NCBI GenBank assembly: GCA_016742275.1
Contig: JACVCD010000023.1
Span: forward strand, 1 to 64,000
Direction of reading: 5' to 3'
Length of the DNA: 64,000 nt
From: Gemmatimonadaceae bacterium
Lineage (GTDB): Bacteria; Gemmatimonadota; Gemmatimonadetes; Gemmatimonadales; Gemmatimonadaceae
The notes beneath the pieces were generated by a model that searched no databases, had not been told where the DNA came from, and worked only from the letters and a program-made list of their open reading frames with translations. Each line of letters begins with the position of its first letter. Positions within the stretch are counted from its first letter, which is position 1. Shown here in pieces: positions 1 through 64,000 of the stretch. The position numbers and the translations under genes are program-made.

Positions 1-121
1 CACGACCTACAATACGGAGCGCCCCCATGACAGCCTCGGCGGGGTCCCTCCTCTCACCTTTCTGCCGAGGCCAACGACGCCGTCGGAGTCCAGTTTTCAA
101 CTGTCTGCTTGACGGGGAAGC

Positions 122-508
122 TTACGCTGCGATGTCGGATAACGGCGTCGAGTATACGTTCACGTCGGTCTGAAAAGCGACCGCACCTTCCGCCAGGTAG
201 TACATGACATCGGGACTGAGCCACGGCACACCGAGCGTCCATACAGTCACCATTGCAGGCACAAGCCATACCGGCAGCGCAGCAGCCTGGCGCATACGCA
301 GCACGTAGATCAGACCAGTCACAATAAAGAGCAACGAATGAACGAGCCGTCCAATCAACACCGACGGGCCAATCCCTAGCCACCAATCGAATTCGAGCAC
401 CCCAATGGAAGCATTCGGGCGAAACCAAATGCTGTAGGAGGGCGCGCACAGGATGAAACTGACAACCACCAATGCTATGGCGTATCTGTCCAACGAACGA
501 CTTTTCAT
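122..508 (-). CDS. Short GT-C-like integral membrane protein, probably truncated
   Basis: Predicted 128-residue protein with about three hydrophobic segments. It starts at the ATG at 508, because the upstream TTG at 529 has no better ribosome site. The last 30 residues contain SPDVMYYLAEG followed by VNVYSTPL. This resembles the early lumenal/periplasmic D-x-x-x-Y-L-x-x-G...NPY loop of GT-C polyprenyl-sugar glycosyltransferases, in which an Asp contacts the lipid-linked donor. Those enzymes are usually 400 residues or more, yet this frame stops (TAA) at 122. None of the three minus-strand frames in the remaining 121 bases gives a recognisable continuation. It may be a decayed gene or a short stand-alone protein. 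The divergent FAD protein at 745 and the GT-C-like proteins further right suggest a glycan-related neighbourhood. Function is not established. Confidence 0.5.
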   Translation of the reverse strand: MKSRSLDRYAIALVVVSFILCAPSYSIWFRPNASIGVLEFDWWLGIGPSVLIGRLVHSLLFIVTGLIYVLRMRQAAALPVWLVPAMVTVWTLGVPWLSPDVMYYLAEGAVAFQTDVNVYSTPLSDIAA

Positions 509-744
509 CAAATCGGTATGCAAGAACAAGCCAGTTCCTCGAGACGAGTGAAATCGCTATGAAACGAAAGATGAAGATTCTCTAATGTGTATTTCTGTTC
601 ACCGGCCTTATATCAGAAGGAGCTTGCCTAGGGGTACAGCAAGTCGTCCAGATTCAGAGATTCGCATGCAGAATCTTGAACCGCCATCTCTTTGGCCTCG
701 TTTCGCTCCGAGGCTTTCGTGACACTGTGCCTGCCTTCTGTTCT
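509..744. promoter_or_regulatory. Divergent intergenic region, AT-richer than its surroundings
   Basis: This 236-base region separates two divergently oriented genes and is visibly richer in A and T (about 560-620) than the flanking coding DNA, as expected for promoters. I could not assign convincing -35/-10 boxes. Confidence 0.3.
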
Positions 745-2259
745 ATGCGTGAGTCACGCCATACCGTCATCATCGGTGCGGGTCCTGCTGGCCTGACAGC
801 GGCCTATGAATTGGCACGACACGGCTATGCAGTTACGGTGCTCGAAGCGGATCCGACCTATTGCGGCGGCATTTCACGCACGGTGCAGTACAAGGGATTT
901 CACTTTGACATTGGCGGTCATCGCTTCTTCTCCAAATCGGAGCGTGTTGAAGCGCTGTGGCGCGAGATTCTCCCCAATGATTTTCTGGAAAGACCGCGTT
1001 CCAGCAGGATCTACTACGATGGCAAGTTCTTCGCGTACCCGCTTCGGCCACTGCAGGCGCTCTGGAATCTTGGGCTGCTCGAATCACTGCGATGCATACT
1101 GTCCTATGCAGCCATCCGCCTCAATCCCATTCGAAAGCCTCGAAACTTCGAAGAGTGGGTGACCAATCAATTCGGAGCCAGACTGTATCGCATCTTCTTC
1201 AAGACCTACACGGAGAAGGTCTGGGGAATGTCCTGCACCGAGATCTCTGCCGACTGGGCCGCGCAGCGCATCAAGGGTGTGTCTCTGGTTTCAGCCGTAT
1301 GGAACGCTCTGCGTCCCACACAGCAGGCCAACAGCAAGAACAACAAGACCACCATCAAGAGTCTGATCAACACATTTCGCTATCCAAGACTCGGCCCCGG
1401 AATGCTGTGGGACGCCTGCGCCGCCAAGATTCGCGCGCATGGCGGCACAGTACGACTGGGATGCACCGTCACTGCGCTCACGCAGGAGCCGAACGGGCAG
1501 TGGTCGGTGCACCACACCAATGCCGATGGCAGGCATGAGACGAGCAGCGCGGACCACATCGTCTCATCTGCTCCACTGCGAGAGATCGTCGGCTCGACTA
1601 CCCCTGCTTTCCCCGATGCCGCTGCGAAGGCAGCCAATCGACTGAGCTACCGGGACTTCCTCACCGTTGCCGTCATACTTCGCGACCGCGGTACATTCGA
1701 CGACAACTGGATCTACGTGCACGACAGCAGTGTGAAGGTCGGTCGCATTCAGAATTTCAAATCGTGGTCGCCGGAAATGGTCCCCGATCCGTCGCTCACC
1801 TGCTACGGCCTCGAATACTTCTGCTTCGAGGGCGACGGTCTGTGGGAAAGCTCTGACACCGACCTGGCTGACCGAGCCATGCGCGAACTGGAGCAACTGG
1901 GGTTGGCATCACGCGCTGATTTCGTCGACGCTTGTGTGGTGCGTCAGAAGAAGGCCTACCCTGTGTACGACGATGCGTATGCCGCGAATGTTCAGGTCGT
2001 GCGCGACGCCATCGCGTCTCACTATCCCGGCCTGCATCTCGTGGGCCGCAATGGTATGCACAAGTACAACAATCAGGATCACGCCATGATGACGGGACTG
2101 CTCGTGGCGGAAAACATTCTGGCTGGATCACCGGTGCATGATCCGTGGCGCGTCAATGAGGATGCCGAATATCACGAGGAGGTTCGCTCATCGCATGCAC
2201 CCGCACGGGAGTATCATGGTGCCTCAGGACTGCGCGCCGTCCCTACACGTGCCAGCTAG
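745..2259 (+). CDS. FAD-dependent oxidoreductase, UDP-galactopyranose mutase / protoporphyrinogen-oxidase-like
   Basis: Predicted 504-residue flavoprotein. The N-terminal Rossmann fold shows GAGPAG at residues 11-16 after the beta strand TVIIG, and the ribose-binding acidic residue lies in VLEAD at about 32-36. The segment GGISRTVQYKGFHFDIGGHR and the C-terminal HKYNNQDHAM are typical of the amine-oxidase/UGM-like family often found beside polysaccharide glycosyltransferases. The ATG at 745 is chosen because it places the Rossmann strand right at the N-terminus. A TTG at 676 would add 23 poorly protein-like residues. It converges with the membrane protein ending at 2276, only 16 bases away. 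The likely role is modification of a sugar nucleotide or isoprenoid-linked substrate. Family membership is clear, but the exact substrate is not. Confidence 0.8.
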   Translation: MRESRHTVIIGAGPAGLTAAYELARHGYAVTVLEADPTYCGGISRTVQYKGFHFDIGGHRFFSKSERVEALWREILPNDFLERPRSSRIYYDGKFFAYPLRPLQALWNLGLLESLRCILSYAAIRLNPIRKPRNFEEWVTNQFGARLYRIFFKTYTEKVWGMSCTEISADWAAQRIKGVSLVSAVWNALRPTQQANSKNNKTTIKSLINTFRYPRLGPGMLWDACAAKIRAHGGTVRLGCTVTALTQEPNGQWSVHHTNADGRHETSSADHIVSSAPLREIVGSTTPAFPDAAAKAANRLSYRDFLTVAVILRDRGTFDDNWIYVHDSSVKVGRIQNFKSWSPEMVPDPSLTCYGLEYFCFEGDGLWESSDTDLADRAMRELEQLGLASRADFVDACVVRQKKAYPVYDDAYAANVQVVRDAIASHYPGLHLVGRNGMHKYNNQDHAMMTGLLVAENILAGSPVHDPWRVNEDAEYHEEVRSSHAPAREYHGASGLRAVPTRAS

Positions 2260-2275
2260 CATGCCCCGGACGGCG

Positions 2276-4276
2276 CTACCTCACGACAGATCCAGCATTG
2301 CACGACACCAGTCGTACTGAATCGATCGTGCGCCAGGTGCCGCCTCGCTCCTCTGGCGGTTCGAAACGAGTGGCCGGCAGACGTATCACAGTACCGGGTA
2401 CGTCGACATCCGAAGGCAACGGTAGAACCACGGTGCTCGGAGCATCCGGCATCCGACAGAGACGCTCCACGTGAGACAGATCGAGCACTCGTCGCTGCGC
2501 ACGATAGTGTACCGCATCTTCGAATGGCACGACGGCCGAGTCTACCAGAGCCTCGAACCTCGGCGCCCATTGAATGGCCAAAGAACGGCTGAACACCTTG
2601 GCTACCCCTTGATTGACGGTGCCCCAAGACGGCCGAGCAAACAGTGCCCAGCTTTCGAGGCCCCCACTGGACCACGCCAGCGGCCCCGGACCGGTTTCTG
2701 CTTGTGATGGTAAGGCGACACCAGAGAATGATCGCGCCAATCCTGCTTCCATCGCGCGTTCGTAGGTTGATCGCTGATCACTCAACAGCACGACGAAGAG
2801 CGCAATTCCGAGCGATAGAACTGCACGATTGACCGGTCGTGGCGGAGTACCGATCGACCGCTGACCATTTGCCAATCTGCGCTGAGTGATCAACGCGAGT
2901 ATCGCTCCAATGCACAGCAATGCCGCGGGAGTTCCCGTGCGGAAGGCCATGAGCCAGCGAGATGGAATAGCACCCGCCGGCGCCGCGCCCAACACCTGTA
3001 GCGTGATGACTGCCTGCAGAGCATAGTAGCCAACAACGCAGATCCCTAGCGCCCCTGCCAGCGCCAATGGCGCAATAGACGGGAATCGCAAAGCGAAACG
3101 ACCGAACAGTTGATTCGACTCTCGCGAGATCCCCCATGCCATGACCGCCACAACCACCACGGCCGGCGTGAAGCTCACCAACATCCACGCGCTCGCGAGC
3201 AGAATGACACTCAGTTTGGATCGAATCTGGGCCTGATCATCAGCTTCCTCCTTTGAACCGCCGTCGCCGACATGGTGCGCATGTAAACCAATACCAACAG
3301 TCGATAGCACAGCGACCAACCACAAAGCTCGCCATGGTTGCGCCTGTCCCATAAGCCGATGAGACAGTAGATCCACACCGACTCCTGACAACACCAGACC
3401 AGCTACACCCACCAGGATCACGCCATCCACTAGCGGCCGCGCGTCCGCTCTGGCACAGGTTCGTGCAATGGCCAGAGAGGTCAACTGCAACACGACGCGC
3501 GCCAGATCAATACTCGACCAATGCCGCAACAGAATCAGCGAGTGGTAATGATCAAGTATCTGTAGCCAAACGGCATCGAATCTTCCCAACAGCATACCAT
3601 CGCCAGATACAAGCACCGCCGCCGCAGCGATGCCGATACCCAAAGTCAAACCACCGCCAAGCAGCACGCCGCGTACCCGATCATTGGAAGCCGCGATCAT
3701 GACAATCACCGCGATTACCGGTGCAGTCATGATCGGGTGTACAATGGCCGCGACACCAATCAGAGCACACACTCGCCACCATCGCGCACCGAGCGCCTGG
3801 ACGATGGCCAGCATGCCCAGCGCTTCGGCCAGCGCACGTGGCGCCGCAAACGGCTCAGCAAATCGAATGGTCGATGCGCCACCATAGAACGTGTGCAGGG
3901 AACCGAGCAAGACTATCACGGCGGCAATTCCGCCGGAGCTCAGCGACCTCGGTGCCACTGCACGCACGAGGCCCCACGCGGCGGCAAACCACAACACCAG
4001 CGCGCCGTAGGTCAGCGTGACAAGCGCGGGTGTCAATCCAATGGCCTGCGCGAACCATCGCATCATGGCAGGATACAGGGTCTTCCCGCCCTGTCCGTCC
4101 AGCGTGAACATGATATCCTGGCCGATACCCGCGGGATCGAGCGGCGCCAATGCGTAGCCCACATACAGGCGCGCATCATGCACGATGCCTTCATATGGCC
4201 GCATCAGCAGAAATGCACTCAATGCCAGCAACACCGCGGCCAATGAGGCAAGACGTTCATTCCGTGTCTCGCTCAT
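2276..4276 (-). CDS. Large polytopic membrane protein, GT-C-like, function unknown
   Basis: Predicted 666-residue protein with roughly ten or more membrane spans in the first 450 residues, then a soluble C-terminal part of about 150 residues. After the first span comes an extracytoplasmic loop with HDARLYVGYALAPLDPAG, placed like the acidic loop of GT-C glycosyltransferases. I do not recognise a named family. The start is the ATG at 4276, which overlaps the stop of the upstream gene in an ATGA (4273-4276), so the two are translationally coupled and probably work together. The soluble C-terminal segment has scattered aromatic and Cys residues and no motif I can name. An alternative is an O-antigen-polymerase- or YfhO-like protein. 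I am confident it is a real gene and unsure of its function. Confidence 0.75.
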   Translation of the reverse strand: MSETRNERLASLAAVLLALSAFLLMRPYEGIVHDARLYVGYALAPLDPAGIGQDIMFTLDGQGGKTLYPAMMRWFAQAIGLTPALVTLTYGALVLWFAAAWGLVRAVAPRSLSSGGIAAVIVLLGSLHTFYGGASTIRFAEPFAAPRALAEALGMLAIVQALGARWWRVCALIGVAAIVHPIMTAPVIAVIVMIAASNDRVRGVLLGGGLTLGIGIAAAAVLVSGDGMLLGRFDAVWLQILDHYHSLILLRHWSSIDLARVVLQLTSLAIARTCARADARPLVDGVILVGVAGLVLSGVGVDLLSHRLMGQAQPWRALWLVAVLSTVGIGLHAHHVGDGGSKEEADDQAQIRSKLSVILLASAWMLVSFTPAVVVVAVMAWGISRESNQLFGRFALRFPSIAPLALAGALGICVVGYYALQAVITLQVLGAAPAGAIPSRWLMAFRTGTPAALLCIGAILALITQRRLANGQRSIGTPPRPVNRAVLSLGIALFVVLLSDQRSTYERAMEAGLARSFSGVALPSQAETGPGPLAWSSGGLESWALFARPSWGTVNQGVAKVFSRSLAIQWAPRFEALVDSAVVPFEDAVHYRAQRRVLDLSHVERLCRMPDAPSTVVLPLPSDVDVPGTVIRLPATRFEPPEERGGTWRTIDSVRLVSCNAGSVVR

Positions 4277-5907
4277 GGTTCGACCCGCCCCGCGAGCGCC
4301 GCGCAGTTCGAACTTCCCACTTCTCGTGTCCACCACGCCCGACGCACCCAGAGCTCAATCGTTCCCGGAGTCGCCTGAGCGTCTGACAGAATTGGCATCC
4401 ACGCACTGTCGGCACGGATCAACCCAAGCGTGGCATGTCCGGAAGAAAACGCCACGACATCTCCTGCGCGCCACGGCTGATGCACCGGTGAGCCTTCACG
4501 GAGTTGCTGGCGCGCTTCTGCACGTGCCACGGAGTCCGGGAAAATGGTACGTCCATCAATGGACCAGGAAATCTGTGGAATGCGCCAGGCGAGGTAACTC
4601 CCGTAGTCGAAATTCGTGATGCCACGCGTGGCAGACTCGACCCCACGTCTTTCCTGACGGTCAGACACTGCGCATTCGAGCACCTCAACAATCGGCGCGA
4701 GTTCACGGGCATACGGATGCGGCAGCCCCTCGATATCAGCAGCGCGACGCGCACTCTGCGCCGCATGCAGCACCGCAGATGTGACCACGATGCACCATGC
4801 CAGAAGCGTGGCGCGCGCAATGCGCGATGAGCGAGGGAGAGGAATCGCGCTGCAGGCCATCGCCATCCATGGCAGCGCCAGTAACCACCAAAGCAGCAGG
4901 CCGCGTACAGCAAGACCGAACAGCACAAGTCCGGTCATCCATGACAATCCCATCCACACACGTTCCCGCGTGCGACTCTGAGCGACGGGACGCGTGAGTG
5001 GCAACATCAGCAGCGCTAAAACCAGCAACTGTGTTCCCAACGATGTGTGTGTGAGATAGGCGAAGCCCGACTCGTGCTCGAGAATTGGCGACGCCGCTCC
5101 GAATAGCGCATTGGGTGAAAAATTGAGCACGAACGCCGACACCAGATGCGCAGCATTCGGCGTGAGCATCCAGCCAAACAACATGGCAGCAACCCATACC
5201 CATGCTCGCCGGATTGGGGTCGAGGCTAAAACCCATACCACAGGCGCCAGTGTCAACGGGAACAACAAGTGCGAATTGACCGCGATCATGCCACTGATCG
5301 TGGCCACCAGTAGTGGAATCGCCGGCAGCCCATCGGTGCGCTCAGCAACGACATGACGCCGAAATAGCGTCGCAGATCCCCACGCCAACGGCACAGCAAC
5401 AGCCAATAGCAGCTGCGGTCGCGCCGCTGGTTGCACCTGACTCCATAGCAGGATGTGCACGGCCGCAACGATGCGTGCAGACCACACCGTCCACTGCTGC
5501 GTGCGCGCCAGCCACCAGATCGCCCACGCCGACGCACCGGCAATCGTGGCATGAACAAGCGAAACACCAAGTGACCCAAGTGCCCGCCAGCCAACGGCGT
5601 AGAGCACTTCAGGCAACCAGGAATAGGCAATGAACGAAGCACCGGCGCGCGTCCACGCGAATGGCTCGATGGTCGGCAACTGTCCATGATCCAGAATCCA
5701 GTCGCCCGTCAACAGGTGCATGGGCAAATCGGGATCATCGAGCGGTGCGATCAGCGCGCCAAGCACCGCAGCGATGAGACACAGCCAGAAGTCCCAGCGC
5801 CGCAAGACTCCGGTCACGCGTTCGATGGAGTTAACTTCAGAAATGCCGTCAACCGGCGACGCGAGCCGGTTATTCAATTCACTCTGTTCGCCTGATGCCT
5901 GTGTCAT
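4273..5907 (-). CDS. Polytopic GT-C-fold glycosyltransferase-like membrane protein
   Basis: Predicted 544-residue membrane protein. After the first span (about 38-54) it carries DDPDLPMHLLTGDWILDHG and, some 15 residues on, FIAYSWLPEVLYA. This is the characteristic first periplasmic loop of a widespread uncharacterised GT-C-like family (D-x-D...H...G-x-W/R-I...HG...W-L). The next 300 residues are mostly hydrophobic, and the last 150 form a soluble domain. It is coupled to the 666-residue membrane protein downstream by an ATGA overlap. Its ATG at 5907 lies inside the first codons of the divergent ABC ATPase gene (ATG at 5895), so the two 5' ends overlap by 13 bases unless one start is further in. 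A distant paralogue with the same loop lies at 30043-31560. Confidence 0.75.
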   Translation of the reverse strand: MTQASGEQSELNNRLASPVDGISEVNSIERVTGVLRRWDFWLCLIAAVLGALIAPLDDPDLPMHLLTGDWILDHGQLPTIEPFAWTRAGASFIAYSWLPEVLYAVGWRALGSLGVSLVHATIAGASAWAIWWLARTQQWTVWSARIVAAVHILLWSQVQPAARPQLLLAVAVPLAWGSATLFRRHVVAERTDGLPAIPLLVATISGMIAVNSHLLFPLTLAPVVWVLASTPIRRAWVWVAAMLFGWMLTPNAAHLVSAFVLNFSPNALFGAASPILEHESGFAYLTHTSLGTQLLVLALLMLPLTRPVAQSRTRERVWMGLSWMTGLVLFGLAVRGLLLWWLLALPWMAMACSAIPLPRSSRIARATLLAWCIVVTSAVLHAAQSARRAADIEGLPHPYARELAPIVEVLECAVSDRQERRGVESATRGITNFDYGSYLAWRIPQISWSIDGRTIFPDSVARAEARQQLREGSPVHQPWRAGDVVAFSSGHATLGLIRADSAWMPILSDAQATPGTIELWVRRAWWTREVGSSNCAALAGRVEP

Positions 5908-6869
5908 CCGACGTCATTCGAGTTGAGCACATCCGAAAAGCGTATGCGAATCATGTGGCGGTTCGCGACGTGTCGCTGCGTGTGAGGGCTGGTACGATCT
6001 TCGGTCTGTTGGGACCCAATGGTGCCGGCAAGACCACCTCCATCCGGATGATCCTGAATATTCTGGCACCGGATTCGGGGCGAATCGAGGTGCTGGGGCG
6101 CCCGTCCACCGATCCCGGCATTGTGGATCGCCTCGGCTATCTGCCGGAAGAACGCGGACTCTATCGCAAGATGGAGGTGCGCCGCGTGCTGCGCTTCCTC
6201 GGTCGTCTCAAGGGTATCGAAGTTCGCGATGCCGATCGACGCATCGACAAATGGCTCGAACGTCTCGGCTTGCGTTCCGATAGTCAGGACTGGAGTCGTG
6301 CCAAAGTCGAGGATCTGTCGCGAGGCATGCAGCAGAAGGTGCAGTTCGCCGGCACCATGCTGCATGATCCGGAGCTGGTCATTCTCGACGAACCGTTCAG
6401 TGGCCTCGATCCGGTCAACGCGCAGGCGCTCAAGGACACCGTTCTGGATCTGCGTCGACTTGGTCGCACGGTCGTGTTCAGCACGCATGTCATGGACGCC
6501 GCCGAACGCATGTGTGACGAAGTTGCCATCATTGCGCGCGGTGAAGTCGTGGCCGACGGCACGCTTGAATCCTTGCGCGCCGCACATGGTGGCAGCGGTC
6601 GTCTTCATATCCGCTTCGGCGCCAACGGCCGCGATCGGGCGAGTGGCGTTCTGGCCGACACGTCGCTGGTGGCTGCGCTGGATGATCATGGCCAGGCCGT
6701 GGATGTTGATCTCGCCGACGGCGTCTCTCCGCAGACGCTGCTGCGTGCTCTGGTCAGCCACGACGTTGTCATCGAAAAATTCGACCGGACGGAAATCTCC
6801 TTGCACCGCATCTTCCTCGATCGTGTAGGCGCCACCGGTGTGGAAGCGGGGGTCAGCGGCCATGGGTAA
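5895..6869 (+). CDS. natA: ABC exporter ATP-binding protein, NatA type
   Basis: Predicted 324-residue ATPase. Walker A is GPNGAGKTT (about residues 38-46), the signature is LSRGMQQK, and Walker B with its catalytic Glu is LVILDEPFSGLDP. A C-terminal domain of about 90 residues after the nucleotide-binding domain is typical of NatA/YhaQ-like subunits of ABC-2 exporters. The stop overlaps the ATG of the permease gene by eight bases (6862-6869), so the two are cotranslated and form one transporter. Na+ export is the function known for NatAB of Bacillus. Homologues also export drugs or peptides, so the substrate here is open. The proposed ATG at 5895 overlaps the start of the divergent gene. Later in-frame GTG starts exist, but they would trim the first beta strand. 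Confidence 0.85.
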   Translation: MPVSSDVIRVEHIRKAYANHVAVRDVSLRVRAGTIFGLLGPNGAGKTTSIRMILNILAPDSGRIEVLGRPSTDPGIVDRLGYLPEERGLYRKMEVRRVLRFLGRLKGIEVRDADRRIDKWLERLGLRSDSQDWSRAKVEDLSRGMQQKVQFAGTMLHDPELVILDEPFSGLDPVNAQALKDTVLDLRRLGRTVVFSTHVMDAAERMCDEVAIIARGEVVADGTLESLRAAHGGSGRLHIRFGANGRDRASGVLADTSLVAALDDHGQAVDVDLADGVSPQTLLRALVSHDVVIEKFDRTEISLHRIFLDRVGATGVEAGVSGHG

Positions 6870-8148
6870 GCTGCTCGCCGTCATCTCCCGCGAATTTGGC
6901 GAACGTGTACGTTCGCGCTGGTTCGTCATTACCACGCTATTTGCGCCCGTGCTGTTTGCAGCGCTGTTCATTGGTCCGCCGTATCTCGCGTTCAAGTCTT
7001 CGCGAACGGTTGATCTCTCTACACTGCGCATCATCGATGCAACCACACCCGCCATGGGTGATGGTGTGGCATTGGAGCTCGCGGGCGGGCTCACGGGCAC
7101 GGGCAAACGTCCCGACATCGTGACCGTGACACCGGACCGACTCACATCCGTGGTGGACTCGCTGCGAGAAGCGGTTCGCACAAACGCCGTGAGCGGTCTG
7201 GTGGTGCTCGCGCCAGCCACCCAGCAGTCTGGGGACTTCAAGCTCATCCTATCGAGCAGCGCACCACTAGCAACGGGTGATCGCGTCCGCGCTGCAGTCG
7301 GCAAGGAAGTGTTGCGCTCCCGCATTGCCGAAGCCGGTATCGATCTCGATATGGCGCAGCGCATTGCGCAATCGAAAGCCACCGCCACCATCGAGCGTGT
7401 TTCGCGTGACGGCCGGAGCTCCACCTCGCAGGTCAATCTGATCTTCGGCGCCGGCGTGGCCGTGTTGTTGTACATGGTCATCCTGCTGTACGGCCAGATC
7501 GTGCTGCGTGGTGTGACCGAAGAAAAGCAAAGCCGCGTTTCGGAAATCGTGCTCGCCAGCGTTTCGCCCAAAGTTCTTCTCTCGGGCAAGGTGCTCGGCA
7601 TCGGCGGCGTCGCGTTGGTGCAGCTCAGCGTATGGACCACTTCGGTGGTGCTGTTGCTCATGAACCGCGGGCGTCTGCTTGGTGCGCTTGGTGTCACCAG
7701 CACGAATCTCCAGATGCCCACCGTCGCTCCGCTGGATTTGATACCTCTGCTGGCGTATTTCCTGCTCGGGTATGTCTTGTACGCTGCGCTGTTCGCGACT
7801 GTCGGCAGCATCGTGAGCTCGGAGCAGGAGGCACAACAAGCGCAGACACCAGTGCTCATGCTGCTCGTAGGCAGCATGGCGCTGCTGCAACCGGCACTAC
7901 AGGATCCCGATGGACCGATTGCACGATTCATGAGCCTGATGCCGTTTTCGTCGCCCATTCTCATGCCGCTTCGCCTGGGACTCGGCTCGGTGCCAACCGA
8001 ACAGGTTACGGTCTCGATCTGCATCCTGGCGCTCACGGCGGTTGGTGCGATGCTGCTTGCCGGTCGCATGTATCGGACGGCACTGCTGATGCACGGCAAG
8101 CGTCCATCACTGGCCGAGATTGCGCGCTGGATTCGGCGCAACGACTGA
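6862..8148 (+). CDS. natB: ABC-2 type permease, NatB type
   Basis: Predicted 428-residue membrane subunit. One N-terminal span (about 20-40) is followed by an extracytoplasmic domain of about 170 residues and then five or six C-terminal spans. This is the classical NatB/ABC-2 'membrane protein 3' layout. The motif VTEEKQSRVSEIVLASVSP after the second span is the conserved EEKxxR coupling element of the family. The ATG at 6862 is chosen over the GTG at 6838, since it begins MGKLLAVISREFGERV, the usual start of these permeases. It overlaps the ATPase stop by eight bases. It converges with the FlgO/TPR gene, with only seven bases between the stops, and an inverted repeat spans that junction. Confidence 0.85.
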   Translation: MGKLLAVISREFGERVRSRWFVITTLFAPVLFAALFIGPPYLAFKSSRTVDLSTLRIIDATTPAMGDGVALELAGGLTGTGKRPDIVTVTPDRLTSVVDSLREAVRTNAVSGLVVLAPATQQSGDFKLILSSSAPLATGDRVRAAVGKEVLRSRIAEAGIDLDMAQRIAQSKATATIERVSRDGRSSTSQVNLIFGAGVAVLLYMVILLYGQIVLRGVTEEKQSRVSEIVLASVSPKVLLSGKVLGIGGVALVQLSVWTTSVVLLLMNRGRLLGALGVTSTNLQMPTVAPLDLIPLLAYFLLGYVLYAALFATVGSIVSSEQEAQQAQTPVLMLLVGSMALLQPALQDPDGPIARFMSLMPFSSPILMPLRLGLGSVPTEQVTVSICILALTAVGAMLLAGRMYRTALLMHGKRPSLAEIARWIRRND

Positions 8149-8155
8149 CGCGGGT

Positions 8156-9703
8156 CTACTGCGCTACCTTCGCCCCACCGCACGCTGATGGCAGGCGAAG
8201 GTAGCGCAGCAATGGCTCATGCTCCAATGCACGTCGCCGCGGATCGTCGCAGTCCATGCGTGCCAATGACAACTGCGCTGCTGGCGCCCGATGCAGCGCA
8301 TGATTCACACTGGCACGCAGCAGCAGATCCAGCCATCCCGCTGACGCAAGCCGTGGAGCCGTCATCCACACCTTGATGCGCTCCTGTGCCCGTACGGTGT
8401 CGTGCACGGACACATCGATCAGGGCAGCAGTGATAGACCCCCAATCGGCCCTGCCCAATCGCTCGGCCACTTCAGCGTCGGCCCATGCCTCGCGACGCTC
8501 ACCGAGCGTGCTACGCACGACAGCGCGCCACACGTAGGCGGGTGCATACCCCGGATCGATCGTTACGACACGATTGAGCGCGCGACACGCCGACTTTGAG
8601 TCGCCGACTCGTCGCTCCAGATCAGCGTAGGTCATGAGCAGACCCACGTCGCGCACATCGTGGGCCGTTGCCGCCCGCAGGCGCTGCAGCGCGTCGTTAT
8701 CGCGACCAATCGACTGCAGACGAAGGGCCTCCAGTGTGAGAACAGATGCGACATCACGTGGCTCGTGCCGCCGTAGTGCATCGGCATCAATACGGGCTAG
8801 CGCCGTGTCTCCCGCCGCAAGATGCAGACGCCCCAGCAGCGCCAGAGCCTGTGGTGAGTAGGGATCTGTTCGCAACACGGCCGACGCATGCCCGAGACCA
8901 CGATGCACACTGGTCGCGCGTGCGCTCGACTGTTGCTCGACGTATTCAAGTCGACGCACGGCCACCTGCGCGGCATGCAGGTGTGCCGCTTCGAATGTCG
9001 GATCTTTGGCCACGGCACTCATCAACAGCGCATCAATCTCATCCATCTGCGCGCGGTCAAACGTATCGAGCAATGTGACCGCTCGAAGAAACGCCATCAG
9101 CGCTGGCGATGTGGTCGTGCGAACCTTGTTGGCAGAGCGGACTGGCTGCCCTGCGGTCTTGAACTCGCGCGCCATCATGCTGCCCATGAACTCTACAAGC
9201 TGCTCGATATTCATGAGCGGCCGTGATAGCACTCCACTTCCCGCTTCCCGTCCGGATCGCGCGTCGATCAGGCGGTATGACACCATGATCCGCTCATCCT
9301 TGAGATTGACAATAGCGAGCAGGATGAAGCGCACACCGAGGACACGACCTTCTTCTACCGCAGCGGAGGTGCTCTGCGGCCGCTCACCCGCAGTAAGACC
9401 TCGTGCGCGCACATCGGCCGAGACCACTTGGCGAATGCGCTCAGCAGTCAGGTAGCCGAGCGCACGCGAGACGATAGCCTCTTCTGGAGCAGTGGAGAAT
9501 GACGTGCCAAATCGGACGAGTACACGCGAGTCGACGTCGTTCGTCGTCGCGCTACGTGATGCAGCTGGCAGACCGCATGTGGACGCGGGGCTGGCGTCGA
9601 GGCCTTGCGCGCCGAGTTTCGCGGCGATCGTTGGAGACGCCAAGACGCACGCAAGCATGAAGCGACTCGCGCGTCGCGCCAACTGGCGCCTGCGATCATG
9701 CAT
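8156..9703 (-). CDS. Secreted FlgO-like/TPR protein at the end of the Tad locus
   Basis: Predicted 515-residue protein with an N-terminal signal peptide (Arg-rich start, hydrophobic stretch about 17-30, then AAKLGAQG). Residues about 55-180 resemble the FlgO/TolB-N-like domain that often precedes TPRs in this kind of bacterium. Features are a bacterial ALGYLTAERIRQVV helix, then VRFILLAIVNLKDERIMVSY and a LIDARSGREAGSG strand. The remainder is helical and TPR-like, with repeated A-x-x-L-G-R and P-x-x-A-x-A-x-x-L patterns. Its ATG overlaps the stop of the TadG-like gene by one base (TGATG), so it is the last gene of the pilus operon. It sits where other Tad loci carry the TPR lipoprotein TadD, though it lacks a lipobox. 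A TadD-like assembly role is inferred. Confidence 0.7.
   Translation of the reverse strand: MHDRRRQLARRASRFMLACVLASPTIAAKLGAQGLDASPASTCGLPAASRSATTNDVDSRVLVRFGTSFSTAPEEAIVSRALGYLTAERIRQVVSADVRARGLTAGERPQSTSAAVEEGRVLGVRFILLAIVNLKDERIMVSYRLIDARSGREAGSGVLSRPLMNIEQLVEFMGSMMAREFKTAGQPVRSANKVRTTTSPALMAFLRAVTLLDTFDRAQMDEIDALLMSAVAKDPTFEAAHLHAAQVAVRRLEYVEQQSSARATSVHRGLGHASAVLRTDPYSPQALALLGRLHLAAGDTALARIDADALRRHEPRDVASVLTLEALRLQSIGRDNDALQRLRAATAHDVRDVGLLMTYADLERRVGDSKSACRALNRVVTIDPGYAPAYVWRAVVRSTLGERREAWADAEVAERLGRADWGSITAALIDVSVHDTVRAQERIKVWMTAPRLASAGWLDLLLRASVNHALHRAPAAQLSLARMDCDDPRRRALEHEPLLRYLRLPSACGGAKVAQ
8159..8209. terminator. Perfect 16-bp inverted repeat at convergent gene ends
   Basis: Arms at 8159-8174 (CTGCGCTACCTTCGCC) and 8194-8209 are exact reverse complements, with a 19-base spacer. 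It lies just past the stop of natB and inside the last codons of the minus-strand FlgO/TPR gene. There is no T-run on either side, so intrinsic termination is unproven. A bidirectional terminator or mRNA 3'-end stabiliser is the likely role. Confidence 0.55.
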
Positions 9704-11019
9704 CAGCGGACCAACACCAGGCGTTGTGCCAGTGACGGCGTGTTGCCGAGGGAGGTTCCTTGACCAAGACCAGGGGATAGCGTCACGGGATATCCAACAA
9801 TGACTCCCTCACCAGGAGCCGCTGGAAGATTCGCGGCAGGATAGGCGTTCCGGAAAGCAGTGTACCAAGCACACGTCTCTGCGTTGCCATTACCGTTTCC
9901 ATTCCCGTTCCCGTTGCCGTTGCCGTTTCCATTACCGTTGCCATTGCCACTTGAAGATCCGTTCCCCTTGGTGTTGCCAAAAACGCACATCACGCGAAAA
10001 CCGCCGATGGACAGTACCGTCGCCGAGCTCGAGCCGATGTTTCCTATCCATGACATGACCACATCAACACCAGCGGATCCGACAAACGCCGATCCCTTGG
10101 GGTAGCAGTCGGTATTGTTGGAATTGTTCGGCCACTTCTCGCAAAGTGACTCCACCTTCCCTGCTGGCCCGCCCCCGAACGCACCGTTCACCGTCTTTTT
10201 GGGAATTGCGCCAGAACCCTTGCCTGGAAATGTCTCCACTTCGTTGATGGCGATGGACTGATTGGCGTTGCAACTGGTCGCCTGCGCGATCTGGTCCGCG
10301 TAGGAGTTCATGTTGGGATTGTTGTCATCGATAGCCTCGAATGCCCAGGCATATCCTGCGACCGTAGTTGGCGCGGGGGCGTCCGACGGATAGAAAATCA
10401 TGGTCAACGCTAGCGCACCAGGGCTGACCAGCGATTCCTGCAATCGATCAAAGGAGCCCGCGCGACTCGTGAAATCGTTCGAGGCGTACACTTTGGTGTT
10501 GAACGCATTGAGCGGGAATCCCCATGGCGTTGGACACCGCACTCGCGTCACGTTGGCCACCCACGCAATGGATCGCCGGTTGGTCACCTGAGCCGTCGCG
10601 CTAAGAAGACGACCCAGCAGGGGCGTGCTCGACTGACGTGCCCAGACCTCGACCGCATTGGCGTTCGTCCAACTACCAGCGAGATCCGTTCGCGGGTCCG
10701 CCTGAGTCGGATCCCACAAGATCGGCTTCACATCCGCATTCGCCAACGCAACTTTCGCACCAAGCGCCTTGTAATTCGTATCCGCAAATGCCTGCGTCAC
10801 ACTGACCGCGCTGTTGCCGCGATTGTACTGCAGAAAATGCGCGCCACGGAGCGATGATGCATCCGACGCACTCTGCAACTCATTCGCACCAACAATGGTA
10901 CGACTGATGTCCAGCGCCACAGCGGCCATACCAGCCAGCACGACGACCACGATGCCAACGAACACCAGCATCGCACCACGCCGACGCGCGGGGATAGAAC
11001 GACGAAGTCTGCATGACAT
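9703..11019 (-). CDS. tadG: TadG-like pilus assembly protein with Asn-Gly tract
   Basis: Predicted 438-residue protein. The N-terminus RRGAMLVFVGIVVVVLAG is the TadG/TadE-like single transmembrane segment, followed by ALDISRTIVGANELQSASDA. That is the hallmark 'pseudopilin-like' start of TadG-like N-terminal domains, with the rest in the periplasm. The ATG at 11019 is preferred over the one at 11037, because GGAGG ends four bases before it. Near residue 345 a run of about a dozen Asn-Gly pairs (DNA about 9880-9960) separates the main domain from a C-terminal Cys-containing domain of about 60 residues. Unlike the array in the pilin-like gene, this DNA uses mixed codons. It follows tadC and is coupled to the FlgO/TPR gene. 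TadG is thought to anchor or initiate the Flp pilus. Confidence 0.75.
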   Translation of the reverse strand: MSCRLRRSIPARRRGAMLVFVGIVVVVLAGMAAVALDISRTIVGANELQSASDASSLRGAHFLQYNRGNSAVSVTQAFADTNYKALGAKVALANADVKPILWDPTQADPRTDLAGSWTNANAVEVWARQSSTPLLGRLLSATAQVTNRRSIAWVANVTRVRCPTPWGFPLNAFNTKVYASNDFTSRAGSFDRLQESLVSPGALALTMIFYPSDAPAPTTVAGYAWAFEAIDDNNPNMNSYADQIAQATSCNANQSIAINEVETFPGKGSGAIPKKTVNGAFGGGPAGKVESLCEKWPNNSNNTDCYPKGSAFVGSAGVDVVMSWIGNIGSSSATVLSIGGFRVMCVFGNTKGNGSSSGNGNGNGNGNGNGNGNGNGNGNAETCAWYTAFRNAYPAANLPAAPGEGVIVGYPVTLSPGLGQGTSLGNTPSLAQRLVLVR

Positions 11020-11037
11020 ACGTCCTCCGGAATGCAT

Positions 11038-11970
11038 CTACTGCCCCAGGGCAGAGAGCTGACGAACGACCGTAATGGCAGCCGGTCCGACAATGACTGC
11101 CAGCAACGCCGGCAAAAGGAACAAGGCCAATGGAAAGATCATCTTGAGTGCTGCTTCCGCGGCACGCTTCTCCGCCCGCTGACGACGCCGCGTGCGCAGC
11201 GACTCCGCGTTCACTCGCAGTACGCGCGCAATCGACGTTCCCAGGCGCTCCGTCTGCACCATGCTCGACACCAGCGTGCGGATCTCATCGACGCCAGTTC
11301 GCGCCGCCAGTCCCTGGAGCGCCCGCTCCCGAGGCATACCAGCATTGATGCGCCGCACCACCTGTGCGAACTCGAGCGCCAGCTCCGGGCGCACATTGGT
11401 CAGATCCCGGGCTACACGAATGATGGCCGCATCGAGCGAGATACCAGCCTCGACGCACACCACCAACAAGTCCAACGCATCGGGCACGGCTCGACGAATG
11501 CGCTCCTGGCGATTGGTAGCCAATCGATCCAGCACAGCCTGCGGTCCAGCCACGCCAGCTACGAGTCCCATGATGATACAGATCGCCAACCACATGGTGT
11601 CGTCGCGCGGAGCCGCCACAAACGCCAACACCGGAACCAGCAGTGCGGCCGCAATGCGAATGGCCGAAAAGATCACCGGCGCCGCCGTACCATCAAATCC
11701 GGCGTGCACCAGCTTGGTGCTGAACGCGTCATCAGCGACCAACCCCTCCGGCATACGGTCACGCAACCACGAGGCCAGTCGCGACGACGTGCTGGCATCC
11801 TCATTGAGCAACAATCGCTCAGCCAAGCGAGACGCCTCAACATCCGGTGAAACGCGCTTGAGCGTCTCACGCCGCTCTCGTTCGGCGATCGCGATGTACA
11901 CCACGGTGCACACGGCGAGCACCAGCGTGACCACCAGGAGGATGAGTGTGACCGGAACGTTCGGCGTCAT
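11038..11970 (-). CDS. tadC: Tad pilus inner-membrane platform protein TadC (T2SS F family)
   Basis: Predicted 310-residue membrane protein of the type II secretion GspF family. It has an N-terminal span (about 8-28), a central pair of spans at about 95-140, and a cytoplasmic four-helix domain with PDALDLLVVCVEAGISLDAA. That is the conserved P-D-A-L-D...G-S/x-L-x-x-A signature of TadB/TadC. It ends with another strongly hydrophobic segment. It lies three bases downstream of tadB (TGA GTC ATG) and 18 bases before the tadG start. TadB and TadC together form the platform on which the TadA motor acts. Length and order match the family. Confidence 0.9.
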   Translation of the reverse strand: MTPNVPVTLILLVVTLVLAVCTVVYIAIAERERRETLKRVSPDVEASRLAERLLLNEDASTSSRLASWLRDRMPEGLVADDAFSTKLVHAGFDGTAAPVIFSAIRIAAALLVPVLAFVAAPRDDTMWLAICIIMGLVAGVAGPQAVLDRLATNRQERIRRAVPDALDLLVVCVEAGISLDAAIIRVARDLTNVRPELALEFAQVVRRINAGMPRERALQGLAARTGVDEIRTLVSSMVQTERLGTSIARVLRVNAESLRTRRRQRAEKRAAEAALKMIFPLALFLLPALLAVIVGPAAITVVRQLSALGQ

Positions 11971-11973
11971 GAC

Positions 11974-12932
11974 TCAGAGGTCCACGTCAGCAATACGCGA
12001 CATGATGAAATAGCCGATCACTACCGACACAAACGCATACACCAGGAGGAACTTGCCGGTGGGTTCGGTGAGCAGCGGCTGCATGTATTGCTTGTTCAGC
12101 GAATAGATGACGCCAAACATCACGAACGGCATGGCCGCCAGCACCCGGGCCGACAGCTTGGGTTCGGCCGTGAGCGTTTCGAGATTGGCCTGAAACGTGA
12201 GGCGGCCGCGAATGAGCGTGGCGATGTTCGTGAGCAACTCGACCAGATTACCACCCGTTTCCCGCTGAATGACCAGTGAAGTCACAAACAGACGGGCCTC
12301 CTCTGTACCAATACGCTCCTGCATGGCCATGAGCGCGGTGCGCACGTCGAGACCGAGTCGTTGCTCATCGTAGAAGCGCAGAAATTCCGCGCGCAGCGGT
12401 GGCCGCGACTCTCGTCCGACAAACTCCATGGCGGCTTGCAGCGAATACCCCGCACGCAGTGCATTCGTCATGAGATCGAGCGCGTCAGGAAACGCTATCT
12501 CAAACTGCTTGCGTCGGATGTGCTGGCGTCTGCGGAGCAACAACCAGGGCACGACTCCCAATACAAACACGCCGATAAAGCTGAACCATCCTCCGACCAG
12601 CCACTGCGTGATGGTCAGCCCGGCCATCGCCGCCAGCAACGTAAGTAGCAGGAACTCCCCTGGCTTCTGCCGAGATCCGGCGTGGGTAAGCTCTTTCTCC
12701 AGGCGAATGGTGATACCACGACCACTGAGCAGTTCGTTCAGCGCCGCGAGATCCGACACGCGCTCGTCACGAAGAATCGAGACCGGTATGTCGCTGCGCA
12801 GAATGCCGCCCGCATCGCCCACGCGAACGCGCGCAGCATCGGCCGCCGACAGACGACGGCGATTGAGATACACAAAGGTGCCCACCACCAGGAGCAGTGC
12901 GCCAATGAACACGCCGACAAGCACAATTGCGG

Positions 12933-12936
<4 letters not shown>
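11974..12936 (-). CDS. tadB: Tad pilus inner-membrane platform protein TadB (T2SS F family)
   Basis: Predicted 320-residue protein. It has an N-terminal span, a pair of spans around 100-140, and the F-family cytoplasmic domain with [21 protein letters not shown]. The segment [19 protein letters not shown] is the conserved GG-N-L-x-E-x-L helix that distinguishes TadB from TadC. Two C-terminal spans follow. The start ATG at 12936 overlaps the tadA stop in ATGA, so translation is coupled to the motor ATPase. Its place directly between tadA and tadC is the canonical order. Confidence 0.92.
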
Positions 12937-14432
<1,496 letters not shown>

Positions 14433-14433
14433 G

Positions 14434-15645
14434 CTATGCTCTCAGCTTGCCGAGCAGTCGACCGATAGGCGACCGACGACCGTTGGAGGCTGGTTCAATG
14501 GCTTCGAGGCTACTCGGCGTTGCACCAGGCTGACCCATGAGTCGAACGGCCAGCAGTTGATAGGCGTCGACCAATGGCTGCATGTTCCCCCCCGCACCTG
14601 CCGCCGCGATGGGAATACCACGTGTCTGCGCATCAGCCACTGACTGGAAGGCATTGGGCAGGCGATAGTCGACGGATCGCCCCAGCGCGCGAGTAACGTC
14701 GGGCCAGCGCATCACATCGCCCGCGCCAACACGGTTGGCAACCAGCAACACCTTCTCCTGCGGAAACTCGAGCTGCGAGAACAACGCCAGTGCGCGCTTC
14801 ACCTTGCGAAGGCCCGTAACCGACACCTGAAACACGACCACGATGCGATCGGCGCCATCGAGCGCCGCTATCGTACGAGGAGACACGGTGTGTTCAACAT
14901 CGAGCACGGTGTACGAGTAGGTGCTGCGCATCAACGCGAGAATGCGTTGCACCGCATCGGCAGTAACTTCCTCACCAAGCTCGAGATCGACCGTACCGGC
15001 CACGGCATCAAAACCATCGGCTACTCCCGATGCGATGCTGTGTACGGATTCGTTGTCGGCGCGATCCAGCTTGCGCACCAACTCGCCGAGATCGTACGTC
15101 GGCGTGATGTTGAGTTGTGTTGCTACGTCGCCAAGTCCGACCACCAGATCGGCCACCGCAACACGTCCCGGTGGTTTCCGGAGCGACAGGGCATGCGCCA
15201 CGTTGACGGCTACGGTTGTCACACCGGCTCCGCCGGCTGGACTGTATACCGCCGTGATATGCCCGCCGCGCGGAGCACGCGCCCAACGTGACTCAAGGCG
15301 AGCCAGCGCACTGCCCAACTCACGCGGATCGGTCGGTGAAACCAGAAACTCCGCGAGCCCTTTGCGAAAAGCAGCGAGGATCAGCGTACTGTCCGCTGTC
15401 GGCGCGGTAGCAATGGCGGCGAGCCCAGGCCGTTCCTGCAGTATCCGCTCGAGCTCATCAAGCTGCGCAGAGGATAGTTGATCGAAGGGAACCACGACCA
15501 GATCCGCACCTTCGTCCTGCACCAACTCCAACAATCGCGCAGTCGACTCCACCTCCACAGGGCGATTGAAACCGCTGCCGGTGAACACGGGAATGACTGA
15601 TGCGAGAGGACCCAAAGCCTCACGAACTACAAAGGCACGGCGCAT
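14434..15645 (-). CDS. tadZ: Pilus localisation protein TadZ/CpaE with degenerate P-loop
   Basis: Predicted 403-residue protein. Residues about 1-120 form a receiver-like domain, and about 130-370 a ParA/MinD-like domain, the standard TadZ/CpaE architecture that places the Tad machine at a cell pole or focus. The deviant Walker A of the family normally reads KGGxGxTT. Here it is [12 protein letters not shown], so both the signature Lys and the second Lys are absent. The following [16 protein letters not shown] keeps the DxxxxxGD strand. Nucleotide binding may therefore be weak or absent, making a scaffolding role more likely. It lies between the secretin gene (30-base gap) and tadA (one base). 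Confidence 0.88.
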
Positions 15646-15674
15646 GCGCTGGTAAGTCGAATCAGAAAGCGGGA

Positions 15675-16805
15675 TCAGCTGGGTGGCAGCCGCTTGCGCA
15701 GCGCGTCCGCAGCAGGTGTTGTCGAATCAGGCAGCACACGGAGCGTGCGCTTGCCACCGACACGATTGGGATCGAACATCTCCGGCGTGACCACCACCAG
15801 CAGTTCCGATTCGTTGTTCTGCCAACGGTTGCTCGAGAAGAGCGCGCCGAGGATGGGGAGACTCATGAGTCCCGGGATACCGGTGCGTACGGACTCCCGT
15901 TCCTCGTTGAACAAACCGGAGATAATGAGACTTTCTCCAGGACGCACATCGAGTGTTGTCTCTACCTTACGCGTGCGCAGCGCGGGAATGCGGAAACCGG
16001 AGATCAGCACGGCATTGCCGAAGTCGAGACTCGACACTTCCGGAGTCACCTTGAGCTTGATGAGTGAATCCGACATGACTTCGCCACGGAACTTGAGCTG
16101 CACGCCGTAGGGGCGGTATTGAATGACCACGAAGATCTGACCACCCTGACCAGGCTGTGCGACCGGGATAGGAAGTTCACCGCCTGCCAGGAATGTGGCT
16201 TCTTCGCGATTGCCGGCGATCAGCGTGGGTTCTGCAAGTGAACGCGCACGCCCCGACTGCTGTTGTGCGTCGAGAAAGGCAGTAATGTCGCGCGTTCCGA
16301 AATTCATGAGTGCACCGGCAAATCGTCCGGCGCCGGTGCTGACATCACTGTTCGGCGCCAGCACACCGGTACCTGCCGTCGTATTGCCGTTCTGGGATTC
16401 GTAGCGACCCGAGATTCCGAACTCATAGAGTGCATCGCGTCGCACTTCGGCAAACTTGACGCCGAGTGCAATCTGTCGCTGCTCAGTGGCCTGATTGACA
16501 GAGACACGCAAATGCCGCCGGCCAAGTTGCGGCCCGGACAACAGCACATCGGTTTCACCGAGCGCCTTGGCGTTGAGTACCACACTGCTTGCCGTGAGCA
16601 CCACCACATCGGCAACGCTCGGATTGGCAACAGTGACCTGCGTGACCGGCGATGGAAGATCGATGGGCAGTGCACGCCCCACCGAAAGGGTGACCGGCTC
16701 GATGGGCGTGGAAGCATTCTGCGCCAACAGAGAGCGAGAACCGGCCAAGAGGCTGATTCCCACGACACCGACGGTCAATGCGCGACGGCATGACGCAACG
16801 AGCAT
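15675..16805 (-). CDS. rcpA: Tad outer-membrane secretin RcpA/CpaC
   Basis: Predicted 376-residue secretin. The start is the ATG at 16805, which has AGGAG about six bases upstream and opens directly into a signal peptide ending in SRSLLAQ. An upstream ATG-like start at 16835 would put ten extra residues before the signal. Residues about 30-115 are the N-terminal pilus/secretin domain (PVTQVTVANPSVADVV...GRRHLRVSVN). The C-terminal secretin homology domain contains FLAGGELPIP, the VxxGxLxxx-like amphipathic strands and ESLIISGLF. At 376 residues it is on the short side for RcpA/CpaC. It should form the outer-membrane gate for the Flp pilus. Confidence 0.9.
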   Translation of the reverse strand: MLVASCRRALTVGVVGISLLAGSRSLLAQNASTPIEPVTLSVGRALPIDLPSPVTQVTVANPSVADVVVLTASSVVLNAKALGETDVLLSGPQLGRRHLRVSVNQATEQRQIALGVKFAEVRRDALYEFGISGRYESQNGNTTAGTGVLAPNSDVSTGAGRFAGALMNFGTRDITAFLDAQQQSGRARSLAEPTLIAGNREEATFLAGGELPIPVAQPGQGGQIFVVIQYRPYGVQLKFRGEVMSDSLIKLKVTPEVSSLDFGNAVLISGFRIPALRTRKVETTLDVRPGESLIISGLFNEERESVRTGIPGLMSLPILGALFSSNRWQNNESELLVVVTPEMFDPNRVGGKRTLRVLPDSTTPAADALRKRLPPS

Positions 16806-16841
16806 GAAGGCTCCTGAACGATGGACGATGGACATCCGGAC

Positions 16842-17810
16842 CTAGCGCACGGTGTGGTGATCGAGTGTATCCGCCCGCTGCTGAGCGCGCCGAATCGAAT
16901 CACGTCGCGCACTGTCCCGCGCAGACTCAAAGCGCAGCTGCTGTACGTCACCGCCGCGGTACACACGCACCACCACCGAGTCGGTTTTCTCTGGTGCGAC
17001 GGTCGGCTGTGGCGCAGGCGCGCGTGCGGCCGGCGCCGTGGCTGGTGGAGTAGTACGTCGGACGGGCGCGGCGATCCGTGCCGGAGCCTGCTGCACGGTG
17101 ACTCCGCCAAGCAGTTCATCCTTTCTCGCACCGGTGGTCTTCACCGAGTCGGGATCGCCATATCCTCGCAGCACCAACTGGATCGAACCTTCGCGAGTGG
17201 CCAGCGCGAGCCGCTCCGCTTCTTCCGGTGTGACTTCGAGCGTCGCCGTCGGGGCATTGATGGGCTGCCCATCGTTACCGCGTGTGACCTGCGAGCCCAC
17301 CGACAGCACCCGCATGTTGCTCATGAACAGCTTGGACACCTGGCCGCCGCCGTTCTGACTGTCACCGGTCGTGAGCATGACATCGACGCGTGAATTGGGC
17401 TGCACCATTCCTGAGAGGCCAGCAACATCATCGATGCGCAGCGACATCGCGCGCTTGCCCGGTGGAATCTTGACTTCGATACCGCCGGCGGTTCCCACAG
17501 GCGCGAGACGTCCTGGTACGATGGCTTCACCTTTGAAAATCGAAAGACGGGATACACGTCCCGTGATCGAATCAGGTGACGAAAACGAACCGGCGGGTAC
17601 CGCAGCCACTGGCAATTCGACCACCGCGAGATTGATGCGCGACAGCGGCATCCCTTCCGGAATATCCGTGGCCGCAACGACCACGCTTTGTGTGGCGATA
17701 CGACTGCTGGCCCGCATACCATCGATCACACGCCACACACCGAACGTGGCCAGTGCGGCGACGATCAGTGCGACGTAGAGCACAAAGCGGTATCGGCTGT
17801 CACCGAACAT
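16842..17810 (-). CDS. rcpC: Flp pilus assembly protein RcpC/CpaB
   Basis: Predicted 322-residue protein with an N-terminal membrane anchor (about 8-30) and a SAF domain. The SAF-type strand TQSVVVAATDIPEGMPLSRINL at about 40-60 is followed by the RcpC/CpaB core with KIPPGKRAMSLRIDDVAGLSGM and PNSRVDVMLTTG. These motifs are diagnostic. The C-terminal 70 residues are Pro/Ala-rich and low in complexity. It lies upstream of the secretin gene, with which it interacts in the periplasm in characterised Tad systems, and downstream of tadE. Confidence 0.92.
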   Translation of the reverse strand: MFGDSRYRFVLYVALIVAALATFGVWRVIDGMRASSRIATQSVVVAATDIPEGMPLSRINLAVVELPVAAVPAGSFSSPDSITGRVSRLSIFKGEAIVPGRLAPVGTAGGIEVKIPPGKRAMSLRIDDVAGLSGMVQPNSRVDVMLTTGDSQNGGGQVSKLFMSNMRVLSVGSQVTRGNDGQPINAPTATLEVTPEEAERLALATREGSIQLVLRGYGDPDSVKTTGARKDELLGGVTVQQAPARIAAPVRRTTPPATAPAARAPAPQPTVAPEKTDSVVVRVYRGGDVQQLRFESARDSARRDSIRRAQQRADTLDHHTVR

Positions 17811-17860
17811 GGGTAGGGACTGCGAAGGTGAATCGAGTCAGGAGATCCAACGCACCGTGG

Positions 17861-18328
17861 TCACGGCGGTGAAAGTTCCCAACGATAGACGGCGCTGGCC
17901 TGCAAGCGGATCGCGCTGCCACCGAAGAGGCGAAGCAGCGGTGTGACGGGCACGTAGGGATAGTTGGTGACAGCGACTTGCACGTTCGTGGCATTCCCCG
18001 GTGCTGAAGTGCAGATGCCCGAAGGAAGCACAGTGACCTGGATGTCGTTCGCAGCAGGCGCAGTTCCTCCCGCCGTGCTGTAGTAGCTCAGTACTCTGTT
18101 GCGTATCGCCGTTGTCGCGTTGCATGGACTGGTCGACACGGCGGCAAACCGCGCCCCTTCACGCACAGCCGACACCAGATTGTTGCGCTGAAAGAACGCA
18201 CGCGCGAAATCGATCACGCCAAACACCAGCAACAACAACACGGGCACCACTAGCGCAAACTCCACGACTGGCCCTGCGACTTCGTCGCGCAGCCATCGTG
18301 TGATCGCGCTGCGCACGTGCGTGATCAT
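17861..18328 (-). CDS. tadE: TadE-like minor pseudopilin
   Basis: Predicted 155-residue protein with a TadE domain. The N-terminal DEVAGPVVEFALVVPVL followed by LLLVFGVIDFARAF matches the hydrophobic, Glu-containing pseudopilin helix, with G and E spaced as for prepilin-peptidase processing. The rest is periplasmic, with two Cys. The ATG at 18328 overlaps the stop of the prepilin peptidase gene in ATGA, which fixes the start. Longer in-frame readings upstream run through the peptidase gene and are shadows. It is probably processed by the neighbouring peptidase. Confidence 0.85.
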   Translation of the reverse strand: MITHVRSAITRWLRDEVAGPVVEFALVVPVLLLLVFGVIDFARAFFQRNNLVSAVREGARFAAVSTSPCNATTAIRNRVLSYYSTAGGTAPAANDIQVTVLPSGICTSAPGNATNVQVAVTNYPYVPVTPLLRLFGGSAIRLQASAVYRWELSPP

Positions 18329-18882
18329 CCGACGCTCCGAAGAATCGGATACCACATCATGACCCACGCCGTGCACACGCCAACGGCAATGGCTACAGCA
18401 TAGGGCACCCGATCCTTTGCGTCGTAGGGCTGCGACCGAAGCGACCAGGGGTGACGCACAGTGGTGACGAGCGCCTGCAGGGTCGCGAAGGCTCCACGCG
18501 AACGCAGCAGCCAGAGCGCACCAAGCACTCCACCGGCAACACCCGTTGCGAGTGACGCAACCAGCGCTCCCTGCCATCCCAGCCACGCACCTGACGCGAG
18601 CATGAGTTTCACGTCGCCTCCGCCCATGAGCCGGAGAGCATACATGGGCATCCAGATCACGAACGCCACACCGAGACCACTCAGGGCGCCGGTGATTCCT
18701 GCGCCTGCCCCGTGCAACGCCACCGACGCCATCACTCCTGCAATCAGCAGTCCGCCGTTCAGTCGATTTGCCACCCGCCGCGTTTGCACATCACTCCACG
18801 CTGCTGCAGCCAGCATCGCGAACAACACGAGAGAAACCACAACGAGACGGGCGACGCTCAAATCATCAGAGTTGTGCGGCAT
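18325..18882 (-). CDS. tadV: Prepilin peptidase TadV/CpaA (A24 family)
   Basis: Predicted 185-residue integral membrane aspartic protease with about five or six spans. The two catalytic aspartates are visible: the first in WSDVQTRRVANRLN and the second in the GGGDVKLM box. It lacks the N-terminal methylase domain of PilD, as Tad-specific peptidases do. It should cleave and mature the Flp and TadE-like prepilins encoded on either side. Its start is 15 bases after the Asn-Gly pilin-like gene, and its stop overlaps the tadE start. Confidence 0.9.
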   Translation of the reverse strand: MPHNSDDLSVARLVVVSLVLFAMLAAAAWSDVQTRRVANRLNGGLLIAGVMASVALHGAGAGITGALSGLGVAFVIWMPMYALRLMGGGDVKLMLASGAWLGWQGALVASLATGVAGGVLGALWLLRSRGAFATLQALVTTVRHPWSLRSQPYDAKDRVPYAVAIAVGVCTAWVMMWYPILRSVG

Positions 18883-18896
18883 CAGTGTGAGCTCCG

Positions 18897-19376
<480 letters not shown>

Positions 19377-19444
19377 TACCGACTGGATGCGTACCATCCG
19401 TCGTGTCACACGTGCCGCAAACGCTCGGCCGAATTGCACCCGAC

Positions 19445-19627
19445 TCAGCTCGCGGAGTCGAGCGTGTTCGTCGTGCGCTGGAAGATGTTGGAGATGGAGT
19501 TGCGGAAGCCCTGGATCACCGCGATGAGCGCCACCGTGATCACGCCCAGCAACAGCGCATATTCGGCGAGAGACGCCCCTTCTTCATCGCGCAGGAAATC
19601 GCGCACCGCGGACGGCATGGCACTCAT
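19445..19627 (-). CDS. flp: Flp/Fap family type IVb pilin (copy 2)
   Basis: Predicted 60-residue prepilin. A short leader ends in RDEEG, and ASLAEYALLLGVITVALI follows. This shows the Flp processing motif with Glu-Tyr at positions +5/+6, and the mature pilin is nearly all one hydrophobic helix. The C-terminus is IFQRTTNTLDSAS. The ATG at 19627 has a GAGG-type ribosome site about seven bases upstream. The mature part is almost identical to the pilin at 19658-19840, differing at the penultimate segment (LDSAS versus LNSAS), which shows a recent tandem duplication. It is expected to be a major subunit of the Flp pilus. Confidence 0.9.
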   Translation of the reverse strand: MSAMPSAVRDFLRDEEGASLAEYALLLGVITVALIAVIQGFRNSISNIFQRTTNTLDSAS

Positions 19628-19657
19628 GATGGCACCTCGGGAAGGTTCAAACACCGC

Positions 19658-19840
19658 TTATGACGCCGAATTCAGCGTATTGGTCGTGCGCTGGAAGATG
19701 TTCGAGATGGAGTTCCTGAAGCCCTGAATCACCGCGATGAGCGCAACAGTGATCACCCCGAGCAGAAGGGCATACTCGGCAAGGGAGGCGCCATCTTCGT
19801 CACGAACAAAACGACGAACTGCGTGGGTGAAGGACAACAT
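19658..19840 (-). CDS. flp: Flp/Fap family type IVb pilin (copy 1, first gene of the locus)
   Basis: Predicted 60-residue prepilin with leader MLSFTHAVRRFVRDEDG, cleavage expected after this Gly, and mature ASLAEYALLLGVITVALI. The ATG at 19840 is preceded by GGAG at the right spacing, and longer upstream readings are not protein-like. It is the promoter-proximal gene of the Tad locus. Its mature sequence is nearly identical to the second Flp copy, while the leaders differ. Confidence 0.9.
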   Translation of the reverse strand: MLSFTHAVRRFVRDEDGASLAEYALLLGVITVALIAVIQGFRNSISNIFQRTTNTLNSAS

Positions 19841-20229
19841 TGGAACTCCGCTGTAGAGGAACAGGATGCTTCCTGCTTCGGGAATGGATCCCGCAGGCCA
19901 AGGCGACAGCACGTCGCACCGATGATGAACGCGCAATGGTTGCGCCAGAACCATCAACATGCTCAAACCACTGCAGAAGTCACCACGAGAACAACACAGC
20001 AGCGGCACACGGCATGCGTTCTGATGCCCAACCTGTTCCGTAAGTCATTCAATGTCAAAGCTGTAGAACATTAAATATGCTTCATTCTGGTTGAGCTCGA
20101 CTATCACACTCTCGACACTGGCACATTAACTGCAGTTCATTGTGAAAACAGGTGCAGCGAACCGTCTACACAACTGTGTGACGATCGCTACACCTGTGCT
20201 CGTTGTCGTCCTACTTGTTCTTCACGTGC
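19841..20229. promoter_or_regulatory. 389-base gene-free region upstream of the Tad locus
   Basis: No convincing gene lies here. The half near the pilin is GC-average. The stretch at about 20030-20140 is markedly AT-rich, with runs such as CATATTTAAT on the minus strand, and is the best candidate for the promoter of the pilus operon with a long leader. I could not assign a specific sigma-factor consensus for the minus strand. Confidence 0.4.
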
Positions 20230-20661
20230 TTAGTGCGCGGCAGCCCCACAATGCGCGTCAAATGCGTTCACCAAATCTGCCGCGATCTGTTGCGCGCTGC
20301 GGCCTTCGATCTGATGACGCTCAAGCATGAAGGCCACATCACCATCTTTCACCAAGGCAATGCTCGGCGAGGAAGGGCGATAACCGGTGAAGTAGCCGCG
20401 GGCACGATCGGTTGCTTCGCGATCCTGACCAGCGAACACGGTTACTGACGTATCAGGCGTCGTCGCATGCTGCAGTGCGATCGCAATCGCCGGACGCGCG
20501 TTGCGCGCGGCGCAACCACACACGGAATTCACGACGACCAACGCCGTGCCCTTATGGTCCGCGAGCAATGCGTCCACCGCATCAGCGGTGCGCAATTCTT
20601 CAACGCCAAGGCGCGTGAGTTCTTCACGCATCGGGATCAACAACTGTTCGGGATACATCAT
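20230..20661 (-). CDS. Bacilliredoxin, BrxA/BrxB family
   Basis: Predicted 143-residue protein of the YphP/YqiW (BrxA/BrxB) family. The hallmark CGC redox motif is in NSVCGCAARNARPA near residue 50. The N-terminus MMYPEQLLIPMREELTRLG and the end FDAHCGAAAH are also typical. In Bacillus these proteins remove bacillithiol from mixed disulfides. In bacteria without bacillithiol they may act on other low-molecular thiols, so the cofactor here is unknown. The double ATG at 20661/20658 is the natural start, and longer readings upstream do not resemble the family. The region 20662-20749 to the GroES-like gene carries several short direct repeats of a CTCACGAC type. Confidence 0.9.
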   Translation of the reverse strand: MMYPEQLLIPMREELTRLGVEELRTADAVDALLADHKGTALVVVNSVCGCAARNARPAIAIALQHATTPDTSVTVFAGQDREATDRARGYFTGYRPSSPSIALVKDGDVAFMLERHQIEGRSAQQIAADLVNAFDAHCGAAAH

Positions 20662-20749
20662 AAAAGCAGTCCTGGGTCGTGAGTCGTGAATTCTGAGTTG
20701 GGTTCTACACCGGAGACGTGTCTCAAGACCGGCGGACCACCCACCTTTC

Positions 20750-21133
20750 TCAGTAATCCGGTATGTCGTCGCGTGGTTCACGCACCAGCGCCAGAAGGGC
20801 GGCTTGGGGCACGACGAGATACTGTTCGTTCTCGAAGGTGATCTCGACGGCGGCCTTGCGGAAAAACAGCGCATAGTCGCCCACCTGCGCCTGCATGGGG
20901 ACAAACCGTGCCTCGCGGCCACTACCGGTCAACCGCCAGGGCTCGTCGCCCTGCTCGGCCAGATCGGGGAGCGCGAGCCCGGGACCGGTGGAGACGATTT
21001 CACCGCCCTGCACCGCCTGGTTGTCCACGGCCGTGGGGGGCAGGTACAAACCCACCTTCGAACGCTGCTCGCCATCCTCGACCTTCACGAGGACACGGTC
21101 TCCCACCACGATCAGTCGCTTGTGTTTGCTCAT
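20750..21133 (-). CDS. GroES-like co-chaperonin family protein
   Basis: Predicted 127-residue beta-barrel protein. The N-terminal KRLIVVGDRVLVKVEDGEQR and the GLYLPPTA strand match the Cpn10 barrel (D-R-V-L-V-K...G-L-x-L-P). After that it has a non-standard middle with DLAEQGDEPWRLTGSGREAR, then VGDYALFFRKAAVEITFENE, ending in a loose acidic tail. It is longer than typical GroES (about 95), lacks a clear mobile loop, and no groEL is nearby. Its start overlaps... see spacing: the kinase gene stops at 21130, so it begins in ATGA overlap with the kinase end and is translated after the kinase. It is a divergent GroES paralogue. A role with the kinase is inferred only from the coupling. Confidence 0.75.
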   Translation of the reverse strand: MSKHKRLIVVGDRVLVKVEDGEQRSKVGLYLPPTAVDNQAVQGGEIVSTGPGLALPDLAEQGDEPWRLTGSGREARFVPMQAQVGDYALFFRKAAVEITFENEQYLVVPQAALLALVREPRDDIPDY

Positions 21134-22893
21134 GGCTTGAAATTAGTCCCGGGCGGAAGGGCTTCAGCGCGGGACGCCAGAATGCGCGCCACAATGCGCT
21201 CCACCACACTGCGCAACTCCTGCTCCTTCTTACGCGCGTTGTGCGCATAGATAAGACGCGCCGCGATCAGGGCAACAGCGATCGTGGAGGCCCACGCCGT
21301 CAGGCCAAGTGGAACGTTCTGCGTGGTCTTCATGACGAGACCCATGACCACGGCACCAAAGCCTCCCCCGCCGCCGCCGCCCAATCCGCCAAAGAGACCA
21401 CCGGCCAACTGCGACAGGTCTTCAAACGCCCGCACCGTGGTGCGCCCATTGCGCACGGCCACCTGTACCTGCGCGGCGCGCGGCATACCCGACTGTCCCG
21501 GGCGCATGACATTGGTCATGACGGTGAGTGTACGGCCCACGGCATTGACGCTCACCATCTCGCCCATCGAGTCTCTAATGTCGTCGGCGATATCTTCGAA
21601 CATCGAGACATCGATTTCCGCAGGAAACGACGCCTGAAAATCAAGCTTGGTGTGCGCGCCAAGAAACCAGTTGGGGCGTTTCTGTTGCCGCTCACCAACC
21701 TGCACCGCCATGGGCACCGCCATGGGCATTGCCATGGGTGCAGCCGATATCGACATGGCGACGGACTTTCGCTCGGCGAGTGCACGCTCCACGTACTTGG
21801 TATCGATGCCAGCTTCCTGAGCCGCAGCACGCACCAAGTCTGCATCATACGCCGTGGTGAGCGGACCTTCGCGAGGCGTCACGAGTTCTGCCGGCGGCGC
21901 CTGCACTCCAGTGTACGCCTGCAACTGCGCGGCGCGTGCCCATACGGCGTTAGCCTCGGTCGACGACAGTGGACCATCCGGCAACACATCCACCGAATAT
22001 GACTGCGCGATCACCGCAGGGAGCGCCGGCGGGTCGTCGATACGCAGAGACGACAGTGCATCAAGCACCGCACGCGCCGATGCCGGTCGCGCTTCTGCGG
22101 ATTTGGCCAGTAGTGCATCAAGCAAGGCCACGATTCCCGGCGGTACCGCCGGCACAAACTGCGTGAGCGATGCCGGAGCACTGTTCACATGCGCGACAAG
22201 AATGGCCGATGACGTCGGACGTTCGAAAGGGAATCGTCCACTCAGCAGGTGAAACCACAACACGCCGAGCGCATAGAGATCGCTGCGACCATCGATGACA
22301 TCGCCTGTGACCTGCTCGGGGCTCATGTAGTGCACGCTACCCAACACCGTTCCGGTCGCCGTAAGTGGCTGCACCTCGGCAACACGGGCGATCCCGAAGT
22401 CGGTAATCATGGCGTGACCGGTGGCATCGATCAGGACATTCTCGGCCTTGATGTCGCGGTGTACCACACCACGCGCGTGCGCGACTTCAAGTCCGGCCGC
22501 GATCTGGCGTACCACAGCCAATGAAGCTGCGGTATCCAGTGGGCCGTCGGCACCAATCACTTCAGCCGTCGAGCGCCCATCCACGTAGCCCATGACGAAG
22601 TACACCACGCCATCGCGTTCAGCGGCAGCATGAATGGGTACGATATTGGGATGCGACAATGCCGCCGCTGTTCGCGCCTCGCGCACGAAGCGCTCACGCA
22701 CCTGCGCATCGGCGGCGAGATGCGGTGGCAGTGTCTTGATGGCTACATCACGATCAAGTCGCGTGTCGCGTGCGAGGTACACCACGCCCATGCCACCACG
22801 CCCAATCTCGCGTATCAAGCGGAATTCGCCGGCCACAGCCCGCGCCAGCGACGGGGCCGGCTCGGGCCACGTCATCGCGTCGGTATTCGTCAT
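21130..22893 (-). CDS. Membrane-anchored Hanks-type Ser/Thr protein kinase
   Basis: Predicted 587-residue protein with an N-terminal kinase domain (about 24-290). The glycine loop is GRGGMGVVYL (31-40), the ATP-binding Lys is K53, the catalytic loop is HRDIKAEN (145-152) and the metal-binding motif is DFG (165-167). The activation segment contains GTVLGSVHYMSPEQ. A central region of about 200 residues has no recognised domain and includes a Met-Pro-Ala-rich stretch and a PNWFLGAHTKLDFQ segment. A Gly-rich run and a hydrophobic segment (about 535-555) precede a basic coiled C-tail. The stop overlaps the start of the GroES-like gene in ATGA. It lies 53 bases downstream of the flavin oxidase operon. 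Confidence 0.9.
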   Translation of the reverse strand: MTNTDAMTWPEPAPSLARAVAGEFRLIREIGRGGMGVVYLARDTRLDRDVAIKTLPPHLAADAQVRERFVREARTAAALSHPNIVPIHAAAERDGVVYFVMGYVDGRSTAEVIGADGPLDTAASLAVVRQIAAGLEVAHARGVVHRDIKAENVLIDATGHAMITDFGIARVAEVQPLTATGTVLGSVHYMSPEQVTGDVIDGRSDLYALGVLWFHLLSGRFPFERPTSSAILVAHVNSAPASLTQFVPAVPPGIVALLDALLAKSAEARPASARAVLDALSSLRIDDPPALPAVIAQSYSVDVLPDGPLSSTEANAVWARAAQLQAYTGVQAPPAELVTPREGPLTTAYDADLVRAAAQEAGIDTKYVERALAERKSVAMSISAAPMAMPMAVPMAVQVGERQQKRPNWFLGAHTKLDFQASFPAEIDVSMFEDIADDIRDSMGEMVSVNAVGRTLTVMTNVMRPGQSGMPRAAQVQVAVRNGRTTVRAFEDLSQLAGGLFGGLGGGGGGGFGAVVMGLVMKTTQNVPLGLTAWASTIAVALIAARLIYAHNARKKEQELRSVVERIVARILASRAEALPPGTNFKP

Positions 22894-22946
22894 GCTGCAA
22901 TATGCGTTGAAGAACCGATCATGGACGAGCTTTCACCTTCGAAAAC

Positions 22947-24617
22947 TCATCGATCCCCTCCGAGATCGCGCGCGGCCGCTTCGGCCGCTTGTACACCCTG
23001 CCACTGCGCCTCCTCGAACAGGCTGAATCCACTCACATCGGCATGTGCGAGGTGCACACGTGACGCTGGCTGCCAACCGGTCATCGCATCGCGACGCGCC
23101 AGTACACCGGGCACCGGACGGGCCATGGCGTGTCCCCAGCGCATGACATCCACGCGCACCAGGCGCTGTGCGATGTCAGGATGGGCGCGGGAAAGATCGG
23201 CCACCACAACATCACGCCAATGCGACCAGGGCTGCTGCAACATCGCTCGCCGCGCATCGCGGGCCTCACCATCGACTAACGCGTGATACCAGGTCCAGAT
23301 GGGTTGAGCTGGCCGTTGCTGCAGCAGTTGATGCCCCGCATTCACATAGCCAAGCGAGTTACTGCCAAACAGCACGTTGTCCCATGCCGGAGCGGTGCCG
23401 GAATTACGCCAGGCGGGTGTGCCTGCATCGCGCGGTGGGCCGTCCAATACCAGATTGGCCACTACCCACGGTGCATGCTGTGTGGCCTGCACGGCGGGAG
23501 CCGCGTTCATCGATGGCAGCACCCGCGGCAACACGAAACTCGGCGCCGCCCAAATAACGACATCGGCATCCACACGCAGATCGGGCGCATGTACGCGCCA
23601 CTGTGCGGCCCCGCGTGATTCCAGGCGAAACACCGGCGCACCAGTCACCACCCGAGCACCGCCATCTGCGGCCGACCTTCGGCGCAGCCGCATGGCCAGT
23701 TGACGTGCAATCCAGTCGTTACCTTCGGGCCATGTGAGCGGCCCGTCGTCTTCAGCCGGACGTGATGCGAAGTAGTGCACGGCAGCCCAAGCACTGGCCT
23801 GCGAGAGCGATGCACCATAGTCGTCACGCGTGCCGTATTCCACCCACCAGCGGAGGGCCTCACTCTGCCAGCCCTCACGGCTCATCCACTCACGTGCGGT
23901 CATGCCATCGAGCATCTGCGCACGGTGCACCAGCGCACGATCAGCTGACGTTCCTGCGCTCAGATTACGACGCCGCGCATGACCCGCAGCGCTGGGCACC
24001 CGGAACATGCCGCTCTCCCGCCACTCGCCGATACGCGCCGAAAACTGCGCAAACTCGTCGCGCGTGCGTGACGTGGCGGCGTCGAGTGGATCGAGTCCCT
24101 CGTGCCATCGTCCGTGTTGCCAGATACGCTCCTGAGGCGCATGACAAAGCGCTCGTTCATCCCAGGTGCCATCCGCCTGCAGCACCCCCAGTTCACGCAT
24201 CAGTGTGCGCACATGAGTGGCGTCGGCGTCGGGGATTGGCAGATAATGTGCGCCCCATGGCGCGCGTCTATCTCCAAGGCCCCGATAGTGTGCCGAACGC
24301 GTATTCCCACCGGTATTCGCATCGAGCTCCAACAACACCCCGTCGTGCATGCCAAGCGCATCGAGACGCCAACCGGCCGAGAGACCACCTATGCCTCCAC
24401 CGACGATCGCCACGCGCGTGCGTCGCGTGGTGCCCGATCGCGTCGACAACTGCGCGTCGCGAACACGATGCCCCGCCGCACCACCATCATCGACGAAACC
24501 ACCAGCAATGACATGACCTTTCCGTGCCAGTCCGATCAAAGCCGGCGCCGCCACCATGCCGGCCATCGTGCGCACGGCATCACGGCGCGAAACATCACCC
24601 GCACGATCGCGCGACAT
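22947..24617 (-). CDS. Flavin amine oxidase-like protein with Tat-like signal, last gene of polyamine/SPFH operon
   Basis: Predicted 556-residue flavoprotein. The start MSRDRAGDVSRRDAVRTMAG, followed by a hydrophobic AAPALIGLA stretch, looks like a twin-arginine signal, so the enzyme may be exported folded with FAD. The Rossmann motif is VAIVGGGIGGLSAGW at about 70-84, followed by an acidic LELDANTGG and GAHYLPIP. These fit the amine-oxidase/phytoene-desaturase-like fold, and the C-terminal FSLFEEAQWQG region fits FAD binding. It lies five bases from the spermidine-synthase-like gene, so the pair are cotranslated. Oxidation of a polyamine or aminopropyl product is a reasonable inference, not a demonstrated activity. 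Confidence 0.75.
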   Translation of the reverse strand: MSRDRAGDVSRRDAVRTMAGMVAAPALIGLARKGHVIAGGFVDDGGAAGHRVRDAQLSTRSGTTRRTRVAIVGGGIGGLSAGWRLDALGMHDGVLLELDANTGGNTRSAHYRGLGDRRAPWGAHYLPIPDADATHVRTLMRELGVLQADGTWDERALCHAPQERIWQHGRWHEGLDPLDAATSRTRDEFAQFSARIGEWRESGMFRVPSAAGHARRRNLSAGTSADRALVHRAQMLDGMTAREWMSREGWQSEALRWWVEYGTRDDYGASLSQASAWAAVHYFASRPAEDDGPLTWPEGNDWIARQLAMRLRRRSAADGGARVVTGAPVFRLESRGAAQWRVHAPDLRVDADVVIWAAPSFVLPRVLPSMNAAPAVQATQHAPWVVANLVLDGPPRDAGTPAWRNSGTAPAWDNVLFGSNSLGYVNAGHQLLQQRPAQPIWTWYHALVDGEARDARRAMLQQPWSHWRDVVVADLSRAHPDIAQRLVRVDVMRWGHAMARPVPGVLARRDAMTGWQPASRVHLAHADVSGFSLFEEAQWQGVQAAEAAARDLGGDR

Positions 24618-24622
24618 GCGCG

Positions 24623-26119
24623 TCAGCGATTGATGGCGTCGAATTCGTGCTCGTAGTAACGCACGAGAATCTGATCATTCAGTCGATTGGGCTCAGCGGG
24701 CACTCGCTGCATATCGGCCGGGAAGTCGAATAGCGGTGGCACCGTAGCCACCGTGAGGTACCGGAGCCCCGGCGGCAATGAGCCAGGCGGCGCATAGCTC
24801 GACAGGCCAGCAATCACGAAGCCCCACTCGCCAAAACTTGGCACATACACATGGTACGGCCATGTGCGAAGCCCAGCGCCTTCGAGCGTGGATACGATGC
24901 TCCAGAACGATTGCCGCGCAAACATCGGCGAGGTGCTCTGCACCGCGAGAAACCCACCTGGCGCGAGATGACGCTTGACCAGTCGATAGAACGCACTCGT
25001 GTACAGCTTGCCAACGTGGTAGTTCGACGGGTCGGGAAAGTCGATCACGATGAAGTCGAACTGCGCCGGACTCTGATCGAGCCAGGTGAACGCATCCGCA
25101 TTCACCACCAGCACGCGCGGATCCTTGAACGCACCACTGTTCATCGCAACCAATCGCGGATGCGTCGTGAACAGTTGGGTCATGCCTTCATCGAGATCGA
25201 CCAGCGTCACGCGCTTTACATCGGGATACTTGAGGATCTCCCGCACCGCGAGTCCGTCGCCACCACCAAGCACCAATACCCGCGCACGGGACGGCACGGC
25301 GGCAAGACCGGGATGAACAAGACCCTCGTGGTAGCGATACTCATCGCGCGACGCGAACTGCAGATGGCCGTTGAGATAGAGACGCAGATCGTCCTTCCAG
25401 CTGGTCAGCACGATGCGCTGATACCGCGTGTCCTTGGACAGGATGATGGGATCGGCATACATCCCTTCTTCCGCAAGGGTGGTGACCTGCTGCCCCTTCC
25501 AAAGGCCAGCACCAAGCACCGCCAACGCCAACAAGCCGACCAGCTGCAACCCGCGCCGGCTTGGCAGCTCATTCCGAAACAGGTGTGTGCTCCAGAGACC
25601 GACCAGCACATTGATCACGCCGAACAGCAACGCCGACCGAACCAATCCGAGACGTGGTACCAGCAGCAGCGGGAAGAGCAATGACGCAAACAGCGCACCG
25701 ATGTAGTCGAACGTCAGCACATTGGCCACGACGTCCTTGAAGCTGAATCGGTCGCGCAGAATGCGCATAAGCAGCGGGATCTCGAGACCGACCAGTGTGC
25801 CGATCAGCAGTACGAGACCGTACAGAACGAGACGGAACGCTTCGGTATACGCGAACGCCAGAAAGAGCAGCAGTGACGACAATCCGCCTACCACTCCGAC
25901 CAGCATCTCGATCTGCACAAAGCGTGTAATTACGCCGCGCACAATGAATCGGGACAGCCAACTCCCGATGCCCATGGCAAAGAGATAGGTCCCGATGATG
26001 GTACTGAACTGGGTAACGCTGTCACCCAGCAGATACGACGCCAGCGCTCCCGCCACGAGCTCGTAAATGAGCCCGCACGCTGCGATGAGACAGACCGACA
26101 GGAACAGCGCTAACGCCAC
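24623..26119 (-). CDS. Membrane-bound spermidine synthase-like aminopropyltransferase
   Basis: Predicted 498-residue fusion. Residues about 1-210 carry around seven membrane spans. The C-terminal half is a class I methyltransferase-fold polyamine aminopropyltransferase. It shows the family motif VLGGGDGLAVREILK, an acidic ribose-binding DLDEG, NADAFTWL, and the catalytic-loop equivalent IVIDFPDPSNYHVGKLY. The GTG at 26119 is the first possible start after an in-frame stop. It sits 15 bases after the DUF350 gene. The membrane half implies an acceptor at or in the membrane. The substrate could be a classical diamine or something else. No ornithine, arginine or lysine decarboxylase is nearby. 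Confidence 0.88.
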   Translation of the reverse strand: MALALFLSVCLIAACGLIYELVAGALASYLLGDSVTQFSTIIGTYLFAMGIGSWLSRFIVRGVITRFVQIEMLVGVVGGLSSLLLFLAFAYTEAFRLVLYGLVLLIGTLVGLEIPLLMRILRDRFSFKDVVANVLTFDYIGALFASLLFPLLLVPRLGLVRSALLFGVINVLVGLWSTHLFRNELPSRRGLQLVGLLALAVLGAGLWKGQQVTTLAEEGMYADPIILSKDTRYQRIVLTSWKDDLRLYLNGHLQFASRDEYRYHEGLVHPGLAAVPSRARVLVLGGGDGLAVREILKYPDVKRVTLVDLDEGMTQLFTTHPRLVAMNSGAFKDPRVLVVNADAFTWLDQSPAQFDFIVIDFPDPSNYHVGKLYTSAFYRLVKRHLAPGGFLAVQSTSPMFARQSFWSIVSTLEGAGLRTWPYHVYVPSFGEWGFVIAGLSSYAPPGSLPPGLRYLTVATVPPLFDFPADMQRVPAEPNRLNDQILVRYYEHEFDAINR

Positions 26120-26134
26120 GACGACCCGCTGCGA

Positions 26135-26347
26135 CTAGTGAATGGCGGCAGCGACGATGATGCCGAGTGCGATGGCGACGGAGCCAATCACAATGGCCAC
26201 CGCCTTGTTCTGCTTGCCGCTGAGCTCATCCCACAATCGCCCAGGGGTCAGTACGTCGATCACGAAGAACGCAATTGCGAACATCACCACGCCCAACCCC
26301 GCGAACGCCGCGGAGTTGATCACGTTGGTCAACAGGGTATCGGCCAT
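26135..26347 (-). CDS. DUF350 (YjfL-type) small membrane protein
   Basis: Predicted 70-residue protein with two transmembrane segments (about 14-33 and 50-69) joined by a short loop TPGRLWDELSGKQNKA. This two-span repeat is the DUF350 unit. Many family members have two to four units, and this is the minimal one. AAGGAG lies six bases before the ATG. DUF350 proteins commonly occur beside DUF4178, SPFH and spermidine-synthase-like genes, as here. Function is unknown. A small membrane scaffold or channel-like subunit is possible. Confidence 0.85.
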   Translation of the reverse strand: MADTLLTNVINSAAFAGLGVVMFAIAFFVIDVLTPGRLWDELSGKQNKAVAIVIGSVAIALGIIVAAAIH

Positions 26348-26357
26348 GACCGGCTCC

Positions 26358-26546
26358 TTACTTGCCGCGGAGGATGCGCCCGGGAACGTAGTACGACGAA
26401 CGATACGCGCCGGGGTTGTCGCGAATCGATCGGGGGTTGCTGCGTGATTCGTTGCTGCTGGTGAGCGTCCAGCCGCGATACTGTGCCGTGCCGAGCAGGC
26501 CGAGCACGACGAGTGCCCACATGGCGTAGAGACGTGCGCCGAACAT
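26358..26546 (-). CDS. Small single-span membrane protein in the polyamine/SPFH operon
   Basis: Predicted 62-residue protein with one N-terminal transmembrane segment (FGARLYAMWALVVLGLLG) and a basic, Ser/Asn-rich tail ending in YYVPGRILRGK. It starts at the ATG at 26546, one base after the DUF4178 stop (TAG), with a GAGGAGGA ribosome site formed by the acidic C-terminal codons of the upstream gene. I do not recognise a family. Its position between the DUF4178 and DUF350 genes makes it part of the module. It may correspond to the small, lineage-variable one-TM proteins seen in related clusters. Confidence 0.65.
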   Translation of the reverse strand: MFGARLYAMWALVVLGLLGTAQYRGWTLTSSNESRSNPRSIRDNPGAYRSSYYVPGRILRGK

Positions 26547-26547
26547 G

Positions 26548-27867
26548 CTATTCGTCCTCCTCGTCGTCGCTGCTGCTCGACGGCGCATGATCACTTTCGG
26601 CCCAACGACGACCTTCGAAACTGGCCGATGGGAAGACCGCGATCACGGCCGGAACCACGAGTGCCAGGAAGGCGAGACCATAGAAGCCGTAGTGCGGCGC
26701 ATCGCGACGCACCTTTAGTGTGTAGCTGGCTACCGGATTGCCTGGCTCGCCACCTTCCTGCTGCACACGCAGGAAGTAGCGCCCCGCCGGCACACTGGCA
26801 ATTCGCACGGTTTCGCTCTGGCTTCCTTCCGTCCACCGACCGTCACTATCGGTTCCGGTGTAGTAGCTCAACTGCCGCGTCACCTCACGCACATCACCGG
26901 TACTTTCGTTGATGAGCGAGATCGTGAAGAAGATCCAGTCGTTCTGAAATGGCGCCTCGATATCGATGGCGATGCTTGAAGAGCGCCCGTCGAGGTCAAA
27001 CGCCGGCGTCACGAATGCGGCTTCATCGCCAGCCATGCGATGGAAGCTGTACTGCTGTGTGAATACCGTGCGATTGCTGGCCAGCGCCACATTGAGCAGC
27101 AACATCATGAACAGCGCCAGCACGGCGAGGCCCATGCGCGAGAACACGCGCCCAGCCAGCTTGTCGTGCGGGTTTGGCTGATTGGCAAACACGCCAACCG
27201 GATCGATGAGCCCCTTTTCGAGGGAAAACATCTTCCGGATGACGTCGGGCGGCGTGTACGTGCCAAGCGACCAGGTGACTTCGTTGTCGGATGCTTCGGC
27301 GCTCAGCAAATACGGCGGCGCCACGAAATCGCGACTGATGATGCTGTCGCCGACACGCAGCTCCCACGGGAACTCACCGAGAGCTGCCGTAGTACGCGCC
27401 ACCGCCGTCTGAAAATGTTTGAAGGTGCGTCCTTCGAGTTCGACCGTCGGGCGCTCACCATCTCGCTCCTTCTCGGGGCGACGACGCAGCTTCTCGATCA
27501 CGTTCCAGTGCCCCTCGTATTCCGAGAGATACAGGAACCCACGATACGGATTGAAGCAGACATACTCAGTCCACGAGTAGTCCACACCTTCCACCGTGAT
27601 GGTGACCACCTGACAGCCGATGGCCTCCCACTGCGCGCCCTTCCACGTACCACGAGTTCCAAGCGGAATGCGCGGCACGAGCTGCACGCGCTCCCCATAC
27701 TGCAACACTTGCAGGTTCGCGTCAGTAGCGTCCAACTGCGCGCCACACGCCGCGCACACCACCGTGACCGCCCACCCCTGCGCGTGCAACTCGATTCCCG
27801 CGCCACAACTGGCGCAGGAAAGCGAAGAAACGCGCGGAACCGTCTGCGTAGCAACGGGCGTCACCAT
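26548..27867 (-). CDS. DUF4178 protein with N-terminal zinc ribbon and two C-terminal spans
   Basis: Predicted 439-residue protein. The N-terminus holds a zinc ribbon, CASCG...CAACG (about 18-42). Residues about 50-240 are the DUF4178 beta-rich domain, with RGTWKGAQWEAIGCQ and a YSWTEYVCFNPYRGFLYLSE segment typical of the family. A membrane span (about 248-266), an extracytoplasmic jelly-roll-like domain with DIEAPFQNDWIFFTISL, and a second span (about 405-425) follow. It ends with an acidic tail. It overlaps the upstream DUF4178 gene by seven bases; ATG 27867 and GTG 27864 are both possible starts. The domain is of unknown function; context suggests a membrane adaptor. Confidence 0.8.
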   Translation of the reverse strand: MVTPVATQTVPRVSSLSCASCGAGIELHAQGWAVTVVCAACGAQLDATDANLQVLQYGERVQLVPRIPLGTRGTWKGAQWEAIGCQVVTITVEGVDYSWTEYVCFNPYRGFLYLSEYEGHWNVIEKLRRRPEKERDGERPTVELEGRTFKHFQTAVARTTAALGEFPWELRVGDSIISRDFVAPPYLLSAEASDNEVTWSLGTYTPPDVIRKMFSLEKGLIDPVGVFANQPNPHDKLAGRVFSRMGLAVLALFMMLLLNVALASNRTVFTQQYSFHRMAGDEAAFVTPAFDLDGRSSSIAIDIEAPFQNDWIFFTISLINESTGDVREVTRQLSYYTGTDSDGRWTEGSQSETVRIASVPAGRYFLRVQQEGGEPGNPVASYTLKVRRDAPHYGFYGLAFLALVVPAVIAVFPSASFEGRRWAESDHAPSSSSDDEEDE

Positions 27868-28505
27868 CCCTCGAACTCCCGGAGATTGCGCAGCGCCAGT
27901 TGATCGAACGAGAGATACTCGCCGAGGTAGAGCTTGGCCGGATACTCGCTGCCATCTACCGTACCGAACCGACCTTCGGGATTCATCAGATCGACAAAAC
28001 GGCAGCGATGCCGACCCGTACTGGTAAACGGCAGTTCGCCCTCCGTGCCGATGTACTCGGCCTCCGTGATGCTGGCCACTTCGTACGGTACGTCTTCAAG
28101 GAAGTACAACGTACCCACGTGCAGTTCGTCGACGGGCGGAAGTACACCACGTGGATCTGCTTCCATGGTCATGGCGTACTCAAGCTGCGCATCAGACAAC
28201 CACGCGCTGTTGCCGTTGTTGAGCAGACAATGCCACTCGTTCCAACGACCACGCGCCCACTGATACGTGAGACGTCCCACCACCACGAAACTGAATTCGC
28301 GCCAACGTCCTTCGGTGCCCAGTTGAATGGGTGATCCGGTGACGGGGAAATCTGCCTGCTGTCCAACGCGCGCGAGATCGAGATCGCGGCGCACGAGCAC
28401 CGAGCGGCAATACGCGCAGGTGGTCTGCACAGCATGCGCCCATCGGAAGTGCACCGGCGCGCCACAATTGGGGCACGCCGCGCCATGCGGAGCGGGGACC
28501 GTCAC
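27861..28505 (-). CDS. DUF4178 protein with N-terminal zinc ribbon, soluble
   Basis: Predicted 214-residue protein. The start is the GTG at 28505, whose G-T-G-A overlaps the speD stop, giving MTVPAPHGAACPNCGAPVHF at the N-terminus. A zinc ribbon CPNC...CAYC spans about 11-35. The DUF4178 domain (about 45-205) includes EGRWREFSFVVVGRL, WNEWHCLLNNGNSAWLSD and AEYIGTEGELPF. There is no membrane segment, so it is the soluble partner of the larger DUF4178 protein encoded next. Readings upstream of 28505 belong to speD in another frame. Confidence 0.8.
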   Translation of the reverse strand: MTVPAPHGAACPNCGAPVHFRWAHAVQTTCAYCRSVLVRRDLDLARVGQQADFPVTGSPIQLGTEGRWREFSFVVVGRLTYQWARGRWNEWHCLLNNGNSAWLSDAQLEYAMTMEADPRGVLPPVDELHVGTLYFLEDVPYEVASITEAEYIGTEGELPFTSTGRHRCRFVDLMNPEGRFGTVDGSEYPAKLYLGEYLSFDQLALRNLREFEGW

Positions 28506-28930
28506 GCCTGTCGCGCTCCTGACTGTCCGGCTGAGAGGCTCGCAGCCACAGTCGCATACGCGCGCGTCAATTGGCGCACCTGTACGGACTGCGCGCCGAG
28601 ATGCGTAACCAGGCCTTGAGACCAATTCCACTCCGGTCGCGGCCGGCAGCAGAACAGGTTAAAACACGCCGAGCCGAACTCGGGGAACGTATGCACCGTG
28701 AGATGCGACTCGGCGAGCAGCACCATACCCGTCACACCACCCGGCGACGGGAATTGATGCCACCGCGGCTCACCAACCGGATGCAACGCGAGCGCGTCGA
28801 TGATGTCGGCGAACAGATGCTGCAATGCCGCAGGATCGGCGAGACGCACGGGATCACATCCGTGCGCCTCGACCACCCACTCCTGGCCTTCAGGGAGCGA
28901 CAATTCCGACAGCGACAGAAAGTCGCTCAC
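28502..28930 (-). CDS. speD: S-adenosylmethionine decarboxylase proenzyme-like protein (SpeD)
   Basis: Predicted 142-residue SpeD of the short bacterial class. The self-processing site is in LLAESHLTVHTFPEF: the Glu-Ser bond should break to yield the pyruvoyl group, and the His serves in processing. The downstream ACFNLFCC replaces the usual acidic residue of the A-x-x-D-x-F-x-C motif with Asn. The GTG at 28930 overlaps the SPFH stop in GTGA, which decides the start. The stop again overlaps the next gene by GTGA. The product would be decarboxylated AdoMet, the aminopropyl donor for the spermidine-synthase-like protein three to four genes downstream. Confidence 0.88.
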   Translation of the reverse strand: MSDFLSLSELSLPEGQEWVVEAHGCDPVRLADPAALQHLFADIIDALALHPVGEPRWHQFPSPGGVTGMVLLAESHLTVHTFPEFGSACFNLFCCRPRPEWNWSQGLVTHLGAQSVQVRQLTRAYATVAASLSAGQSGARQA

Positions 28931-29940
28931 CCCTGTGCGGTACCACACGCCGAGCAGAACTTGGCGATGGACGGAAGTTTGGCACCGCAGTTGATGCAGA
29001 ACTTGCTTTCGGCGCTCGGCGAAACCGGCGGTGCCATGCGCTCGGGCGGTACGGCTACACCGGGCGACTGCGGAGCACCTGTCGCACCGGTAAACGCATT
29101 CGCGATCACACCGCCAAGACCAACACCAGCACCCAAACCAGCTGCCAAGCCGGCCATACCACCTTCGTTGGCGGCGGCGATGGGGATGGACTGCGCTGCC
29201 TGATAGGCCGTGTACGTGCGCATGTCGCCGATGATATTCATCGAGATGCGTTCGTCTAGCTTCTTCTGCAGCTCGTCGGGCAGCGACAGGTTTTCGACGG
29301 TGAACGTTTCGAGCTTGAGGCCGAGCTGTTCGAAAGCCGGCTGTACGGCCGTGCCAATCTGAATGGCGAGCTGCGCCTGGTTGGCGGCCATGTCGAGAAA
29401 CGGCACGTTGGCATTGGCAAATGCCGCGGTGAAGCCGCCGATGATGGCGTTGCGAAGCTGCGGTTCGATCTGCGCGACGGTGTACTCGGCATCGGTGGCA
29501 CCCACCGTCTGCTGAAACACCGCCGGATTGGCGACACGGAAGGCAAACATGCCGAACGCGCGCAAACGCACCGCACCGAATTCGCGATCGCGAATGGTGA
29601 TGGGCTGCTGCGTGCCCCAACGCTGTCCGTTCTGAACGCGCGTCGAGAAAAAGTATACGTCGCTCTTGAACGGAGACTCGAACATCTTGTCCCAGTTCAT
29701 GAGGTTGGTCAGCAGCGGCATGTTCTGCGTGACCAGGGTGTGCAGTCCCGGGCCAAACGCGTCTGCCGCGCGCCCTTCATTCACGAACAGCGCCAACTGC
29801 GAATCGCGCACGGTCAGCTGCGCGCCGCTCTGGATTTCCATGTCCCGCATGGGGAAGCGGTGCATGAGAACACCAGGGCCGGATTCCGTCCACTGGATGA
29901 CATCGATGAACTGCTTGCGCAGGAAATCGCCCAACGCCAT
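28927..29940 (-). CDS. SPFH-domain protein with C-terminal zinc ribbon (YdjI type), first gene of the operon
   Basis: Predicted 337-residue protein. The N-terminal SPFH core (about 5-225) opens with FLRKQFIDVIQWTESGPGVL, includes GPGLHTLVTQNMPLLTNL, and has the helical AQIEPQLRNAIIGGF arm. A Gly/Ala-rich segment (about 255-285) and a Pro-rich linker lead to a terminal zinc ribbon, FCINCG...FCSACG. It has no N-terminal membrane anchor. The layout matches Bacillus YdjI, an SPFH protein that with membrane partners recruits a PspA homologue to stressed membranes. The ATG at 29940 has GGAG eight bases upstream. It heads an operon whose next four junctions are all overlaps, so it is likely the scaffold of the module. 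Confidence 0.88.
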   Translation of the reverse strand: MALGDFLRKQFIDVIQWTESGPGVLMHRFPMRDMEIQSGAQLTVRDSQLALFVNEGRAADAFGPGLHTLVTQNMPLLTNLMNWDKMFESPFKSDVYFFSTRVQNGQRWGTQQPITIRDREFGAVRLRAFGMFAFRVANPAVFQQTVGATDAEYTVAQIEPQLRNAIIGGFTAAFANANVPFLDMAANQAQLAIQIGTAVQPAFEQLGLKLETFTVENLSLPDELQKKLDERISMNIIGDMRTYTAYQAAQSIPIAAANEGGMAGLAAGLGAGVGLGGVIANAFTGATGAPQSPGVAVPPERMAPPVSPSAESKFCINCGAKLPSIAKFCSACGTAQG

Positions 29941-30042
29941 GTCGCGCTCCGAGTACGATTGCCGAGTACGATTGTTTGAAGAAGCGTCCGAGATGAACGC
30001 CGGTGTAGCTATCCTACGATAGCGCAGGTTGGCCTGTTTCGC
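29941..30042 (-). promoter_or_regulatory. Promoter/operator region of the polyamine/SPFH operon with tandem and inverted repeats
   Basis: Immediately before the SPFH start a 13-base sequence is duplicated head to tail without change (29949-29961 and 29962-29974, CCGAGTACGATTG on the plus strand). About 35 bases further upstream lies GCTATC-CTAC-GATAGC (30008-30023), a 6+6 base inverted repeat. Both look like protein-binding sites. No -35/-10 assignment is made. Confidence 0.5.
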
Positions 30043-31560
30043 CTACGACCGAGAAGCCAATTCCCGCACGGCACTCCGGTGAGCGTCCTGGCACGGTGAT
30101 GCGCCACTGGAGCGTACCTTGGGCTGGAATGCGACCACCGGGCGTTGGTGCGCGACTTGCTTGAAGGCGCTGTCGGTTGCAAGCGCCGCGATCAGCCGTT
30201 CGCGCAGGCGCGCATCGAGCAAAGTGGCGTCAAAACGCCCCAACAGACGATGCGTTTCGATTGCATCGGGCTGGCCATAGATGCCCGCCACCTGTAAAAA
30301 GTAGGACAGGGGCAGCGTTTCCACCCGCACACCATGCGCCACCTTTCCCTTGAGATCGGGGAAGAACCAGATCAGCCGTTCAGCCTGCTGTTCGTCGACG
30401 AACAGACAGGCATCGGGTCTGTCACGTGCAATGCGCTCAATCGCGGCTTCAGGTGAATCAACGTCCGGCGCACGCATCGTCGGCCCGAGTCGCCACGGGA
30501 CACCCGCAATCAACCACAGCAACGCCAGCGCACTCACCAAACGAACTGGCAACACCGGCACCTCGCGAAAGGTGAAGGTCCAGCGCGCCGGTACGGTCTG
30601 CTCGAGCAGCGGCGGGAGCAGGACCAGAGCAGTCAGCGCCAACGGTGTGGCATGTCGGACCGATGTCACAGTCATCAGTAGCATGCCTCCGAGCACCACA
30701 CGTGCGTACCACTGTCCTCGCGCACGCAACACAACAACGGCAATCAACACAACCAGCGCGACGATCCCGATTTCCGGTGCCGCCCAAAGCGGGAACCATT
30801 CAGAAATCATGCTGCGGATGAGAGGGCTGCCTGCCGTTTCGCGGTAGTAGTGCAGCACGCCGAGCCCGTATGGTGTGCACACGACAGACAGAGCAGTGGC
30901 GGCAGTCAGCACACCAAATCGCGACGCATCGGACTTCCACTCTTCTCTCGAACCCCACAGACCTTCGGCAACGACCACCACGAAGGCTGCACCAACAATG
31001 AGCGGCGCCAGCAGCACAGAGCCATGCAGATTGGCCCACAACAGGCTGACGGGCACCAGGGACCAGAGCGCGCGCGAGGGGCGTAGCAGATTTCGCTGCA
31101 CGACCCACACCGTCCACACGAGCAGGGGATACACCAGCGTCTGCGCACGCAGCACCAGCTGGGAGCCGATGGCCATGAGCACGAGCGCCACAGTGAGCAG
31201 CACGACTCCCGGACGGATTGGTTCGTCGGTGCGCGTGCAATGCGCCAATGCCACAGTAATCAGCGTAAAGGCAATCAGCAGCAACCCGAATGCCGGAACG
31301 GCTGCAACTCCCAGCACTCGCGCCAGCCCATAAAACACGGCATGCGCGAGCCATTGCACATCCACTACCGGCAATCCCATCCACACGGCGCTAAGCGTGT
31401 CCACGCGCATGATGCCATGGGTGATGATCTCGCGACCGAGTGTGAGGTTGTACCAGGTATCGCCCCACACGAACAGGTCCGTACGCAAGCCCACAACGAG
31501 CAACACCACCATCGGGATCAACCAGATGGTGGTGGCGTCGGGATTTGAACGTTCGGGCAC
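30043..31560 (-). CDS. Polytopic GT-C-like membrane protein, paralogue of the one at 4273-5907
   Basis: Predicted 505-residue membrane protein starting at the GTG at 31560, since longer readings run into the M24 gene ending at 31590. The first span (about 12-28) is followed by GDTWYNLTLGREIITHG and, about 20 residues later, VDVQWLAHAVFYGLARVLG. This is the same loop as the GT-C-like protein near the left end, with Asp, Leu-x-x-G and Trp-Leu conserved. About nine further spans precede a soluble C-terminal domain of about 140 residues. Donor and acceptor are unknown. It is followed by the promoter region of the SPFH operon on the same strand. Confidence 0.75.
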   Translation of the reverse strand: MPERSNPDATTIWLIPMVVLLVVGLRTDLFVWGDTWYNLTLGREIITHGIMRVDTLSAVWMGLPVVDVQWLAHAVFYGLARVLGVAAVPAFGLLLIAFTLITVALAHCTRTDEPIRPGVVLLTVALVLMAIGSQLVLRAQTLVYPLLVWTVWVVQRNLLRPSRALWSLVPVSLLWANLHGSVLLAPLIVGAAFVVVVAEGLWGSREEWKSDASRFGVLTAATALSVVCTPYGLGVLHYYRETAGSPLIRSMISEWFPLWAAPEIGIVALVVLIAVVVLRARGQWYARVVLGGMLLMTVTSVRHATPLALTALVLLPPLLEQTVPARWTFTFREVPVLPVRLVSALALLWLIAGVPWRLGPTMRAPDVDSPEAAIERIARDRPDACLFVDEQQAERLIWFFPDLKGKVAHGVRVETLPLSYFLQVAGIYGQPDAIETHRLLGRFDATLLDARLRERLIAALATDSAFKQVAHQRPVVAFQPKVRSSGASPCQDAHRSAVRELASRS

Positions 31561-31589
31561 TTGTGAAGCCCCGAGAAATCCGTGTTGGC

Positions 31590-33011
31590 TTACTTCACGA
31601 GGTGAAACGTGGTCTGACGGCCAAACGCCCAGCGCACCTTGCCGTTGGCGTCGATGATCACGTCTTCTTCCTGCGCTGACCGCACGCGCTGGTTGTTCCA
31701 CTCCGGCACGGGCGCCGTGGCCTGCAGTTCGATGGAGTACCACATGCCCGGAATGATCTTGTGGTCTCCGCGGCCCGGCACGCCGTCCTGGTAATCCCAG
31801 AGACCAATCAACGAGCCGGCACCATGACCATGGAGACCAATCGGGTGCGAATACAGCGTGCCATCGATCTTCTCGTCGCGCATGCGCTTGAGTGACGCGG
31901 CCAACACTTCATTGCCCGTACGACCAGGCTTGAGCTCTTCGATGGTGATGTCCTGCAGGCGATTGCTGGCCTTGAGCGCCGCCTTGAGGCCGGCCGGCAC
32001 ATCGGTCTCACCATCACGCAGGACATAACCCATGTGCTGCGTGTCGGTGTTCAGTCCAAGTGCAACAATGCCGAAGTCGCAATGCAGCACGTCACCCTTG
32101 AGAATGGTCGGATTCACACCCACGAGCTCCGGATTGCCGAACTGTCGCTGCACTTCCACGCTCGGCTGGAACCACGTCCCAAGTCCGAGATCGTTCACAC
32201 GCTGACGCATCCACCACAGCACGTCGTCGGCCTTGGTGACACCGGGCTTGATGACCTTATTGGAGAACGCTTCTTCGATGATGCCCCACGCCACGCGATT
32301 GAGCTCGCGGAACGCCGCTTCTTCCTCGGGCTGACGGGCAGCGATGATGTCGACGGCCATGGCTTCGGCATTGACCACGCGCGACGTCCACTGCGGACCA
32401 AGGGCCTGCAGCATGCCTTCCTTTTCGCCGCTCGAGAGACCGTCGGAGAACGCAAACACACGCGACGTGTTGATGGCGATCTTCTTCGGCTGACGTTCCT
32501 CGATGACCTGCTTGAGCACGCTCCACTGCTCGTCGCCCCAGAGCTCGGCCTGTCGCTCATTGCCACGACTGCCGGCAGCGGGCGCAGGCACGGGCTTCAT
32601 GCTGCGTACGGCCTTGTACACGTTTCCCTGCGACGTGCCACCCAGGGCAATGCGCTCCACGCCCTGCGCACCCTTGTCGAAGAACACGTAGATGGTGCGC
32701 CGACGCGCAGCAAACGTGGTTGGCGACGTAATGGCGCGGAACATCGGGTCTTCGTTGTACTCGCGCATCGGCACCACCCACATGTCCACACCTTCGCGTC
32801 GCATCAGCGCCGGCAGGGTGCGCTCCATGCGCAGCTCGAGCCACTTCTGCATCTGCTCGGCCTGATCCCGCAGCAGCCCGAAGGGGCGCAGCGTGTCGGC
32901 AGCGGACGATCCGCTGTGTCTCGCCCCCTGGGTCTTGGGCGACGTGACCGGTTGCGCAGAGAGAACAGAGGGGACGGCGAGGGCGAGAGCGATGCGGGAA
33001 AGACGGGGCAT
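31590..33011 (-). CDS. Secreted M24 family metallopeptidase (Xaa-Pro aminopeptidase-like)
   Basis: Predicted 473-residue protein with a signal peptide (MPRLSRIALALAVPSVLSAQ). Residues about 45-260 form the creatinase/prolidase-like N-domain, and the rest is the pita-bread metallopeptidase fold. The five metal ligands are visible: Asp in HCDFGIV, Asp in LNTDTQHMG, His in SHPIGLHGHG, Glu in SIELQATAPVP and Glu in AQEEDVI. It should remove N-terminal residues ahead of Pro in the periplasm. The ATG at 33011 lies inside the last unit of a 14-base tandem repeat that fills its leader. The gene ends 30 bases before the GT-C-like gene. Confidence 0.88.
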   Translation of the reverse strand: MPRLSRIALALAVPSVLSAQPVTSPKTQGARHSGSSAADTLRPFGLLRDQAEQMQKWLELRMERTLPALMRREGVDMWVVPMREYNEDPMFRAITSPTTFAARRRTIYVFFDKGAQGVERIALGGTSQGNVYKAVRSMKPVPAPAAGSRGNERQAELWGDEQWSVLKQVIEERQPKKIAINTSRVFAFSDGLSSGEKEGMLQALGPQWTSRVVNAEAMAVDIIAARQPEEEAAFRELNRVAWGIIEEAFSNKVIKPGVTKADDVLWWMRQRVNDLGLGTWFQPSVEVQRQFGNPELVGVNPTILKGDVLHCDFGIVALGLNTDTQHMGYVLRDGETDVPAGLKAALKASNRLQDITIEELKPGRTGNEVLAASLKRMRDEKIDGTLYSHPIGLHGHGAGSLIGLWDYQDGVPGRGDHKIIPGMWYSIELQATAPVPEWNNQRVRSAQEEDVIIDANGKVRWAFGRQTTFHLVK

Positions 33012-33017
33012 GGAAAA

Positions 33018-33073
33018 GCGGAAGCGAGGGGGCGGAAGCGAAACGGCGGAAGCGAAACAACGGAAGCCAACGA
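33018..33073. repeat. 14-base tandem repeat (about 4 copies) in the leader of the M24 gene
   Basis: Units start at 33018, 33032, 33046 and 33060 with consensus GCGGAAGCGAAACG. Units 2 and 3 differ at one base, while units 1 and 4 are more diverged. On the transcribed strand this is a pyrimidine-rich leader just upstream of the ATG at 33011. Confidence 0.85.
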
Positions 33074-33092
33074 TTCACGCTGGCGAATATCG

Positions 33093-33608
33093 CTAGTGCG
33101 CGGCGGACTGCGATGTGGCGTGCGACGCGTCGTGCGCGCGCTGATCAATCACGCGGCGGACCAACTGCACGACCACCGCAAGAACCAGAGTGAACAACGC
33201 CATGAGCAGACCACGCTGCCAGGTGGTCTGCGCGGCCATCGACCACCAGTCATCCCAGGTGGCAATGGTCGATCCGAAACGTTCGCGACCGAGGGCGATG
33301 AGCAACGTGCTGGTGCCCATCTCCACGATCACTTCGATGATCCAGAACGCCACCAGCCGCATGGGCCACCGACGCACTGGAAAATTGCCGAGGTGCCAGG
33401 TGAGCATCCCGCACAGAAAGAGAATGCCCGCCGTCAATCCAACAACGAAGAACACCCAACTTCCGCTGGCCAACAGAACGGCGCGCCACAGTCGCAGGAC
33501 CAGACCGGTGATCCCGGCCGGTTCGATGGAGCGGATGGCGAAGGCGCGCAGCGGGTGGAGCGTCTCTTCGCCCCAATGGATGACGTCGCGCGGAAAGAAA
33601 CGGGACAT
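33093..33608 (-). CDS. Membrane protein of unknown function, 171 residues
   Basis: Predicted 171-residue protein with about three hydrophobic segments (roughly 42-70, 82-105 and 130-150), a short basic N-terminus and a hydrophilic His/Ala-rich tail. I recognise no family. It starts at the ATG at 33608, 48 bases downstream of the end of the esterase gene, and precedes the M24 peptidase gene. It is probably in the same transcript. No catalytic or binding motif is evident. Confidence 0.65.
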   Translation of the reverse strand: MSRFFPRDVIHWGEETLHPLRAFAIRSIEPAGITGLVLRLWRAVLLASGSWVFFVVGLTAGILFLCGMLTWHLGNFPVRRWPMRLVAFWIIEVIVEMGTSTLLIALGRERFGSTIATWDDWWSMAAQTTWQRGLLMALFTLVLAVVVQLVRRVIDQRAHDASHATSQSAAH

Positions 33609-33656
33609 CCAGAGAAGGTACCGGCTACCGCGTGGTGCGGAAGAGTAAACGCGCGA

Positions 33657-34685
33657 TCAGGGCGCTGTTACGACGCGCAGCAGGGACGAGAGGCTGAAGG
33701 CGCTATTGGTGCGCCAGTACGTCCAGGTGTGACCGCCACTCAGTTCGCGATAGGCCATTGGCGCGCGCAACGATCGCAAACGCGCAGCAAAGTCGCGATT
33801 GTGCCGAAGCCAGGTGTCATCCACACCAACATCGAGATAGAGCGCGGGCCACGCGACCTCTCCACGGGCGACACGCGCCGCGAAACGGTCAGCCATCACC
33901 AGCGGATCGCGCGCCCACCAGGAGATACTGTCGGCACCAAAAGCTCGTCGCTGCGAAGTCCACAGATTGGCGGCAGCGCGCTGGAAATCCGGCAAGGCAT
34001 TGGCGCGACGCGCGCTTTCCGGTTGATCGCTGGGCATAAGACGCGTCGACAACACACCGGAGTGACTGGCGGCGGCCACGAAGCGCTCCGGATATGCGAG
34101 CGCCAGCGTCACCGCTCCATAGCCACCCATGCTCAAACCGGCGATGGCGCGCCGCGCACGCACGGCCATGGTGCGATAGCGCTGATCAATGAAGTCGACG
34201 ACGTCCACAGCGAGGTAGTCGTCGTAGTGCGGCCAGGGCACACAATAGTTCGCCGCGGGCTCGGCGCGCGCGGAGTCGCGCTGGCAGCCCGGCAGGTCGG
34301 GCAGCGACGCCCAGGTGGTGTACCAGCTGTCGTCGCCATCGGGCATGACGACAATGGCCTCTGGTGCACCGGCCGCCATCAACGAGTCGAGTGTGGTGGC
34401 GAGCGCCCCATTGTCGACCCAGTTGCGCTCATTCCCCCACAATCCGTGCAGGTAGTACAGCACCGGGAAGCGCTTCGCCGTCGCAGTTGTGTACGACGGC
34501 GGCAGATAGACCGTGACGGCCTTTCGTGTGCCGAGCGCGGCGGCCCAGAGGGTGTCGGTGCGGACGGTGCCGCGGGGGGACGACTGGGCGGACAGCGACT
34601 TCGTTGGCAACTGCGCGGCCAACGCGAGCGTGACCAGCGCTAGCACATACAGCGCTGGCTTGAACGGCGCGAACTGGCTGCGCAC
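33657..34685 (-). CDS. Secreted esterase, enterochelin-esterase/S-formylglutathione-hydrolase-like alpha/beta hydrolase
   Basis: Predicted 342-residue protein. The GTG at 34685 gives a clean signal peptide (VRSQFAPFKPALYVLALVTL, ending at SLSAQ). GTG codons at 34691 and 34706 are alternatives, and anything longer would overlap lepB in another frame. The fold shows FPVLYYLHGLWGNERNW (oxyanion strand), the nucleophile elbow GLSMGGYG, and a late His in SGGHTW. A VVMPDGDDSW segment is typical of the family. It should hydrolyse an ester in the periplasm, with substrate unknown. It directly follows lepB on the same strand. Confidence 0.82.
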   Translation of the reverse strand: MRSQFAPFKPALYVLALVTLALAAQLPTKSLSAQSSPRGTVRTDTLWAAALGTRKAVTVYLPPSYTTATAKRFPVLYYLHGLWGNERNWVDNGALATTLDSLMAAGAPEAIVVMPDGDDSWYTTWASLPDLPGCQRDSARAEPAANYCVPWPHYDDYLAVDVVDFIDQRYRTMAVRARRAIAGLSMGGYGAVTLALAYPERFVAAASHSGVLSTRLMPSDQPESARRANALPDFQRAAANLWTSQRRAFGADSISWWARDPLVMADRFAARVARGEVAWPALYLDVGVDDTWLRHNRDFAARLRSLRAPMAYRELSGGHTWTYWRTNSAFSLSSLLRVVTAP

Positions 34686-34708
34686 GGCCACGAACGCGCC
34701 TGACACGA

Positions 34709-35536
34709 TCAGCGGATAATGGTACCGAGTCGACCCCAGCGGATGTCCGTGATGAACGGCAGCGGACGGTCGCTTTCGTCGGCGCGATACGAGTAGTACA
34801 CGAACACCGGACGTCCACGCACATTCTCGCGCGGGACCATGCCCCAGTAGCGTCCGTCCTTGGAGTCGTACCGATTGTCGCCGAGCATGAACAGATGATT
34901 GGCTGGCACGATCATCGGGCCCCAATCGTCGAGCGTGGGCGATGTCGGCGGATCACCGGCGCGCGTGCCGCGCACCTCGTGCGACTTCTGCCACTGGAAT
35001 AGCGGATGCGAAAACCCACCATCGCCGCGCGGATTCTGCTGCGCAGCGGCACTCTGGTGCTGCGGCATGCCATTCACGAACAACAGTCCGTCACGCATCC
35101 AGATGGTGTCGCCCGCCACCGCCACCAGTCGCTTGACGAGCGTGGGGTTGGGATCTTCCGGCTGATCGATCTGATTGGGCGATACAAACACGATCACATC
35201 GCCACGCGCGGGTTCGTCGTAGCCCGGCAGATTGATGTTCGTGAACGGGACGTGCGGCCCGTAGGCGAGCTTGTTCACGAACAGCCAGTCACCGACGAGC
35301 AGCGTGGGGATCATGCTACCCGAGGGAATGCGATACGCTTCGAGCAGGAACGTGCGAATGACAAGGAAGATCGCGACCGTAACCACGATGGCCTTGATGT
35401 TCTCCCAGGTCGTGGCACCGCCGGCATTGGCAGGCTTGCCACCCTTGGCCTTTCCGGCCGGAGATTTGCCACTGCGCAATGCAGCGACCGAGGACTTGTC
35501 AGACGACTTCTCGGACACGGGCGGATTGGTTGCCAC
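34709..35536 (-). CDS. lepB: Signal peptidase I (LepB)
   Basis: Predicted 275-residue protease. A Lys/Ala/Gly-rich cytoplasmic tail of about 44 residues precedes a single transmembrane segment (about 48-66). The catalytic Ser is S74 in RIPSGSMIPTL and the general-base Lys is K135 in LVKRLVAVAGD. The later GDNRYDSKDGRYWG box is also conserved. It cleaves signal peptides of exported proteins at the outer face of the inner membrane. A strong hairpin at 35572-35603 separates it from the SWIB gene upstream. Confidence 0.95.
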   Translation of the reverse strand: MATNPPVSEKSSDKSSVAALRSGKSPAGKAKGGKPANAGGATTWENIKAIVVTVAIFLVIRTFLLEAYRIPSGSMIPTLLVGDWLFVNKLAYGPHVPFTNINLPGYDEPARGDVIVFVSPNQIDQPEDPNPTLVKRLVAVAGDTIWMRDGLLFVNGMPQHQSAAAQQNPRGDGGFSHPLFQWQKSHEVRGTRAGDPPTSPTLDDWGPMIVPANHLFMLGDNRYDSKDGRYWGMVPRENVRGRPVFVYYSYRADESDRPLPFITDIRWGRLGTIIR

Positions 35537-35571
35537 TGAAGGATCAGAAAGACGGGACGGTCGGGAAATCT

Positions 35572-35606
35572 AAGGGGGCGCGTCCGATAAGACGCGCCCC
35601 CTTTTT
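35572..35606. terminator. Strong hairpin with T-run between the SWIB-protein gene and lepB
   Basis: A 13-base-pair perfect stem (35572-35584 with 35591-35603, GC core GGGGGCGCGTC) and a six-base loop are followed on the plus strand by a run of T (35602-35606). On the minus strand, the direction of both neighbouring genes, the T-tract is weaker (CTTAGATTT). It probably ends transcription of the SWIB gene and insulates lepB. Confidence 0.8.
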
Positions 35607-35629
35607 CCTACGAGGGAAATCCCCCGAGG

Positions 35630-36064
35630 TTACGACAGGTGCTTCGAAACGAGCTTGGTCATGTCGAACATGCTGACCGAGCTCTTGCCACCGAAGACCT
35701 TCTTGAGCTTGTCGTCGGCGTTGATCTGGCGACGGTTCTTCGCATCCTGCAGGCCATTCTTCTTGATGTAGGCCCAGAGCTTCTTCACGACTTCCGTACG
35801 CGGAAGTCCCTTGTCGCCGACGATGGCGGCGAGATCCGCGCTCGGCGTGAGCGGCTTCATGAACGCCGCATTCGGCGTACGCTTGGCGGCCTTCTTGGCC
35901 GGCTTCGCAGCCTTCTTCGGAGCGGCGGCCTTCTTGGCAGCCGGAGCCTTCTTGGCAGCAGCCTTCTTGGGCGCGGCCTTCTTCGGAGCCGCCTTCTTGG
36001 CGGCGGCCTTCTTGGGAGCAGCCTTCTTCGCAGCTTTCTTCGCAGACTTCTTCGCAGCGGCCAT
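35630..36064 (-). CDS. Histone H1-like Lys/Ala-rich tail fused to a SWIB/MDM2 domain
   Basis: Predicted 144-residue DNA-binding-type protein. Residues 2-60 are repeats of the AAPKKAAAKK kind, like eukaryotic histone H1 tails and bacterial H1-like proteins. Residues about 68-144 form a SWIB domain, with LAAIVGDKGLPRTEVVKKLW then AYIKKNGLQD, NRRQINADDKLKKVF and MFDMTKLVSKHL. The ATG at 36064 is preceded by AAGGAG at optimal spacing. SWIB domains are known from eukaryotic chromatin remodelers and, in bacteria, from Chlamydia and a scattered set of phyla. A nucleoid-associated role is likely. Confidence 0.88.
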   Translation of the reverse strand: MAAAKKSAKKAAKKAAPKKAAAKKAAPKKAAPKKAAAKKAPAAKKAAAPKKAAKPAKKAAKRTPNAAFMKPLTPSADLAAIVGDKGLPRTEVVKKLWAYIKKNGLQDAKNRRQINADDKLKKVFGGKSSVSMFDMTKLVSKHLS

Positions 36065-36322
36065 GTCGTCTCCTTGGAGTGGTGACCGGGTGGGTCGCGT
36101 CGAGCAATCACTGGTCTCGACAGATCGCGCGAAGTCAGAGCACGCTTCGCGGACGGCCACAAACTACAATCGCAGATTGCGCGCGCAATAGGGCTCCGAC
36201 GCATTTTCCCTCTGAAAATCGCGAATCTTCGCGTTTTTCTCGTCTGAGCTGTCGATTTCGTGTCGAATCCGTGGTGAAAAGTGCCCGTGGAAGAACACAC
36301 GAGCACCTCATCACGTCGACGC
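36065..36322. promoter_or_regulatory. Promoter region of the SWIB gene, no gene seen
   Basis: This 258-base region lies between the SWIB start (minus strand) and the end of the endonuclease IV gene. It contains a locally AT-richer stretch at about 36200-36260, and I assign no boxes. Confidence 0.3.
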
Positions 36323-37222
36323 TCAGGGTGTTGTTGCGGCCAATTCCCGGAGCAATGCAATCGACTGCACGTCCCATGCATCAGGCGAATCGTCGTCTTC
36401 CGCCACGTCTTCTGCGGCCTGCGGCGTTTCGAGAATCAGTGGAATTCCCTGCGCCCGACGGTCCTGCAACAACCACCCGAACGCCGTCGCACCGATGAGT
36501 CCCTCACCGATCACGCGATGGCGATCCTTGTTGGAACCGCAGGCCCCCTCGCTGTCATTGAGGTGCAGGAATGCCGGCGGTTCACCCGTCGCCTGCTCGA
36601 ATGCATCGAGGACGCCAGTCACGGTTTCGCGTGACGCAGGCAAATCGTAACCGGATGCAAACAGATGGCAGGTATCGAGCCCATACCCGGTGCGATGCCG
36701 CAATTCGGCCGGGATACCACGCAACATGCCCGCCACTTCATCCGGTGTGCGACCAACGGTCGTACCGGCGCCGGCGGTATTCTCGATCAACAGTCGCGTG
36801 CTGCTCTCGGGTACGGCCGCCAGGGCGCGCCGCATGGCTTCGCTCACACGCGCAATAGCCGCGTCCCGATCACCATCGGTGGCAGCACCGGGATGAAAGC
36901 ACACACCGCCCACGCCAAGCGCGGTGGAACGTTCGTACTCCTTGGCCAGTCCGGCAGCGGCACGTGCCCACTTTTCTTCGTCAGGTGTAGCCGTGTTGAT
37001 CACATACGCGGCATGCACGATCACACTGGACGGCTTGATGCCCGCCTGCTCCAACGCCTCCCGGAATCGCGCAATGCGATCCGGCTTCACGCTCACCTTG
37101 TCGTTGTAGTACTTGGGCACGGCGCTGAAGATCTGCAGTGCCTGCATGCCGCCGCGACCGGCGCGTTTGGCGGCCATGGGAATGCCGCCCGTATCGATGC
37201 AATGAGAACCGAGAAACAACAT
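36323..37222 (-). CDS. nfo: Endonuclease IV (AP endonuclease, TIM barrel)
   Basis: Predicted 299-residue deoxyribonuclease IV. The barrel opens with LFLGSHCIDTGGIPMAAKRA. The zinc ligands of the family are visible: His in VIVHAAY, His in GVCFHPG, Glu in LLIENTAG, Asp and His in YGLDTCHLF, His and Asp in AFLHLNDS, His in KDRHRVIGEG and Glu in LILETP. It cleaves abasic sites and 3'-blocked ends in DNA base-excision repair. The start is the ATG at 37222, which is followed on the genomic plus strand by 11-base repeats of AAAGGCGT type in the leader. It forms a minus-strand pair with the lipoprotein gene at 37328. Confidence 0.93.
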   Translation of the reverse strand: MLFLGSHCIDTGGIPMAAKRAGRGGMQALQIFSAVPKYYNDKVSVKPDRIARFREALEQAGIKPSSVIVHAAYVINTATPDEEKWARAAAGLAKEYERSTALGVGGVCFHPGAATDGDRDAAIARVSEAMRRALAAVPESSTRLLIENTAGAGTTVGRTPDEVAGMLRGIPAELRHRTGYGLDTCHLFASGYDLPASRETVTGVLDAFEQATGEPPAFLHLNDSEGACGSNKDRHRVIGEGLIGATAFGWLLQDRRAQGIPLILETPQAAEDVAEDDDSPDAWDVQSIALLRELAATTP

Positions 37223-37223
37223 G

Positions 37224-37256
37224 AAAGGCGTATTAAAGGCGTCTGAAAGGCGTAAA
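37224..37256. repeat. 11-base tandem repeat (3 copies) in the nfo leader
   Basis: AAAGGCGTATT, AAAGGCGTCTG and AAAGGCGTAAA follow each other directly before the nfo ATG (minus-strand gene). More dispersed GGCGTAAA copies lie up to 37310. Confidence 0.75.
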
Positions 37257-37327
37257 GAAACGGCGGGCGTAAAGAAAAAGCGGGCGGGAAGGAACAGTAC
37301 GCGAGACGGCGTAAACAAAACGGCGAC

Positions 37328-38368
37328 CTAGTGGACGACCGCCTTTCGCAATCGGAACGTGGGCTCGGCATTAGAAGTCGCGTAATCGCTCCACCCCACC
37401 ACGATGGCGCGGCCGCGCACCACCACATGCGGATCGCGGGCATCGGTGCCACCGCTGGCGCTCAAGCGCTCCTCAAACAAATGGCCCGCCGTGCGCGAGA
37501 AGGCCACGCCGATGCGAATCCGGCCACGACTATTGGGATCCTCATAGGCGACCGCCACCACGTCACCGTGGGAAGCCACGCGCGCTTCGCCGAGTCGCTC
37601 ACCATAGAGCACGGCCACCGGCGGTTCAAAAGCGGCGCGCGGATCCATTTGATGCGCGTAGAAGACGCCAGGACCCTCGGGACCGGTCAGTGCATAGGCG
37701 ACGTGCACATAGCCGTTCACCGTGTCCACCGCGACACTGGGCGCCGGGCGCGCGCATCCATAGGCACCGCGCACATCGGCCTGCGCATCACGTGGCCCCT
37801 GATCGAGGGTGTCCACAAGAATCGGACCACGCCACGCGCCGAGGCGACCTTCGCTCTGCACGGTATCACGCCAGGCCGCCACGAGGTGCACGCGGCTGTT
37901 GCCGGCCTTAGTCCACCACACGGCCACACGGCCGCGCGTGGGCGCGACCACGACCCGCAGGGAACGTGCGCAGCGCGCCGTATCCGCAGGCCATTCACCA
38001 TCACCAAGCGAAGTGGTCGGCGCCGGCGCCATACGCATGGCCGGCAGTGATGCGCCATTCACGGAATCGCGCGAAGCCGCCATCGCCAGCAGAGTGTCGC
38101 GCAGCAGCGTGGTGGCACCGGCTTCACGCAGTACGTCCTGCGTTTCCAGGAACGCCGCCGCAGGCGAGGACGCGTCAAGCGTCGAGTCGTAGGGCACAAA
38201 CGGGGGATGCGCCATCGGCGATGGCATGCTGGTCACCACCGGCTCTGCATCCACCCATGTCGCCGACGGCTTTTCACAGCCGACCAGGAAGGCTGACACC
38301 AGCAGCCCCGGGATCAGGCCCAGGATGGGCGAGCGGCGGCGCTCGCTTCCGGGAATACAAACAGTCAT
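37328..38368 (-). CDS. Lipoprotein with beta-propeller/sialidase-like repeats
   Basis: Predicted 346-residue lipoprotein. The signal peptide ends in a lipobox LVGC (LLVSAFLVGC), giving a lipidated Cys near residue 31. The mature part contains repeated W-T-x-A-G-N-S-R-V-H-L-like and VAYEDPNSRGRIRIGVAFSR strands typical of BNR-type exosialidase-like propellers. Such domains bind rather than necessarily cleave glycans. No catalytic set could be assigned. It precedes nfo on the same strand and diverges from the P5C dehydrogenase gene at 38444. Confidence 0.7.
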   Translation of the reverse strand: MTVCIPGSERRRSPILGLIPGLLVSAFLVGCEKPSATWVDAEPVVTSMPSPMAHPPFVPYDSTLDASSPAAAFLETQDVLREAGATTLLRDTLLAMAASRDSVNGASLPAMRMAPAPTTSLGDGEWPADTARCARSLRVVVAPTRGRVAVWWTKAGNSRVHLVAAWRDTVQSEGRLGAWRGPILVDTLDQGPRDAQADVRGAYGCARPAPSVAVDTVNGYVHVAYALTGPEGPGVFYAHQMDPRAAFEPPVAVLYGERLGEARVASHGDVVAVAYEDPNSRGRIRIGVAFSRTAGHLFEERLSASGGTDARDPHVVVRGRAIVVGWSDYATSNAEPTFRLRKAVVH

Positions 38369-38443
38369 ATCGAAGGCTACTGCATGTTTCGCGCGACGCT
38401 AGCTTTCCCTGCACCCTTCCCTGCCATTTTCGGAGACTTTTCG

Positions 38444-40078
38444 ATGTCCTTTGCCGCATTTGACGGGACGCGTCGCGTACCGTCGGCCGTGAACGAGCCG
38501 GTACGCAGCTACGCGCCCGGAACCCCCGAGCGCGCGTCCCTTCAGGCCCGCCTCGAGAAGATGGCCGCCGAAGTGGCGGAAATTCCCGTCGTTATCGGTG
38601 GACGCCGCATCAAGACAGGCGACACGGCGACGGTGACGATGCCCTGCGACCACCAGCACGTGCTGGCCACCTACCACAAGGCCACCGCGGAGAATGTGCG
38701 GGAAGCCATCGCGGCTGCCGCAGCGGCGCGCGAAGTATGGGCCGGCTGGCGCTGGGAAGAGCGCGCGGCGGTGTTTCTGCGTGCGGCCGAACTGCTGACC
38801 ACCACTTGGCGCGACACCATGCTCGCGGCCACCATGCTGGGTCAGGCCAAGACCGCGCACCAAGCGGAAATCGACGCGACCTGCGAACTCATCGACTTCT
38901 TCCGTTTCAATGTGCAGTTCGCGCAGGAGCTCTACGCCGAACAGCCGTTGTCGGACCACACGATGTGGAATCAGCTGGACTATCGTCCGCTCGAAGGCTT
39001 CGTGTACGCGGTCACACCGTTCAACTTCACGGCCATCGGCGGCAATCTGCCGGGCGCTCCGGCGCTCATGGGCAACGCCGTGCTGTGGAAGCCGTCAGCC
39101 ACCGCGCTCCTCTCGAGCTGGTACACGTATCTGCTGCTCGAGGAAGCGGGTCTCCCGGCCGGTGTGATCAATTTCATTCCGGGTGATGCGGCGATGATTT
39201 CCGACATCGCGCTTACGCACCGCGATCTCGCGGGCGTGCACTTCACCGGTTCGACGGGCGTCTTCAACAGTATGTGGGAGACGATCGGCAAGAACATGAA
39301 CAAGTACCGCTCGTATCCGCGCATCGTGGGCGAGACGGGTGGCAAGGACTTTATCGTCGCACATCCGAGCGCCGATCCGCAGGCGCTGGCCGTGGGTATG
39401 GTGCGAGGTGCGTTCGAGTATCAGGGGCAGAAGTGTTCGGCCGCCAGCCGTGCGTACGTTCCGGCGTCACTGTGGCCCACGGTGAAGGAGCGCTGCATCG
39501 CCATGATGTCGGAAATGAAGCAGGGCGACACGCGTGACTTCTCGAACTTCGTGGCCGCCGTGATCGACAAGCGCGCCTTTGAGCGCCTCAAGGGTGCAAT
39601 CGACGAAGCCAAGACCAACGCCACGATCGTGGCTGGTGGCGGCTACGATGATTCGAAGGGCTGGTTCATCCAGCCGACGATCGTCGAGACCAAGGACCCC
39701 AACTATCGCTCGCTCTGCGAAGAATTGTTTGGCCCGCTGCTCACGGTATTCGTGTACGACGACGCCAAGTGGGAAGACACGCTCAAGATCGTGGATTCCA
39801 CGTCGCCGTATGCGCTCACGGGCGCGGTGTTCTCGCGTGATCGTCAGGGCGTGCGCGAAGCGATGAGCATCCTGCGCAACGCGGCCGGCAACTTCTACGT
39901 GAACGACAAGCCGACGGGCGCGGTGGTGGGTCAGCAACCGTTCGGTGGTGCGCGTGGTTCAGGCACCAACGACAAGGCCGGCTCCAAGTCGAACCTGATG
40001 CGCTGGGTGTCGACGCGCACGGTAAAGGAAACGTTCAGCAGCCCGCTGGACTGGAAGTATCCGTATTTGGGCAAGTAA
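38444..40078 (+). CDS. pruA: Delta-1-pyrroline-5-carboxylate dehydrogenase (glutamate-gamma-semialdehyde dehydrogenase)
   Basis: Predicted 544-residue aldehyde dehydrogenase. The catalytic Cys is C331 in YQGQKCSAASR and the general-base Glu is E297 in VGETGGKD. The cofactor segment TPFNFTAIGGNLPGAPALMG and the C-terminal GQQPFGGARGSGTNDKAGS are characteristic of the P5C branch. It oxidises glutamate semialdehyde to glutamate with NAD+ in proline and arginine catabolism. The ATG at 38444 is preferred to a start at 38384, since it begins with the conserved region and has GGAG upstream. No proline dehydrogenase is in the window. A long hairpin terminator follows. Confidence 0.93.
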   Translation: MSFAAFDGTRRVPSAVNEPVRSYAPGTPERASLQARLEKMAAEVAEIPVVIGGRRIKTGDTATVTMPCDHQHVLATYHKATAENVREAIAAAAAAREVWAGWRWEERAAVFLRAAELLTTTWRDTMLAATMLGQAKTAHQAEIDATCELIDFFRFNVQFAQELYAEQPLSDHTMWNQLDYRPLEGFVYAVTPFNFTAIGGNLPGAPALMGNAVLWKPSATALLSSWYTYLLLEEAGLPAGVINFIPGDAAMISDIALTHRDLAGVHFTGSTGVFNSMWETIGKNMNKYRSYPRIVGETGGKDFIVAHPSADPQALAVGMVRGAFEYQGQKCSAASRAYVPASLWPTVKERCIAMMSEMKQGDTRDFSNFVAAVIDKRAFERLKGAIDEAKTNATIVAGGGYDDSKGWFIQPTIVETKDPNYRSLCEELFGPLLTVFVYDDAKWEDTLKIVDSTSPYALTGAVFSRDRQGVREAMSILRNAAGNFYVNDKPTGAVVGQQPFGGARGSGTNDKAGSKSNLMRWVSTRTVKETFSSPLDWKYPYLGK

Positions 40079-40097
40079 CTCACACGCGAAACTGAGC

Positions 40098-40155
40098 ACT
40101 GGAAACTCATCACTGTTTCGACTTCCTCGAAAACAGTGGTGAGTTTTCAGTTTTT
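40098..40155 (+). terminator. 21-base-pair hairpin with T-run downstream of pruA
   Basis: The stem pairs 40098-40118 (ACTGGAAACTCATCACTGTTT) with 40131-40151, fully paired when two G-U pairs are allowed, and has a 12-base loop. Five T follow (40151-40155). It begins with the decamer ACTGAGCACT (40091-40100), which also occurs at 60051-60060 beside another hairpin. It is a good intrinsic terminator. Confidence 0.8.
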
Positions 40156-40206
40156 GGTGGCGAGTGGAAGTGATCCGGTTACCGAGACCTCTGCGCACCC
40201 TTCGAT

Positions 40207-41160
40207 ATGCCTACACTCCGATTCATCACCGCCGACGTCTTCACCACTGAGCCATTCACCGGCAATCAGCTGGCGGTGGTATTTGGCGCCGATGGTCTGC
40301 CCACCGAAACGCTGCAGGCCATCACCCGCGAGTTCAACTACGCGGAGTCCACGTTCGTGTTCGCTTCGGAAACACCGGGCACCACACGACGGGTTCGCAT
40401 TTTCACTCCCGAAATGGAAGTGCCGTTTGCCGGGCATCCCACCATCGGCACCGCGCATGTGCTCGTCGCGAGTGGCGACGTAGAGCCCACCGCCGAGGAG
40501 AGCGCGCGCGGGGAACTCACCGTGGTACTCGGCGAAAATGTTGGACCCGTCCCGGTGCGTATCACGCTCGATGCAGGTCAGCCGGTGCGCGGTCAGCTGA
40601 CGACCGCGCAGTTGCCGGAGGAACGCACGGAAGTCACCGACCTCGAAGCACTGGCGTCGACACTTTCGCTCAAGGCCGACGACTTGGTCGGTGGTACGCA
40701 TGCGCCGGTCAGTGCGAGCTGCGGTCTGCCATTTCTGATCATGCCACTGCGTAGCAGCGAGGCCGTGGCGCGCGCCCGACTCGACATGGCCGCTTGGGAG
40801 CGAGTGCTCAAGGGATGCTGGGCACCGTGGCCAATGGTGTTTGCCATGGCGCACGACGAAGACCAATCCTCCTGGCCCCAGCACGTGCGTGGTGTCGACA
40901 TTCGCGCCCGCGTGTTCGTGCCAGGCAGCACCGTACCGGAAGATCCCGCCACCGGCTCAGCCAACGCCAATCTCGCCGGCTATCTCGCGGCCAGAACACC
41001 GCGCGATGGTACGCTCAGGTGGGAAGTCGCGCAGGGCGTTGAAATGGGACGTCCCAGCCGTCTTTCACTCGAAGTGGAGAAGGAGCACGGCGTACTGCGC
41101 GCGGTGCGTGTCGGCGGCGCGAGCGTGATCATCAGCGAAGGCACGATGCGCGTGCGTTGA
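40207..41160 (+). CDS. PhzF family isomerase-like protein
   Basis: Predicted 317-residue protein of the diaminopimelate-epimerase-like PhzF fold. The catalytic Glu is in FNYAESTFVF, and the EVPFAGHPTIGTAHVL strand-turn is the family signature. The second half has DPATGSANANLAGYLA, the counterpart signature of the C-terminal lobe. Both lobes are complete. PhzF itself isomerises dihydro-3-hydroxyanthranilate in phenazine synthesis. No phenazine genes are nearby, so this is one of the many family members with unknown substrate. Confidence 0.88.
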   Translation: MPTLRFITADVFTTEPFTGNQLAVVFGADGLPTETLQAITREFNYAESTFVFASETPGTTRRVRIFTPEMEVPFAGHPTIGTAHVLVASGDVEPTAEESARGELTVVLGENVGPVPVRITLDAGQPVRGQLTTAQLPEERTEVTDLEALASTLSLKADDLVGGTHAPVSASCGLPFLIMPLRSSEAVARARLDMAAWERVLKGCWAPWPMVFAMAHDEDQSSWPQHVRGVDIRARVFVPGSTVPEDPATGSANANLAGYLAARTPRDGTLRWEVAQGVEMGRPSRLSLEVEKEHGVLRAVRVGGASVIISEGTMRVR

Positions 41161-41187
41161 TGGGCGACTCCCATCCATCGAGAGACA

Positions 41188-42453
41188 TCAGGCGGGCGGC
41201 ATTTCCGGCGCCCCGGCGGCCAGCGACTTCAGCGGATCAGGCGACCACGTGACGACACGATTGCGGCCCGTGCGCTTCGCGGCATAGAGCGCCTCGTCAG
41301 CACGGGCCCGCAACGCCTCACCCATGCCATCGTCGCGCACATTGTCGGCGGCCACACCAATGCTCACCGTGACGGGAATGCGATTGACCGAATCACCAAA
41401 CGGCCGACGATGGAATGCTTCAACCACACGTTGCGCCAACTGCTGCGCCCCTTCGAGCGACGTGTTGGGCGCCAGAATGGTGAACTCTTCACCACCCGTG
41501 CGTGCCACCACGTCATCCTGACGTGCGCTCGCGCGCAACAGTTCACCGACACCGGCAATAACCTTGTCACCCACGAGGTGACCATGCGTGTCGTTGACCT
41601 GCTTGAAGTGATCGAGATCGATGGCCAGCAGCGCGAGAGGTGTCTGCGCACGTGCAGCCCGTGCCAATTCTCGGCGATACTGCTGCTCGAATCCGCGGCG
41701 ATTGAAACAGCCGGAAAGCGGATCGGTGAGCACGATGCTCGCGAGCTCGGTCCGCATACGATTGTAGGCGCGTCCCACCGCTGTGATAGCATCGGGACGA
41801 CGATCGGCCGAGACATCGTAACTGGTACCGAAGTCGCCTTCCTGGGCGCGATCGAACATGCGGACCAGCGCCCCAAGACGTTCGTGCAAATTGCTCTGCA
41901 CGCGCGTCACCAGCAGCGCTCCGGTGCCAAAGATCGCCAACGTGATGAGTACCTCACCCCAGCGAATCACCGCGCCGTGGCGATCGGCAATGTCATTGAG
42001 CAGCAGGTAGGCCGCCGCGGTGGCCGCCAGCGTCAACAGCGCCGGCGCACGACCGAAGTACACATGCGTGAGCTGCAGCGAGAATAGCGCCAGGAACAGT
42101 CCGAGGTGATAGTTCTCCACGCTGGCAAGCAGGAACACCAGCCAGAACACCACCACCAGATCGGCCACGGCCATCAGCGTAGACAGTGCTTGCCCAGCGG
42201 AACGCTGACGCTGCACCCATCCCCGAATGGCGATGACCAGAATGGCATAGCTAACCGGCACGAGGCCGAGATACCAGTCGGCCATTTCGGGACCAACAAC
42301 GGCGTCGGCCACCGGCGACAGATGCAGAAATCCGACGGTTCGCAGTCCGACCGACACCGCGCCCGCAATCAACGCCAACGCGATGCGATGATTGGTCTGC
42401 CAGCGCAGAACGTCGGCAGTTGTGGTATCAGAGCGGGCAGTGTCGCGAAGCAT
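41188..42453 (-). CDS. Membrane diguanylate cyclase (GGDEF domain)
   Basis: Predicted 421-residue protein with about six membrane spans in the first 185 residues, a HAMP-like linker region (about 190-245), and a GGDEF domain (about 250-400). The active-site motif is RTGGEEF, and the product-inhibition I-site RxxD is RQDD five residues before it. DLDHFKQVNDTHGHLVGD is canonical. It makes cyclic-di-GMP from GTP in response to a signal sensed in or at the membrane. It diverges from the PAS-GGDEF-EAL gene, with a 205-base shared 5' region. Confidence 0.92.
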   Translation of the reverse strand: MLRDTARSDTTTADVLRWQTNHRIALALIAGAVSVGLRTVGFLHLSPVADAVVGPEMADWYLGLVPVSYAILVIAIRGWVQRQRSAGQALSTLMAVADLVVVFWLVFLLASVENYHLGLFLALFSLQLTHVYFGRAPALLTLAATAAAYLLLNDIADRHGAVIRWGEVLITLAIFGTGALLVTRVQSNLHERLGALVRMFDRAQEGDFGTSYDVSADRRPDAITAVGRAYNRMRTELASIVLTDPLSGCFNRRGFEQQYRRELARAARAQTPLALLAIDLDHFKQVNDTHGHLVGDKVIAGVGELLRASARQDDVVARTGGEEFTILAPNTSLEGAQQLAQRVVEAFHRRPFGDSVNRIPVTVSIGVAADNVRDDGMGEALRARADEALYAAKRTGRNRVVTWSPDPLKSLAAGAPEMPPA

Positions 42454-42658
42454 TGCGAGAATGGTACCCCGGTTGGGTCCGTTTGGTAACGGAGGGAGGC
42501 GAGCACCGTCACGGACTCGTTACGTAACGAGAGAGGGGAATTGATGCGTCCGAGCCCGCAGTTGGACGACACTCGCGAGAGTCCCGCTATACGCCCGACG
42601 CCGGGTTACGCCGTTCGGTGACGCCCTACGGCGAAGATCTCCCCGGTGCCACATCTGC
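42454..42658. promoter_or_regulatory. Shared divergent promoter region of two cyclic-di-GMP genes
   Basis: 205 bases separate the starts of the diguanylate cyclase (minus) and the PAS-GGDEF-EAL protein (plus). No convincing promoter boxes were assigned. The arrangement allows joint control of the two genes. Confidence 0.35.
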
Positions 42659-44701
42659 ATGTCGTCCTCCGTGCAAAGCGTTTCCGATACGGTGCGCGCC
42701 ATCACGTTGCCCACCTCCCGCCGCTGGCGAGCCACGTTTCTCGCCATCGCTGGTGGCGCGCTGCTGTTCTTCGTCTACGAAGCCACCAAATCGGCGATCT
42801 TCCCGAAGCTCACCATCTGGGAATCGCACAGCATTACGATTGCCTTTGGCGCACTGATTTCCGGCATGGCGGCGTGGTTTGCCATGGCACGTCAGGCTTC
42901 CATGCTGGCAACGCTGGCTGCCGAAGAATCGCTGCGCAGCCGGCTGGAAATGCGTCAACGTGCGCTGCAGGAGAGTGAGGCCCGCTACCGGTTGCTCGTG
43001 GAGCACTCACCGGAAGCCATCGCGGTGCATCGCAACGGTTATCTGGTATACGTGAATACCGCCGGCGCTCAGTTGATTGGTGCCACGCCCGACGAAGAGT
43101 TGGCTGGCCGACGCACAGCGGACTTCGTGCACTCAGATGACTGGCCCGCGCTGCGCAAGCAGCGCCACGATGTGCCATCGCGCGTGCAGTATCGCCTCGT
43201 ACGGGCGGATGGGCAGATCCGTGAAGTCGAGGCAGTCTCTGTACTCCTGTCGTTCGAAGGCGAACGTGCCGTGCAGACGGTCTTTCGCGATGTCACCGAG
43301 CGAAAGGAACTCGAAGCCCGACTCGTGCACGGTGCCTTTCATGACCCGATGACAGGTCTCGCCAATCGCGCACTGTTTCGCGACCGTCTCGATCACGCAC
43401 TGGCATTCCAGGCACGAGAGGGTGTGCGTCGTCTGGCCGTGCTTTTCCTCGATCTCGATGACTTCAAGGGCGTGAACGACAGCCTCGGTCACGAAGCCGG
43501 CGACACGCTGCTGCGTACCGTGGCCCAACGACTGCGCGCCGAGGTGCGGGCACACGATACGGTTGCGCGTTTCGGTGGCGACGAATTTGCCGTGCTCATC
43601 GAAGAAGTGACGACAGAATCGGAAGTACTCGATATCGTGGAGCGCCTACGCATTTCGCTACGTCGCCCCCTGATGCTGGAAGGCCGACTGATGAATGTGT
43701 CGGCAAGTATCGGTGTGGCCTTCCCAGGTCCGGGCGAAGAGGTGGATGCCGTACTGCGTAACGCCGACGTGGCCATGTACGAGGCCAAGGACGCAGGCAA
43801 GGCGCGCCACGCGGTGTTCGAGCCGGCCATGTTTCAGGCCATCGTGGAACGCATGCAACTCGAAGGAGATCTACGCGCGACGGTGACGCATCCACCCGCC
43901 CACGGACTGTCGCTCGCGTTTCAGCCCATCGTCGATCTCACCACGGGTCATGCACGCAGCCTCGAAGTGCTGCTGCGCTGGACGCATCCCGTTCGTGGTC
44001 CCATTCCGCCCACGCTATTCGTTCCGGTTGCCGAGCATACCGGAGTCATTGTTGCGCTGGGTCGATGGGTGCTGGAAGAAGCCTGCCGAGAGCTGGTGGC
44101 GCTGCGTGCACTCCGCTGGAGTCAGCGACGCGATGCCGGCAGTGCCCCGAGCATCTCGGTGAACATTTCCGGTCGTCAGCTGAGCGAGCCGAATTTCGTG
44201 GAAGATCTGGCGGCGATTCTACATCGCACGGGTGCACCACCGGAATGTCTCACACTCGAGATCACCGAAAGTGTGATCATGCGCAACACCGAGGCATCCC
44301 TGGCCACGTTGTCAGCGCTCAAGTCACTGGGTGTGCATCTGGCCATCGACGACTTCGGCACCGGCTATTCGAGTCTCAGCTACCTGCAGCGATTCCCGGT
44401 GGACGTGCTCAAGATCGATCGCGCGTTCGTGGAAGGTGTGTCAGCTGGTGGCTCAGACGCGGCCCTCGCACGCACGATCATTACTCTCGGCAACACGCTG
44501 GGGCTCCGCACGGTGGCCGAAGGCATTGAACGCGCGGATCAACGCGATGCCCTCGCTGCCATGGGGTGTCATGATGGACAGGGCTACCTCTTCTCGGCTG
44601 CCGTTTGCAGCCAGGACATTCGCAGTTGGTTGCAACATTCCCGCGCGTCCGGCCTCGTTCCGGATCTCATGCCGGACGCGCTCAATCGACTACACGCCTA
44701 G
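42659..44701 (+). CDS. PAS-GGDEF-EAL cyclic-di-GMP protein
   Basis: Predicted 680-residue protein. Two N-terminal spans (about 23-40 and 58-78) and a short coiled segment are followed by a PAS domain (about 105-225, RYRLLVEHSPEAIAVHRNGY). The GGDEF domain (about 235-395) has RFGGDEF and the inhibitory-site RAHD. The EAL domain (about 410-665) has EVLLRW in place of EALLRW, EITESVIM, IDDFGTGYSSLSYL and DVLKIDRAFV. All recognisable metal- and substrate-binding acidic residues of the EAL domain remain, so phosphodiesterase activity is plausible. It is bifunctional in potential. Which activity dominates cannot be told from sequence. Confidence 0.93.
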   Translation: MSSSVQSVSDTVRAITLPTSRRWRATFLAIAGGALLFFVYEATKSAIFPKLTIWESHSITIAFGALISGMAAWFAMARQASMLATLAAEESLRSRLEMRQRALQESEARYRLLVEHSPEAIAVHRNGYLVYVNTAGAQLIGATPDEELAGRRTADFVHSDDWPALRKQRHDVPSRVQYRLVRADGQIREVEAVSVLLSFEGERAVQTVFRDVTERKELEARLVHGAFHDPMTGLANRALFRDRLDHALAFQAREGVRRLAVLFLDLDDFKGVNDSLGHEAGDTLLRTVAQRLRAEVRAHDTVARFGGDEFAVLIEEVTTESEVLDIVERLRISLRRPLMLEGRLMNVSASIGVAFPGPGEEVDAVLRNADVAMYEAKDAGKARHAVFEPAMFQAIVERMQLEGDLRATVTHPPAHGLSLAFQPIVDLTTGHARSLEVLLRWTHPVRGPIPPTLFVPVAEHTGVIVALGRWVLEEACRELVALRALRWSQRRDAGSAPSISVNISGRQLSEPNFVEDLAAILHRTGAPPECLTLEITESVIMRNTEASLATLSALKSLGVHLAIDDFGTGYSSLSYLQRFPVDVLKIDRAFVEGVSAGGSDAALARTIITLGNTLGLRTVAEGIERADQRDALAAMGCHDGQGYLFSAAVCSQDIRSWLQHSRASGLVPDLMPDALNRLHA

Positions 44702-44721
44702 GCGATAGGCCTAGACGGCGC

Positions 44722-45444
44722 TCACACCGTCGCCAACTCGCGCTCGGCGTTCGCCGGGGAATCCACGACACGTCCGTCGAACAGATGCACCGTGCGCTGC
44801 GCGTGCTGCGCGTAGCGCGCGTCGTGGGTCACCATGCAGATGGTCGAACCGGCGGCGTGCAGTTCCTGCAGCAAGCCCATGACGGCTTCGCCATTGCGAG
44901 AGTCGAGATTGCCCGTGGGCTCGTCGGCCAGCAGGATAGCCGGGTCACCGGCCACAGCACGCGCAACGGCCACACGCTGCTGCTGACCGCCCGAGAGCTG
45001 CGGCGGATAGTGCTTGGCGCGGTGCGTCATGCCCACGCGCTCCAGTGCCTTCTGCACGCGTTCTTTGCGCTCCGCCGAGTCCATTTCGCGGTAGGTGAGT
45101 GGCAGCTCCACGTTTTCCCACACCGTGAGATCGCCAATCAGGTTGAATGCCTGAAAGACGAAACCAATCTCCTTGTTGCGAACGCGCGCCCGGTCGGCAG
45201 CACCAAGCTGGGCGACGGACGTTCCGGCAATGCGATACTCACCATGACTCGGCGCATCGAGCAACCCGAGAATCGACAGCAGCGTCGTCTTGCCACATCC
45301 GGACGGGCCGGCGATTGCCACATACTCACCCTTGGCGATCGAGAAGTGCACATCCTGCAGAGCGTGTGTTTCCACTTCGTCCGTGAGAAACACCTTGCGG
45401 ATGCCCTGCATGTGAATGAGCGACTCGGTGGCTGCTGACGACAT
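44722..45444 (-). CDS. ABC ATP-binding protein, MacB/LolD-like
   Basis: Predicted 240-residue ATPase. Walker A is AGPSGCGKTT, the signature LSGGQQQRVAVARA and Walker B LLADEPTGNLD. This is the MacB/LolD (o228) branch that drives FtsX-type permeases. The ATG at 45444 has GGAG upstream; an upstream start at 45477 adds residues that do not match the family. It follows the membrane-fusion gene in the three-gene minus-strand set permease, adaptor, ATPase, so it should energise that permease. Confidence 0.92.
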   Translation of the reverse strand: MSSAATESLIHMQGIRKVFLTDEVETHALQDVHFSIAKGEYVAIAGPSGCGKTTLLSILGLLDAPSHGEYRIAGTSVAQLGAADRARVRNKEIGFVFQAFNLIGDLTVWENVELPLTYREMDSAERKERVQKALERVGMTHRAKHYPPQLSGGQQQRVAVARAVAGDPAILLADEPTGNLDSRNGEAVMGLLQELHAAGSTICMVTHDARYAQHAQRTVHLFDGRVVDSPANAERELATV

Positions 45445-45510
45445 GACGGTACTCCGATGCGTGCGAGGACGGGACAATGGATGACGAACGGGCGCTGCTG
45501 GGTTACGACA

Positions 45511-46755
45511 CTACTTGATGCGAATGCGTTGGGCGGTTGAGTAGCTGCTCAGATCCGAAAGAATGATGCGATCACCTTCCGCCAGTCCATTCAGAATTTC
45601 GATGGAGTTGACCGAGCTGCGGCCGAGCACCACCGGCACCCGCACCGCAGTCTTGCCGTCGCCCTCGAGCTTGAACACGGAGCTGTTGCCCGATCCAACA
45701 CTCAGTGCCGGACGACCCGAATGCAGCACGTTGGTGAGTTTGTCTATGACGATGGTGCCATCAATGCTGAGATCGGGCACAGCACCATTGGGCAGCTCGC
45801 CCTCGAGCGACACGTCGATGGTGACAGATCCCCCAACGGCGGAAGCGTCTTTGCGGATCACGCGTCCGGAAACGAGACCGTTGCGCGTGTCGACAGAAGC
45901 CGCCTGTCCGAGCTGCACATCCTTGGCCTGTGACTCGGGAATGCGCAGCACGGCCTTGAGACGTCCCGGCTGTACCACTTTGGCCAGCGCCGTGCCCTCG
46001 GGAACCCACTGGCCGAGTTGCAGCGTGAGTTCCTGCAACACTCCGCCATCGGGTGCGCGCACCTGAAGCGAGCGGAGACGGGCCTGCTGATTGGCGGCGA
46101 TGGCTGCCAATTGCGTCACGCGAGAGGCCTGTACCGCAAGCTGTGAATCAATGGCCGACCGCATAAGCGCCAATCGCTCCTGCTCCACACGCAGCCGCGT
46201 CGTGAACTCGTCGGCCGATGCCTTGCGATTGGCAGCTTCGAAGGCTGGCACGAGCCCCAGTCGCACCAATGAATCGGCAGCGCGTGCTTCCTGTGAGCTG
46301 CTTACCCACTGCGTGCGCGTGGAGGCTACAGTGCCCTCCTGCGTGAGAATCGCACTTCGCAGGTTGGTCCGCAGGTTCAACAGATCAATCTCGGCCTGCC
46401 GGACCTGCTGCTCCGCCTGCATGGTCTGGATTGACAGGTCGGGATTGGACAACTCAAGCAACAATTCGCTGCTGCCGACCTTCTGTCCCGATTCGACGTG
46501 CAGCCGTTCGACACGTGCCGAAGCCTGGGCCGTAATCCAACGGATCTGGACCGGTACCAGTGTGCCGGGTCCGCGCACTTCGCGCACGACATCACCGCGC
46601 TTCACCGTGTCGATGAGCACGGTAGCACGATCGACCGTTGGCACGGCGGGATCGAGACGCGTGAGCGCCAGTGTCACCAATGCAACGGCGGCGATCGAGC
46701 CGCCAATGATGATGTGTCGTTTGTAGGACTTCTTTTGCGTGCGAACGATATCCAT
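45511..46755 (-). CDS. Periplasmic adaptor (membrane fusion) protein, HlyD/MacA type
   Basis: Predicted 414-residue protein. An N-terminal transmembrane anchor (about 14-31) precedes a lipoyl/biotinyl-like half-motif (ITAQASARVERLHVESGQKV), a long coiled-coil hairpin (about 105-225), the second lipoyl half (RSLQVRAPDGGVLQELTLQL), and beta-barrel and membrane-proximal domains. The adaptor bridges the inner-membrane permease to an outer-membrane exit duct. No TolC homologue is present in the window. It lies between the ATPase and permease genes. Confidence 0.92.
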   Translation of the reverse strand: MDIVRTQKKSYKRHIIIGGSIAAVALVTLALTRLDPAVPTVDRATVLIDTVKRGDVVREVRGPGTLVPVQIRWITAQASARVERLHVESGQKVGSSELLLELSNPDLSIQTMQAEQQVRQAEIDLLNLRTNLRSAILTQEGTVASTRTQWVSSSQEARAADSLVRLGLVPAFEAANRKASADEFTTRLRVEQERLALMRSAIDSQLAVQASRVTQLAAIAANQQARLRSLQVRAPDGGVLQELTLQLGQWVPEGTALAKVVQPGRLKAVLRIPESQAKDVQLGQAASVDTRNGLVSGRVIRKDASAVGGSVTIDVSLEGELPNGAVPDLSIDGTIVIDKLTNVLHSGRPALSVGSGNSSVFKLEGDGKTAVRVPVVLGRSSVNSIEILNGLAEGDRIILSDLSSYSTAQRIRIK

Positions 46756-46825
46756 GAAGCAAAAAGCAGAGTTGGACGATGGGCAGGGCTAAATTCGCCC
46801 CAAAAGTCGCGTCACGATACCCACC

Positions 46826-49321
46826 TCAGTCATAGCGCAGCGCCTGCATGGGATCGACCAGCGCCGCTCGCCGGGCTGGCAGGTATCCGGCGCCAAAAGC
46901 CACCAGTGCCAGCACCAGAACGGACGCGGTGAACACGAGCGGATCGTGTCCCTGCAGCTTGTAGAGCTGCGACTGCGCCGCGCGTCCAAGTCCAAACGCC
47001 GCAGCAATGCCAATGACCGATCCCACCAGTGTCATGAACCCAACCTGACGCATGACTAGTGTGCGGACACGGCTGGCATCGGCGCCAAGCGCCATACGCA
47101 CACCGATCTCGCGTGTACGCTGCGTCACTGAGTACGCGAGCACACCGTACAAACCAACGGCCGCAAGTAAGGTGGCCAGCACGGCAAAGGCAGAAGCCAT
47201 GCTGCTGATCATGCGGTCGAGGAAGACATTTTCGCGCACCTGCTGCGGCAGTGTCTTCAGGTCTTCGACCGGCACGGTGGGTGCCAGTCGCTTCATGATG
47301 GTGTTGATGCCCTGCAGCATCAGCTCCGGACGCTGCGTGGTGCGCACGTAGAACGTGAGGCCACCAGTCCGCGCCTCCTGTCTCCACGGCGTGAAGAAGA
47401 GTGGCGGCACTTCATCCTTCACTTCGCTGTACGCCGCGTCCTTCACAAAGCCCACAATCTGGATGTTGAGCGAATCACTGCCATTCCGCGACATGAAACG
47501 CCCCACCGGATCCTTGCCGAGGTTGAACTTCTTGGCGAAAGCCTCGTTGACCAACGCTACGCGTGCACCACCGAGACGGTCAGAGTCCGTGAACTCGCGG
47601 CCGCCCAACAGTGACATGCCGAGTACGTCGAGGAAGCGCGGACCAACGACGTTGTAGCGTGAGTTGCAATCCACATCGGGCCCGCATTCGTAGCCTTGCA
47701 CGCGAACGTCGGTGCCCCAGTTGTTGCCGTTCAATACAGCGACGACCGCCGACGTCACACCGGTCACACCAGGTGTCGCGGCGAGTTCCTGCTCGAGCTG
47801 TTCGTACAACACCACGGCGCGTGTGCTGTCATAGCCGCTGCGCATGGGTGAAATCCGGAACGTGGCAATCTGATCGGTGCTGAGACCGAGATCGGTGCGG
47901 CTCACATTCACGAGACTCTTGAGAAAGAGGCCGGCCGAAATGAGCAGCGCCATCGACAGCGCGATCTGTGCCGTCACCAGCACATTGCGGAATCGCGACG
48001 CCACCTTGCCGCCGGCGATCTGACCGGCGCCGGCACGAATAACGGTGATGAGGTCATCGCGTGTGCTGTGCAATGCCGGAAACAGACCGAATATCAGGCC
48101 GGTGACGAGAGCGAGCAGACCGGCGAATACCACCATGCCGGGCTGCAGACTGATGTTGATCGTGCGCAGCGCCTCTGGCGGCATGAAGCTACCGATGGCT
48201 TTGAGTGTCCACACGGCCACCAGAAGACTCACGATACCGCCCAGCGCGGCGAGGACCAGCGATTCCGTCAGCAACTGTCGCAGCAATTGTGTGCGCGATG
48301 CGCCAAGCGCGAGTCGCACACCCATCTCCGTGGCACGACCAGCACCACGCGCCAGCAGCAGGTTGGCAATATTGGCACAGGCAATCAGCAGCACCGTGCC
48401 CGTGATTGCGAACAGCATGTAGATGGGCGTACTCGCTTCGCGATGAATGTCGCTCTGTCCGCGACTTCCTTCGGTCAGCACCACGGTCTTGGCCTTGAAC
48501 AGCTTCATCGTGGGTTCGCTCATGCCCTGCTGCAATGGCGACTCCACATCATTGATGAGCGTGCGGTACACGGTGTTGAGCTGCGTACCAGCCTGCTCCA
48601 TCGTTACGCCAGGCTTGAGTCGTCCAAACACATAGAGCCAGTAGTTGCGACGATCCTCGAACTGGTTGCTGAGCCAGGAGATCGGCCACCGCACACTCAC
48701 CGGCACATACACATCGGGCTCGGCGCCCAGTGTCGTTCCGCGGAATCCGGCCGGTGCTACACCCACCACGGTGAGCGACCGCCCATTCACGATGACGGTC
48801 TTTCCAACTACGGCTGGATCACTGCCAAACCGGTTCTGCCAGAACTCGTGACTGAGCACCGTCACGAAATTTGTCCCGACGGGCTCGTCATCGGCGGGCT
48901 GAATGAGCCGACCAAGCGTTGGCGACAGACCAAGCACGCCGAAGTACGAGCCGCTCACATACATACCATCGACGGTGGTTGCCTCACCGTTGACGGCGAG
49001 ATTGGCACCGAATGACACATGCCCCGCGATCCCCGCGAAGCCTGTTTGCTGACGCTGCAGATCCTTGAACATCGCGTAGCTGAACACGTCTTCGCAGTCG
49101 CCGGCCTGACCGCAACTTGTCGAACCGGGCTTGGGACCCGGCACCGAAAAGTTCACGAGTTCTGCCGGAGCATTGACAGGAAGCCGATTGAGCAGCAATT
49201 GGTCAAAGATCGAGTAGATGGCGGCATTGGCGCCGATACCGAGCGCCAGAGACGCGATGGCAATCGCCGTGACAAAGGGCGTCTTGCGCAGCATGCGCAA
49301 GGCGAGCGTGAAGTTGTTCAT
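46826..49321 (-). CDS. ABC permease, FtsX/MacB-type duplicated (ADOP family)
   Basis: Predicted 831-residue permease with two MacB-like halves. Each half has a long periplasmic domain and a FtsX-type three-span cluster. N-terminal ALRMLRKTPFVTAIAIASLA and the internal repeated RNVLVTAQIALSMALLIS and REIGVRMALGADASRVRTLV are diagnostic of the acidobacterial duplicated orphan permease family. There are about eight spans. The ATG at 49321 is used; a GTG six bases upstream is possible. Many family members are orphans, but here an adaptor and ATPase follow directly. Substrate unknown; efflux of drugs or lipids is possible. Confidence 0.92.
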   Translation of the reverse strand: MNNFTLALRMLRKTPFVTAIAIASLALGIGANAAIYSIFDQLLLNRLPVNAPAELVNFSVPGPKPGSTSCGQAGDCEDVFSYAMFKDLQRQQTGFAGIAGHVSFGANLAVNGEATTVDGMYVSGSYFGVLGLSPTLGRLIQPADDEPVGTNFVTVLSHEFWQNRFGSDPAVVGKTVIVNGRSLTVVGVAPAGFRGTTLGAEPDVYVPVSVRWPISWLSNQFEDRRNYWLYVFGRLKPGVTMEQAGTQLNTVYRTLINDVESPLQQGMSEPTMKLFKAKTVVLTEGSRGQSDIHREASTPIYMLFAITGTVLLIACANIANLLLARGAGRATEMGVRLALGASRTQLLRQLLTESLVLAALGGIVSLLVAVWTLKAIGSFMPPEALRTINISLQPGMVVFAGLLALVTGLIFGLFPALHSTRDDLITVIRAGAGQIAGGKVASRFRNVLVTAQIALSMALLISAGLFLKSLVNVSRTDLGLSTDQIATFRISPMRSGYDSTRAVVLYEQLEQELAATPGVTGVTSAVVAVLNGNNWGTDVRVQGYECGPDVDCNSRYNVVGPRFLDVLGMSLLGGREFTDSDRLGGARVALVNEAFAKKFNLGKDPVGRFMSRNGSDSLNIQIVGFVKDAAYSEVKDEVPPLFFTPWRQEARTGGLTFYVRTTQRPELMLQGINTIMKRLAPTVPVEDLKTLPQQVRENVFLDRMISSMASAFAVLATLLAAVGLYGVLAYSVTQRTREIGVRMALGADASRVRTLVMRQVGFMTLVGSVIGIAAAFGLGRAAQSQLYKLQGHDPLVFTASVLVLALVAFGAGYLPARRAALVDPMQALRYD

Positions 49322-49466
49322 GGACACGCGCTCGAAGGACGGTAGGCTGATCAGACCGGGGCTGGTGGTCTGACATCCTCAACGGGAATAGGGTTTGAAT
49401 TCCTATCCGACTTTCGGCACTTCGGGGGAGCGCGTGGAATTGTTTCACCCTTTCCAGGCACAGCTC

Positions 49467-52400
49467 ATGGAAGCACAGCGGGCCAGCGGCGCGTTTCTCG
49501 ATGACACAACTGGTTCCCCGTACGCACCTCGGGACGCGTGCGGGGTGGGCTTCATTGCCCGGCAAAGTGGGGAACGCACACACGAAGTGGTGAGCCTCGC
49601 CCTTGAGGCGGCCGCCCGACTCGCCCATCGCGGCGCCTCGGCGACCGACCTATCGGCCGACGGTGCCGGCCTGCTCACGCAGATCCCGCGTCGCTTGTTC
49701 ATTCTCGCCGCGTCACGCCTGGGCATTCACCTCCCCGCCGACGCATCCATCGGCGTGGGCATGTGTTTTCTGCCTTCGGAGCCGCAGGCGCGTGAACAGG
49801 CCATGGCACTGGTAACCGACGTACTGCTCGGTGACGGCATTCCGGTGCTCGGCTGGCGCGAAGTGCCGGTGCGCCCCGAAGTGCTCGGCGTTTCCGCACG
49901 AGCATCGATGCCGAGCATCGCTCAGATCCTGGTTGGGCGTCCCGCTGGTGGCGACGATGACAACTGGGAGCGTCAGCTCTATGTCGCGCGCCGCGAGATG
50001 GAGCATCGCGCGCAGGCCCGGGGACTCGAGCCATTCTATATCTGCTCGCTCTCCTGCCGCACGGTGGTCTACAAGGGATTGTTCAGTGGCGGACAGCTCG
50101 GCGATTTCTATCCCGACCTGCGCGACCCGGCATTCGAGAGCGCCATCGCTGTGTTTCACGAGCGCTATGCCACCAACACCATGCCGCGGTGGGAACTCGC
50201 ACAGCCGTTTCGCTTGCTCGCACATAACGGCGAGATCAACACGCTGTGGGGCAATCGCAATGCGATGGCCATGCGCGGCACGCTGCTCGACGCGCCGGCG
50301 TTTGGCGAAAACGCCTCGCGAGTCCGCGAACCGATTCGCCCACGTGGCAGTGACTCGGCCAGTCTCGACAACGCGCTCGAGCTACTCGTGCGCGCGGGTC
50401 GTTCACCCGTGCACGCCACGATGATGCTTGTGCCGCAGGCATGGGAGAAGTATCCCGATGTCGAGCCGGCGGTAAAGGCGTTCTATGAGTACCACCAGTG
50501 TGTGATCGAACCGTGGGATGGTCCGGCTGCACTTGCCTATAGTGATGGTGTGCAGGTGGCGGTCTCGCTCGACCGCAATGGACTGCGTCCGTGTCGTTAC
50601 AAGATTCGCGCCGACGGCATGGTCGTGGCCGGCAGCGAAGTCGGCATCGTGGACTTTGACCCGCGCGATGTCGTGGAAACCGGAAAGCTTGGACCGGGTG
50701 GTGTGTTCCTGGTGGACACGGCAGGACAGCGTATCGTGCGCAATCTCGCGGCCAAGCGCGAAGTGGCCACGCGCAGGCCGTATGCGCGGTGGATTGCGCA
50801 ACACATGGCGACGCTGCCGACAAGCGATGGCAGCGAACCCTTCGTGCGCTCGAGTGATCAGATCCGCGCGACACAGTTGGCGTTTGGTTACGGACACGAG
50901 GATCTGCGTCTCATTCTCGAGCCTATGGCGACCACGGCTGCCGAAGTCGTGTGGAGCATGGGAGATGACGCACCACTGGCCGTTCTTTCACCCACGATAC
51001 CTCCACTCTACTCGTACTTCCGGCAGCGTTTTGCGCAGGTGACCAATCCGCCCATGGATTCGCTGCGGGAATCAATGGTGATGTCGCTGCGCATGCATTT
51101 GGGACGTCGCGGCTCACCGCTGGTGGAGCGTCCGGCGTATGCACGCATGCTGCGTATCGAGCATCCCGTGCTGCTGCCTGATGAGATGGCGGCATTGCGC
51201 GCATTTCCTCAGGCACCCAGCGCCACACTCGATGCAACATTTGCTGCCAAGTCGCGTCCCGAAGCGCTGGAAGCAGCACTTGATTCGTTGTGTCGTCGCG
51301 CGGAAGTCGCAGCACGCAAAGGCGCGCGACTACTGATCATCAGTGATCGCAAGGTGAGTGCCGAACGGGCACCAATTCCTGCCTTGCTGGCGTTGGGTGC
51401 AATTCGGCAACATCTCGTGCGCGTGGGCTTGCGCGCGCGTGTTGGCCTGGTGGTCGAAGCAGGTGATGCGGTCGAACAGCATCATGTTGCGGCACTCTTT
51501 GGTTATGGCGCAGAAGCGGTGCATCCGTGGCTGGCCATGGAAACCGTGGCCACATTGTTTGCCGAAGCGCACGACAAGGCCGACGCCGACCCCGACCGAC
51601 CAGAGCCGGCACAAGCACAGTCGCGCTATCGTGCGGCAGTGGAAAAGGGGCTGCTCAAGGTGCTCGCCAAGATGGGCATCTCCACACTCTCGAGTTATTG
51701 CGGCGCACAGACGTTCGACGCCATCGGACTCGGCGCGGATGTGATCGATCGCTGTTTCGCAGGCACGGCTTCTCCGTTGGGTGGTCTCACGTTGCGTGAG
51801 CTGAGCGAAGATGTGCTCGCACGGCATCGCCGGGCGTATGCGCCGGATGGCACGCCTGCGACCGGATTGCCGGACTACGGCCGCGTGCGCTTCCGCAAGG
51901 AAGGAGAACAGCATGCGTGGGCACCGCAGACGGTGATGGCCCTGCAGCAGTCAGTGGGCAGCGCGCGTCGGTCAGGCAATAGCCCCGATGATGCATGGCG
52001 CACATTCGCGCAGCGCGCCGACGGCGGAGCAGCGTCACGCGTGCGCGACTTACTGACACTGCGTGCGGCCACACCGGTTCTGATCGAAGAAGTCGAGTCG
52101 ATGGAGGCCATCCGGGCGCGATTCATTTCTTCGGCCATGTCGCTTGGCGCGTTGTCACCCGAAGCGCACGATACGATTACGCAGGCGATGAATCGCATTC
52201 AGGTGCGATCCAATTCCGGTGAGGGCGGCGAAGAGCCGGCGCACTACGGTCTTTCTGGCACAGAGCGTCGCGACAGTCGTATCAAACAGATCGCGTCGGC
52301 ACGTTTCGGTGTGACCACCGAATATCTCATGCGCGCCGATGAGATCGAGATCAAGATCGTGCAGGGCGCCAAGCCGGGTGAGGGTGGGCAGTTGCCCGGG

Positions 52401-54128
52401 CACAAAGTCACGGAGCTCATCGCACGTCTCCGGCACAGCACACCCGGTGTTGGTCTCATTTCGCCGCCACCGCATCACGACATCTACAGCATAGAAGATC
52501 TCGCGCAGTTGGTGCACGATCTCAAGGCGGTCAATCCATCAGCGCGAGTTGGTGTCAAGCTGGTGGCGGCCAGTGGTGTGGGAACAGTTGCGGCCGGTGT
52601 GGCGAAGGCCTTTGCCGACTATGTGCTCATCGCTGGCCACAGCGGCGGCACGGGCGCCTCGCCGCTCTCGAGTATCAAGCATGCCGGTTCGCCATGGGAG
52701 TTGGGTCTCGCCGAAGCGCAGCAGGTGCTGGTGGCCAACGGCCTGCGTCATCGCGTGGAGGTACGGGTAGACGGCGGACTGCGCACGGGACGCGATGTGA
52801 TAGTTGCGGCCTTGCTTGGCGCCGAAGCCTATGGATTCGGCACGGCACCACTGGTTGCCATCGGATGCGATATGGCGCGGCAGTGCCATCTCAACACCTG
52901 CCCCACCGGTATTGCCACGCAACGCGAGGATCTGCGCGCGAAGTTCCGCGGTACACCGGAGCATCTGATCGGCTACTTCACGCGTATGGCCGAGGATGTG
53001 CGTACAGAGCTTGCACTGCTTGGCGCGCGGTCGCTCGAAGAAATCATCGGTCAGGTAGAACGCTTGCAGCGTGCCGAACGTCCGGAGCTGCCTCGCTCCA
53101 CGATGCTCGATTTGTCGCTCGTTTTGGGATCGCCGCGTAGACCGGACGAAGCACGGCGGCGCACGGTGGAGCGCAACGAACGCCATGGTGCGCACTCGCT
53201 CGATGCCGAGCTGCTCTCGCAGCTGGAGGACGCCGTTGCGCATGGCACACCGGTGCGGCTATCGCGCCCCATTCGCAATCACCACCTCACCGTGGGTGCG
53301 CGCGTAGGCGGTGCCATTGCTGCGCGTCATGGCAATGCGGGACTTCCACCGGGAACTGTTGCCCTGGATTTCACGGGCAGCGCGGGTCAGAGCTTTGGCG
53401 CGTTCGCTGTACGTGGCATGCGTCTCACGCTCGAGGGAGAGGCCAACGACTACGTGGGTAAGGGACTGAGCGGCGGTGAACTCATCATCCGTCCGTTCCG
53501 CAACGCGAGGTATCGTGGTGCCAGTCACCTCAACATGATTGTCCGCAAAACCGTGCTATATGGTGCGACCGACGGCGTGTTGTGTGCAGCAGGACAGGCC
53601 GGTGATCGCTTTGCCGTGCGCAACAGCGGCGCCTGCGCCGTGATCGAAGGCGTGGGCAATCACGCCTGCGAATACATGACTGGTGGTGTGGTAGCGGTGC
53701 TTGGCCGAGCCGGCCGCAACTTCGGCGCCGGCATGTCCAACGGACTGGCGTATGTGTTCGACGAGTCCGACACATTCGCCAGCCGTCTCAATCACGAGAT
53801 GGTGCTGCTGGCCGAACTCGATGAAGAAGACAGTCGGTTGCTTTCACAGTTGCTCGCGTTGCACCTGCTCCGCACGGGCAGTGCGCGTGCACGCTGGCTG
53901 ATCGACGACTGGCATCATCAACATTTGCGCTGGCGCAAGGTGAAGCCGCGTGGTGCCGCAGAACATGCGGCACGTATCCGGACCCACTGGAGTGGTCGCA
54001 TCGCGCATCTGCTCGAGACCAGCGATCAAACCAGCAGCGTGAGCACCACCACGGCTTCCGGTATCAGCCCAACACGGTCTGCACACGGTCCCGAATCAAC
54101 GCACTCGGGTCCCCACGCAATCGGTTAA
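49467..54128 (+). CDS. gltB: Glutamate synthase large subunit (GltB)
   Basis: Predicted 1553-residue enzyme. The mature N-terminal nucleophile is Cys25 in RDACGVGFIARQ after a propeptide. Domains follow in order: class II glutamine amidotransferase (about 25-400), central domain (about 430-720), FMN-binding synthase domain (about 780-1180, with GEGGEEPAHYG and AKPGEGGQLPGHKV), and C-terminal GXGXG beta-helix (about 1250-1460). The 3Fe-4S cysteines are in CDMARQCHLNTC. It makes glutamate from glutamine and 2-oxoglutarate. Start choice is uncertain: ATG 49467, GTG 49434 or TTG 49395 are possible. The small subunit gltD is not in this window. The end overlaps the convergent HEAT gene by 65 bases. 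Confidence 0.95.
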   Translation: MEAQRASGAFLDDTTGSPYAPRDACGVGFIARQSGERTHEVVSLALEAAARLAHRGASATDLSADGAGLLTQIPRRLFILAASRLGIHLPADASIGVGMCFLPSEPQAREQAMALVTDVLLGDGIPVLGWREVPVRPEVLGVSARASMPSIAQILVGRPAGGDDDNWERQLYVARREMEHRAQARGLEPFYICSLSCRTVVYKGLFSGGQLGDFYPDLRDPAFESAIAVFHERYATNTMPRWELAQPFRLLAHNGEINTLWGNRNAMAMRGTLLDAPAFGENASRVREPIRPRGSDSASLDNALELLVRAGRSPVHATMMLVPQAWEKYPDVEPAVKAFYEYHQCVIEPWDGPAALAYSDGVQVAVSLDRNGLRPCRYKIRADGMVVAGSEVGIVDFDPRDVVETGKLGPGGVFLVDTAGQRIVRNLAAKREVATRRPYARWIAQHMATLPTSDGSEPFVRSSDQIRATQLAFGYGHEDLRLILEPMATTAAEVVWSMGDDAPLAVLSPTIPPLYSYFRQRFAQVTNPPMDSLRESMVMSLRMHLGRRGSPLVERPAYARMLRIEHPVLLPDEMAALRAFPQAPSATLDATFAAKSRPEALEAALDSLCRRAEVAARKGARLLIISDRKVSAERAPIPALLALGAIRQHLVRVGLRARVGLVVEAGDAVEQHHVAALFGYGAEAVHPWLAMETVATLFAEAHDKADADPDRPEPAQAQSRYRAAVEKGLLKVLAKMGISTLSSYCGAQTFDAIGLGADVIDRCFAGTASPLGGLTLRELSEDVLARHRRAYAPDGTPATGLPDYGRVRFRKEGEQHAWAPQTVMALQQSVGSARRSGNSPDDAWRTFAQRADGGAASRVRDLLTLRAATPVLIEEVESMEAIRARFISSAMSLGALSPEAHDTITQAMNRIQVRSNSGEGGEEPAHYGLSGTERRDSRIKQIASARFGVTTEYLMRADEIEIKIVQGAKPGEGGQLPGHKVTELIARLRHSTPGVGLISPPPHHDIYSIEDLAQLVHDLKAVNPSARVGVKLVAASGVGTVAAGVAKAFADYVLIAGHSGGTGASPLSSIKHAGSPWELGLAEAQQVLVANGLRHRVEVRVDGGLRTGRDVIVAALLGAEAYGFGTAPLVAIGCDMARQCHLNTCPTGIATQREDLRAKFRGTPEHLIGYFTRMAEDVRTELALLGARSLEEIIGQVERLQRAERPELPRSTMLDLSLVLGSPRRPDEARRRTVERNERHGAHSLDAELLSQLEDAVAHGTPVRLSRPIRNHHLTVGARVGGAIAARHGNAGLPPGTVALDFTGSAGQSFGAFAVRGMRLTLEGEANDYVGKGLSGGELIIRPFRNARYRGASHLNMIVRKTVLYGATDGVLCAAGQAGDRFAVRNSGACAVIEGVGNHACEYMTGGVVAVLGRAGRNFGAGMSNGLAYVFDESDTFASRLNHEMVLLAELDEEDSRLLSQLLALHLLRTGSARARWLIDDWHHQHLRWRKVKPRGAAEHAARIRTHWSGRIAHLLETSDQTSSVSTTTASGISPTRSAHGPESTHSGPHAIG

Positions 54129-55443
54129 GCACCGCGTCGGCTGCCGGACGATGTCCGGTAGCCAACGCACCGACTGCGGCCAACCGTACCTGCAACACAT
54201 CGAGCGACTGACCGTCCTGTTCACACAGGGCGGTCAATCGCGCGCGTGCACGTGCCGTGTGCACATGGGCCAGCGCCGCGATCATTTCGAGCTGGAATTC
54301 AAGCGTGACCTCTTCGTCGAGCACGCCCATCACGGCCGACGGCACGGGTTCACTGTCCGGCGCAGCAAACACGATGGACAGGGCGCGATTGCGCACGTCC
54401 ACCGAAGGGTCAAACAACACCGATTCAAGGCGCGCCATGGCCGCCTGTCCACCGATCTTGCCAAGCGCCACTACAGCGGCGACGCGTACCCGCGTGTCAA
54501 TGTGTTTGAGCAATCGCGACAGATCATCGATGGCCGAGTTCTGCTTGGACTCGCCAAGTAATGCCGCGGCGTTGCGCACCACATACCAGGTGGCGTTGCT
54601 GATGTTCTCCCTTGCCACCACCACGATGGACGGCAGACTGGCCCCCACATCGAACAGCAAACGCCGTTCATGCAGATCGTTGGCGGCCATCAACTGCGCG
54701 ACGACAGCGCGTGTGCCCGACACGCCGGCATGCTCGAGTACTGCAAACGCCGATGCGTAGTCGTACTGCTCCGTGACCAGCGCCTCCACCACCAGATGAA
54801 GAGCAACAGCCGTCGCGCCGGTGGCAAATGCACTGGTGCCGATCGCATCATGCAGCACGCGACAAACCGTCGCCGCATCCTGAACCGATAGCGCACGATC
54901 GAGTTCTCCCGATTCCACAGCAGCCACCGCAGCGCCTCGCGCCCGCGCGGCTTCCTCCGCTTGCTGTGTCGCCTGCTGCGTTGCCCGGGGAGCACTATCC
55001 GATGCGCCCGGCGTCAATGTCTCGTACGAACCAGCGAGTCCGCGAACATCCACACCAACGATAGGCGCGGCATCTCCGTCGAACCAGAGCCGCATGTTCC
55101 AAAGCCCCAGATCGCGAGCGGCCTCACGCAGCGCTTCACCATCAGGATCATTTTCGAGATTGAGCAACCCCGCGAGCTTCACGAACTCGGTGTCGGTTGC
55201 CGTCGTATCGATATCGATGCGCGTAATGCCATGCGCGGCGAGTGCGTCACGAACAATGGCAACGCCATTGGTGACAGCATCCGACATCGATTCGGCCGGG
55301 GCGTTTGCGGTGAGATGCCCAAACGACGCGAGCATTGTGCGATCAAGACGCACACTGCCAACGCGGGCCAGCGCGCAGAGACGCTGCACGCTGGTCAATA
55401 TTTGGGACATCGGTGCGTTTTGCCGGAGTTGCGTCAGCAACAT
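54064..55443 (-). CDS. HEAT-repeat protein of unknown function
   Basis: Predicted 459-residue protein. The C-terminal half is a helical HEAT/PBS-lyase-like solenoid with repeated LSRLLKHIDTRVRVAAVVAL and ESVLFDPSVDVRNRALSIVF patterns. A VAIVRDALAAHGITRIDIDT segment lies at about 65-85. The start is uncertain: ATG at 55443 or TTG at 55449. Protein-like residues continue upstream in frame without a standard start codon until a TGA, so a non-canonical or misread start is possible. It overlaps the gltB 3' end in the opposite direction. I do not recognise a specific role. Confidence 0.7.
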   Translation of the reverse strand: MLLTQLRQNAPMSQILTSVQRLCALARVGSVRLDRTMLASFGHLTANAPAESMSDAVTNGVAIVRDALAAHGITRIDIDTTATDTEFVKLAGLLNLENDPDGEALREAARDLGLWNMRLWFDGDAAPIVGVDVRGLAGSYETLTPGASDSAPRATQQATQQAEEAARARGAAVAAVESGELDRALSVQDAATVCRVLHDAIGTSAFATGATAVALHLVVEALVTEQYDYASAFAVLEHAGVSGTRAVVAQLMAANDLHERRLLFDVGASLPSIVVVARENISNATWYVVRNAAALLGESKQNSAIDDLSRLLKHIDTRVRVAAVVALGKIGGQAAMARLESVLFDPSVDVRNRALSIVFAAPDSEPVPSAVMGVLDEEVTLEFQLEMIAALAHVHTARARARLTALCEQDGQSLDVLQVRLAAVGALATGHRPAADAVLNRLRGDPSALIRDRVQTVLG

Positions 55444-55569
55444 CGCCAACGCCGCAGCATAGACGAACTCGAGGGGCAGGGCGCCCTCCGTCGTGGCGGG
55501 ACGCCGACAATCTCAGACCAACCGCAGCAGTCCGCTAGAGGTCGCTTTGATTTGCCCTACAGGTGCCTC

Positions 55570-58209
55570 TTAGAGCGGTGCGCCCAGATAGAAGTCCGTG
55601 CGCCAGCCTTTGTGCGGATAGAGTCCCTTGGCGATATCGACGCGCAGGAGACCGTCCAGCACACCAAAGCCAAATCCCGCACCTCGCTGTGGCTGAATCT
55701 GCCCCCACGTCTTGCGATTGCCTGCCCAACCGACGTCAAAAAATCCCACCGGTCGGAATGCGCCGCGTCCGCGGCCAATCTCTGCGCGTCCGAACCAGAA
55801 CGAGTTTCCATTCTGCGTTCCCGGCAGCTGTCCTCGCACCGTGCGCAATCCCCCCACGTACCACTCGCGCTGGAATGGCACATGGCCAAGCGAACTACCG
55901 ATTGATCCGGTCAGCGCGGCCGCCCATCCACCGATTGGACGCGACAGTGTCGTTTCCAGAGATCCACGTGCGTATTCGAACGTACCCGTCGCGCCTTCCA
56001 AGCGGGTGATGTTGATCAAGCGCAAACCGGCAGGACGTTCAACAATGCTGCGCGCCCATGTGAGCTGCGCACCCGCATACGATCCCGGCTCGGCCAGAAT
56101 ATTCGGAGCAAATCGCCGATCACCGAGTGCACGGGCCAGTGAGAAGGTGTTCACCACATTGCTGTCACCGGCGGTCCACTGGCGTTCAACAAACAGGCGG
56201 GTTTCAAGAGAACCGCGGCGCTGCTCACGACGCTCACTGAGTTCCACACCGTAGGCGCGATAGTAAAACCCTTCATCGCGACCATACAGCAGTGCGGGCA
56301 ACGACGGCCCGATGGACAACGCACCTGCCCACTCCGGATTGGCAGCCAGCAACCGGTGATACACACCACCCGTGACCGTTCGTGCACCGTTGCTACGGGA
56401 AAGCAGCAACTCGCCGTTGGCGTGCCAATCGGCATGACCGATACGCCCGACACCGCGCAGCGTATACCCAGCGCCCAACTCCTGCTTTACCTCTACACCC
56501 GCTGACAGTCCTTCCACACGATTGTAGCGGAAGAGGTCTGAGCCGCTGCGAATGGTGGGCAACTGCGGTCCCCAGGGCGCCTGCAACGACAGATCGAGCG
56601 CCTTGAGCAGTTCATCCTGACTGCGGAGATCGAAAATCTGTTCGTCCGCTGCAACCGCCGGTGGCAACGCGGAGGACGTCTTGAGCTTGTCCATGTTGCA
56701 GGGCAAGTCGTACGCAATGCGCATCGTGCCCTCGTAGCGGGTCTCGACACGCGTCCACACACTGTCCGTCTTGCACTGACGCACCATCGCGTTGCCGTAG
56801 CGACGTGCGAGCACAGAATCGCGCGATGTACTGTCCTGGGTGGGACGGCGTGAGGAACCACCAGAGGACACTGTGATGCTCACATCGCCGGCGCTCATGT
56901 CCACGGCGGTGGAATCGATGGTACCGGAGTCTCTGGGTGCCCAGCGATTGCGAGCCGGAGGAATGGCGGCGAGCGTGAAATCACCGTCCACTTCGTCGTA
57001 GGTGAACTTCTCGTCGAAGCGGAACGGAATGCGCATGAACATCACATCGGCACTCGCGGTCGCGCTGTGCGCACGCGGCAACCAGAACTTGCCCTTGTAC
57101 AGCGCGTATTCCACGGTAATGCCGTCGAGACGCGCCTTCATTGGACGAATGAGCGACGTGACGATCGTGCCCGGCTTGTCATCTTCATCCGTAATGCGCT
57201 GCCGCACACGTTGCGCACTGTCACGCAGATACACCTCGCGCGGCAGACGGGCACGCAGGATGGAGTCCTGTTTGGGACCAAGCACTTTGTACTCTTCTTC
57301 GTCCTTCTCAATTTCTTCCATCGCCGTCGACCAGATGTCGATTTCCATCGACAACCGATACGCCGCACGCACCAACTGACCGCGCTCCCGATCAAACCAG
57401 AAGCTGCCGACGAAGGTGCGCCAATCGGGTTTGCGACCGGCAATCTTCAATTCCTGCAGCCGAATGATCTGTCCATCGGGCAGCGTGATACGCGCCGAAT
57501 CGCCGAGATCGTAGCGGTACCATCGTTCAGCACCACGGGCGAGCGGATGGATGATGTCACGATCGTCCACGTCCGTCTTGACGGTGCCGAAGTCCGACGA
57601 CGGGAACCAGAGCTGTTCACGGCCCGGGAAGTACGGAATGCTCACCGCGCTCACGAAGTCGCCGCTCACATCACTGGCCATCGGCACCGTCATGCGGGAA
57701 CCCACGGGACGCACCCGAACACCGACACCGCGACGCCACGAGATCTCGGCCACATTGTCACCGCGAAACATCAGTTTTTCGAGGCCGAGCTTGCGTGCGC
57801 CCATGCCGAGCGACATGCGCTGCGTGGTGGTGGCGCGGTAGGCCTTAAGCGCACTGTCCTGCTGCTCACGCGCTGCACGGGCGCGGTCAAAGACCTCGCG
57901 TGCCTCGGCGTTGGAAAATGCCGTTGTGGCCGCCGTTGCATTGCGGGCGGCGAGGGTCGCACTGTCGCCGCGCATTTCGCGGCGGGTGATAGTGCGGGCA
58001 TCGCGTACCGCGCCACGAATATCATCCCGATAGGCGCGCAGCAACGTATCAGCTGCCGGACGCGGGCCACGGGACGTGTCACGAACCACACGTCGCGAAG
58101 TGTCCTGACTGGATCTGGGGCGCTGCTGCCCCTGCGCATTCGCGTGCGACAGGAGCGGGACCAGCAGCCCAAGGGCCACCGACGACGAGAGCACGGCAAT
58201 TCGACGCAT
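55570..58209 (-). CDS. Outer-membrane protein with Omp85/D15-like C-terminal barrel
   Basis: Predicted 879-residue exported protein. The signal peptide MRRIAVLSSSVALGLLVPLL ends near AQGQQ. An Arg/Ser/Thr-rich low-complexity stretch, a helical segment, and then a soluble beta-rich domain (about 130-520) with SMEIDIWSTAMEEIEKDEEE follow. The final 330 residues look like a bacterial surface antigen barrel. They carry GLRTVRGQLPG, then FWFGRAEIGRG, FFDVGWAGN and GAGFGFGVLDGLLRVDIAKG. Those are the conserved L4/strand elements of Omp85-type proteins. The stop follows APL, without the usual terminal Phe. It diverges from the M20 gene. Role unknown. Confidence 0.78.
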   Translation of the reverse strand: MRRIAVLSSSVALGLLVPLLSHANAQGQQRPRSSQDTSRRVVRDTSRGPRPAADTLLRAYRDDIRGAVRDARTITRREMRGDSATLAARNATAATTAFSNAEAREVFDRARAAREQQDSALKAYRATTTQRMSLGMGARKLGLEKLMFRGDNVAEISWRRGVGVRVRPVGSRMTVPMASDVSGDFVSAVSIPYFPGREQLWFPSSDFGTVKTDVDDRDIIHPLARGAERWYRYDLGDSARITLPDGQIIRLQELKIAGRKPDWRTFVGSFWFDRERGQLVRAAYRLSMEIDIWSTAMEEIEKDEEEYKVLGPKQDSILRARLPREVYLRDSAQRVRQRITDEDDKPGTIVTSLIRPMKARLDGITVEYALYKGKFWLPRAHSATASADVMFMRIPFRFDEKFTYDEVDGDFTLAAIPPARNRWAPRDSGTIDSTAVDMSAGDVSITVSSGGSSRRPTQDSTSRDSVLARRYGNAMVRQCKTDSVWTRVETRYEGTMRIAYDLPCNMDKLKTSSALPPAVAADEQIFDLRSQDELLKALDLSLQAPWGPQLPTIRSGSDLFRYNRVEGLSAGVEVKQELGAGYTLRGVGRIGHADWHANGELLLSRSNGARTVTGGVYHRLLAANPEWAGALSIGPSLPALLYGRDEGFYYRAYGVELSERREQRRGSLETRLFVERQWTAGDSNVVNTFSLARALGDRRFAPNILAEPGSYAGAQLTWARSIVERPAGLRLINITRLEGATGTFEYARGSLETTLSRPIGGWAAALTGSIGSSLGHVPFQREWYVGGLRTVRGQLPGTQNGNSFWFGRAEIGRGRGAFRPVGFFDVGWAGNRKTWGQIQPQRGAGFGFGVLDGLLRVDIAKGLYPHKGWRTDFYLGAPL

Positions 58210-58344
58210 GTTCCGGCGATAAAAGACAGGCAGAGGCACGAACAGCAGACCGTACGCAGCCCCAGGACAAGCGGTTTCCAAGACTCAAACGTAACTTCGG
58301 AGTGTCGGACCCCCTCCGCAGCCAATCGTTTCAGGAGATCTGCC

Positions 58345-60021
58345 GTGCCCCTTGCCCCCGTTGCCCACCGCTGGACCCGAGGCGCCGCCTGCGCGGCGCT
58401 GCTGTCCGCCCTCTCCCCACTCACCACCACGGTTTCCGCACAGGCCGCGGCACCGGTAGCCGTAGCCTCGGCTGACCCGCGCCTCGACAATCTCAAGGCC
58501 GAAGCCCTGAAGATGGTCGAGGGGCGCGCCAAGCAGGTCCAGGAAATCGTGGACATGCTATTCTCCTTCCAGGAGCTCGGCTTCCAGGAATGGGAGTCGC
58601 AGAAATACCTCACCGGTCTGCTCGAGAAGGAGGGCTTCAAGGTCGAGCGCGGCGTGGCCGGCATTCCGACCGCATGCACCGCGCGCTGGAGCCAGGGCAC
58701 GGGCAAGCCCGAGGTGTCACTCGGTTCCGACGTGGACGGCATCCCGCAGGCCAGCAACAAGCCGGGCGTGGGCTACAAGGACCCGATGGTGAGCGGCGGT
58801 CCTGGACACGGCGAAGGCCATAACTCGGGTCAGGCGGTGAATGTCGTTGCCGCCATTGTAGTCAAGCAGCTGATGCAGCGAGACAAGATCAACGGCTCGA
58901 TTCTGCTGTGGCCGGGCATCGCCGAAGAACAGATGGCGGGCAAGGCATTCCTGGTGCGTGCCGGCATCTTCAAGAACACCGACGTGACGCTGTTCACACA
59001 CGTGAGCAATGATCTCGGCGTGTCATGGGGTGCGAGCGGTCAAAGCGCACTGATTTCTGCGGAATTCCGTTTCCGTGGATCGAGCGCGCATGCAGCCGGC
59101 GCACCGTGGCGCGGACAGTCGGCGCTCGATGCCGTGATGCTGATGGCCCAGGGCTGGGAATACCGCCGCGAACACCTGCGTCTGCAGCAGCGTTCGCACT
59201 ACGTCATCAAGGATGGTGGTGATCAGCCCAATGTGGTGCCGAGCACCGCGAGCATCTGGTTCTACTTCCGTGAGCAGGACTATCCGCGCACGATGGAGAT
59301 GTTCGAGACGGGCAAGAAGATCGCGGCCGGCGCAGCGATGATGACCGACACCAAGCTCGATACGGTGGTCATTCTGGGCTCGGGCTGGTCGGCGCACTTC
59401 AGCAAGCCGATCGCCGAAGCCATGCATAAGAATGTGCAGACGGTTGGCATGCCGACGTGGGATGACAAGGACCAGACGCTGGCCAAGGGCATTCAGAAGG
59501 AACTCGGTTCGCCCGACTTCGGCTTGCAGATGCAGGTGAATCGCGAATTGCGCGGCGCGGAAACGCCGCAGAACTGGATGGGTGGTGGATCAGACGACAT
59601 TGGGGATGTGTCGTGGAACATGCCCACCATCACACTGCGATTCCCGTCCAACATTCCGGGTTTGCCGGGACACAACTGGGCCAACGCCATTTCGATGGCC
59701 ACGCCCATTGCGCACAAGGGCGCGCTTGCCGGCGCCAAGGTTCAGGCGCTCACCATGCTCGACATCTTCATGAGCCCCAAGGTCGTGACCGATGCCTGGA
59801 GCTACTTCAATGATGTGCAGACGAAGAACGTGAAGTATCAACCGTTCATTCGTCCGGGCGATCAGCCGCCCATCTGGCTCAACGCCGACATCATGGCGAA
59901 GTACAAGCCGCAGTTGCAGAAGTTCTACTACGATCCGACGAAGTTCAAAACGTATTTGGAGCAGTTGGGAATTGAGTATCCGACCGTGCGGCCGGCGGAG
60001 AAGCCGCGCGGGGATAACTAA
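58345..60021 (+). CDS. Secreted M20 amidohydrolase, AbgB-like
   Basis: Predicted 558-residue protein starting at the GTG at 58345, with AGGAG seven bases upstream. An N-terminal signal (AALLSALSPLTTTVSAQ) is followed by MVEGRAKQVQEIVDMLFSFQ and a metal-binding region with GHGEGHNSGQAVN in place of the classical GCGHDxH. FLWPG-like IAEEQMAGKAF supplies the acidic pair, and GSSAHAAGAPWRGQ belongs to the lid domain. This is the pattern of AbgB-type p-aminobenzoyl-glutamate hydrolase subunits. It may cleave folate fragments or peptides in the periplasm. It is followed by a 23-base-pair hairpin and a second M20 gene. Confidence 0.85.
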   Translation: MPLAPVAHRWTRGAACAALLSALSPLTTTVSAQAAAPVAVASADPRLDNLKAEALKMVEGRAKQVQEIVDMLFSFQELGFQEWESQKYLTGLLEKEGFKVERGVAGIPTACTARWSQGTGKPEVSLGSDVDGIPQASNKPGVGYKDPMVSGGPGHGEGHNSGQAVNVVAAIVVKQLMQRDKINGSILLWPGIAEEQMAGKAFLVRAGIFKNTDVTLFTHVSNDLGVSWGASGQSALISAEFRFRGSSAHAAGAPWRGQSALDAVMLMAQGWEYRREHLRLQQRSHYVIKDGGDQPNVVPSTASIWFYFREQDYPRTMEMFETGKKIAAGAAMMTDTKLDTVVILGSGWSAHFSKPIAEAMHKNVQTVGMPTWDDKDQTLAKGIQKELGSPDFGLQMQVNRELRGAETPQNWMGGGSDDIGDVSWNMPTITLRFPSNIPGLPGHNWANAISMATPIAHKGALAGAKVQALTMLDIFMSPKVVTDAWSYFNDVQTKNVKYQPFIRPGDQPPIWLNADIMAKYKPQLQKFYYDPTKFKTYLEQLGIEYPTVRPAEKPRGDN

Positions 60022-60057
60022 ACCGCCGTTGCTGTTCACTCGCACTCTTTACTGAGC

Positions 60058-60107
60058 ACTGAGTACTGACAACTGGAGTTCCTCAACTTCAGTTGTCAGT
60101 ACTCAGT
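60058..60107. terminator. 23-base-pair hairpin between two M20 genes
   Basis: 60058-60080 pairs with 60085-60107 with a four-base loop (CCTC) and one G-U pair. The arms are ACTGAGTACTGACAACTG-like repeats. No T-run follows. The preceding decamer ACTGAGCACT (60051-60060) also precedes the hairpin at 40098-40155. Confidence 0.65.
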
Positions 60108-60150
60108 TGACAGTATCGAGTTGAAGTTGCCCTTGAATCAAACAGCACCC

Positions 60151-61470
60151 ATGCCCCGCCCCACCGGATTCATCCCGCTCCTCGGCGCCCTGCTCTGCGT
60201 TTCTGCGTCCACCGCAGTTGCCCAAGCCAACGCCGCGCTGTCCGCCGAGATCGATCGCCGCACCACGGCTATCGCGAGCAAGCTCACGGCGTGGCGGCAC
60301 GACATCCACCAGAATCCTGAACTCGGCTATCAGGAGAAGCGCACATCGGCATTGGTGGCCGCGCATCTCAAGGCACTCGGGCTCGAGGTGCAGGAGAATG
60401 TGGGCGGTATTCCCGGTGTGGTCGGGATCCTCAAAGGTGGCAAACCCGGTCCCACTGTCGCCATGCGTGCTGACATGGATGCGCTGCCGGTGACCGAGTT
60501 GGTGGATGTGCCATTCAAGAGCACCGTGCGCACGGTGTACAACGGCGTCGAGACCGGTGTGATGCACGCGTGTGGACACGACATGCACACGGCCATGCTG
60601 ATGGGTGTGGCCGAAGTGTTTGCCGGCATGCGTGCACAGTTGCCGGGCACGATGAAGTTCCTGTTTCAGCCCGCCGAAGAAGTGCCACCGCGTGGTGGTG
60701 CCGCGCCGATGATCGATGCGGGTGTCATGCAGGGTGTGGACGCCGTGCTCGGTTTGCATGTGGGACCTGGCCCGCTCGGTACACTGAGCTGGCGTTCAGG
60801 TGCGATCAGTGCCGCCAGTGATTCATGGCGCATCGTAGTGCGTGGCAAGCAGGCGCATGGTGCCATGCCGGCTGCCGGTGTCGATCCCATTGTAGTGAGC
60901 GCAGAAATTGTGAGTGCGCTCCAGACCATTGTGTCGCGTTCACTCGACCTGACCCAAGGTCCGGCGGTTCTCACGGTGGGCGCCATTCATGGCGGTCTGC
61001 GCGAGAACATCATCCCCGACACCGTGTGGATGATCGGCACCATTCGCACGTTTGACGCCAAGGCGCGCGACAAGGTCGCACAGCGCATGAAGGAAGTGGC
61101 GCAGGGCATTGCCGCGGCACATGGGGCCACCGCCGATGTCACCGTTACACTCGGCTACGGCAGCACGATCAACAGTGCGGCGCTGGTACAGCAGTTGGCG
61201 CCAGTGCTGCAGCGTGTGGGCGCCGGGAAGGCATTCGAGAGCAAGACACAGAGCATGGCCGGTGAAGACTTCTCACGCTTCGCAGCGGTTGCACCCGGCT
61301 TCTTTTTCAATCTCAGCGTGACGCCGCCCAACGTAGACATGATGGGTGTGGCGGGCAATCACTCACCGCTTTTTCAGGCCGATGACAACGCACTGCCCGT
61401 AGGTGTGCGTGCGATGGCGAATGCGGCGGTGGAGTTGCTGGTGAAGGGTGTGCCGAAGCAAATGCAGTAG
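60151..61470 (+). CDS. Secreted M20 amidohydrolase (hippurate / IAA-amino-acid hydrolase-like)
   Basis: Predicted 439-residue enzyme starting at the ATG at 60151, which opens into a signal peptide (MPRPTGFIPLLGALLCVSAS...AVAQA). The TTG at 60121 would precede it by ten residues. Classical M20D motifs are complete: NPELGYQE, AMRADMDALPV, HACGHDMHTAMLMG, FQPAEEVPPRGG, VGKQAHGAMP-like GKQAHGAMPAAGVDP, and SMAGEDFSRF. It should hydrolyse N-acyl or peptide amide bonds with two metal ions. It lies 129 bases downstream of the AbgB-like gene, separated by the hairpin. Confidence 0.9.
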   Translation: MPRPTGFIPLLGALLCVSASTAVAQANAALSAEIDRRTTAIASKLTAWRHDIHQNPELGYQEKRTSALVAAHLKALGLEVQENVGGIPGVVGILKGGKPGPTVAMRADMDALPVTELVDVPFKSTVRTVYNGVETGVMHACGHDMHTAMLMGVAEVFAGMRAQLPGTMKFLFQPAEEVPPRGGAAPMIDAGVMQGVDAVLGLHVGPGPLGTLSWRSGAISAASDSWRIVVRGKQAHGAMPAAGVDPIVVSAEIVSALQTIVSRSLDLTQGPAVLTVGAIHGGLRENIIPDTVWMIGTIRTFDAKARDKVAQRMKEVAQGIAAAHGATADVTVTLGYGSTINSAALVQQLAPVLQRVGAGKAFESKTQSMAGEDFSRFAAVAPGFFFNLSVTPPNVDMMGVAGNHSPLFQADDNALPVGVRAMANAAVELLVKGVPKQMQ

Positions 61471-61503
61471 ATCAAAGACCGGGCAGAACCTGAAGGGATA
61501 CTG

Positions 61504-61926
61504 CTATCGGACGGCGGTAACGACCGTCTCGATCGAATCCAGCTGGTAGGAACCACTGACCGTGGACATCCCGATAACGCGAACGACGGAAACCCCTTCC
61601 GACTGAAGTGTTATCGGGATCGCAATGGGGTAGTATCGGAGGTCGTCAGTGCAGACTGTTTGCCCTCGGTCAACCCGCACGAAAATCTCGATTCGAACAA
61701 CGCGCCCGGCATACTCCACTCGTGAGCCATCAGGGCGATTGCACGCGATGGTCCCACTGCCGGCAGCAAATGCGGTTGCGGTGAACTGTTGCCCGACGCG
61801 CACGGTGTCGGACACCTGAATCGCGCGTGGAGGAGATCCCAGCCAGGCAGCCTGCCGGACCGACGGTTCAGTCGTGCTTGAACAGGCGATCGTGAAAGCC
61901 GCCACGAGTGGACTCAAATTTCTCAT
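61504..61926 (-). CDS. Small lipoprotein of unknown function
   Basis: Predicted 140-residue protein. The signal peptide ends at a lipobox-like FTIACSS near residue 15, so Cys15 or thereabouts would be lipidated. The mature part is beta-rich, with VSDTVRVGQQFTATAFAAGS reminiscent of immunoglobulin-like domains and two further Cys likely to be disulfide-bonded. It starts at the ATG at 61926 (GAGA upstream). It follows the BsuPI-like lipoprotein gene by 31 bases on the same strand, so they are probably cotranscribed. Confidence 0.65.
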   Translation of the reverse strand: MRNLSPLVAAFTIACSSTTEPSVRQAAWLGSPPRAIQVSDTVRVGQQFTATAFAAGSGTIACNRPDGSRVEYAGRVVRIEIFVRVDRGQTVCTDDLRYYPIAIPITLQSEGVSVVRVIGMSTVSGSYQLDSIETVVTAVR

Positions 61927-61956
61927 CGCAATTCTCAAGTCTCAGCAATTGAACGG

Positions 61957-62406
61957 TCAGGGCAGGAGCACAACAGTGTGCCCCTCACTCGTGAACGTTG
62001 CTTCCCCTACACGAATGACACCACGAATAGAGTAAGTCCCAGGCTCCAACGTGGTGTATGTGGTGCCAAAGGATGACCTCGTATTGCCGTGCCAGGACAA
62101 ACTCACCACGATCGAGTCACCGGCAGCGAACTTGCGAAGTTCCGGCAGCGCGGCTGTGCAGGCCACAGGGCCTGGCGCCACCACGACACCACCACTCAAG
62201 ACTTCAAAGCCGGTTCCGCATTCGGCTCCCCGTGTGATAACGGCCGACTGTCCTTCGTTTCGCAGGACGGTACGGATGTGGATGGCGTCGCCGACCTTCG
62301 CGCTGACCGGAGAAACCGTGGTGCTTACGGTGAGCTGATCATACCCAGCCGTTGGGGACTCTCCGCAGCCAGCGACCGCCACAAATGCAAAGAGAATGCG
62401 CTTCAT
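61957..62406 (-). CDS. Lipoprotein with BsuPI-like domain
   Basis: Predicted 149-residue lipoprotein. The lipobox is VAGC (MKRILFAFVAVAGC), giving a lipidated Cys14. The mature part (YDQLTVSTTVSPVSAKVGDA...LEPGTYSIRGVIRVG) is an Ig-like strand pattern seen in intracellular proteinase inhibitor (BsuPI) domains, where P-G-x-Y closes the fold. Strong ribosome site GGAGGTGTC directly before the ATG at 62406. It lies between the TonB-type receptor gene and the small lipoprotein, likely the same transcription unit. Confidence 0.72.
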   Translation of the reverse strand: MKRILFAFVAVAGCGESPTAGYDQLTVSTTVSPVSAKVGDAIHIRTVLRNEGQSAVITRGAECGTGFEVLSGGVVVAPGPVACTAALPELRKFAAGDSIVVSLSWHGNTRSSFGTTYTTLEPGTYSIRGVIRVGEATFTSEGHTVVLLP

Positions 62407-62457
62407 GACACCTCCACTGTGGACACATAGCCAACAAGCACGGGAACTCAGACGTCA

Positions 62458-64000
62458 CTAGAAAAAGAATCGAGCCCGGAACCCCTTTACTGTCACCAAA
62501 GCACGCGCAGAGGAAGGGAGCTTCCGAATCTGACCCGGTGAGAGAATACGCTGAAGCACTGCGGATTCATCATAGATGACCTGCCATGCAGCGTCATCCG
62601 CTGCGATGGCACGTTTGGTTTCAGCTCGCAGATCTGCGCGACGCTCAGGCGCGCTCAGGTGCTGAGCAAGCTCTCGATAAACACTATCAATGCGAGCCCT
62701 CACGAAAGTGTCTCGCTCCTGAAAGGCCTCAAGCTGAGCACGGGACAATGCGAGCGAATCTCCAAGACGAATAAGTGAAGTATACATCCCAGCAAACACA
62801 TTCTGACGGTAGCGAGCCATGATACTATCTGTACTGACCCTTCCTTCACGACCAGTTGCGGCTCGCAGACTGAGCTTGAGCCGCTGCAAATCAGCTGACG
62901 GAGCAAGATCCAGGCGAACATCGACAGTGAAGCGCAATGGATCTCGTGTACCAATCGCCGAAAGAGTGCGCCCGAAATTCTCGTTCAATCGATAGGTAAA
63001 GCGTGCGTCCTCTCGCCGAAAGCCGTCGACACGGAGCAAGGTCTGATCCACGGTAGCAACGCTACCCGAGACAATCCGTGCGCTGTTGCCGGACGGTAGA
63101 ACGATGGAGAGAGGATTGCTGACGTTGAGCGTAACTTGCGCGCGTTGACTCAGCCCGGGCCAGCGTGTTACGACAACGGCCAAGTGAGATGACACCGTCC
63201 ACGGTCCACTGCATGTATTGCGACTCGCGACCGAGCCGAATGAATTCTCGATGCACTTACGAATGTTTGCGGCGCTGTTTTGCGCCAGGCGGGAAATGCT
63301 TTGATGAAGCACGGCCTCGGCAGTACTCGCTGGACCGGGAACAAACGCCCGATCCCCCATCAACCCATCTCCATTGATATCGCCGCCGACCAACGGCGAG
63401 AAGCGTTCACCGGAGGCTATTCGGGAGGAGAACGAAACACCGACATCGCCGCGACGAAACAGTCTCGCTCCCTGCACGACGAACACATGCCGCGGCGTGC
63501 GCGCATCATCGGCCCACTCCTGATCCATCGCAGAGCCGGCCGTCGCACCATCAAAACCACGATACTGACGCCGCGCCTGCGAGGCGACATACGCAAGGCT
63601 CACCTGCCCAAACCTGAGTGGGATTTGGGGAATGAGGAAAACCGATGCCGAATGCACGCGCCCACGCAAACTCGCATCGAGATACCGCTCAGATGTCGTG
63701 GTTTGTCCTGTCAGGTTTGGCGGTCGTACAATCTGCCCCGAATTCGGATCAATCGAGCTGGCGTCAACGAATACCGGACGACTTCCTTCATCTGCCAATT
63801 GAAAGATTGGCTCGGTGGGATAGCGAGCATCGAATGCCCCCGCCAGATGCCGATTGTCCGAGCGGGTCACATCGAGTGCGAGGTAATGGCCAGCAAGTGT
63901 TGCAGTCCACCCGAGATTCGAACGAATGGCCTCACTTGGCTGGTACCCGCGTGCGAGGAATCGTTGAGCCGACCATCGCTCGCTCCACGTACCATTAGCC
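62458..64000 (-). CDS. TonB-type outer-membrane receptor, C-terminal part (runs off the right edge)
   Basis: The reading frame stays open from the stop at 62458 to the end of the window, so at least 513 residues are present and the start lies beyond. The visible part is barrel strand after strand (SVFLIPQIPLRFGQVSLAYV, RHVFVVQGARLFRRGDVGVSF), with a plus-end typical of outer-membrane proteins, FRARFFF. A helical stretch of about 120 residues near the C-terminus (RARIDSVYRELAQHLSAPER) is unusual between barrel and terminus. Oar-like or carboxypeptidase-regulatory TonB receptors are the best guess from the VGGDINGDGLMGDRAFVPG loop. Substrate unknown. Confidence 0.75.
   Translation of the reverse strand, partial: ANGTWSERWSAQRFLARGYQPSEAIRSNLGWTATLAGHYLALDVTRSDNRHLAGAFDARYPTEPIFQLADEGSRPVFVDASSIDPNSGQIVRPPNLTGQTTTSERYLDASLRGRVHSASVFLIPQIPLRFGQVSLAYVASQARRQYRGFDGATAGSAMDQEWADDARTPRHVFVVQGARLFRRGDVGVSFSSRIASGERFSPLVGGDINGDGLMGDRAFVPGPASTAEAVLHQSISRLAQNSAANIRKCIENSFGSVASRNTCSGPWTVSSHLAVVVTRWPGLSQRAQVTLNVSNPLSIVLPSGNSARIVSGSVATVDQTLLRVDGFRREDARFTYRLNENFGRTLSAIGTRDPLRFTVDVRLDLAPSADLQRLKLSLRAATGREGRVSTDSIMARYRQNVFAGMYTSLIRLGDSLALSRAQLEAFQERDTFVRARIDSVYRELAQHLSAPERRADLRAETKRAIAADDAAWQVIYDESAVLQRILSPGQIRKLPSSARALVTVKGFRARFFF

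Follow-up and report, generated by a model that had tools for sequence, protein, structure and literature searches.

According to excerpts of the literature on Bacillus subtilis, promoters recognised by SigW follow the consensus TGAAACN16,17CGTA (PMC2375139), and FloA, FloT as well as the pspA-ydjGHI operon, which includes the SPFH protein YdjI, are described as sigma-W dependent in the consulted part of a further source (PMC8581546). Moreover, groups of SPFH, DUF4178 and polyamine genes related to the operon treated here appear in the sections consulted of a PSP survey (PMC11237479). Within a limited body of open-licence literature on Gemmatimonas or Gemmatimonadetes, the sole match (PMC3162934) concerned sigma-54.

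The window, i.e. the whole stretch of 64,000 nucleotides analysed here, stems from the draft genome of a Gemmatimonadaceae bacterium (33 contigs, 4.57 Mb) and contains an operon headed by an SPFH gene, which is separated from the next upstream gene by a gap of 102 bases (29941-30042), all on the minus strand (Table 1). The initial annotation, made from the letters of the window, had proposed a regulatory signal at this operon head, composed of a direct repeat and a palindrome, and had called it unexplained as no regulator gene is adjacent. A Pfam scan of the seven neighbouring proteins indeed revealed no such gene, nor any match to pspA or CesT/Tir. The N-terminal part of the spermine/spermidine synthase domain protein appears hydrophobic by eye.

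Table 1. Features of the SPFH operon and of the gap preceding it (window coordinates)
Feature	Position	Strand	Basis or remark
Spermine/spermidine synthase domain protein	24623..26119	minus	Pfam PF01564, E 6.5e-35
DUF4178 protein no. 2	26548..27867	minus	Pfam PF13785, E 7.1e-22
DUF4178 protein (approximate start)	27861..28631	minus	Pfam PF13785, E 1.8e-16
S-adenosylmethionine decarboxylase-like gene (approximate start)	28502..28930	minus	Pfam PF02675, E 1.7e-25
SPFH/Band 7 protein with a C-terminal zinc ribbon, heading the operon	28927..29940	minus	Pfam PF13421, E 3e-72; PF13240, E 2.3e-07
CGGAG, likely ribosome binding site, 6 bases before the SPFH ATG	29947..29951	minus	Sequence
13-mer CAATCGTACTCGG, copy 2, adjoining the ribosome site and containing CGTAC	29949..29961	minus	Sequence, Tandem Repeats Finder
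13-mer CAATCGTACTCGG, copy 1 (upstream in gene sense)	29962..29974	minus	Sequence, Tandem Repeats Finder
P2, candidate promoter: TCAAAC (29979-29974), 16-base spacer, CGTAC (29957-29953)	29953..29979	minus	Weak by weight matrix
6+6 inverted repeat GCTATC-GTAG-GATAGC	30008..30023	minus	Chance level
P1, candidate promoter: CGAAAC (30041-30036), 17-base spacer, CGTAG (30018-30014)	30014..30041	minus	Inferred ECF-sigma type
Hydrophobic protein, ~505 aa, directly upstream of the gap	30043..31560	minus	Without Pfam match

The gene of the hydrophobic protein is preceded on the same strand by an M24 peptidase gene, which starts at 33011. The ORF listed for the hydrophobic protein extends from 31743 to 30043, and the GTG at 31560, located after the M24 stop, is likely its start codon; residues 1-61 of the listed ORF yield short matches in relatives because the beginning of that ORF overlaps M24 coding sequence read in another frame. 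Among 30 genomes of the genus, full-length matches at the same position occur in two (G028 and G029, 36-39% identity). The two nearest relatives, at 94% and 93% protein identity, lack the hydrophobic gene and have the M24 gene about 110 bases before the SPFH gene, as would follow from a loss, a gain or a replacement at a single site; a further relative (G020) features about 1 kb without a match between M24 and SPFH. The stretch CGGAGCGCGAC-ATG is the sole clean leader block common to the window and these two nearest relatives, and the best other match of the 102-base gap across the 30 genus genomes reached an E value of 0.018, which is not strong.

For a comparison of SPFH loci, 61 genomes were searched with the SPFH protein, of which 27 matched, the genome of the window included. 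After removal of G057, which matched over a short zinc-ribbon stretch only, and of short secondary hits in G028 and G008, 25 relatives were retained, 23 from the genus and two from other genera of the same family. Upstream of their SPFH genes, a two-box motif of the form TGACAC(TTT)-N16/17-CGTA(G/C) emerged. Defined as TGACAC or TGAAAC with at most one mismatch, followed by N16/17 and CGTA(G/C) and situated no more than 200 bases away from the SPFH start, it was present in 21/23 genus relatives, a count to be read with the facts that the motif was first spotted by eye in the same sequences, that the one-mismatch rule was set after viewing the window and that the rule admitted only the spacer lengths of 16 and 17 found in these 21. 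The first box is exact in 19 of the 23. The motif is missing before SPFH in the remaining two genus relatives (G021 and G012) and in both relatives from other genera, and one relative (G011) was counted only via the one-mismatch rule, its weight-matrix score being -3.2. With a matrix built from 30 sites and evaluated by leave-one-out, 20 of the 25 relatives score between 9.7 and 34.8 and five below 0.

Genus-wide, the strict pattern TGACACTTN{13,15}CGTAS gave 37 matches, distributed over 22 of the 30 genomes, vs 2 for the reversed pattern. The SPFH gene accounts for 15 of these matches. Among the other 22, 18 were examined, and 13 of these are situated just upstream of a gene encoding 86 amino acids, which was identified from its initial codons in cases of a cut or unlisted ORF. 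In the genome of the window, the copy in question (L178; G000:C15:56770-56796) precedes the 86-aa gene, behind which a Band 7 protein is encoded (PF01145, E 7.5e-26), the CGTAC box of this copy beginning 18 bases before the ATG; in other genomes, the Band 7 gene behind the 86-aa gene was judged by eye where the contig was long enough. In five copies (L172, L173, L175, L178, L197) the distance from the start of the second box to the ATG of the 86-aa gene is 16-19 bases, which implies a very short leader of this second SPFH operon. Further loci, L177 and L199 among them, also carry a SigW-like motif before an 86-aa plus Band 7 operon. In four of the 18 cases (L181, L182, L196, L198) the gene behind the motif encodes a secreted-looking protein or is a fragment, in each case without Pfam match; by eye, similar PRGxFGxNT or PQGDFGRNT-like stretches recur among them, and they might be further members of the regulon. 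The one remaining match stands before an unrelated ORF.

The motif is rare in the genome of the window. The strict form occurs once in the whole genome, and TGACAC, TGACACT or TGACACTT followed by 12-23 bases and CGTA(G/C) gave no match in 366 kb of it; on these two counts, the idea that the relatives' motif is simply a common promoter was rejected. A genus search with CGTC as second box produced mostly chance-like matches and supports no conclusion, its design being poor. The same genome has 33 sigma70-region-2 matches, and no convincing copy of the motif was seen in front of the 30 of these loci that were read, the only sites being weak ones (such as L203, TGATAC-N17-CGTAC, 68 bases before region 2, or L215, TGTCAC-N17-CGTAC, 66 bases before it). 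In the outgroup, with any base allowed after CGTA, a site was present in 4/62 orthologous loci vs 0/62 for the reversed pattern, 58/62 being without one; since loci L002-L017 largely repeat assemblies of the G set, only L018 and the outgroup are new in this comparison. L018 shows TGACAC-N16-CGTAT before its SPFH orthologue, L007 matches only through a one-mismatch CGTAT site, and CGAAAC serves as first box in three of the four outgroup sites, namely in L031 and L032, which are apparently near copies of each other, and in L037. As a side observation, seven relatives with long leaders (L088, L090, L094, L097, L102, L098, L103) share a GC-rich hairpin, CGCGyCCCG...CGGGrCGCG, between motif and SPFH start, which displays a few two-sided changes, had no Rfam match in the six of these loci that were searched and is not seen in the window.

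In the window itself, the corresponding candidate is P1, which begins one base past the upstream gene's stop codon. The first box of P1 deviates from TGAAAC by one mismatch, its spacer measures 17 bases and its second box matches CGTA exactly. The weight matrix assigns it a total of 2.1, composed of a strong -10 box (11.2) and a poor -35 box (-9.1), and 7.6% of 3000 random stretches of 180 bases score as well. One-mismatch sites of any kind were found in 46 of 20,000 random 102-base stretches of the same genome; this relaxed form shows no genome-wide enrichment, the 366-kb sample giving 20 sites vs 30 for the reversed control, and GAMAC-N16/17-CGTAS gave 7 sites, P1 included, vs 3 reversed. 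P1 is therefore a likely promoter by its position and by its counterparts in relatives, its sequence by itself being no proof. Consensus scans of 29900-30150 for a housekeeping sigma-70 promoter found none, so that this candidate was rejected, as was a structured leader RNA on account of a 118-base fold with a z of -0.60 and of the lack of Rfam matches in 29700-30200.

Hence, on balance, we lean towards the view that the SPFH operon has its promoter and 5' leader in 29941-30042, that transcription would most likely proceed from P1 as an ECF-sigma-type promoter of the SigW kind, and that the two repeats are, respectively, a lineage-specific and an incidental addition. P1 would then be a decayed member of the promoter conserved before the SPFH gene across the genus and before the second SPFH operon. 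Judged from the spacing to the -10 box, transcription would start near 30005, which would place the 13-base tandem in the leader, roughly 30-55 bases downstream of the start and without a required function.

As to the tandem, two adjoining copies of CCGAGTACGATTG are present without mismatch, as first reported (Tandem Repeats Finder: 13 x 2.0, 100%), and the gene-proximal copy does overlap the ribosome site, providing the CGG of CGGAG. A perfect tandem with a period of 10-30 arose in 1/5000 dinucleotide shuffles of the gap; the duplication is no chance match. Within 365,838 sampled bases of this genome, 8 perfect tandems of period 10-30 were counted, coding and intergenic sequence being taken together, vs a simulated expectation of 1.0 on average (range 0-5; 10 second-order Markov simulations). 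Perfect tandem duplications of this size thus arise at an appreciable rate in this genome. Short tandem duplications are generated by replication slippage, and the present one resembles such duplications in being perfect, two-copied, confined to one lineage and located outside coding sequence. Slippage in the leader would be the simplest account, and a lineage-specific slippage duplication is the most likely origin of the repeat. Comparable units come and go at the SPFH/M24 locus, given that in L005 a 13-base unit is repeated 4.7 times upstream of the M24 gene, i.e. one gene up from SPFH; the relatives L003 and L004 have no array there. Elsewhere in the window, a 14-base unit in 3.6 copies occupies 33018-33067, just upstream of the M24 start and, by eye, without counterpart in the corresponding sequences of relatives, and GTTGCC occurs about 32 times over at 18960-19152.

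The inverted repeat also exists as described, with arms at 30008-30013 and 30018-30023, a 4-base loop and a distance of 34 bases from the tandem. Its reading as typical of regulator binding is not supported, as 6+6 inverted repeats with loops of 3-8 bases appear in 9.3% of 5000 dinucleotide shuffles of the gap; unrelated ones of that size are found in the corresponding 102 bases of 8/25 relatives. The CGTAG of P1 consists of the final base of one arm plus the loop, and the palindrome is most likely an incidental coincidence around the candidate -10 box. A terminator at this position was rejected, the scan of 29900-30150 having given none.

Absence from close relatives was one of the two points by which the initial annotation would have counted its proposal as refuted, and the repeats did prove absent there: allowing up to 3 mismatches, the tandem of 26 bases occurs in 1/30 genus genomes, namely that of the window, none of the 25 relatives has a perfect tandem of period 8-30 in the 102 bases that precede its SPFH start, and neither the exact 13-mer nor the exact palindrome recurs elsewhere in the genome of the window. 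With both repeats confined to this genome, they are probably not a conserved switch. Of the original proposal, the control region at the operon head probably stands, and the direct repeat and palindrome as regulator sites are not supported, being neither conserved nor recurring. The signal that had seemed unexplained would be better accounted for by an ECF-sigma-type promoter common to two SPFH operons of the genus, whose two-box motif had escaped the initial annotation.

Several other readings were weighed against this one. Transcription might simply run into the operon from the membrane-protein and M24 genes upstream, in which case the gap would be all spacer and no local promoter would matter. 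The genes share one strand across only 102 bases, no terminator-like site was detected in 29900-30150, the SPFH start of G021 lies only 9 bases past the M24 stop and P1 is weak by matrix; on the other hand, conservation of the two-box motif in most genus relatives and its genus-wide excess over the reversed pattern speak against a mere spacer, so that read-through appears unlikely. Paired regulator sites usually follow the helical repeat, to which a 13-base period does not fit. This bears on the view that the direct repeat, the palindrome or both form an operator through which a regulator encoded elsewhere acts on the SPFH operon. The perfect tandem is indeed unexpected by chance, and a repressor could act at the candidate -10 box, on which the palindrome is centred; yet the 13-mer with 0-1 mismatch occupies 6 genomic places, among them the two window copies themselves, vs 2 for the reversed pattern, the palindrome occurs nowhere else in the genome and the tandem is missing in relatives, which renders an operator very improbable. 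An assembly error of the draft genome verges on the negligible: tandems can be misassembled, but 26 bases are below usual read lengths and a 13-base array is also found in another assembly of the genus.

Compatible with the favoured view of P1 is a more specific role of the duplication, namely that it made a second ECF-type promoter, P2, which compensates for the decay of P1. P2 is one mismatch away from TGAAAC-N16-CGTA, exists only with both 13-mer copies and sits 17 bases before the ATG, an arrangement for which the second SPFH operon of the same genome, with CGTAC starting 18 bases before its ATG, offers a parallel. Moreover, two sites coincided in only 1/20,000 random stretches, and that one may be the window itself, which the sample included. 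Nevertheless, the matrix score of P2 is about 0 and falls inside the random range (95th percentile 3.8), its first box has lost the G at position 2 that all training sites, themselves chosen by that box, possess, the transcript start would land in or beside the ribosome site, and the two candidates are not independent, given that ATCGTA is common to both. Compensation through P2 is accordingly regarded as quite unlikely. The bolder version, in which the inherited promoter decayed after the membrane-protein gene came to lie in front and the duplication, by placing CGTAC 16 bases behind TCAAAC, created a new stress promoter that rescues or adds ECF-sigma control of the SPFH operon, is a conjecture with a slim chance of being correct, slightly below that of compensation.

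The repeats themselves are ordinary; it is the comparison that points to a SigW-like promoter common to two SPFH operons of Gemmatimonas-like bacteria. Confirmation would extend to a distant phylum the control of SPFH genes by ECF sigma factors that is known from Bacillus subtilis, and would offer a small, concrete regulon for testing. Compared with the operons in the parts consulted of the PSP survey (PMC11237479), the window shares the combination of Band 7 and C-terminal zinc ribbon, DUF4178 and a synthase domain fused to a membrane part, as well as the AdoMet decarboxylase of related operons, and differs by its two DUF4178 genes, by an AdoMetDC directly after SPFH and by the lack of a pspA or CesT/Tir match among the seven scanned neighbours. 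With respect to SigW promoters, a type used for membrane-stress genes, the difference resides in the first box, which is mostly TGACAC(TT) in the genus and CGAAAC in the window, and in the phylum, the Gemmatimonas-type promoter being recognised here by sequence. The likeness to the consensus excerpted above extends to the two boxes, the equal spacing, the CGTA core and, in the relatives, a first box of TGACAC or TGAAAC (PMC2375139), and, as far as the consulted part of PMC8581546 goes, to the placement of SPFH genes under such promoters, by analogy with which the SPFH operon of the window is probably ECF-sigma controlled like its counterparts in B. subtilis.
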